This document shows, piece after piece, positions 1 through 23,020 of a DNA stretch of 23,020 nucleotides (positions within the stretch are counted from its first letter, which is position 1; each line of letters opens with the position of its first letter). The DNA comes from a virus, in IMG/VR virus record IMGVR_UViG_3300012356_000006, positions 1 to 23,020 of that record; one strand, given 5' to 3'. A program made the translations under genes and the position numbers. A model generated the notes under the pieces. The model made no database searches, was not told the DNA's origin, and saw nothing but the letters and a program-made list of their open reading frames with translations.

Positions 1-1484
1 GCCGCTCCATCGTAGTAGCCGGTTTTGTAGAGGTACAACCGCCCGAACTCATTCAAGAGGCGGGTTGCGTCAATGTTGTCAGGCAGTGGCTGCGTGCGAT
101 CTGCGAGATGACCCCAATCCATTCCCTTCAACTGCTCCTGCAAGTAGTTGTTGCGGTAAATTTTCGGATTGTTGGGCTTCTCATTGCCGACGTTGGCACC
201 TTCTACCAGTGACTGGCGTTGTGGTGCGGGTTGTGAAGCCATGAAAGCCTTTTTCATCTCTTCCAGCTTAGCGTCAAACGCTTTTTGCTGTTCGGCAAGT
301 TTGGCGTCTAGCGCCTCTTGCAGTTTCTCTTCCGGTGTCTTTGGAGGCTGGACAGTGTGACCTGCCTCCTCAAGTAGTTTCTTTGCCTCTTCGAGGGTCA
401 TACTGTTTTCCTCCTGTGGAATAGGTTGTAAATTTTCCTGTGGATCGTCGCCATCGTTCATGCCGTCGTCACCTGCCATATCGCCAGAGGCGCATTCGAT
501 GCCGAGGGCTTCTGCAAGTTTGTCGTGAGCAGCATCCATCTGCTCTTGAGTCGCTGCTGAGAATTTGCGCCCTGCCTCTTTTGCCATGCCGCCAGGAGCG
601 CATGGACGGCCCTGCGCATTAGCAATGTGATCGTGAATTTCTTGGAGCTTGCCAGTCTCGACTACAGCGTGTTTGGGGGCTTCTTGTAAGGGTTGCTCTT
701 CCAACAAAAGCAGAGCGGTGGGCGTCTCGAAAATCTCGCTCAGCGTTTGCGGTTCGGCACTTTCAAGCACCACATCCTCAACTGTTACCGTCTCTATGCC
801 TGGGGTTGTGGTGAAATCAATGCCTTGTAACCGGAGGTCATCACCTGTTACGAACGGTAGCCCGCTCTCTTGGCTCAATTTGAGGATAGCCCCGCTAGCG
901 CGTAGGGAAGTTTTGAGGTAGCCATGCTTCGCGAGGGTGGCAGCTTCACGGCCTGTCGTAGTGTCTGGCATATCGATGTTTGCCCATGCATCCCCACCTT
1001 CCTCCCACACCTTCGTGATTTTGCCAGCAAGCTTCAGGCTGTTGTCGTTGTCAGCTTCACCATGAGAGATATAGCAAGTGAGCGGGTCAGCTCCTGGCGT
1101 GCTGAGTGCAAGCTGAGCTGAACAGACCAACTTCGATACAGCTTCCTGGGGATAGATGCGACCATTGCGAGATTTTGCGCCATAGCTGAGAAACTTGGTT
1201 TTCAGGGAGGCTACACGTGGTTTAGGAGTAAAGGTTGTTGAGGGAGATACGCTTTCTGTGGATGTAGCAGGGAGAGACGATGTAAAGCCTAATCGTTTGG
1301 CAATGGATTTAACTTTCGCCCGTACTGCGTCGGCATCAGCAGCGTGACCTGCTAAATCCCATGCATCCGGTACGTCAGAGGCATCTTTAATCGGAAAGCT
1401 GCCATTAGGCCCTGCGCAATTGTCAGGGTGAGACTTGAAGTATGCCGCCTTTGCCGCATCTGTCCACTTCGCTTCATAGAGCAT
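1..1484 (-). CDS. Prohead protease fused in frame to a probable major capsid protein (3' end outside window)
   Basis: The frame is open from ATG 1484 to the left edge (494 codons, incomplete). Residues 1-66 look like the small domain often found on phage capsid proteases (WDLAGHA, KRLGF). Residues 95-240 resemble a T4-gp21-type prohead protease: SRNGRIYPQE at 105, ISHGEADND with probable catalytic His141, and KTSLRASG with probable nucleophile Ser193. Residues 300-330 hold an Ala-rich helix (RKFSAATQEQMDAAH). From Met362 a coiled coil (TLEEAKKLLEEAG, repeated DAKLxE) leads into a sequence like a capsid N-terminus, so it may be a scaffold/delta domain plus capsid shell. The protease would cut the scaffold during head maturation. 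GAGGAG lies 12 nt before ATG 1484, a long spacing; an in-frame stop at 1527-1529 limits extension. The capsid identity is inferred because the shell domain is cut off. Confidence 0.75.
   Translation of the reverse strand, partial: MLYEAKWTDAAKAAYFKSHPDNCAGPNGSFPIKDASDVPDAWDLAGHAADADAVRAKVKSIAKRLGFTSSLPATSTESVSPSTTFTPKPRVASLKTKFLSYGAKSRNGRIYPQEAVSKLVCSAQLALSTPGADPLTCYISHGEADNDNSLKLAGKITKVWEEGGDAWANIDMPDTTTGREAATLAKHGYLKTSLRASGAILKLSQESGLPFVTGDDLRLQGIDFTTTPGIETVTVEDVVLESAEPQTLSEIFETPTALLLLEEQPLQEAPKHAVVETGKLQEIHDHIANAQGRPCAPGGMAKEAGRKFSAATQEQMDAAHDKLAEALGIECASGDMAGDDGMNDGDDPQENLQPIPQEENSMTLEEAKKLLEEAGHTVQPPKTPEEKLQEALDAKLAEQQKAFDAKLEEMKKAFMASQPAPQRQSLVEGANVGNEKPNNPKIYRNNYLQEQLKGMDWGHLADRTQPLPDNIDATRLLNEFGRLYLYKTGYYDGA
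399..416 (-). promoter_or_regulatory. Internal ribosome binding site and in-frame start inside the protease-capsid frame
   Basis: On the minus strand a full AGGAGG is followed by 8 nt (aaaacagt) and an in-frame ATG at 401 (Met362 of the long product). This is a better ribosome site than the one before ATG 1484. It falls at the domain border, just before the coiled-coil scaffold region. It suggests that the scaffold/capsid part is also made separately, as lambda Nu3 is made inside gene C. Confidence 0.65.
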
Positions 1485-1559
1485 GAAAAAAGACCACTCC
1501 TCAATCTGAGAAATGGCCTCGATGGGTTATCCCGTTATGGCTCTGGTTGTATTGCTTTG

Positions 1560-1588
1560 ACTATAACATATAATTAGGGGTTATGCAA
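1560..1588 (-). promoter_or_regulatory. Possible promoter for the protease-capsid gene
   Basis: On the minus strand TTGCAT (1588-1583) and TATAGT (1565-1560) are separated by 17 nt. The -10 matches consensus at 5 of 6 positions and the -35 at 3 of 6. The predicted start near 1553 leaves a leader of about 70 nt before ATG 1484. The site fills most of the 113-nt gap after the upstream gene, one of the larger gaps in the head region. Confidence 0.4.
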
Positions 1589-1597
1589 GTGCGTGGT

Positions 1598-1879
1598 TTA
1601 TAATGGCTCCCAAACACACATACTGGTATCATCTATCCCAAAACTATTGAGAGCATGGAGCATTTCCGACGGGGTGCAACTTGCCCACCGTTCCATGAGA
1701 CCCTTGGTCGTGATGTGCATCACATCGTACCGCTTGATGATCGTGCCAGGGTCTTCAGGGTGACGAAGAGGCAACAGAAAAGAGAGTTCTTGTACAATCA
1801 GCTCTGTTGCGCCGTCAAGATGAGTAGTGGCTTTATTGCCGCTACTTCTAGCAATGGCAGTATGTAAGGTCATGCTCAT
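1598..1879 (-). CDS. Hypothetical protein, 93 aa
   Basis: Unrecognised soluble protein. The start ATG 1879 overlaps the upstream stop as ATGA, which implies translational coupling. The N-terminal half is Ala/Thr-rich, the middle has a mixed hydrophobic strand pattern (IIKRYDVMHITTKGLMERW), and no metal-binding or membrane motif is visible. It is the last gene before the promoter-like gap leading to the protease-capsid gene. No function can be given. Confidence 0.6.
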   Translation of the reverse strand: MSMTLHTAIARSSGNKATTHLDGATELIVQELSFLLPLRHPEDPGTIIKRYDVMHITTKGLMERWASCTPSEMLHALNSFGIDDTSMCVWEPL

Positions 1880-2229
1880 TTTCTGTTCACATTCTGAAGC
1901 TCACTTATCATCTCAGGAGTAAGTCGAAATGCCTCTTCAGATAACTCTAAGAGCATCTTATCAAATGCAGTAGGTAAGTTCTTTCGCTCTACCATATTCG
2001 CACTCTCGACTTGATACATCCCTACGTTCATCGCAGAAAACATGACAACACCCTTTTCATCGATGATTTCAAACTCATAGATATTGTGAAACGTTGCCTT
2101 ATACCCTGCTTCAGATGCTTCCTCTGGCGTATCGAATACCTCTTCACTTGTGTAAGTTCCACCATCAAAACATCCTTGTGGGTCTATATCAGTACAGTCA
2201 GGACATGAGAGACGATATCGGTACTTCAT
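1876..2229 (-). CDS. Hypothetical protein, 117 aa, with N-terminal CxxC
   Basis: Start chosen at ATG 2229, 6 nt after GGAG; a TTG one codon upstream is less likely. The N-terminus has CPDC followed by another Cys (DPQGCF) and a TYTSEEVFDTPEEASEAG segment, a pattern seen in small proteins that present an amphipathic helix after a zinc-knuckle-like strand. The centre is beta-rich (YEFEIIDEKGVVMFSAMN) and the C-terminus helical. The stop overlaps the next start (ATGA). Function unknown. Confidence 0.65.
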   Translation of the reverse strand: MKYRYRLSCPDCTDIDPQGCFDGGTYTSEEVFDTPEEASEAGYKATFHNIYEFEIIDEKGVVMFSAMNVGMYQVESANMVERKNLPTAFDKMLLELSEEAFRLTPEMISELQNVNRK

Positions 2230-2362
2230 CAAGTTCTCCCATCAGATACATTCGTTCCTCAAGAGCATCAAGCAAAGCAGGCTCTTCATCCTCATAGAAC
2301 ATCAGGTATTCATACAAGGCGGGGTCACTTGACCATAGCTCATTGAGCCATTCTTCACTCAT
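2198..2362 (-). CDS. Small acidic hypothetical protein, 54 aa
   Basis: ATG 2362 follows AGGAG by 8 nt, and its first bases overlap the upstream stop (ATGA). The protein is strongly acidic and aromatic (SEEWLNELW, FYEDEEPALLDALEERM) and probably helical. Its 3' end overlaps the next gene start by about 30 nt and contains that gene's ribosome site. No family recognised; the acidity could suit a nucleic-acid mimic, but that is speculation. Confidence 0.5.
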   Translation of the reverse strand: MSEEWLNELWSSDPALYEYLMFYEDEEPALLDALEERMYLMGELDEVPISSLMS

Positions 2363-2532
2363 CGTCTGCTCTCCTGTTGTAGCAAAACAGCAATCCTACC
2401 CATATGCCAGGCGCATAGCGGATACTGCTTATTGCGCCACCGATAGACATACTCTACAGGCTTTTTATAGCAAAACGCACGCTTGCCAATGCCGAGAATA
2501 CGATACACACGCTGAGAGGTGCAATGTTGCAT
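2359..2532 (-). CDS. Small basic hypothetical protein, 57 aa
   Basis: ATG 2532 lies 6 nt after AGGAG; an upstream in-frame GTG at 2571 has no such site. The product is basic, with three cysteines and three histidines and a segment KKPVEYVYRWRNKQYPLC that could form a small zinc- or nucleic-acid-binding fold. It overlaps the next gene by ATGA and belongs to the run of tiny genes between portal and capsid. Function unknown. Confidence 0.5.
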   Translation of the reverse strand: MQHCTSQRVYRILGIGKRAFCYKKPVEYVYRWRNKQYPLCAWHMGRIAVLLQQESRR

Positions 2533-2545
2533 GATACGCTCCTGT

Positions 2546-2800
2546 CTATGCTGTTTCCACCATTGTACCACGCAATTCTTGCCAGGTCAGCAAGTGCTGT
2601 ATATCCGACCGTCTATCCCATAGCACAATCCCTTGCTCAGAGCGATACGCCAACAGCCGACGTGTCACGCTAGAGCGGATCGGCTGCAGCTCACCTTTGT
2701 CGATGGTTGGAGCAGGTTGCACGTAGAGAGCAGGACATGCATGCACCTGGGTGATCGTGCTCAAGAATGCATGGCAGGCTGGACACTGGCGACTATTCAC
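2546..2800 (-). CDS. Hypothetical protein, 84 aa, CPAC motif
   Basis: GTG 2800 is preferred because GGGAGG ends 6 nt upstream; ATG 2806 abuts that Shine-Dalgarno directly and would add two residues. A CPAC knuckle near the N-terminus and a later HACPAL could make an incomplete zinc site. The C-terminal half has strands (LLAYRSEQGIVLWDRR) and an HLLTWQELRGTMVE helix resembling small phage accessory folds. It overlaps the preceding 30-aa frame by a few bases. Function unknown. Confidence 0.5.
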   Translation of the reverse strand: MNSRQCPACHAFLSTITQVHACPALYVQPAPTIDKGELQPIRSSVTRRLLAYRSEQGIVLWDRRSDIQHLLTWQELRGTMVETA

Positions 2801-2885
2801 TCGCATCCTCCCATATCCGACGCCACAACTCTATAAATTCACTTTCCGTCATGACAATAATGCTAAGCTGGTACTCGTCTTCCAT
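2793..2885 (-). CDS. Possible 30-aa micro-protein
   Basis: ATG 2885 follows a strong AAGGAGG by 4 nt, so ribosomes probably load here. The short acidic peptide (MEDEYQLSIIVMTESEF, then ELWRRIWEDASE) ends inside the next gene's ribosome site, so it may be a leader peptide that couples translation. It shares SIIVMTE with the N-terminus of the neighbouring 71-aa protein, through a repeated DNA motif. Confidence 0.4.
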   Translation of the reverse strand: MEDEYQLSIIVMTESEFIELWRRIWEDASE

Positions 2886-3078
2886 CAATCCTCCTTTTTG
2901 CCTCGTTGCGAAACCATGTGCATAGTAGAGTTATCATCGTGGTGCATACCTGCTCTTCGTTGCAAAAGTCGCATTCGATCACATGCGATACACATCGACC
3001 AAATTGCATTTCGCACATCTTTTCTAGTCTCTCTCTGGTAATTTCTTGCTCTGTCATGACAATAATAGATACGTCCAT
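2863..3078 (-). CDS. Hypothetical protein, 71 aa
   Basis: ATG 3078 overlaps the upstream stop (TGATG), pointing to coupling; there is no close Shine-Dalgarno. A second in-frame ATG follows at VMTEQE. The protein begins with the SIIVMTE stretch, continues with a charged helix (EQEITRERLEKMCEM) and has a CDFCNEEQVC cluster that could bind a metal. The tail is basic. It is not assigned to a family. Confidence 0.5.
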   Translation of the reverse strand: MDVSIIVMTEQEITRERLEKMCEMQFGRCVSHVIECDFCNEEQVCTTMITLLCTWFRNEAKRRIDGRRVPA

Positions 3079-3290
3079 CAGTTTAACAACCTCGATTTAT
3101 CTTCTATAGGATGGGTTACAGAGCCATCAACAATACGGTTCACTCTATACTGACCAGCAGGAAACACGATACTTCCAGCATTATCAATAGCTGCTTGAAT
3201 GGATGCCGTATCATCGTGAATACCATCACCATAAACAGGGATAATAGCATAGCCAAGGGCTTCCACTAAAGCACGAATTAACTCTTCCAT
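3078..3290 (-). CDS. Short pectate-lyase-like N-terminal segment, 70 aa
   Basis: GGAGG lies 5 nt before ATG 3290. Residues 15-50 match the entry motif of pectate-lyase/tailspike beta-helix proteins: YGDGIHDDTASIQAAID followed by a VFPAGQYRV strand. In that family this motif starts a beta helix of several hundred residues that binds or cuts polysaccharide. Here the frame stops after about one turn (SRLLN), so it is either a decayed remnant of a tailspike or a small stand-alone protein. The intact start site and coupled downstream start suggest it is still translated. Enzyme activity is unlikely without the rest of the helix. Confidence 0.6.
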   Translation of the reverse strand: MEELIRALVEALGYAIIPVYGDGIHDDTASIQAAIDNAGSIVFPAGQYRVNRIVDGSVTHPIEDKSRLLN

Positions 3291-3542
3291 CTAGTCCTCC
3301 CTACTATCGAAGTACTTATTCGTGCTCCATACCTGCCTAGGTATCATGCGCCTGATTGGGCTTTGTCTTGCGATCTCGTTTAGCGTGGCCTGATGAAACT
3401 GTATAAGCTCTTGAACATTCATCGCTTTGATACGAGCGGTATATTCTCGCAACTTCTCAGGGTTTCCATCGTGATGACACCAATATTGAGCAAGAGCACG
3501 AATATGAGCACGACGTTCACGCTTGGCTTGTTTGTGGTTCAT
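3291..3542 (-). CDS. Hypothetical basic helical protein, 83 aa
   Basis: ATG 3542 overlaps the upstream stop (ATGA). The product is Lys/Arg/His-rich, with helices such as HKQAKRERRAHIRALAQYW and EKLREYTARIKAMNVQEL, and ends basic to acidic. The composition suits nucleic-acid or capsid-protein contact, but no motif settles this. The stop is followed directly by the ribosome site and start of the pectate-lyase-like gene. Confidence 0.55.
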   Translation of the reverse strand: MNHKQAKRERRAHIRALAQYWCHHDGNPEKLREYTARIKAMNVQELIQFHQATLNEIARQSPIRRMIPRQVWSTNKYFDSRED

Positions 3543-3826
3543 ATATCCCTGTAAGGAGCTAAGATACTGACAAACGATTTAGGCAGATCAGCATCGATTA
3601 CCACAGGATTACCAGCGCAATACACATCAAGCAGTCTCAATATCTGCCCTTTTTCTCTCTCAGGCCAACTCTCTGCGAGGAGTGCGACCAGGCCAGCTAG
3701 CACATAATCACGTCCATACATCTCGTGTTCGTCGTCCTCATCTTCTGCTTCGTCCTGTAGAGCAAGCCTCATAGCCTGCTCAACTTCAGCGAGGGTATGA
3801 TACACAGGTAAATCTTTTATTGGCAT
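3539..3826 (-). CDS. Hypothetical protein, 95 aa
   Basis: ATG 3826 directly follows the portal stop codon, with AGGAG 9 nt upstream inside the portal gene. The N-terminal half is very acidic (QDEAEDEDDEHEMYG) and the C-terminal half is helical and hydrophobic (LAGLVALLAESWPEREKGQILRL is split around a Trp-Pro turn). The next start overlaps its stop (ATGA). Its position just after the portal suggests a head-completion or accessory role, which is inference from order only. Confidence 0.55.
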   Translation of the reverse strand: MPIKDLPVYHTLAEVEQAMRLALQDEAEDEDDEHEMYGRDYVLAGLVALLAESWPEREKGQILRLLDVYCAGNPVVIDADLPKSFVSILAPYRDI

Positions 3827-6088
3827 CTATGATTGCTCCTTTGGCTTCTCCGTTGGGATTGTTTCGCATTCACAATTCGGGTGCGCAGGCTCTAGGATCG
3901 CGCCATTCGGGAAAGCTTCGCCTACTTTGCGCACCTCTCCATCATTGGCAAAGCACAGGTCGCAGGCATTCGATTGACTGAGCCATTTGAGGTATTCGAC
4001 GCCCTGATCGCGGTACTCCTGTAAGCGTTTGTCGAGGTTATCAGGCGACCAATCGACTTGTTGAGCGGATGTATCTGCGCTCTCCTTTGGTTGTGCTGTA
4101 CCCATCCTGGAGTATGTCCGATCATCTCCAATGGCAAGACAAAGCTGATCGAATACAAGCGGTACATTTGGCACGCTCTCTACTGGAAGAGGCGCATCAG
4201 CATCGATATAGGCTAATGTGATGTGAGGCGTAAAGTCAAAATCGTTCGCAACATTCACACCGGTATCACTAAGGCGTTGTACCAATGCAGCACGCCACGC
4301 GACAAGCCCTGGCACGTTTACGAGAGCGATAACAGGAGAGAGATTATCTGAACTATCCGAAGGTGTAAACCGTCCTAGCCCGCCTGTAGCTCCTTCAAGC
4401 GGCATAGACTTTGCAGCAAACGATGCAAGCTCTTGTTTGAGTTGGTCTATGTTGAGCGTGACCTCGTTCTTATCGCCCAGGAAAGCCAGGGTCACATGCA
4501 TATCTTGAGGAGGCTCACCATTGGGTAAAGCAAGCTGTGAAGCCGTATCCGGATCGAGCATAAACGCGATCATCATGCCGGTATGCTGTTCGACAATCTG
4601 CAATCTTTCCTTTGCTGGCTTCTGCTGTGGAGGTTGTTGTTGTGCTTGCGGTGGCTGTCCAGGAGCCTGTAGCGGAGCAGGTACGGGTTGAGGCGGCTCT
4701 TTGGCCTGTTCGGCTTTCGTTTGCGCTAAGTCAGCGTTGGCTTTTTGTTGTTGGAGCGTCACTGATGCTGTTTGCCTCTGTTCGTCTGCTAGTTCACCCA
4801 TTCTTTCGAGAGGAATAACTTCACGGCCAGAGACGATGATAGGTATTGAGCCGATCTCTTTGGGGTAAGGAGTCTTACCAGAGTCTTGCCGCTCTTCATC
4901 AGGCGTTGACAGCCCGCTAAAGATGCGTTTTTGCTGTACCTCGACTATTTGGGTATCACTCCTATAGTCAGCGTACTTCGTATTGACAATCCAGTCCGTG
5001 ATACCCAGCACGCCGACTACTATCCTTTGGTTGAATTCTTCAAGAATAAGCTGCTTGATGGGGTCAACGGTATTGAGACGAAGGGATTTATCCTGGTCTT
5101 CACCAGATCCGCCTCCGATGTTGCCACTCTCGATAATGCCAATCGCCGCAGGTGGGACACCATAGCCTGCTAAGATTTCCTCACGAGAGAACACCCGCCC
5201 ACCGTGGAAGTCTATATCAATTGGCCCTTTACCATACTCGTGAAGCTGCGCTCCTCCCCACATGACCGGCGGCACATGAGCATTCTGTTCGCCTGTGTAG
5301 TTCTCTTTGTAGAATTTGACGAACGTTCTAGCGTCGTCAACATCGCTCTCAGGCCCTAATTGTATCCATGCGCTGGGCCTAGTACCCTTCCTGAAAAACA
5401 TTTGAGACCAATCCACCATCGACTTATCAGCATAGGTTGGATTGACCAACTTCTCTATAGGCGAGAAGCTAATCATCTTGGCACGTTTGGAGGGAAGCCA
5501 CCATCTGATTATCTGCTCCGGCTTGAACTGTACCTTTTTATTGCTCTGAGTGAGCATCTGGGTATATCCAAGGATAGTGCCGTGTTCATCAAGCTGGTAG
5601 GTTATCGTTGGGCAGTCCAGGGAATGAAGTTGAGGAAACAAGCCACCAGGGACAATCTCTGCATAGCTTTCTCCATAGATTTCGAGATCGTCGGATGTCG
5701 CACGAAGGAAGCGCAATAATTTGACAGCAAGACAGAACTCTTTCAGGCGATCATGTGTGTCTTGCTGCCCCTTGCCGTGCTTTACCTCTTCGAGATGCCA
5801 TCCGCCAGACGTGAACCGCTTGCTAATCACATCTACGCAGGCACTAACCCAGGTATTGCCCTCGTACACACGATAGAGCGTATCTTTCCGCTCGTACTCG
5901 CTCAAGGGGCGCTGATCTCTCGCTTGCCCCATACCTTCGTTTTCATCCCATGCCAAGCTGAGCGATTGCGGCCCCTTGCTGCTAGACTTCGTAGCAGCTT
6001 GTGTAACTTTCTTTGTGGGCTTGGGCGCAGCTTCTACCAGGGGCTGGACTAATTGCAACGTACCCCGCGGGCGTCTTTTATTCGTCAT
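3827..6088 (-). CDS. Phage portal protein fused to a 2H phosphoesterase domain and a MuF-like tail
   Basis: 753 aa, well above the 400-500 aa of a simple portal. Residues 60-435 are a portal (ERKDTLYRVYEGNTWVSACV near the start; FSREEILAGYGVPPAAIG near 299-316, a typical portal segment), which would form the dodecameric DNA gate on the head. Residues 440-495 are a Gln/Pro-rich linker. Residues 503-665 are a 2H phosphoesterase/2'-5' RNA ligase-like domain with both HxT motifs, HVTLAF at 531 and HITLAY at 622. Residues 690-745 resemble the MuF/minor-head C-terminus: C709-x2-C712 and HPNCEC with H736, C739, C741. In the family, 2H domains cleave 2'-5' or cyclic phosphodiester bonds (for example the anti-CBASS enzyme Acb1). 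The substrate here is unknown. Two membrane mini-genes and TerL precede it. Confidence 0.85.
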   Translation of the reverse strand: MTNKRRPRGTLQLVQPLVEAAPKPTKKVTQAATKSSSKGPQSLSLAWDENEGMGQARDQRPLSEYERKDTLYRVYEGNTWVSACVDVISKRFTSGGWHLEEVKHGKGQQDTHDRLKEFCLAVKLLRFLRATSDDLEIYGESYAEIVPGGLFPQLHSLDCPTITYQLDEHGTILGYTQMLTQSNKKVQFKPEQIIRWWLPSKRAKMISFSPIEKLVNPTYADKSMVDWSQMFFRKGTRPSAWIQLGPESDVDDARTFVKFYKENYTGEQNAHVPPVMWGGAQLHEYGKGPIDIDFHGGRVFSREEILAGYGVPPAAIGIIESGNIGGGSGEDQDKSLRLNTVDPIKQLILEEFNQRIVVGVLGITDWIVNTKYADYRSDTQIVEVQQKRIFSGLSTPDEERQDSGKTPYPKEIGSIPIIVSGREVIPLERMGELADEQRQTASVTLQQQKANADLAQTKAEQAKEPPQPVPAPLQAPGQPPQAQQQPPQQKPAKERLQIVEQHTGMMIAFMLDPDTASQLALPNGEPPQDMHVTLAFLGDKNEVTLNIDQLKQELASFAAKSMPLEGATGGLGRFTPSDSSDNLSPVIALVNVPGLVAWRAALVQRLSDTGVNVANDFDFTPHITLAYIDADAPLPVESVPNVPLVFDQLCLAIGDDRTYSRMGTAQPKESADTSAQQVDWSPDNLDKRLQEYRDQGVEYLKWLSQSNACDLCFANDGEVRKVGEAFPNGAILEPAHPNCECETIPTEKPKEQS

Positions 6089-6101
6089 CTTCTATCTATC
6101 C

Positions 6102-6224
6102 TCAATTCATCGCATTCAGCATCATGACCATCATGTATGCCGTACCCAGCACTACCAGCACCACAAACACATATGCCAGCACCACGCGCCATGTTGGCTC
6201 ATCTAGTTCTTCATCTTCGTCCAT
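6102..6224 (-). CDS. One-helix membrane mini-protein, 40 aa
   Basis: Two adjacent ATGs (6227, 6224); 6224 sits 6 nt after AGGAG and is preferred. An acidic N-terminus (DEDEELDEPTW) is followed by one transmembrane helix (VVLAYVFVVLVVLGTAYMM) with Met-rich ends. The Shine-Dalgarno overlaps the stop of the upstream membrane gene. Its place between TerL and portal and its size would allow a holin- or spanin-like role, but no lysin is seen next to it. Confidence 0.55.
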   Translation of the reverse strand: MDEDEELDEPTWRVVLAYVFVVLVVLGTAYMMVMMLNAMN

Positions 6225-6233
6225 CATTTGCTC

Positions 6234-6371
6234 CTACTGAAATATATGAAAGACAGCAGCACATATCATAAATCCAATAAGCAGAGCAGTTAAGACAAGA
6301 ACTATCTTAACCCGTAACCAGAACCTCCGCTCACGTGCCCCATGATAAATAACATGGTATTCTTTTCTCAT
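6234..6371 (-). CDS. One-helix membrane mini-protein, 45 aa
   Basis: ATG 6371 is 6 nt after AGGAG, just downstream of the TerL stop. The N-terminal 20 residues are basic (HGARERRFWLRV), then one helix (KIVLVLTALLIGFMICAAVF) spans the membrane; by the positive-inside rule the N-terminus is cytoplasmic. Its stop codon forms part of the next Shine-Dalgarno, so the two membrane genes are coupled. Function unknown. Confidence 0.55.
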   Translation of the reverse strand: MRKEYHVIYHGARERRFWLRVKIVLVLTALLIGFMICAAVFHIFQ

Positions 6372-6382
6372 CACTTGCTCCT

Positions 6383-8770
6383 CTACTGAAAAATCGCGTA
6401 CCCGCTCGGTACATCCTCTTGCGGTATAGGTTGCTCTCGCAGGTCAGTATCTACGAGAATACCGCCAATCGCCTGTACTCCTGTCATCAATTCGGTAAAA
6501 GCCCACACATTCGCATCGCAATTATGAACAAGGACGCACTGAGCATAATACTCATGGGCGTCCTCTACTTGAAGATTATAAACAGATGCTTTACCCGCGT
6601 CGTATAACCCAAGCACACTTACGAGAGCAGGTACGTTGTGGTTTTGATTTTTTTGCATTAAAGGTTGATCCGCACACAATGCACTGCCTATCTTCGTAGT
6701 ACCTTCGTGTTTGCTCGTTCCATTTGGATATGCAAGAGCGAGAACAGAATCGCTCATCACCTTTTCTTGATCGAGTAAGGTACGCTTTTCCGCACTGAAT
6801 ACATACCTGTTGTATGGGATCTCGATCAGTCCAGCTATCTTTTCCATGCTGAACATGCCACTCATGACCCTCCTCTGAAGAGTGCCATTCCTTTGCAAGA
6901 GGACGTATTTGTTCAGCATGTTTCTGACGTTGCTCGTGAAACTCGGCTTTGTGGCGTTGGGCATGTTCCTTCTTGGTAAGACACTCCAAGTTGTCGATGG
7001 TATTATTAAGCGGGTTACCGTCGATGTGATGGATTTCACAGCCTGATGGAATGGGGCCATGATGCGCCTTCCATATCTCTCTATGGAGGGCGTCAACACC
7101 GACAGCACGGTTGCCTTTTTCATCGTAGGGCCAATAATAGACGCGCGAGTGACGTCTATGCGAGGTTGGGTATCGCGCAAAGGTGATACCATTGTAGATA
7201 ATTGTTTCTCGTTCCATGTCTCCATTATATCACCCCATACAAGAGAGTTCAACGGCACATAGCCCTTATTCTGAACAAAAACGGGATGATTGCCCGTTCC
7301 TGTCAATGTTCGACCATTCGACATAGACACAGAAATGACCTCTGTATTTGAATTTGTCATACCCGCCGCTATCACGCGTTTCCATCCTTGACGTGTCAGC
7401 ACTTTCATGCCAACACAAATAGTTTCTATTGGTTTTTCTCCCTGGTCAGTCATGACCAAAGTTCCTGCCACAAAGCATCTATCCGGTGATTTCTCACCAG
7501 GTACCCAATTGCATTGTTGATACTCGGTATCTGGGAATACTCCGCAGTGATGTATCAAAGCGCGCTGGTACAGGCTAGATATCGGCTCCGCTCTTAACTG
7601 CTTCCCTCGTGTAGCCCTGACTGCCTTGTACGGAACATGTCCCATCCCTTTCTGCTTGGCAATGTTGTAGATGATTGCACCAACCATCTCCCCACCGTTG
7701 TTAACCTCACCAATGATCGCGTCTGCCTCAAAGAGTGCGTATGCTGTCAATGCCGCCGTTGCCCATTCGTCAGGAGTGCCTACAAGGCTATAATCTCCCA
7801 ACATGTACCCATGCCCATCGACACCCAGGCCGGCTACCACTATGCCAGCCTCAGCAGGATTATCACTGGTAGCATCGCTGCTAGCAGGTGGGTCTACGGC
7901 TACTACAATGCGTTTAAGCTCAGGATGCTTGGTAACTCGATTGTCATCTATCCATTGACGTTTCCAGAGAGCACCATCGATATCATCGATGATGTGACCC
8001 TCTATCTCCTGATCACCGAGTCGAGTACCTGCATAGCGTCGGTTTATTTCAGCGATGAAACGCGGTGAGAGGTTCTCTTTGTTCTCAAGAGTTGACCGTC
8101 TGGTAACTACCGTTGTCGGATCGGCTACCAGGGCTTTCATCGCTTTGGTGTTGCGTGGCGTTGTGGTGACGATACACTGCGGATTGACACCAGGAGCAGG
8201 CTCTATACGAAGTCCAAAGGAAAGCTGATCCCACGTATCATCGTACTGCCATGCTGCCCGCTCATCTGCCCATGCGAACGAATGCTGAGGGCCTCTGAGC
8301 TGATCCGGTTCATCTGCACTATAGGTAGTGGCATATGAGCCATTAGGCCATACGAGCATGCGTAAGGACGGCTTGTATTCGGGTCTGAACCAGGGAGGCG
8401 ATATCGAGAGAATGCCGCTCCGACCTTTGACCATCACATCGCGCACATCTGCGACCGTCCGCCCTACCAACGCGATATGACAACCAGGATAGGCTTGTGC
8501 TTTCTCTATGACCCATTCCGCACCGGTGCGCGTCTTGCCCCAACCTCTACCTGAGAGAATGCACCATGTAGACCATTGCCCTTCTGGTGGGAGCTGGCTA
8601 TCACGTGCCCATGCTTTCCACTCGTATTTAAGCCTTAGTACCCATTCTTTGGGGGCTTTTTTAATGTACTCGTATTTTCGTTTCTTGCTCCATGTGGCAA
8701 AGAGACGAAAAAACCTGAGTTCTTGCTCAGGTGTGTAATTAGCCTTGGTTAGCTTGCTCTTTGTTTTCAT
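6383..8770 (-). CDS. terL: Terminase large subunit interrupted by an intein
   Basis: DNA-packaging motor. 795 aa precursor; removing the intein leaves 476 aa, normal for TerL. The ATPase has Walker A LSGRGWGKT (residues 72-80) and Walker B with catalytic Glu FAWADE (165-170). The RNase-H-like nuclease has VVAVDPPA (289-296, Asp293), IIGEVNNGGE (352-361) and SPDR at 428-431 rejoining CDANVWAF after splicing, the usual SPDRxDAxVWA motif. The intein occupies residues 432-750. The nuclease motif is split, so splicing is needed for headful cutting. The gene overlaps terS by 32 nt with no clear Shine-Dalgarno, so it is probably coupled to terS. Confidence 0.93.
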   Translation of the reverse strand: MKTKSKLTKANYTPEQELRFFRLFATWSKKRKYEYIKKAPKEWVLRLKYEWKAWARDSQLPPEGQWSTWCILSGRGWGKTRTGAEWVIEKAQAYPGCHIALVGRTVADVRDVMVKGRSGILSISPPWFRPEYKPSLRMLVWPNGSYATTYSADEPDQLRGPQHSFAWADERAAWQYDDTWDQLSFGLRIEPAPGVNPQCIVTTTPRNTKAMKALVADPTTVVTRRSTLENKENLSPRFIAEINRRYAGTRLGDQEIEGHIIDDIDGALWKRQWIDDNRVTKHPELKRIVVAVDPPASSDATSDNPAEAGIVVAGLGVDGHGYMLGDYSLVGTPDEWATAALTAYALFEADAIIGEVNNGGEMVGAIIYNIAKQKGMGHVPYKAVRATRGKQLRAEPISSLYQRALIHHCGVFPDTEYQQCNWVPGEKSPDRCFVAGTLVMTDQGEKPIETICVGMKVLTRQGWKRVIAAGMTNSNTEVISVSMSNGRTLTGTGNHPVFVQNKGYVPLNSLVWGDIMETWNEKQLSTMVSPLRDTQPRIDVTRASIIGPTMKKATVLSVLTPSIERYGRRIMAPFHQAVKSITSTVTRLIIPSTTWSVLPRRNMPNATKPSFTSNVRNMLNKYVLLQRNGTLQRRVMSGMFSMEKIAGLIEIPYNRYVFSAEKRTLLDQEKVMSDSVLALAYPNGTSKHEGTTKIGSALCADQPLMQKNQNHNVPALVSVLGLYDAGKASVYNLQVEDAHEYYAQCVLVHNCDANVWAFTELMTGVQAIGGILVDTDLREQPIPQEDVPSGYAIFQ
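6591..7217 (-). CDS. HNH homing endonuclease nested out of frame inside the TerL intein
   Basis: 208 aa on the same strand as terL but in a different frame, entirely inside the intein. Residues 42-90 hold the HNH fold: HREIWKAHHGPIPSGCEIHHIDG, with His63-His64 and Asp66, then NPLNNTIDNLECL and H85/H89. The C-terminal third has two zinc-ribbon pairs: C139-x2-C142 with C158-x3-C162, and C179-x2-C182 with C197-x3-C201. These ribbons are common DNA-recognition add-ons in HNH homing enzymes. ATG 7217 lies 7 nt downstream of TATAAT with only GGAG 2 nt away, suggesting a leaderless message. The stop falls just before block F, so the gene replaces the usual endonuclease insert exactly. By family role it would cut intein-less terL alleles. 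Confidence 0.88.
   Translation of the reverse strand: MERETIIYNGITFARYPTSHRRHSRVYYWPYDEKGNRAVGVDALHREIWKAHHGPIPSGCEIHHIDGNPLNNTIDNLECLTKKEHAQRHKAEFHEQRQKHAEQIRPLAKEWHSSEEGHEWHVQHGKDSWTDRDPIQQVCIQCGKAYLTRSRKGDERFCSRSCISKWNEQTRRYYEDRQCIVCGSTFNAKKSKPQRTCSRKCAWVIRRG
7224..7252 (-). promoter_or_regulatory. Promoter-like sequence inside the intein, upstream of the nested HNH gene
   Basis: TTGAAC (7252-7247), a 17-nt spacer and a perfect TATAAT (7229-7224). The predicted start, 7 nt downstream, is the A of the HNH start codon, so the transcript would be leaderless. The same bases encode in-frame intein residues near 507-516. Confidence 0.55.
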
Positions 8771-9284
8771 CAGTCAATGCCGATGCGAGATCAGCTAGTA
8801 ATGATTGTTTTGCTTGTTCTGCCAGGTCAGCAAGCTCAGCATGAATGTTAACTTGTGGCTTCTCTTTGTATTCAGGAAGATTTGCCTTTGCGTAAGCCAT
8901 GGCCAAGCTATCACTCCATTTGGGTACCATCACCTGCTTACCACGTTGCATCAGAGGCTTACCCTTGTGATCGTACTTCTGCTTCCCCTCGTCATCCATC
9001 ACTGGCTCATACTCATAGACAAGCTGCCCCATGCTGACCATTGGCTCTTCCCATCCCAGTATGCCCCGTGCGTAAATGGAACTACGTGCAACGTCCCTGG
9101 TGCGCTCTATGGCGGTATCCCACGCTTTAGAGAATGCCTCATCACTCCCACGCCAGCGATACGCGGTATCACGCGAAATCTCGGCTTTATCGCAGGCGAG
9201 GGACACGTTGGGGTCAACTTTCAACGATACCAGAAAGCGATCCTTGGCTTCCCTCTGCTCTTTTGCCCTATCTTTCGCGTTCAC
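8739..9284 (-). CDS. terS: Terminase small subunit
   Basis: 181 aa, directly before terL, which it overlaps by 32 nt. The N-terminal helix-turn-helix (VSLACDKAEISRDTAYRWR, residues 28-46) is typical of TerS proteins that bind the packaging site. The pattern DEAFSKAWDTAIERTRDVARSSIYARGILGWEEP is the family's central oligomerisation helix region. The C-terminus is helical and acidic and would contact TerL. GTG 9284 is the likely start, with GGGGAAAG 5-6 nt upstream. TerS recognises phage DNA and hands it to the TerL motor. Confidence 0.85.
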   Translation of the reverse strand: MNAKDRAKEQREAKDRFLVSLKVDPNVSLACDKAEISRDTAYRWRGSDEAFSKAWDTAIERTRDVARSSIYARGILGWEEPMVSMGQLVYEYEPVMDDEGKQKYDHKGKPLMQRGKQVMVPKWSDSLAMAYAKANLPEYKEKPQVNIHAELADLAEQAKQSLLADLASALTDENKEQANQG

Positions 9285-9296
9285 TCCGACTTTCCC

Positions 9297-9464
9297 CTAT
9301 GCGTATATACTTGTCCGATTGCAAGACTTCCACACATGCCACTTCTTTGTCAGATGGATCATCATACACACCATCCGCTTACAGGTCGTACTGCCGCAAT
9401 AATGACAGCTCCCGCACGAAGCACACAGATTGTTGCCACAACCACTACAAACCCAATCGCTCAT
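9297..9464 (-). CDS. Cys-rich zinc-ribbon-like protein, 55 aa
   Basis: ATG 9464 follows AGGTG closely; the frame extends upstream but without a better site. The first 25 residues contain a run of knuckles (CSGCGNNLCASCGSCHYCG, then CKRMVC), at least nine cysteines, enough for two zinc ions. The C-terminus is basic (KKWHVWKSCNRTSIYA). Such tiny zinc proteins often act as adaptors to RNA polymerase or DNA; none is specifically recognised here. Its stop overlaps the terS ribosome region. Confidence 0.6.
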   Translation of the reverse strand: MSDWVCSGCGNNLCASCGSCHYCGSTTCKRMVCMMIHLTKKWHVWKSCNRTSIYA

Positions 9465-9557
9465 ACTCACCTCAATATGGTGACGGCACCGATGTATCAC
9501 CCTCACGCCCTGCTCCTCGCCTTCAACTTGACTGGAATGATACACCGGTTCGTCCTG

Positions 9558-9839
9558 CTACTCGTCACCATGCTTCTCGACTGCGATCAAATGCGCCTTA
9601 ACCAGGTCGGGATGATCAGCGTAGATTTGTTGCACAAGCACGAGATTGCGATGCTCTCTCTCAAGCCGTTCTTTGGCCTGTGCATGTTGCGCATCGATGA
9701 CTTCAAAATCATGCTGAAAGCGGCGTTGCTCATATTCCCGATCCTTTTCGTCAACCTCAGCACATCGTTGCAAATACACGCGGTTCTGCTCTTCGAGTGC
9801 CTCAGCAATGCGTTTCAGTTGCGCTATCAATTCTTCCAT
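9558..9839 (-). CDS. Coiled-coil protein, 93 aa
   Basis: ATG 9839 is preceded by GAGGTG; an upstream in-frame GTG (9845) overlaps that site and is less likely. Nearly the whole protein is one heptad-rich helix (MEELIAQLKRIAEALEEQ, then REYEQRRFQHDFEVIDAQ), very rich in Glu, Arg and Gln. It may be a scaffold or a partner of a neighbouring protein. No catalytic residues or membrane segment are visible. Function unknown. Confidence 0.6.
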   Translation of the reverse strand: MEELIAQLKRIAEALEEQNRVYLQRCAEVDEKDREYEQRRFQHDFEVIDAQHAQAKERLEREHRNLVLVQQIYADHPDLVKAHLIAVEKHGDE

Positions 9840-9848
9840 ATTCACCTC

Positions 9849-10076
9849 TCAGAAAAAGCCACACATCACGCTACCAGCTCGCATTTCTGGCAATGGTACG
9901 ACGTATACCTGTTTACCTGTCTTCTCACTAACGAAGCATGTCACCAGCCCGCCAGCGTCATCGTTGAAGTCTGGATAATCCTGCTCAGCGATGAACAGGT
10001 AGTCAGGATTAGCACCATGTCGATGATAGAGCGACCTGAGCAGTTGCTGCACTGCTGCCATTGTCACCTTCGACAT
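9849..10076 (-). CDS. Hypothetical protein, 75 aa
   Basis: ATG 10076 follows GAGGT by 4 nt; a longer form from ATG 10139 lacks a ribosome site and is not favoured. The sequence alternates a helix (AAVQQLLRSLYHRHGANPDYL) with strands (LVTCFVSEKTGKQVYVVPLPEM), which suggests a compact alpha/beta fold. Its cysteines are isolated. No family is recognised with confidence. Confidence 0.55.
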   Translation of the reverse strand: MSKVTMAAVQQLLRSLYHRHGANPDYLFIAEQDYPDFNDDAGGLVTCFVSEKTGKQVYVVPLPEMRAGSVMCGFF

Positions 10077-10140
10077 GAATACCTCAATAGTGCGCTTTTC
10101 GGCAAGCTTTGTTGTGCTTACAGGATAGAGACAGGCCATC

Positions 10141-10374
10141 CTAATTCACCCATTCAATACGAGCGTTATCGTTATAGCAGTGAATTTCTTTGAGCTGACC
10201 AATGCTCTTGTAGTATCCATGCGTGCCATGCTTCAACCAGAATAGATTGCAGGATTGATCAGGCCACTGGATACCAAGCGCGATTTCACCAGTACCAGAA
10301 ATACCGGTTACATCCACTGAGCGCACTAATCTAAAACGATGGAACGGGCCTGACCCTTGCACCGTATCATTCAT
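10141..10374 (-). CDS. Small conserved phage-type beta protein, 77 aa
   Basis: ATG 10374 is 5 nt after GGAGG. The pattern RLVRSVDVTGISGTGEIA, then FWL, then a C-terminal ARIEWVN resembles a small uncharacterised family common in actinobacteria and their phages, in which VTGxSGTGxVAxG and a terminal RIxWxD are conserved. The fold is probably a small beta barrel. No function is known to me for the family. Its ribosome site overlaps the end of the upstream membrane mini-gene. Confidence 0.6.
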   Translation of the reverse strand: MNDTVQGSGPFHRFRLVRSVDVTGISGTGEIALGIQWPDQSCNLFWLKHGTHGYYKSIGQLKEIHCYNDNARIEWVN

Positions 10375-10376
10375 AA

Positions 10377-10508
10377 CTACCTCCATATTCTCAATACAAG
10401 CCACACATACCAGACATAATAAGCAGCAATGCCAGCCATCAACGCTAATGGCACACCCAGCCAGCACAGGATGAACGGATATCGATGATCGTAGATTGTC
10501 TGCTCCAT
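10377..10508 (-). CDS. One-helix membrane mini-protein, 43 aa
   Basis: ATG 10508 lies about 5 nt after GAGGAGG, an excellent site. After a short polar N-terminus (EQTIYDHRYPF), the rest is hydrophobic and aromatic (LCWLGVPLALMAGIAAYYV, then WYVWLVL) with a basic end (RIWR). Its last codons contain the GGAGG used by the next gene. Function unknown; a membrane-associated accessory role is inferred. Confidence 0.55.
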   Translation of the reverse strand: MEQTIYDHRYPFILCWLGVPLALMAGIAAYYVWYVWLVLRIWR

Positions 10509-10527
10509 TCATTCCTCCTCGACAATG

Positions 10528-10755
10528 CTAGGCTTCGTCTCTGTACTCTGCTGGCAAATAATGCCCTCTTGCACCGAGCGACTTACCCAGCCACATTTTC
10601 GCCTCTTCCAACTTCGTGATAGTCAAGGCAACCTCACGACCGCCATCCCCACGGTTAAGCTCATCAGCTAATACCTGAGCATCCTTGATACATCGGTCAA
10701 TAGACACGCGTAACGCCTTTGTCCAAGGCATTATGTCCAGCTTGTTGTTATCCAT
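10528..10755 (-). CDS. Acb2/Tad1-like protein (candidate cyclic-nucleotide sponge), 75 aa
   Basis: ATG 10755 follows AGGAG by 4 nt. Residues 12-60 form two helices ending in GREVALTITKLEEAKMWLG, which matches the conserved hairpin I associate with the Acb2/Tad1 family (RExSLAxTKLEEAxMW). Those phage proteins form hexamers that bind cyclic oligonucleotide or cADPR-type signals and block CBASS or Thoeris defence. Length (75 aa) is slightly under the usual 80-100. The C-terminal GHYLPAEYRDEA tail is also common in phage relatives. It is the first gene after a strong terminator, so it heads the late block. Identity rests on motif recall, and ligand specificity is unknown. Confidence 0.6.
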   Translation of the reverse strand: MDNNKLDIMPWTKALRVSIDRCIKDAQVLADELNRGDGGREVALTITKLEEAKMWLGKSLGARGHYLPAEYRDEA

Positions 10756-10773
10756 ATTGCTCCTAGTACCAAA

Positions 10774-10826
10774 CAAAAAGGCGTTCCCAGCCATCCACAC
10801 ACAAAATGTGAATAACTGAGAACGCC
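10774..10826 (-). terminator. Rho-independent terminator between middle and late genes
   Basis: On the minus strand GGCGTTCTCAG (10826-10816) pairs with CTGGGAACGCC (10790-10780) as an 11-bp stem with one G-U pair. The loop contains a smaller CACA/TGTG hairpin. A TTTTT tract follows (10779-10775). Confidence 0.7.
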
Positions 10827-10872
10827 CGTAATCGTGTTATCGTGCTGTCAGCGTTCAGAATTTAGAAATAAT

Positions 10873-11109
10873 TTACGCCTCACCCTTTGGTGATAATTCC
10901 CGATCAGTCCAGTCCGTCCATTGCGGCTTACCAGCAGCCCATCTTACCTTCATCTCTGCATGCCCACCATTCAAGGCTTTGAGCCAGGCTAGTCGCTGGT
11001 TCAGACGTGCTAGAAATGACTTCGGTACGTTCGGAAAGCGCACCGCTAGAAATTCATCTGTATCCTCTGCCATCTTACCCCCACTGCTCCGAGAAATGTG
11101 AGCGACCAT
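10873..11109 (-). CDS. Hypothetical protein, 78 aa
   Basis: ATG 11109 is 5 nt after GAGGT; a second start at residue 13 (MAEDTDEF) has GGGG 4 nt upstream, and either could be used. The sequence LAVRFPNVPKSFLARLNQRLAW followed by a basic turn and Trp-rich KPQWTDWTDREL could be a small DNA-binding or adaptor protein. It is the last gene before the terminator at 10.8 kb. No family recognised. Confidence 0.55.
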   Translation of the reverse strand: MVAHISRSSGGKMAEDTDEFLAVRFPNVPKSFLARLNQRLAWLKALNGGHAEMKVRWAAGKPQWTDWTDRELSPKGEA

Positions 11110-11173
11110 GTTCTACCTCAAGTGTAGCATATTTTGATGGATATTTGCAAGCTAGCTGTTTGTCTCGCCCCTG

Positions 11174-11182
11174 TGATAGAAT
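11174..11182 (+). promoter_or_regulatory. Extended -10 element upstream of ncRNA 1
   Basis: TGATAGAAT fits an extended -10 (TGnTATAAT, 5 of 6 in the hexamer). No good -35 lies 16-18 nt upstream. The predicted start near 11189 precedes the first RNA stem by 3 nt. Confidence 0.4.
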
Positions 11183-11188
11183 AGGTAT

Positions 11189-11330
11189 GTAGAACAGTAA
11201 GTCCGCAAGGCTCGACCCCAGGGCGTGTTCGAAGGCCGGAAGTGCCTTGCACTGTCACAAGTGCGGAACCTGATAGCCTGATACACAGGCACGCTAGAAG
11301 CCCTTGGCTTCCTGCCATAGGGTACTTCAC
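11189..11330 (+). ncRNA. Structured RNA 1, omega-RNA-like, without a linked nuclease
   Basis: Runs against all genes here. Stem 1 (GAACA 11192-11196 with TGTTC 11226-11230) encloses the core 11197-11224. Then follow AAGGC/GCCTT, GCACT/AGTGC and GCCTG/CAGGC hairpins and a 3' hairpin GAAG CCCTTGGC (11297-11308) with GCCATAGGG TA CTTC (11314-11328). The core is 25/28 identical to the RNA at 12.4 kb, with stem 1 changed on both sides. The GAAGCCC...GGG..CTTCA ending is typical of IS200/IS605 right ends, from which TnpB omega-RNAs derive. No tnpB or tnpA is in the window. Structure is well supported; the omega-RNA identity is inferred. Confidence 0.6.
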
Positions 11331-11342
11331 CCTACTGCTCTG

Positions 11343-11612
11343 TTAACGAACGAGCAAGTGAACAATAACAGGTCTACGTTTCCTTCGCGGATGGTCTCGA
11401 TTCGATTGAGCAACGGCTTTGCTTCTTTTATCTCTTCCTTGCTGACTCATTCGTTTATAGAGACCATCACACGATCTGAGCAGGTTCTGACATTTTTTGC
11501 TACAGGTCATCCTATCAGGCGACGGCATGGGTTTAGCCTTGCTGTAGTGTCTTCTTTGGATTTTGTCGTCCGGTATCGATTCCTCGCAAATACAACAGAT
11601 GTAGGAAGTCAT
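11343..11612 (-). CDS. Zinc-knuckle protein, 89 aa
   Basis: ATG 11612 overlaps the upstream stop (ATGA), and this start is preferred over longer in-frame ones. CCICEES near the N-terminus and TCSKKCQN 25 residues later form a CxxC...CSxxC zinc ribbon, the same type as the HNH gene's C-terminal ribbons. The tail is strongly basic (KRMSQQGRDKRSK, HPRRKRRP), suggesting nucleic-acid binding. It converges with ncRNA 1, whose 3' end points into its stop. Function unknown. Confidence 0.55.
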   Translation of the reverse strand: MTSYICCICEESIPDDKIQRRHYSKAKPMPSPDRMTCSKKCQNLLRSCDGLYKRMSQQGRDKRSKAVAQSNRDHPRRKRRPVIVHLLVR

Positions 11613-11779
11613 GCTGCATATGCTACAAGCTTCAGACGTGATAGCCATCGTGTTTGACAAACCCATGCGCAAGCATCAGAAGCTGTTGCAGCCTCTACGC
11701 ACTCAACAAACGTCTCAATCGGTTTACCTCCCACGATATCCTTGATGTAAACATTCCACTGGTAAAGTTTTGCTGCCAT
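11609..11779 (-). CDS. Hypothetical protein, 56 aa
   Basis: ATG 11779 is 5 nt after GAGGAGG; an upstream in-frame start at 11812 has no site and is rejected. The pattern KLYQWNVYIKDIVGGKPIETFVECVEAATASDACAW suggests a beta strand, a turn, then a helix, as in small proteins related to double-stranded-RNA-like or DUF-type folds, without a firm match. It is coupled to the next gene by ATGA. Confidence 0.55.
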   Translation of the reverse strand: MAAKLYQWNVYIKDIVGGKPIETFVECVEAATASDACAWVCQTRWLSRLKLVAYAA

Positions 11780-11856
11780 TGATGCCTCCTCTTTGTTATT
11801 TTTCAGTTCCAACCGAATTATACCAGAAAACTAGGGTCAAAATCTGTCCCTGACCA

Positions 11857-12105
11857 TCAATTTTCTACTAAATACGCCACTGCTATCAATCGCTTCAAAT
11901 CGTCCCTGTACACCTCATTGACAATATACCTGTACGTCACAGGCTTACGAGCATCAACTGGCGTTTCATCGAGCACCTTCCCTAACCATCGGTCTCTGGC
12001 ATCCTCAAATGTGGCATCAGTGACACCTCTCTCGACAACTTTATGTATTTCTTTGGCTACGCCCTCCTGGGGAGCACGTCCGTGCTCAGCTACGCCTTTG
12101 GGCAT
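11857..12105 (-). CDS. Hypothetical helical protein, 82 aa
   Basis: ATG 12105 is 7-8 nt after GGGGG and lies just after the RHH gene, from which it is separated by 18 nt. The protein is charged and helical (VAKEIHKVVERGVTDATFEDARDRW) with a C-terminal YIVNEVYRDDLKRLIAVAY. It could be the partner of the RHH protein, as in two-gene regulatory or toxin-antitoxin modules, but no toxin fold is recognised. Confidence 0.55.
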   Translation of the reverse strand: MPKGVAEHGRAPQEGVAKEIHKVVERGVTDATFEDARDRWLGKVLDETPVDARKPVTYRYIVNEVYRDDLKRLIAVAYLVEN

Positions 12106-12123
12106 TAGTATACCCCCTTGTCT

Positions 12124-12312
12124 TCAGCTATGGGGATGAAAGGCCGCCTGGCCGCAGCCAGAGGATGACTCGCCACGAGCAACCATGCGCACAGCAAGTT
12201 TGATAGCCGCACTATCGGAAGGGCAGCCATACAATTCCCGAATGCGTGCGATAGCTTCTCTATCAGTTGACTCAAGTCGGATAGTGGTGACATTCTGTTG
12301 TTTCTTTCTCAT
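12124..12312 (-). CDS. Ribbon-helix-helix (Arc/CopG-type) repressor, 62 aa
   Basis: Residues 7-16 (NVTTIRLEST) form the DNA-contacting strand and 17-45 the two helices (REAIARIRELYG and SAAIKLAVRMVAR), the standard ribbon-helix-helix plan; these act as dimers on palindromic operators. The C-terminal 18 residues are unstructured. There is no Shine-Dalgarno. TAAACT ends 7 nt before ATG 12312, so the message is probably leaderless. The promoter overlaps a palindrome shared with the divergent ncRNA 2 promoter, so the protein very likely represses both itself and the RNA. Confidence 0.75.
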   Translation of the reverse strand: MRKKQQNVTTIRLESTDREAIARIRELYGCPSDSAAIKLAVRMVARGESSSGCGQAAFHPHS

Positions 12313-12318
12313 GGCACG

Positions 12319-12359
12319 AGTTTACCATACTTGACATGTAGGTGTCAATGTGCTATACT
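12319..12359. promoter_or_regulatory. Divergent promoters sharing a palindromic operator
   Basis: Plus strand: TTGACA (12331-12336), 17 nt, TATACT (12354-12359), firing toward ncRNA 2. Minus strand: TTGACA (12348-12343), 18 nt, TAAACT (12324-12319), firing toward the RHH gene. The two -35 hexamers are the arms of a perfect inverted repeat, TTGACA-n6-TGTCAA, a suitable RHH operator. Confidence 0.75.
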
Positions 12360-12365
12360 ACAGAT

Positions 12366-12634
12366 GTTCCGTTGGGAACCGTAAGTCCGTAAGGCATGAC
12401 CCCAGGGCAGGTACCCATTGCACACAAACAACTCAATACTGTTTGGGCGTTGCGAGGTAAATCGTTCCCTCGCGTAAAAGCAGTAACGTACAAAACGTTC
12501 TGTGTGCCAATCGTTGACATGGATAGTACGTGACCGCGTCTTCCATCGAGATTGTACCGAACATCGGCCTGGAAGAGGCCAACAGGGAGCAATTCCTGTA
12601 GAAGCCCCTCGGCTTTAGCCATGGGGTGCTTCAC
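12366..12634 (+). ncRNA. Structured RNA 2, omega-RNA-like, with own promoter
   Basis: Homologue of the RNA at 11.2 kb. TGGGAACC (12373-12380) pairs with GGTACCCA (12410-12417) around the conserved core 12381-12408. An extra arm follows (TTGCACACA near 12418 with TGTGTGCCAA near 12501) holding GCGAGG/CCTCGC and AACGT/ACGTT hairpins. Then come GGCCT/AGGCC and ACAGG/CCTGT hairpins and the 3' hairpin from 12601 with a GGC-TTTA-GCC tip and GAAGC/GCTTC base. It has a near-consensus promoter. The 3' end points into the stop of the 98-aa gene. As an omega-RNA, bases after about 12634 would be the guide. That identity is inferred; no TnpB/IscB gene is present. Confidence 0.65.
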
Positions 12635-12927
12635 TCCTTAATCCCTTCCGCTATTTTGTAGAACTCCTGCCGCACCAATTGAAGCCAGTGTGATTTATCT
12701 GCACGAGCCATTCTTAGCCCATTCTGTGTCGTCTCGTAGACAGCTTTTCCTGATTGGATATGCACAATATCAATCAGGCGGACATCTTTCTTAGATTGTT
12801 GCATACGGTAGCCATTCCTCAATAAATGCGCCTTGATTGCGTAGAAACGGCGCGTGTCCGGGCTATGTAGCTCATAGCGGGCTTCCTGCTCTAACTCCCT
12901 GATTTCTTGTTCAATGTCTTCTTGCAT
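12631..12927 (-). CDS. Hypothetical helical protein, 98 aa
   Basis: ATG 12927 follows GGGAGG by 8 nt. Residues 1-20 are a Glu-rich helix (EDIEQEIRELEQEARYEL), then a basic winged-helix-like stretch (RRFYAIKAHLLRNGYRMQ; DIVHIQSGKAVYETTQNGLRM) that could contact DNA. It follows an excisionase-like gene by 2 nt and converges with ncRNA 2. No family assigned. Confidence 0.6.
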   Translation of the reverse strand: MQEDIEQEIRELEQEARYELHSPDTRRFYAIKAHLLRNGYRMQQSKKDVRLIDIVHIQSGKAVYETTQNGLRMARADKSHWLQLVRQEFYKIAEGIKE

Positions 12928-12929
12928 GA

Positions 12930-13106
12930 TTAATTCCTCCCGACGATGCTCTCTAATGTGGCCTTCCTAATCCTGTACTTCTTCCGTGTCCCTGGACTTG
13001 GCAATGTGATTGCTTGCAAGACACCTTCTTTGATCCATCTGCGAACGGTCGTATCGTCCACACGCAAGCGGGCAGCCACTTCACGCACTGTGAGCAATTC
13101 TTCCAT
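12930..13106 (-). CDS. Excisionase/MerR-type HTH DNA-binding protein, 58 aa
   Basis: ATG 13106 is 6 nt after GGAAGGG. The product reads LLTVREVAARLRVDDTTVRRW, then IKEGVLQAI and KKYRIRKATLESIV, which is the complete excisionase-family (helix_turn_helix_17) pattern: a winged helix with a recognition helix around residues 17-25. Related proteins are recombination directionality factors or small phage repressors. No integrase gene is in the window, so either role is open. It is the first gene of a pair with the 98-aa protein. Confidence 0.8.
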   Translation of the reverse strand: MEELLTVREVAARLRVDDTTVRRWIKEGVLQAITLPSPGTRKKYRIRKATLESIVGRN

Positions 13107-13138
13107 CTATTTCCCTTCCTTATATATCGTCATGACAA

Positions 13139-13360
13139 TTATGCTATAAGCCTCTTAACGATGATATCAGACTCGTTCTTTTTCTTCTCCCAGTCCTCCT
13201 CAGACCAGATATAGAGCGGCCCTTTGGTGATTTTGACAACTTGCTCACCATTGCCTATTCTCTCCAGGCTAAAATCCAAACCTGGGGCATCACGTCGGAC
13301 TGCACCAGCTATCCGTGCCGCTTCATGCTCACTCTGGCGTATTGACTCAATTTGGCTCAT
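13139..13360 (-). CDS. Hypothetical protein, 73 aa
   Basis: ATG 13360 has GAGGAG 6 nt upstream. An N-terminal helix (ESIRQSEHEAARIAGAV) is followed by strands (LDFSLERIGNGEQVVKITK; PLYIWSEEDWEKKK), suggesting a small alpha/beta fold. The stop is embedded in the third copy of a repeated GTCATGAC-containing motif. No function can be given. Confidence 0.55.
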   Translation of the reverse strand: MSQIESIRQSEHEAARIAGAVRRDAPGLDFSLERIGNGEQVVKITKGPLYIWSEEDWEKKKNESDIIVKRLIA

Positions 13361-13379
13361 AATTCTCTCCTCCTCAAAC

Positions 13380-13607
13380 TCAAATACTTGCTAATGGCAC
13401 GGTCGGTACTGGTATAGTCGCTCTGCTGTCCACTTCACTCAGTACTGGCGTCACCCCGATCACATCTGGCAACCGTACCCACATTGCGCCGAATGGTCGC
13501 GTGATTGGCGGTCGCTGGCATACTGGACAGATGCCACATGCACAGTAGCCACCGCACTGGCTACACTTCTTGTTTGTCTTCAGTTGGCAAAGGACACATT
13601 GCTCCAT
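13380..13607 (-). CDS. Cys-rich zinc-binding protein, 75 aa
   Basis: ATG 13607 lies 4 nt after GGAGGG, inside the 3' end of the membrane gene. Residues 1-30 carry eight cysteines in CxxC units (CVLCQ, CSQCGGYCACGICPVCQ), enough for two zinc ions in a rubredoxin- or RING-like cluster. The rest is Pro/Val-rich without motifs. It is one of several small zinc proteins in this genome; function unknown. Confidence 0.6.
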   Translation of the reverse strand: MEQCVLCQLKTNKKCSQCGGYCACGICPVCQRPPITRPFGAMWVRLPDVIGVTPVLSEVDSRATIPVPTVPLASI

Positions 13608-13968
13608 CGTTCCCTCCATAGCGACGTTCAAACTCTTCTTTACCCATCAGCGCAATATAGCCCTGCTTGTCTTTCCGAACACGCCAGCCCTGTGCTTTCA
13701 CAGAATTTAGCATCATACGCATTTCGTGCCACTCTCGTATTGTACTGATCAGCCACACAGGAAAGAGCCAGATGTGCAGTATCAGCCCGAACAGAAACCG
13801 AAACGCACTACTGACCGGATCGGATGTGAGCTGCCGTTGTCGCTCTTCGTGTGACCAACCATGATGCTCGTGTAGACCCAACCAGAGGAAGATATACGCT
13901 ATCCAAGCTATCGCAATGCCGAGAGAGACGATAGCTAGTGTGATTAATGTTGCTCCAACGTAAATCAT
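13561..13968 (-). CDS. Membrane protein, 135 aa, two helices
   Basis: ATG 13968 is 7 nt after GGAGG and overlaps the upstream stop (ATGA). Two hydrophobic segments (residues ~3-30 and ~55-78; the second FLFGLILHIWLFPVWLIS) flank a His/Arg-rich polar loop. The C-terminal 55 residues are cytoplasmic-looking and basic (VKAQGWRVRKDKQGYIALMG). It may modify the host membrane; no specific family is recognised. Confidence 0.55.
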   Translation of the reverse strand: MIYVGATLITLAIVSLGIAIAWIAYIFLWLGLHEHHGWSHEERQRQLTSDPVSSAFRFLFGLILHIWLFPVWLISTIREWHEMRMMLNSVKAQGWRVRKDKQGYIALMGKEEFERRYGGNDGAMCPLPTEDKQEV

Positions 13969-14336
13969 GAATGATCCTCCCACTTTACATCATTTTTGAG
14001 TTGCGATTGAGTCAGACACCATAAGCGGGCTTGAAACTCGGTAGTGGGGCCAAACAAGCCCAAAACTGAACCTGGGCACCAAGCAGACCATTGGCAGTCC
14101 AGGGTACCTATAAGGTTGAAGCTGTCAGGAAGCTCACCGGCTAAAACCCTGGCAATAAGCGGCCCCTGATGTTCAATCTTGGCACGCCGAGCTTGAAACT
14201 TCCTCACCGTGTTCAATGGACGCATCGGCCCTAACACGATAGAGTCAATGTAGAAGCCAGGGAAGTTCTCAACCCACCATTGATAATCCTGGAGTGACTC
14301 TTGAATAATGGGGAGGTCTGAATCCTCTAATATCAC
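13965..14336 (-). CDS. Hypothetical protein, 123 aa
   Basis: GTG 14336 is chosen because GAGGAGG lies 7 nt upstream and the codon overlaps the previous stop as GTGA. The frame is open further upstream, but only over the neighbour's coding sequence. Content: acidic helix (LEDSDLPIIQESLQDYQWW), Pro/Gly turns, and a Trp/Cys-rich centre (LIGTLDCQWSAWCPGS). Function unknown. Confidence 0.55.
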   Translation of the reverse strand: MILEDSDLPIIQESLQDYQWWVENFPGFYIDSIVLGPMRPLNTVRKFQARRAKIEHQGPLIARVLAGELPDSFNLIGTLDCQWSAWCPGSVLGLFGPTTEFQARLWCLTQSQLKNDVKWEDHS

Positions 14337-14695
14337 GCTTGCACCTCCTCGACTATCTCCCCATCCATCGTGATAGCACCCATCACAGTCAATGCTGCAC
14401 GACAAATAAGTTCAGCATCGAGACTGAACACGAAGTCAGGCCATGCAATGTACAGCCCTGGCTTGTTGGCTATGTTGCCCAATCGTTGCAACTCATACAA
14501 AAATTGTTTCCTTTTCGGAGCATACCAAGTATTTTTACTTGGCTGATCCCAGGTCTTGTGAATATGTTGCATCACGAGCCAAGCAGCCGCCATATTCTGG
14601 CTGTAGCAAAATATGTACTCGGAATGCCGTTCCATCACCCGCTCATGCACTAACTGGTTTTTCTCCTCTGATGTGAGTTCATCCCACTTGCTCAT
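14333..14695 (-). CDS. Phage ABA-sandwich-domain protein, 120 aa
   Basis: The combination of an N-terminal LVHERVM, a central YSQNMAAAWLVMQHI and a C-terminal LDAELICRAALTVMG resembles the phage ABA sandwich family (BC1872 type), small proteins of about 100-130 aa common in phages of Gram-positive hosts. Their role is unknown. ATG 14695 lies inside the 3' end of the previous gene. The stop overlaps the next start (GTGA), so the two are coupled. Confidence 0.6.
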   Translation of the reverse strand: MSKWDELTSEEKNQLVHERVMERHSEYIFCYSQNMAAAWLVMQHIHKTWDQPSKNTWYAPKRKQFLYELQRLGNIANKPGLYIAWPDFVFSLDAELICRAALTVMGAITMDGEIVEEVQA

Positions 14696-15062
14696 CGTAT
14701 TGCTCCTGAGTTAATTTAATCGTTCGGTATTTCAGCGTCTCGTTACTTGGCGGCTTACCCCGTTCCACAAGCGAACGATGATAGTAGCGTGCCAACTCGC
14801 CAGGCTTTGTCAGGATGATTGGTTGCACAGCTTGCATCACTGGCTCTGTGCGATACATCGGACAGACGTACAAGCCTGGGTCTGTCTCCTTTGGGAAATA
14901 GGGGCATGCATAAAGCTGACTCCTGCCTATTTCTATGCCTTTTTCCTTGCCCTTGCGATACATGTCGCGCAGTGCATCGCTATTGACGCTGGCCTGAGGA
15001 TGTAGCCATCGCTTGATCATCTTCTTCCATCGTTGCCATAGTGGACGCTTTGTTTTGTTCAT
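14679..15062 (-). CDS. Hypothetical basic protein, 127 aa
   Basis: ATG 15062 overlaps the upstream stop (ATGA). The first 25 residues are very basic and aromatic (KTKRPLWQRWKKMIKRWL), followed by RDMYRKGKEKGIEIGRSQLY and a CPYF...CPMY pair that could bind a metal. The C-terminus is charged (LKYRTIKLTQEQYDEQ). Nucleic-acid binding is plausible from the charge only. Confidence 0.55.
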   Translation of the reverse strand: MNKTKRPLWQRWKKMIKRWLHPQASVNSDALRDMYRKGKEKGIEIGRSQLYACPYFPKETDPGLYVCPMYRTEPVMQAVQPIILTKPGELARYYHRSLVERGKPPSNETLKYRTIKLTQEQYDEQVG

Positions 15063-15274
15063 TCTAAATTGAGCCCAGTTTGTACCCATTGGACAATCTG
15101 ATCGGCTTCCTGCCCTTGTGCGATCATGTAAAGGCGCGTTTTCGTCTTGTCATAGCCACATCCAAAAACGACTTCATATTTGCGTGCATCCTTTGATGCA
15201 AGATGTTGCGCTCGTGCTATCTGCTCCTGGTCTGCCAGGTCAAAATGCACTCCCATAGCTAATGGATATCCCAT
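15059..15274 (-). CDS. Hypothetical protein, 71 aa
   Basis: ATG 15274 has GAGGAG 7 nt upstream. Predicted helix (LADQEQIARAQHLASKDA), then strand-turn-strand (KYEVVFGCGYDKTKTRLYMI) and a final helix (ADQIVQWVQTGL), a compact alpha/beta plan. It is coupled by ATGA to the next gene. No family recognised. Confidence 0.55.
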   Translation of the reverse strand: MGYPLAMGVHFDLADQEQIARAQHLASKDARKYEVVFGCGYDKTKTRLYMIAQGQEADQIVQWVQTGLNLE

Positions 15275-15276
15275 TT

Positions 15277-15516
15277 CTATTCTCCTCTCATTTCTAGAAT
15301 GTACTCCCTTTGATGTGAAGCTGCCAGATGAAAAAAGATTTCATGGAGCGCATTCCAGGATACAATCATCGTTAGCTCCTTCTCGCCTTCTAGGTAGAGG
15401 CGAATACGAACATCCGGCCCTATCCTGGTAAAGCTGATACTTGGATAATGTATCCCCTGCGCTAGCCGCTCTATTTCGCGTTTCTGGCGTGCTATTTCGG
15501 CTTGCAATTCGTTCAT
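15277..15516 (-). CDS. Hypothetical protein, 79 aa, helix plus beta sheet
   Basis: ATG 15516 is 5 nt after AGGAG and overlaps the upstream stop (ATGA). An N-terminal coiled coil (NELQAEIARQKREIERLAQG) is followed by two strands (DVRIRLYLEGEKELTMIVSW) and a helix. The arrangement resembles small accessory subunits that dimerise by their helix. Function unknown. Confidence 0.55.
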   Translation of the reverse strand: MNELQAEIARQKREIERLAQGIHYPSISFTRIGPDVRIRLYLEGEKELTMIVSWNALHEIFFHLAASHQREYILEMRGE

Positions 15517-15785
15517 ACGCTCTCTCCTAAATTCTGTCCGATCACTTGCTCGTGATTGGCGCGTAATTGTTCACGTGCTTTCTCTGCATCACGGCTACTC
15601 ACCTCGCAGCACAGATCGACAAATAACCACAACTCTTGTAACGCATGTTTCAATTGCTCTATCTGCTCTTGTTGACTATTGACAAGAGTCAAGGCATGTT
15701 TCAATTCTTTGGCTAGCTCTTCCATCCGTTCACGCTGACCGTGATAGATGGTTGACATCTCGATCAGTTCATCTTCCAGGCTCAT
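15513..15785 (-). CDS. Coiled-coil protein, 90 aa
   Basis: ATG 15785 follows GAGGAGG by 10 nt and lies within the 3' end of the membrane mini-gene; longer in-frame starts have no site. The protein is almost entirely heptad helix (RMEELAKELKHALTLVNSQQ, EQIEQLKHALQEL) with a CC pair in the middle. It may oligomerise. Function unknown. Confidence 0.55.
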   Translation of the reverse strand: MSLEDELIEMSTIYHGQRERMEELAKELKHALTLVNSQQEQIEQLKHALQELWLFVDLCCEVSSRDAEKAREQLRANHEQVIGQNLGESV

Positions 15786-15930
15786 GCTTGCCCTGCCTCC
15801 TCTCATTCTCCCAGGTTGCACGCTTCGCGCCCTCATCATTCGCAGTAGCGATCAGCTTGAAGTAACCGATGACACCTCCGATAGCACCCAGAGGCACGCC
15901 AATTAAAAGCCCGATAATTAAAAATGGCAT
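15769..15930 (-). CDS. One-helix membrane mini-protein, 53 aa
   Basis: ATG 15930 is 9 nt after AGGAG, which itself follows the previous stop. A Gly-rich hydrophobic helix (LIIGLLIGVPLGAIGGVIGY) is followed by a charged, basic tail (KRATWENERRQGKHEPGR). The Gly-zipper pattern would suit helix packing or oligomers in the membrane. Function unknown. Confidence 0.55.
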   Translation of the reverse strand: MPFLIIGLLIGVPLGAIGGVIGYFKLIATANDEGAKRATWENERRQGKHEPGR

Positions 15931-15934
15931 TGTG

Positions 15935-16264
15935 TTACGCTCCTTTGTCTTCTGAAGCCGAGGGAGGCCCTTCAAACAATTCGGAATCCGAATTGTTTTG
16001 CTCCACAAATGGCAGTGAAACGCCACGCTGGAGCGCAAAATTGACAAAGCGCACACGATCATCGAAAGACCATTCCGCTATGCCATTGTCACGTATCCGC
16101 ATTCCGGTACTCACAACGAATGCTTGGAATTGAGCGTCCGTTGCATCTTTCAGGCTAACTGGGTCTGCGTCGGTAGGCAATAATTTTGCGGCTAATTCCC
16201 AGGGCGGTAGCCTCTTCTGTAATCCAATTGGAACGCCTGTCCCATGCTCGTTTGTGTTGCTCAT
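15935..16264 (-). CDS. Hypothetical protein, 109 aa, ending in an SDSELFEGPPSAS motif
   Basis: ATG 16264 follows GGAG by 6 nt and lies 110 nt inside the previous gene, an unusually long overlap. The middle looks folded (RLPPWELAAKLLP; FDDRVRFVNFALQRGVSLP). The last 20 residues carry NNSDSELFEGPPSASED, a motif also present twice near the N-terminus of the upstream protein through duplicated DNA. The acidic tail with a buried ELF could dock on a shared partner. Function unknown. Confidence 0.5.
   Translation of the reverse strand: MSNTNEHGTGVPIGLQKRLPPWELAAKLLPTDADPVSLKDATDAQFQAFVVSTGMRIRDNGIAEWSFDDRVRFVNFALQRGVSLPFVEQNNSDSELFEGPPSASEDKGA
15953..15998. repeat. Repeat copy A with a 12-bp palindrome
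   Basis: Positions 15953-15982 are identical to 16536-16565 (30 bp). Within this copy AAACAATTCGGA (15974-15985) and its reverse complement (15987-15998) are separated by one base. Confidence 0.85.
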
Positions 16265-16601
16265 ATTTGTCTCCGTCCTTGGCTTTACTCGGTTTTGTAA
16301 AGTAGTAGAATTCATACCAAGCTTGCATATCATCTGACAATCCGGGCCAGTGTTCACCTGTCTTATACCGGTAAAGCACTACATCCCTGACAGGATTTTC
16401 ACCATGATTTCCGAATTGATCATACTTGCGTTGCCTACCTACTTTGCCAATTTTCTCAAATTCGTCTCCATCGGCTTCAGGTGCTACTTGAGTAGGTTCA
16501 AACAATTCGGAATCCGAGTCATTTTCCGAATTGTTTGAAGCCGAGGGAGGCCCTTCAAACAATTCAGTAGGAGCAGGGATATCCGGCTCCATATCAGGCA
16601 C
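16155..16601 (-). CDS. Hypothetical protein, 148 aa, with N-terminal TELFEGPPSAS and SDSELFE motifs
   Basis: GTG 16601 overlaps the upstream stop (TAGTG); ATG 16592 is an alternative, and neither has a clear ribosome site, so coupling is likely. Residues 12-40 hold TELFEGPPSAS and NDSDSELFEPTQ in an acidic, disordered stretch. The rest is basic and folded (EKIGKVGRQRKYDQFG; WPGLSDDMQAWYEFYYFTK). The shared motif links it to the overlapping 109-aa protein, which looks like a partial duplication. Function unknown. Confidence 0.5.
   Translation of the reverse strand: MPDMEPDIPAPTELFEGPPSASNNSENDSDSELFEPTQVAPEADGDEFEKIGKVGRQRKYDQFGNHGENPVRDVVLYRYKTGEHWPGLSDDMQAWYEFYYFTKPSKAKDGDKYEQHKRAWDRRSNWITEEATALGISRKIIAYRRRPS
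16497..16565. repeat. Repeat copy B with a 16-bp inverted repeat
   Basis: TTCAAACAATTCGGAA (16497-16512) and its exact reverse complement (16524-16539) flank an 11-nt loop. The right arm runs into the second copy (16536-16565) of the 30-bp direct repeat found at 15953. All of it lies in coding sequence. Confidence 0.85.
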
Positions 16602-17422
16602 TAATGGCTGCGTCCGTTTTGCCCCATCTGATCGCCTGTCATCATTTGGGGACTCGCTAAAGGGTAGTCTACACGAGTATCCGGATCGCTCTTAAAAATG
16701 GCAGATTGAACATCCTGATTAAATTGTACAGTCTGCTTAGATGGAGGTGGCTGTAACTGCTGTTGCATCACTGGCAGTCCAGTGATTTCATTCAACACCT
16801 GCGCAGTCAGATTCTGTGCATGCTGCTCAACAATTGCCTGTGCCATTGGGGAGTTAAGAGCAGCCTGCAACCGTTGCTTTGTCTGGTCCAGGTAGCCAAA
16901 CTTCAAGTCCATATTGGCCTGGTGGACCATCATCTCGTATTCTCGCTCAGCATCGTTTTTCTGCTCTTCCATCTCCATGAGTTTATGATGTTCTCTTTGC
17001 GATTTGTCAACTTGAAGGATGAATATCCAGCCGATGAGAGCCACAAACGGGGTAGCAGGCGAAAAGATGCGCCATAGCTCCACAATGCCGAGGTTCGGGT
17101 TAAGCGCAATCACGATATTCAAGACGTTCACAATAACCTCGACAGCCGTGAAGATGTACGCTATCCAGAGCTGGACGCCAGGCGTGAACCATGACGCTTT
17201 GCCAAACAAGAGAGCCATGATTGAAGCTGACGTGCAAAATGCACCCAGTACCAAGAATATCTGGAAGATAACGGCATAGGAGCCGGTATAGTGACCGATG
17301 TTCATCCAGACAAAAACGCCGTCTCCATAGAAGGAGATAAGCGCAATGATGAGGTAAATGAAGCCTCGGAGGAGACTTACACCTCCACTATGCATTGCAC
17401 TTGTTTTCAATGTTTTCTTCAT
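16601..17422 (-). CDS. Four-helix membrane protein with cytoplasmic coiled coil, 273 aa
   Basis: ATG 17422 follows GGGAAAAG by 3 nt. Four hydrophobic segments (about residues 18-40, 46-72, 80-105 and 118-138; for example LLRGFIYLIIALISF and VALIGWIFILQV) are followed by a long charged helix (REHHKLMEMEEQKNDAEREY) and a Gln/Pro-rich tail. The plan resembles tape- or conjugation-type membrane anchors, but I recognise no family. It heads an operon behind its own structured leader and promoter, so it may be made at a distinct time. Product in the host membrane. Confidence 0.65.
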   Translation of the reverse strand: MKKTLKTSAMHSGGVSLLRGFIYLIIALISFYGDGVFVWMNIGHYTGSYAVIFQIFLVLGAFCTSASIMALLFGKASWFTPGVQLWIAYIFTAVEVIVNVLNIVIALNPNLGIVELWRIFSPATPFVALIGWIFILQVDKSQREHHKLMEMEEQKNDAEREYEMMVHQANMDLKFGYLDQTKQRLQAALNSPMAQAIVEQHAQNLTAQVLNEITGLPVMQQQLQPPPSKQTVQFNQDVQSAIFKSDPDTRVDYPLASPQMMTGDQMGQNGRSH

Positions 17423-17528
17423 AATCTTTTCCCTTTCTGTCTCGTTTCAACTAACGAGACCTTGAACCTTACTGTCAGGGTCTTGGAGAGCAAAGCATGT
17501 ATGTCGCTTTGCTCTTTATTTCATTATA
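17423..17528 (-). promoter_or_regulatory. Promoter -10 and structured 5' leader of the membrane-protein gene
   Basis: A perfect TATAAT (17528-17523) has no good -35. The predicted start (about 17516) directly precedes a perfect 10-bp hairpin, AGAGCAAAGC (17515-17506) with GCTTTGCTCT (17496-17487). A second hairpin, GTCTCGTT/AACGAGAC (17460-17439), lies just before the start codon region. The rest of the gap up to 17613 shows nothing clear. Confidence 0.5.
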
Positions 17529-17613
17529 CAGCGTTTTTCTACGATAAAGCTACAATTTGACGTTTAAGTACGGCAAAGCACCTCTACGTCAATCCTACGC
17601 ATATTATGAGGCA

Positions 17614-17808
17614 CTACGCTACATTCTTCTTTGCCGTACCTCGACGACTACGTGAGCCGCCTTTTTTACCAGCCTTTGATGCTTCCTCACGTGTCCATTT
17701 GTGAGCAGTACCGAGCTGGTGCGCAGTGCGCCCGCCGAGACTGGCGATTTCACGCACCTTCTCAGGACTCATTGAAGCGAAACCACAACGCTTTTTGCCT
17801 TCTGTCAT
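17614..17808 (-). CDS. KGG-motif protein, 64 aa
   Basis: ATG 17808 overlaps the upstream stop (TAATG), with GGAGG 8 nt before. Residues 8-60 hold two units of the KGG pattern: GFASMSPEKVREIASLGG and HKWTREEASKAGKKGG, followed by a basic SRSRRGTAKK tail. The family is found in stress-related, very hydrophilic bacterial proteins; in phages it is a short DNA-binding-like protein. Its exact job is unknown. Confidence 0.75.
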   Translation of the reverse strand: MTEGKKRCGFASMSPEKVREIASLGGRTAHQLGTAHKWTREEASKAGKKGGSRSRRGTAKKNVA

Positions 17809-18092
17809 TATGCCGTCCTCCCCATCATTGCTCTAATATGCTCCACCATATCAACCTCAATTGCACCACGAGCTACCGCAAGCCTTCGCTTATTCGGTGT
17901 GAGATCGTAGTGCTTGAGATAATGCTGGACATGATCCTGAAAATACGATCTCTTGAGACCAATGGATTCCGCAAACTGATGCAACTCTTCAATGGAACCA
18001 TCGGTTGTCATGTGTGACCAACGAGTTCCAAATTTCCGAGCTTGCGCCGTTCTTGGCGTTGCGGTGAAAAGCTGATCAACGTAAATTGTCAC
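17808..18092 (-). CDS. DUF4031 protein, 94 aa
   Basis: GTG 18092 has AGGAGG 4 nt upstream, which excludes the longer in-frame start at 18116. It begins with VTIYVDQLF, then RKFGTRWSHMTTD, EELHQFAESIGLKRSYFQDH and HYDLTPNKRRLAVARGAIEV, all hallmark segments of the DUF4031 family (about 90 aa, common in phages and actinobacteria). Conserved His and Asp residues suggest a metal-dependent nuclease-like or binding fold, but the family function is not established. Confidence 0.85.
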   Translation of the reverse strand: MTIYVDQLFTATPRTAQARKFGTRWSHMTTDGSIEELHQFAESIGLKRSYFQDHVQHYLKHYDLTPNKRRLAVARGAIEVDMVEHIRAMMGRTA

Positions 18093-18106
18093 GTCCCCTC
18101 CTTTCT

Positions 18107-18493
18107 TCAAGCGCACGAGGCCAGACGCCTCGCAAGCAATGACTCGACAATATCGATAAAATCTTGTAGCTCGAATGGCTTACTCATAAATTCTGTTGCT
18201 CCCATGTCCAACGCAAACAGACTATAATCAGGATTTGCCGTACACACCAGGATAGGACAGATGCCTATCTTACGCTGGTGGATCAACGCTGAGAGAAATT
18301 GCTGTCCGTTCATTTGCGGCATACACCAGTCGAGAATAATCAGGTCTGGTATGCACACTGAGAGGATTTCTAAGGCTTCCTTGCCATTGTCGGCTTGAAT
18401 GACGAGATAATCTTCAGCGTCGAGGATTTGCTGATAGATTTTCTGAATGCCGGCGTCATCTTCGACGGTTAAAATAGTGGCTTTAGTGCTCAT
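18107..18493 (-). CDS. Stand-alone response-regulator receiver (CheY-like), 128 aa
   Basis: A complete receiver domain without an output domain: acidic pocket Glu11-Asp12-Asp13 (LTVEDDAG), phospho-acceptor Asp55 (LIILDWCMPQMNG), switch Thr85 (VCTANPD) and Lys105 (MSKPF). In host two-component systems such single-domain regulators relay or sequester phosphoryl groups from a histidine kinase. No kinase is nearby, so this copy probably plugs into a host pathway. ATG 18493 overlaps the upstream stop (ATGA). The codon pattern looks like its neighbours, so acquisition is not recent by eye. Confidence 0.88.
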   Translation of the reverse strand: MSTKATILTVEDDAGIQKIYQQILDAEDYLVIQADNGKEALEILSVCIPDLIILDWCMPQMNGQQFLSALIHQRKIGICPILVCTANPDYSLFALDMGATEFMSKPFELQDFIDIVESLLARRLASCA

Positions 18494-18894
18494 ATTCCTA
18501 GCACCTCACCAATCTTTCCCTCCATATGAGGCAAAACACCCTCTGACTGGTCAAGGCAGCAATAGAGATGCACCACGCCTGGGTGGATGTTCACGTATCG
18601 CTCTTTGGTGGGGAAAATCATATAGCATTCCCGATCTTCGCCTATGAAGAGCTTGCGTAGCGTCTGGATATCCTCATAGGTCGGCATCTTCTTGTTAGGC
18701 TTGCTCAGCGAAACGTGTAACCAGTTGTGCCCATCCTCCTTTGGAGCTATCGATTCAATCACGGTCAGGGCTTCACCTGTCACACGTCGCCAAGCCATGC
18801 CGTATGTGCCTTCAGTATCGCCTTTGCGGTCTAGTACATACCAGCCATGCGGTGATGGTAGGCCGCTCACGGTTTTTGTTGTATCGTAAATCAT
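18490..18894 (-). CDS. DUF7694-like protein, 134 aa
   Basis: ATG 18894 follows GGGGG by 4 nt and overlaps the upstream stop (ATGA). The segment NWLHVSLSKPNKKMPTYEDI, then LFIGEDRECYMIFPTKERYV, NIHPGVVHLYCCL and a final LPHMEGKIGEV fits a phage family (DUF7694) seen with replication genes. The function is not known to me. It is followed directly by the receiver gene. Confidence 0.65.
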   Translation of the reverse strand: MIYDTTKTVSGLPSPHGWYVLDRKGDTEGTYGMAWRRVTGEALTVIESIAPKEDGHNWLHVSLSKPNKKMPTYEDIQTLRKLFIGEDRECYMIFPTKERYVNIHPGVVHLYCCLDQSEGVLPHMEGKIGEVLGI

Positions 18895-19112
18895 TCAACC
18901 CCCTCTGAACTTTCTTCTTCGTATTCTTCCCATCGCTGCTCAGCAACTAGGTACATCTCATTGACAGCATGCTCCAATACGCGCCGGTTCCTCTGGCGTC
19001 GCTCTTTGCACATCTGCACTATGCCCACCACGATCAGCCCGAATGACAGACCGAGGCAGGCAAGCACAAAGATGGTTGCACCGACTTCGATAAGCGTTTC
19101 TTGCATCTTCAC
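18891..19112 (-). CDS. One-helix membrane protein, 73 aa
   Basis: GTG 19112 overlaps the upstream stop as GTGA and has GGAGG 4 nt before; ATG 19106 is a weaker choice. One helix (ATIFVLACLGLSFGLIVVGIV) is followed by a basic patch (CKERRQRNRRV) and an acidic C-terminus (WEEYEEESSEG), so the tail is cytoplasmic. Function unknown. Confidence 0.55.
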   Translation of the reverse strand: MKMQETLIEVGATIFVLACLGLSFGLIVVGIVQMCKERRQRNRRVLEHAVNEMYLVAEQRWEEYEEESSEGVE

Positions 19113-19411
19113 GCGACCTCCTCTAAATTCGTTCGTTCCCACTCCTCCATTGCTGCCAACATAGCGCAGATGCGATCATCGTCCCCTAAAAGTGATGTCG
19201 TCCCATACATCTCTATGCCCTCGGCTAGGGCATATTCTCCAAAGGACAGAGCAGGCCATCCGTACCGCTTGCCCCATTCCATCAGGTACCGCCTCTCAGA
19301 GCAATCCTCACACCAGAGGAAGCCCAATGAGTCAGGTTTGACCTCGGTACTGGTACACTCCAAAGCTGAGCACAGATCAGGCAAAAGTATCTCTATCGCG
19401 TCATACAGCAT
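19109..19411 (-). CDS. Hypothetical protein, 100 aa, with CEDC
   Basis: ATG 19411 is 9 nt after GGAGG and overlaps the helicase stop by 11 nt. An N-terminal helix with two Cys (LLPDLCSALEC), a CEDCSERRYLMEWG segment and a C-terminal acidic helix (RICAMLAAMEEWERT) can be seen. The four cysteines could bind zinc. It sits right after DnaB and may be a helicase accessory factor; that is inference from order. Confidence 0.55.
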   Translation of the reverse strand: MLYDAIEILLPDLCSALECTSTEVKPDSLGFLWCEDCSERRYLMEWGKRYGWPALSFGEYALAEGIEMYGTTSLLGDDDRICAMLAAMEEWERTNLEEVA

Positions 19412-20738
19412 CGAAACTCACCTCCACATCTTGGAATTTGGTCAGGCGTGGCTTGAATTGTAGCGTAGCCGTACCTCTGGCCCCATTGCGATGCTTGCGA
19501 ACAATGATATTGATGTGGTAGGGCGAGTTTTGCTCTCGCTTTTCACGCTCTAATGGTTCGCAGTGCAGGAACATCACTACATCGCTATCTTTCTCAATAC
19601 TGCTACTTTCCCCCAAGTGTGAGAGTTGCGGTACGTCGGCTCTTTCAGACTCTCGGTTGAGTTGAGCCAGGGCCAGCACGGGAACTTTTAGCTCACGCGC
19701 TAATCTCTTCAATCCCTTACTGAGCATAGCTACCTGCTCAGGCCGTGTTTGATTTTTGTTCTTGCTCTCAAGATCAATCATCTGAAGATAATCCACAACG
19801 ATGAGATCAAGCTTCTTTTTCATATGCACCCGGCGGGCTTTTGCTCGTATGCCAGAGAGCGTATAGGTGCGATCATCTATCTTCATATCGCACTTGCTCA
19901 GCACTTTGGCTTTATTCTTGATATGCTGGTGCTCTACATCGTTCAAATCACCATCTCGCAAGAATGACTGATCAATAGGAGTTTCCATCGAGATGAGACG
20001 CTGGGCTAGCTCGTTCTCATCCATCTCCAGGCTAAAGAAGAGAGCCTGTCGGGCTTTCTGCACAACATTAAGAGCCACATTAAGAGCAAGAGCCGTCTTG
20101 CCATCGCTAGGCCGTGCAGCAAGGATGTACAAGCCCGATGGTTGTAGTCCTCCCAACATCGCATCAAGATCGCGGAAGCCCGTCGGCACACCACGCGCCT
20201 TATTGTTGGAGAAGTCATCCCGGCGTTGGTTGATCGTCTCCATATAGCGATCCATCACGTCTGAGAGGGACGCTACAGGCTTGCTATCTTGCTCTAAGGC
20301 AATATCAGCTATAAGCTGCTCAGCTTGCTCTAGGGCGTTCTCATCTTGATGGAGAGCCATTGCAGCAATAGATTGAGCCGCCGAATAGAGACGGCGTTGT
20401 ATGCTCTTGGCTCTCACAATCTCAGCGAACTCTTCAACGCTCTTGAGAGCATCAATGCTGAGAGGCAGATCATCCAAGCAATCACGCCCCAGGGTCTGCT
20501 CAACATCTCTGAGTTTGCCTGTTCGCTCTAGCTCCTTCTTGACCGAGAAGACGCTAGAGCCTTTTTCCTGATGGTAGAGATGCACAATTGCACGGTATAT
20601 CTCGCTATGAGCGTCCATATGGAAGTGCTCAGGCCGTAAGGTATCTACCACACGCGGTATAGCTCGTGCATTTGCCAGCAGACAGGACAATACCCCAGCT
20701 TCAGCTTCGATATCGGCAGGTATACGTACTTCGATCAT
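19401..20738 (-). CDS. dnaB: DnaB-family replicative DNA helicase
   Basis: 445 aa, standard for the family. The N-terminal primase-binding domain spans residues 1-145 (EAEAGVLSCLLAN; IPRVVDTLRPEHFHMDAHSE). The RecA-like motor has GVPTGFRDLDAMLGGLQPSG (183-202), Walker A ARPSDGKT (208-215; the usual Met is Asp), Walker B LIVVDYLQM (312-320), VLALAQLNRESE (354-365) and KHRNGARGT with the arginine finger region (415-423). It unwinds phage DNA as a hexamer and should be loaded at the iteron origin by the initiator encoded 2 nt upstream. GGAGG 10 nt before ATG 20738 lies inside the initiator gene. Confidence 0.93.
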   Translation of the reverse strand: MIEVRIPADIEAEAGVLSCLLANARAIPRVVDTLRPEHFHMDAHSEIYRAIVHLYHQEKGSSVFSVKKELERTGKLRDVEQTLGRDCLDDLPLSIDALKSVEEFAEIVRAKSIQRRLYSAAQSIAAMALHQDENALEQAEQLIADIALEQDSKPVASLSDVMDRYMETINQRRDDFSNNKARGVPTGFRDLDAMLGGLQPSGLYILAARPSDGKTALALNVALNVVQKARQALFFSLEMDENELAQRLISMETPIDQSFLRDGDLNDVEHQHIKNKAKVLSKCDMKIDDRTYTLSGIRAKARRVHMKKKLDLIVVDYLQMIDLESKNKNQTRPEQVAMLSKGLKRLARELKVPVLALAQLNRESERADVPQLSHLGESSSIEKDSDVVMFLHCEPLEREKREQNSPYHINIIVRKHRNGARGTATLQFKPRLTKFQDVEVSFDAV

Positions 20739-20740
20739 GG

Positions 20741-21841
20741 CTAGTATGCCTCCGCTCTTAGCTCTTCACGGGTTTTCGGACGTGGGGGCATGGATAAGGG
20801 TTTAGGTGTTGCTGATATTTCTTGTTGTACGTCTAGAGCCATGATACGACTTTCGTACTCGCTGCAAATAGTATGTGGTTTCATGTGCTTTCGCCAGAAA
20901 TGATCACCATTACGATCTGACTCATTCCACATGTCATTCATAACCTGGAGCAATTTCTTAGGGGTTGGATTTTGCGAGAGAAGCCCCTCTATGGCAGTAT
21001 CGCCTTTTTTCGTGTGTTGGAATGTGGCTGTTTCATCCCCCATGAGCTTGCGCTTAAACTCGTCCATTGCGTCATACACCTGAGCGATACGTTTTTGGGT
21101 CACTTCGTCACGCTCTGCCTTGCGTGTAACTTTCTTTACTTTGGGGGCTTCATTACCAGACTCAGAAGGATTCCCACCAGCACTATTGCTATCGGGAATG
21201 CTAGGAAGGGTAACAGACTGTCCATTGGTCTCCTTTGGCGTTTCTTCAATGCTTTGCTGTTTGTCAACTATTTTTTCTTGAGAGGGAGTGAGCGATGCGT
21301 CTATATATTCTTCAACTGTTCTTTCTTCAGTAATGTTAGTGCTTCCAGTGTTATTACTTCTGTACGGGATTTGTGAACATTCAGGTTCACGTGGTGAACA
21401 TTCTGAGGGAGTATCGTTCACGTGGTGAACATTTTCGTTCACATCCTGAACATTCTCAGAAGTTTGTTCATCTGGTGAACATTCTTGTTCACTGTGTGAA
21501 CGTTTTTTTGTAGGGTACTCTTTGGCATTTGCACCCCAAATATCTACGATAGTGATATGCCAGACTTCTTTTCCTCCGGTGCTTCTCTTCTTCTTTTCAG
21601 CATGGATCAGCCCAACTTTATGCAGCACTGGGACAGACTCAGAGAGTAAGCCAGTAGAAATACCTGTTTCCTCTGAGAGAGCACGCAAGGTACGGTAGCA
21701 GGTACCAGTATCACCACATAAATCTTTGAGGCATACATAGAGCCATTTCTGATGAGGTGTGACATCTTTATAGTCGGTGCGAACAATACGAGGCACCACA
21801 GCATGAAAACCATAATCAATGTTGGGATCACGTTTAGTCAT
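20741..21841 (-). CDS. Replication initiator with winged-helix domain; gene carries the origin iterons
   Basis: 366 aa from ATG 21841 (AGAGGA 9 nt upstream; ATG 21850 abuts that site). Residues 20-85 form a winged helix of the replication-initiator/RepA-N or DnaD type (PRIVRTDYKDVTPHQKWLYV; LSEETGISTGLLSESVPVL, recognition helix). Residues 100-250 are a hydrophilic linker with repeated EC/ENV units (SECSPREPECSQ), translated from an iteron array. Residues 260-340 are helical (RIAQVYDAMDEFKRKLMG; FWRKHMKPHTICSE), probably the helicase-loading part. The protein should bind the iterons inside its own gene and recruit DnaB, as lambda O does. Confidence 0.72.
   Translation of the reverse strand: MTKRDPNIDYGFHAVVPRIVRTDYKDVTPHQKWLYVCLKDLCGDTGTCYRTLRALSEETGISTGLLSESVPVLHKVGLIHAEKKKRSTGGKEVWHITIVDIWGANAKEYPTKKRSHSEQECSPDEQTSENVQDVNENVHHVNDTPSECSPREPECSQIPYRSNNTGSTNITEERTVEEYIDASLTPSQEKIVDKQQSIEETPKETNGQSVTLPSIPDSNSAGGNPSESGNEAPKVKKVTRKAERDEVTQKRIAQVYDAMDEFKRKLMGDETATFQHTKKGDTAIEGLLSQNPTPKKLLQVMNDMWNESDRNGDHFWRKHMKPHTICSEYESRIMALDVQQEISATPKPLSMPPRPKTREELRAEAY
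21373..21504. repeat. Iteron array, probable phage replication origin inside the initiator gene
   Basis: GTGAACATTC-type repeats start at 21373, 21394, 21425, 21446 (CTGAAC variant), 21475 and 21496. The members of each pair are exactly 21 bp apart, two helical turns. Inverted GTTCAC sites lie 12 bp into each pair (21385, 21437, 21487), with extra sites at 21416 and 21465 (GTTCAT). The A/T-rich stretch at about 21230-21365 could be the unwinding region. Confidence 0.75.
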
Positions 21842-21886
21842 GAAATTCATTCCTCTTCTATCACCCTGCTACATTGCCCTCCATAC

Positions 21887-21915
21887 TTGATTTTTTTGTA
21901 CAGATGGGATACAAT
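21887..21915 (+). promoter_or_regulatory. Promoter of the antisense small RNA
   Basis: TTGATT (21887-21892), 17-nt spacer, TACAAT (21910-21915; 5 of 6). An inverted repeat GTAAC-aagg-GTTAC (21916-21929) covers the predicted start point and could be an operator. Confidence 0.65.
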
Positions 21916-21921
21916 GTAACA

Positions 21922-22009
21922 AGGGTTACTTGACTGGTACTGCTCACTGTCTGGAAAACGAAGAGCAGTACCAGGAGACGGCGGTAGAGAAATCTACCGC
22001 TATTTTTTT
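21922..22009 (+). ncRNA. Small RNA of about 88 nt, antisense to the initiator leader
   Basis: Begins about 7 nt after a good -10. Hairpin 1 is a perfect 11-bp stem, TGGTACTGCTC (21935-21945) with GAGCAGTACCA (21963-21973), with a 17-nt loop. Hairpin 2 is the terminator. The RNA is complementary to the gap between the 209-aa gene and the initiator gene, so any message reading from the right into the initiator contains its target. This is the layout of plasmid copy-control RNAs. The role is inferred; the promoter, two stems and terminator are seen directly. Confidence 0.7.
21981..22009 (+). terminator. Rho-independent terminator of the small RNA
   Basis: GCGGTAGA (21981-21988), GAAA tetraloop, TCTACCGC (21993-22000), then TA and seven T (22003-22009). 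It overlaps the stop of the opposite-strand 209-aa gene by 2 bases. Confidence 0.85.
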
Positions 22010-22637
22010 AGTGGTGTCTACTGCCGTTCACAGCTTCAGCGACGGCCTCCATCTTGACATTTAGGTCAGATAGATGTTTGGCCTGATGTTCTCTCTCTTG
22101 CTCCTCTGCTTCAGGGTCAAGTTGGAACTCTCCGCGTACATACTCTTCATTGAGCTTTTTCAATACCTTGCGCTCGTCATAACGCAATCTGCCTACATCG
22201 GCTCTTTCCTTCTGAGACAATGACGGAGGTGCAACGAGTGTAAGGCACTGTTCATCCCATAAGTGAGGAGGGACATGGGCAACCTGTTCACGTAGTCGCA
22301 TCTCTAAGCGTCCAAAATGTGTCTCTGGCTTAGGATTTTGTACCTTTGGAGTAGGCTTAACCTCTTGCTCGACTTCAATTGGTGCTACTGAAGAAGGAGC
22401 TGGTGAAATAGGTGTTATTTTGACGTTTGGCCTGTTCATCCAATAGCCCACGTTCGCTATTCGGGCTACGATGGCGGACATAGCTTGCAGATCAGTCAAG
22501 TCAACGGTTTCATCCTCCTGAATGGCTTGCATCACTATCCGTCGGAAGATTTCAGCATCGACTTGTACCAGCAATGTTCCTTCGTAGTAGCCAGTTTCGT
22601 GATTCAGTGATAGGTTGGGTGTCTTTTCGTGTTGCAT
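22008..22637 (-). CDS. Proline-rich hypothetical protein, 209 aa
   Basis: ATG 22637 follows GAGGAA by 5 nt; a longer frame from 22676 has no site. Residues 15-80 look like a folded strand-helix domain (GYYEGTLLVQVDAEIFRRIV; DLTDLQAMSAIVARIANVGYW). Residues 85-120 are a Pro-rich linker. The C-terminal part is helical and charged (RYDERKVLKKLNEEYVRGEF). It sits between a methyltransferase and the initiator, so a replication-accessory role is possible. Its stop overlaps the opposite-strand terminator. Function unknown. Confidence 0.6.
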   Translation of the reverse strand: MQHEKTPNLSLNHETGYYEGTLLVQVDAEIFRRIVMQAIQEDETVDLTDLQAMSAIVARIANVGYWMNRPNVKITPISPAPSSVAPIEVEQEVKPTPKVQNPKPETHFGRLEMRLREQVAHVPPHLWDEQCLTLVAPPSLSQKERADVGRLRYDERKVLKKLNEEYVRGEFQLDPEAEEQEREHQAKHLSDLNVKMEAVAEAVNGSRHH

Positions 22638-22684
22638 GATTGTTCCTCGCAAGTGTGCTGGCGGGGTTGCCAGCACACGATAAG

Positions 22685-23020
22685 TTAACCTGCCACCTCT
22701 TCAAAAAACAGTTCATCGAAGAGGGTAGCTTGTGTCCTCGACTTGAGCATTTTGTCGAGATTGCGCCGGGCCGTAGCAAAGTAGGAGGGCTTTAGCTCAC
22801 AGCCAACAAATTTACGATCAAACTTGAGAGCTTGATGTCCAGTTGAGCCTATGCCAGTGAAGGGATCAAAGATCGTCTCCCCTGGATTGCTCCATAGCCT
22901 GATGCACCGCTCGATCACTCCCAACTGCAAGGGGCATATATGCCGCTCATCGTTGGCGTCCCTTCCATCGACAACGTTAAGCGTATCCGTCTCGCGGATG
23001 TCGTACCAGACAGGTCTAGC
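22685..23020 (-). CDS. DNA methyltransferase, C-terminal part (5' end outside window)
   Basis: 111 codons are visible and the frame is open to the right edge. WYDIRETDTLNV followed by DERHICPLQLGVIERCIRLW, SNPGETIFDPFTGIGSTG (SAM-binding motif I, DPFxGxGST) and a C-terminal KFDRKFVGCELKPSYFATA is the N4/N6 amino-methyltransferase pattern of phage orphan methylases. In this beta-class arrangement the catalytic D/NPPY lies upstream, outside the window. It probably protects phage DNA from host restriction. No partner restriction enzyme is visible. Confidence 0.88.
   Translation of the reverse strand, partial: ARPVWYDIRETDTLNVVDGRDANDERHICPLQLGVIERCIRLWSNPGETIFDPFTGIGSTGHQALKFDRKFVGCELKPSYFATARRNLDKMLKSRTQATLFDELFFEEVAG

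Follow-up and report, generated by a model that had tools for sequence, protein, structure and literature searches.

The terL gene of a virus record of 23,020 bases (hereafter the window, meaning the whole stretch that was analysed) very probably carries a dual-coded mobile intein, in which a self-splicing Hint domain is encoded in the terL frame and an HNH endonuclease, initiated independently in another frame, drives homing. The design recurs in more than 150 distinct loci of bacterial and archaeal viruses. Out-of-frame HNH insertions in phage genes were known already; what is added here is such an HNH within a Hint-bearing intein. In the proposed mechanism, a ribosome translating terL would read straight through the intein, and its two Hint halves would assemble into one fold, leave the linker between them unstructured and excise themselves, so that TerL is restored. 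A second initiation on the same mRNA, at an ATG just past the N-terminal Hint half and preceded by a sequence resembling a Shine-Dalgarno (SD) site, would yield a free HNH protein with two zinc ribbons. This enzyme would most likely cut or nick intein-free terL at a putative site near the conserved D-(H/R)-x-D-A motif, and repair would then copy the intein and the HNH together.

The terL-intein ORF (6383..8770; this and all other features of the window are on the minus strand) encodes 795 aa, namely the TerL N-extein, the intein and the C-extein. Pfam matches in this frame include Terminase_6N, Terminase_6C, Hint_2 and Intein_splicing; among the NCBIfam models, intein_Cterm scored above the cut-off and intein_Nterm just below it. 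Boundary analysis and comparison with intein-free relatives placed the N-extein at 7478..8770, ending in GEKSPDR, and the C-extein at 6383..6520, starting with CDANVWAFTEL. Between them lies an intein of 319 aa (6521..7477) with the hallmarks of class 1: an N-terminal Cys, a block B TGNH (TxxH), and an HN|C junction with Cys at the +1 position. The residues C1, T61, H64 and N319 are invariant or nearly so among 85 relatives. The insertion site is near the nuclease motif of TerL, outside the ATPase domain, and the insertion is in frame and clean, as two intein-free homologues (L154 and L155) showed.

The N-terminal Hint half (7214..7477) was recognized by a profile match and contains blocks A and B with C1 and TGNH; the C-terminal half (6521..6628) contains blocks F and G, ends in VHN, and was recognized by profile matches including NCBIfam. 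In the AlphaFold model of the intein, the first 90 and the last 40 residues have a pLDDT of about 98, whereas the middle 190 residues have about 50. The Foldseek search of the model returned solved inteins, with the gp41-1 intein first, which indicates a Hint fold. Thus the proposal of a real intein in TerL, made in a preliminary description of this DNA, is supported by the domain matches, the junction residues and the empty alleles. With these features, the intein probably splices itself out of TerL.

The HNH ORF (6591..7217, 208 aa) is fully contained in the intein 6521-7477 in a frame different from that of terL, and its ATG begins at the third base of a terL codon. At its 5' end it shares a few bases with the N-terminal Hint block, and at its 3' end it extends 37 nt into the C-terminal block; it therefore occupies almost precisely the interval in which an intein endonuclease is classically inserted. 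The HNH_3 core (residues 43-87, 6957..7091) matched Pfam with 73 bits against a cut-off of 24.8 (E=1.5e-20), the ORF also matched phrog_15471 (E=2.5e-37), and its AlphaFold prediction has a pLDDT of 96. Conserved residues among 48 relatives (alignment A6) include H63, H64, N76 and H85 as well as both four-cysteine zinc ribbons, the first with C139, C142, C158 and C162 (6732..6803) and the second with C179, C182, C197 and C201 (6615..6683), all of which are invariant. The preliminary description of a complete out-of-frame HNH with two zinc ribbons is therefore accurate. This protein is probably a DNA-nicking or DNA-cutting enzyme that spreads the intein.

The best solved-structure match of the predicted HNH is I-HmuI (1u3e), although this match is weak (E 0.12, Foldseek). 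I-HmuI represents the HNH enzymes of phage group I introns; the HNH of the window differs in having two zinc ribbons and in being carried by an intein. A group I intron around the HNH ORF was ruled out, since no Rfam match was found at E up to 1 in positions 6100-9000 of the window and the terL frame is open throughout. The arrangement is also different from a canonical bifunctional intein, in which the endonuclease belongs to the Hint frame and polypeptide, and from a split intein, in which the host gene is broken into two ORFs; here the frames differ, and the host gene is a single ORF of 795 aa. Across the dual-coded stretch (6629..7213), the terL frame forms a linker that is predicted to be unfolded (pLDDT about 50), contains no motifs and evolves at a near-neutral rate, which agrees with the earlier remark that this frame stays open over the HNH yet shows no motifs.

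Relatives were gathered by family-alignment scans (best 80 matches per scan) and by local profiles for the HNH and both Hint halves. Among the matches listed, at least 230 distinct loci have a good HNH; the counts below describe this sample and are not prevalences. In at least 157 of the 230, the HNH is nested out of frame in an open Hint-bearing frame at the same offset (the host frame is the HNH frame +1), and a single locus (L196) has the other offset. Of the 230 loci listed, about 32 are split or broken between the Hint halves, Hint is absent from about 33, and a few others are one-sided or cut by contig ends. The host proteins are terminases by Pfam: 80 N-exteins gave overlapping matches to Terminase_3 (46), Terminase_6N (44) and GpA_ATPase (4). 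Three phages whose TerL is annotated as a single long protein have the same layout (Acinetobacter phage Highwayman, Tetrasphaera phage TJE1 and Rhodobacteraceae phage LS06-2018-MD07), as does a record of Frankia sp. AgB32. An archaeal dual-coded intein is present in the complete record of the Halobacterium plasmid pGSL19_54.9 (L165:1469-3781), where it is annotated as a 'Hint domain-containing protein'. This plasmid also carries phage structural genes, and the element is probably a provirus.

These records bear on the possibility that frameshift errors from sequencing or assembly, one on each side of the HNH, mask an ordinary in-frame bifunctional intein. Metagenomic contigs may contain indels, and canonical inteins do have their endonuclease in frame; however, the same offset occurs in the 157 or more distinct loci, including isolate and finished records, the HNH possesses its own start and stop, and among the matches listed none of the 230 loci has the two-ribbon HNH family fused in frame to Hint. 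Such an error is thus practically out of the question, and the layout shared with TJE1, Highwayman, Frankia sp. AgB32 and pGSL19_54.9 disposes of the one finding that was expected to overturn the preliminary description. The only three in-frame matches listed (L143, L146 and L147) were rejected, as they are low-score matches to the HNH core alone and do not belong to the two-ribbon family. At the exceptional L196 (L196:738-1205), the HNH is nested with the +2 frame open and 10 stops in the +1 frame, and Hint halves are found on both sides; this locus is apparently an independent origin of dual coding. A distant nested HNH was also observed in Beijerinckia mobilis (L138:3259-4080), in an intein whose position in TerL is apparently another one, within the ATPase region (LRGPQHDAAW|C...N|CDELAAW).

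Whether the open frame might be due to chance was assessed by synonymous shuffling that preserves both the protein and the codons of the HNH. Taken by itself, the window gene has an open intein frame with a probability of 0.0145, and in single GC-rich genes a chance open frame is not rare (P up to 0.58 in L010). In a first survey, all 96 nested genes had no stop in the intein frame within the HNH core, against 207 expected in total; this joint figure is not a p-value, because the nested genes were chosen for openness and the relatives are not independent. Chance as a general explanation is rejected by this set. The strength of the open-frame evidence resides in the set, whose members are related yet deeply diverged, with a median terminal branch of 0.51 changes per site in the HNH tree. 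The un-nested relatives have about 7 stops on average in the intein frame (mostly 3-13); the open exceptions among them are L005 and L108, in which Hint was undetected, and L119, which is cut by a contig end. Even in the nested genes, the other shifted frame has about 19 stops on average, and this accounts for the near-universal +1 offset.

Which of the two frames is selected was examined in 15 nested pairs with an HNH identity of 60% or more, in which single-base changes were classed by their effect in both frames. The substitution rate, without correction for transition bias and with some sequences common to several pairs, was 0.600 for changes silent in both frames, 0.538 for HNH-silent but linker-changing ones, 0.229 for HNH-changing but linker-silent ones, and 0.166 for those changing both. 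As the pairs are diverged and the rates partly saturated, selection on the HNH looks weaker here than it really is. Over 87 pairs, the identity is 55% in the HNH frame and 32% in the linker frame, and the HNH codons differ by 0.36, 0.31 and 0.57 at their first, second and third positions, respectively. The linker changes nearly freely and HNH-altering changes are much slower (0.54 vs 0.17-0.23), so the HNH is the selected product, as the preliminary description had claimed, and the linker is merely kept open. The HNH might instead be a decaying passenger of an intein that spreads passively, since ordinary phage recombination could explain the transfer of inteins between phages. This is very unlikely, given that HNH-changing substitutions are strongly under-represented and that all 48 relatives retain the HNH and zinc-ligand residues unchanged. 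The distances of Hint and HNH correlate with a rho of only 0.15; divergence and exchange probably blur any signal of co-inheritance.

Several features suggest how the HNH would be translated. Its ATG in the window is preceded by the leader TGGGGTGATATAATGGAGAC (7218..7237), in which GGGGTGAT can pair with the anti-Shine-Dalgarno sequence while coding for Gly-Asp of Hint; the predicted duplex has -12.0 kcal/mol, and similar leaders are found in the relatives. At several loci, GGTGAT, which encodes the conserved Gly-Asp of Hint, also forms the SD core. The mean predicted SD pairing is -6.6 kcal/mol at HNH starts vs -3.4 kcal/mol at other ATGs of the same genes (n=89, p ~1e-19). With start choice in the relatives being rule-based, a usable start codon is present in 155 of the 157 nested HNH ORFs (ATG in 142), and the other two have no ATG, GTG or TTG at the expected place. 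About one quarter of the nested loci have weak predicted pairing (above -4 kcal/mol), and some hosts may therefore use another initiation route.

A fusion of the N-terminal Hint half to the HNH by programmed ribosomal frameshifting, with no separate initiation, was also considered. Ribosomal frameshifting is common in phages, and it could bring the terL ribosomes into the HNH frame. However, an in-frame stop lies at a median of 33 nt upstream of the start of HNH homology, and within 30 nt in half of the nested loci; together with the start codons in 155 of 157, this leaves little room for a frameshifted fusion. Moreover, the HNH starts are mostly ATG and SD-enriched, and relatives also stand as free genes beside terL. 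The fusion is thus highly improbable, and we infer that the HNH is translated independently from its own start, the simpler route already favoured in the preliminary description.

The comparison with intein-less terL, suggested at the outset, was made with the close relatives L154 and L155, whose TerL proteins share 97% and 95% identity with that of the window. Both are empty, and read SPDRLDANVWAF where the window reads SPDR|C...HN|CDANVWAF. In L002, the intein is identical at 957 of 957 positions, whereas the upstream terL DNA is only 88.3% identical; in L003, the intein has 3 differences (954/957) and the upstream terL is 92% identical. In terL, the empty L154 (92%) resembles the window more closely than the occupied L002 does. 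An identical intein in diverged terL flanks, together with the empty sites, points to recent homing, and the intein has recently moved horizontally as a unit. It is inferred that the HNH drove this transfer; the identity of intein versus flanks shows the transfer itself and does not identify the nuclease.

The host genes are terminases and free-standing relatives of the HNH adjoin terL, so the HNH might aid TerL packaging and have no role in homing, like some free HNH proteins adjacent to terminases. HNH proteins that assist terminases are known, as cited in PMC11855218. This reading is quite unlikely, as no HNH was found in the fragments examined of the close intein-free phages L154 and L155, and the intein is transferred together with its HNH into TerLs of which empty alleles exist. 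Twelve Hint-less relatives had their surroundings inspected; most are directly downstream of terL and one is upstream of terS, which is consistent with an enzyme acting on terL. For example, the free-standing HNH of L005 (L005:2387-2416 and 2434-3069) follows an apparently intein-free terL. Its leader resembles the tail of the N-terminal Hint half (LRYGDIM; CTGCGATACGGTGATATAATG) and the +1 frame is still open, and this HNH may be an escapee from a dual-coded intein.

Split inteins whose halves flank a free-standing endonuclease gene ('fractured genes') were reportedly described by Dassa and co-workers in 2009. As in the window, the endonuclease gene separates Hint N from Hint C; it is translated by itself, as the HNH of the window would be. 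The host frame of the window, unlike that of split inteins, runs uninterrupted through the endonuclease gene, and the intein is therefore contiguous and could splice in cis. The split arrangement was also found here for the same HNH family beside terL, with terL as two ORFs and the HNH between the Hint N and Hint C halves (L104, L109-L112, L115, L118, L130, L243, L245 and L253-L260); these loci are candidate new split inteins. In these loci, the start of the C-terminal half is often within the 3' end of the HNH.

Among the matches listed, about 32 loci are split or broken, and in 30 of them the C-terminal half is in the +1 frame relative to the HNH, as in the nested form. The nested state predominates in the HNH tree, and strongly supported branches force at least 4 changes of state. 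These suggest passage between nested and split forms, which could run in either direction; the low stop density of the +1 frame could also favour this position of the C-terminal half in the split loci. A broader reading, for which the chance seems a little short of even, is that dual-coded inteins form a large and old class in the TerL proteins of viruses of bacteria and archaea, that their intein frame serves only as a stop-free spacer, and that they are the bridge to split inteins.

The only direct precedent found in the literature searches is the ShiLan domain of mycobacteriophage methylases, an out-of-frame HNH insertion that is also known from Pacc40 (Arsenault, Gosselin, Gogarten 2025, PMC11855218). 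Both systems have an insertion in a phage gene, an open host frame, an out-of-frame zinc-finger HNH in the identical relative frame, and a patchy distribution. However, ShiLan has no Hint or splicing domain, according to its authors and to the profiles used here, whereas the window has Hint N and C. Its host is a methylase and not TerL, its HNH has another domain order and weak similarity, and no ribosome-binding site was reported for it. The literature searches found no paper on an out-of-frame endonuclease in a Hint-bearing intein; a preprint (10.1101/2025.01.02.630785), which PMC11855218 cites for overlapping reading frames in actinobacteriophages, may report related cases.

The TerL inteins of mycobacteriophages have an in-frame homing endonuclease (Kelley et al. 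2016, PMC5050341). Such canonical inteins are likewise mobile, are located in terL, and have an endonuclease-coding stretch between the Hint halves. Their endonuclease forms one domain within the intein polypeptide, whereas that of the window is a separate protein in another frame; moreover, the mycobacteriophage site is in the ATPase domain and that of the window is near the TerL nuclease motif. The architecture was earlier called unusual, which holds for inteins generally and fails within the terL-associated HNH family, where the nested form is the norm. An intein and a homing endonuclease can thus share bases without sharing a polypeptide, so that fusion of the endonuclease into the intein, usually regarded as necessary, is less strictly required. 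These loci also provide a large natural collection of long genes that overlap on the same strand under clean one-sided selection, and offer a concrete way for inteins to pass between the contiguous and the split form. Annotation can miss such endonucleases, and inteins with long motif-free linkers merit a check of all frames.

The portal protein of the window (3827-6088, minus strand) has a fused 2H phosphoesterase domain (2_5_RNA_ligase2/LigT, residues ~525-634), and also bears a cysteine-rich tail resembling head proteins of the Mu gpF type. The anti-CBASS protein Acb1 likewise has the 2H fold, and a defence-related role of the portal 2H domain is therefore conceivable.

Follow-up and report, generated by a model that had tools for sequence, protein, structure and literature searches.

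In a soil phage represented by an IMG/VR virus record, the 157-nt spacer between a 209-aa gene and the replication initiator gene carries on its + strand a compact cassette that is best read, from its sequence, as the gene of a short antisense RNA facing the initiator leader. The cassette covers 123 bp (21887-22009) of the 23,020 bases that were analysed, referred to here as the window, and its parts, their order and their position resemble those of the OOP RNA gene of phage lambda. An RNA is probably made from the cassette, to judge by these signals, and it is an even call whether that RNA would act on the replication operon in an OOP-like way.

Organization of the replication region

All proteins with a family match in the window are read leftward, among them the portal protein, the terminase, DnaB, a weakly matched initiator of the lambda-O type and others, and no protein family match was obtained for nine + strand ORFs picked from the ORF list, the longest included, so that none of these nine offers a recognised gene for a + strand terminator to serve. 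The leftward replication operon begins with the 209-aa gene, whose product gave no family match and was left without an assigned function by the family search, and continues through the initiator, which contains the iterons, to DnaB (Table 1). The initiator likely starts at the ATG at 21841, behind an AGAGGA ribosome-binding site.

Table 1. Features of the replication operon and of the antisense cassette in its first spacer.
Feature	Position	Strand	Description
DnaB-like replicative helicase	19401-20738	-	Operon gene after the initiator
Replication initiator, lambda-O type	20741-21850	-	Weak PHROG matches, best E 1.2e-5
Iterons (n=5)	21385-21501		Putative origin, within the initiator gene; GTTCA-N5-TGAAC
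Imperfect inverted repeat	21864-21924		Leader hairpin in the initiator message; in DNA, spans the antisense promoter
Predicted sigma-70-type promoter	21887-21915	+	TTGATT (21887-21892), 17-nt spacer, TACAAT (21910-21915); 9/12
Inverted repeat	21916-21929	+	GTAAC-AAGG-GTTAC, over the predicted start site
Predicted antisense RNA, 88 nt	21922-22009	+	5' end deduced from the position of the -10 box
Perfect 12-bp hairpin, 17-nt loop	21934-21974	+	CTGGTACTGCTC (21934-21945) / GAGCAGTACCAG (21963-21974) (100%)
Intrinsic terminator	21980-22009	+	9-bp stem GGCGGTAGA-GAAA-TCTACCGCT (21980-22001), GAAA loop, then ATTTTTTT
209-aa upstream gene	22008-22637	-	Stop codon within the T tract of the cassette

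The promoter and the terminator of the cassette were each listed by two separate scans. An earlier note on this DNA had described a promoter, a possible operator repeat, a GNRA-capped terminator and a T tract within 123 bp, giving an RNA of about 88 nt; these elements can be read directly in the sequence and both lengths agree, the GNRA cap being the GAAA loop, and the hairpin that it counted as 11 bp is present as a perfect 12-bp stem. The strength of the promoter is only moderate. The repeat over the predicted start site occurs once in the window and is possibly an operator, or just the 5' end of the RNA; operator sites shared with other positions were rejected, as TACATTG likewise occurs once and CAATGTA three times. 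The predicted transcript, which the earlier note also described as complementary to the message ahead of the initiator, lies almost wholly in the spacer. It overlaps the 209-aa gene by about 2 nt, its terminator reaching into the stop codon of that gene. The T tract follows the terminator stem on the + side only, and the terminator is therefore directed against the operon. A coding role for the 88-nt RNA was rejected, with frame 1 stopped and the other two frames stop-free without a plausible ORF.

Several genes elsewhere in the window are of separate interest. The terminase large subunit gene (6383-8770, - strand) contains an intein, recognised by matches to Hint and intein-splicing domains. 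Within the part that encodes the intein, a different reading frame of that strand holds an ORF for an HNH endonuclease (6591-7217, - strand; HNH_3, E 1.5e-20). The portal protein (3827-6088, - strand) is fused to a 2H phosphoesterase/RNA-ligase-like domain similar to proteins from phages of Arthrobacter and Gordonia. A small protein encoded at 10528-10800 (- strand) has an Acb2/Tad1 hairpin-domain match (E 3.3e-6), a family known for anti-CBASS activity, and its gene immediately follows a long, T-tailed hairpin (10821-10785). A lone response-regulator receiver domain is encoded in this phage at 18107-18493 (- strand; E 8.2e-23).

Rarity and structure of the cassette

Promoter-like sites taken alone show no clear enrichment in the window, with five found and 3.3 expected from shuffles. 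The combination of promoter and terminator occurs only once in the window, counting both strands, and when the 170 nt from 21851 to 22020 were dinucleotide-shuffled 3000 times, with both strands scanned, such a cassette appeared once. Because loose cassettes do arise in shuffles of the whole window (6 of 30 in one run and 17 of 150 in another), it is the position and quality of the cassette that count: a strict version, with a terminator stem of at least 8 and 7/8 T, appeared in 0 of 150 whole-window shuffles, as did a loose version with a perfect 10-bp hairpin inside (0/150). The predicted 88-nt RNA folds with -38.7 kcal/mol (z -6.27), a value that none of 200 shuffles equalled, and positions 21921-22010 on the + strand rank third for structure after G+C correction among 4586 stretches of 90 nt taken from both strands in 10-nt steps. 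The sequence feature is real, and its origin by chance is unlikely.

The same hairpins could instead serve the leftward message, either in its processing by RNase or by shielding the 5' end of the initiator-DnaB mRNA, with the + strand promoter and the T tract coincidental and no antisense RNA produced. The message strand does fold as strongly (z -7.78 for 21835-22012), the cassette is without conservation, and the next spacer, which precedes the 209-aa gene, also contains a perfect 10-bp hairpin; the order and spacing of the elements and the T tract, however, suit a terminator on the + strand only, and the shuffle counts for the strict cassette (0/150) and for the two-strand gap scan (1 match in 3000) weigh against coincidence. 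We consider this explanation somewhat unlikely. The hairpin of the next spacer (22653-22678) has no T tract, and with this second example in the operon, spacer hairpins may have another use or be an operon theme.

Conservation among related loci

Conservation is the main weakness of the antisense reading, and the cassette is not conserved. Single-protein searches of viral contigs returned no close relative of the initiator or of the 209-aa protein (208 residues), and for DnaB no close relative and one distant one; searches with the initiator and DnaB in genomes, with the DNA in phages and plasmids, and with the initiator protein in phages returned none. By tblastn, neither the initiator nor the 209-aa protein had a match among the relatives of the portal protein (L013-L018); two of these loci (L013 and L016) have weak methyltransferase matches.

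Relatives of the initiator are few, with five loci in the last viral scan; L102, one of the five, and the locus L021 are a single contig. Iterons of the GTTCA-N5-TGAAC type inside the initiator gene are common to four otherwise diverged loci (the one described here, L021, L101 and L104), and the genes adjacent to the initiator differ between loci. The nearest relative of the initiator, at L101, matches at 67% over its N-terminal part, and the iterons of L101 have the same location. The initiator gene there and the one upstream share 4 nt, which leaves no spacer that could hold the cassette, and the gene after the L101 initiator resembles, by eye, a DnaC-type loader. L021 has five iterons of the same type and a 101-nt gap, L104 has three, and an antisense terminator was found at neither. 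In a relaxed scan of six relatives, antisense promoter-like sites (at least 8/12) turned up in every one; L101, L103 and L105 (the gene start of L105 being guessed) also had terminator-like stems on the antisense strand, and in none was a promoter followed by a terminator within 150 nt.

We also surveyed DnaB genes more widely, placing 81 loci, of which 63 offered a candidate initiator together with 300 nt upstream and 18 were dropped; a candidate was the nearest + strand ORF that was 180 aa or longer and ended at most 900 nt before DnaB, its identity as an initiator being assumed. The cassette was found at none of these 63 candidate genes, against a background of 2 in 629 gene starts. Pattern searches gave matches that were rejected: the hairpin pattern matched ten viral contigs, all with the same unrelated element, which has a loop of 21 nt and lacks a terminator, and the single terminator-pattern match lay in a different setting. 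Either the cassette is confined to this lineage, or close kin are missing from the collections searched.

Proposed action on the operon message

If the antisense gene is expressed, its moderate promoter would give a cis-antisense RNA of about 88 nt, stopped by its own terminator. Its sequence is the perfect complement of the operon message across the spacer, and it would mark the message for RNase III cleavage there. The antisense promoter would also fire against operon transcription entering the initiator and the iterons, and the predicted outcome is reduced initiator and reduced transcription of the origin. How much of the target the initiator message carries would depend on its start: from a - strand promoter-like site at 22020-21991 (9/12) the message would begin inside the gap and include most of the target, and from another at 21922-21895 (8/12) it would exclude it.

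The earlier note had compared the layout to antisense copy control in plasmids, in which an RNA pairs with the leader of the initiator message to prevent its translation or to end its transcription early. Examples are RNAI of ColE2, CopA of R1 and RNAI of pT181. The likeness is one of arrangement: the predicted stem-loop antisense RNA here faces the leader of an initiator that bears iterons. RNA-based prophage replication systems do occur in mycobacteriophages (PMC7157519); these extrachromosomal prophage origins resemble the present locus in combining a phage replication region with a noncoding RNA, and differ in that they have no RepA-type protein and use an initiator RNA (PMC7157519), whereas an initiator and iterons are present here.

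Predicted folding and consensus scans show no plasmid-type switch at this locus. In the predicted foldings, the ribosome-binding site of the initiator has a mean pairing of 0.32 in the free message and 0.29 with the RNA bound, the start region has 0.57 and 0.62, respectively, and the leader hairpin, which lies in a message-strand segment with a fold of z -4.76 (21842-21924), is nearly unchanged with or without the RNA. The RNA/message duplex ends about 65 nt before the ribosome-binding site, consensus-based scans found no - strand terminator in the initiator leader, and the predicted RNA gave no Rfam match at gathering scores, only sub-threshold ones. Since binding of the RNA leaves the predicted ribosome-binding-site pairing the same, a translation switch at the initiator was rejected, and this result together with the lack of a leader terminator in the scans argues against a plasmid-style translation or attenuation switch. 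With such a switch disfavoured, we infer that cleavage of the long duplex or polymerase collision is left over; the more likely modes of action are cutting of the operon message by RNase III, promoter interference or both, and plasmid-type control is quite unlikely. The antisense layout proposed earlier stands, the plasmid likeness is the weaker one, lambda OOP being the closer match, and a copy-control role is unproven.

Action in trans on host or other phage messages, with the location of the gene incidental, would suit a self-contained promoter-RNA-terminator unit, and trans-acting phage RNAs are known (PMC12197685, a 2025 review), but we hold it to be very improbable here, as the whole RNA, its 5' tail and its loop paired with 40 phage gene-start regions no better than shuffles did and trans targets in the phage were rejected.

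Comparison with lambda OOP RNA

Lambda served as our yardstick and was scanned for a promoter and a terminator in the same way. In the OOP region the scan found a 9/12 promoter and a 12-pair stem with a T tract, on the antisense strand upstream of O. With its ends, which we take to be 38599-38675, OOP RNA folds as a hairpin plus terminator. The two loci share, at the level of sequence signals, a short self-terminating RNA with a hairpin followed by a terminator (77 nt in lambda and 88 nt predicted here), an antisense promoter scoring 9/12 in each directly upstream of a lambda-O-type initiator gene, and iterons inside that gene (four annotated in lambda and five here). The distance from the RNA start to the iterons is about 360 bp in lambda and about 420 bp here. 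The placing of the cassette next to the iteron origin in the earlier note is loose, because the iterons lie inside the initiator gene at this distance from the predicted start. It had also considered such a plasmid-like layout notable in a phage; with lambda OOP, found in the same neighbourhood by the same scan, as the closest match, the cassette is not unprecedented. Searches of a paper library on OOP and on antisense control in general showed no report of this locus.

Lambda OOP is located between cII and O and, with the assumed ends, covers the last 55 nt of cII, whereas nearly all of the RNA predicted here falls in the spacer ahead of the initiator, and no family match was obtained for the 209-aa gene on its other side. 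O is followed by gene P in lambda and the initiator by DnaB here, and no kinship of this phage to lambda was detected. Because a cII-type target is absent, we do not claim membership of an OOP family and use the term OOP-like only.

The role of pO and OOP in lambda replication is itself debated, with antisense action on cII, promoter interference and replicative inhibition variously invoked (PMC3985674, PMC3349717). The review cited above presents OOP as an antisense RNA to cII that brings about RNase III-dependent degradation of cII mRNA (PMC12197685). Activity of pO is described as damping pR transcription, and loss of pO as impairing replication, in a study that also reports OOP to be without effect on O-P mRNA (PMC3985674); another describes oop and iterons together as leading to replicative inhibition (PMC3349717). 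The position of lambda OOP mostly on cII, and the reported lack of an effect on O-P mRNA, count against the OOP-like reading.

That a phage with no detected kinship to lambda arrived independently at an antisense promoter and a self-terminating RNA facing an iteron-in-initiator origin is possible, though doubtful. If true, control of such origins by opposed promoters would be a general solution and no peculiarity of lambda. A distant phage with the same layout, in which the RNA falls outside coding genes, would separate the antisense-to-cII role from the role at the origin, if the RNA is made.
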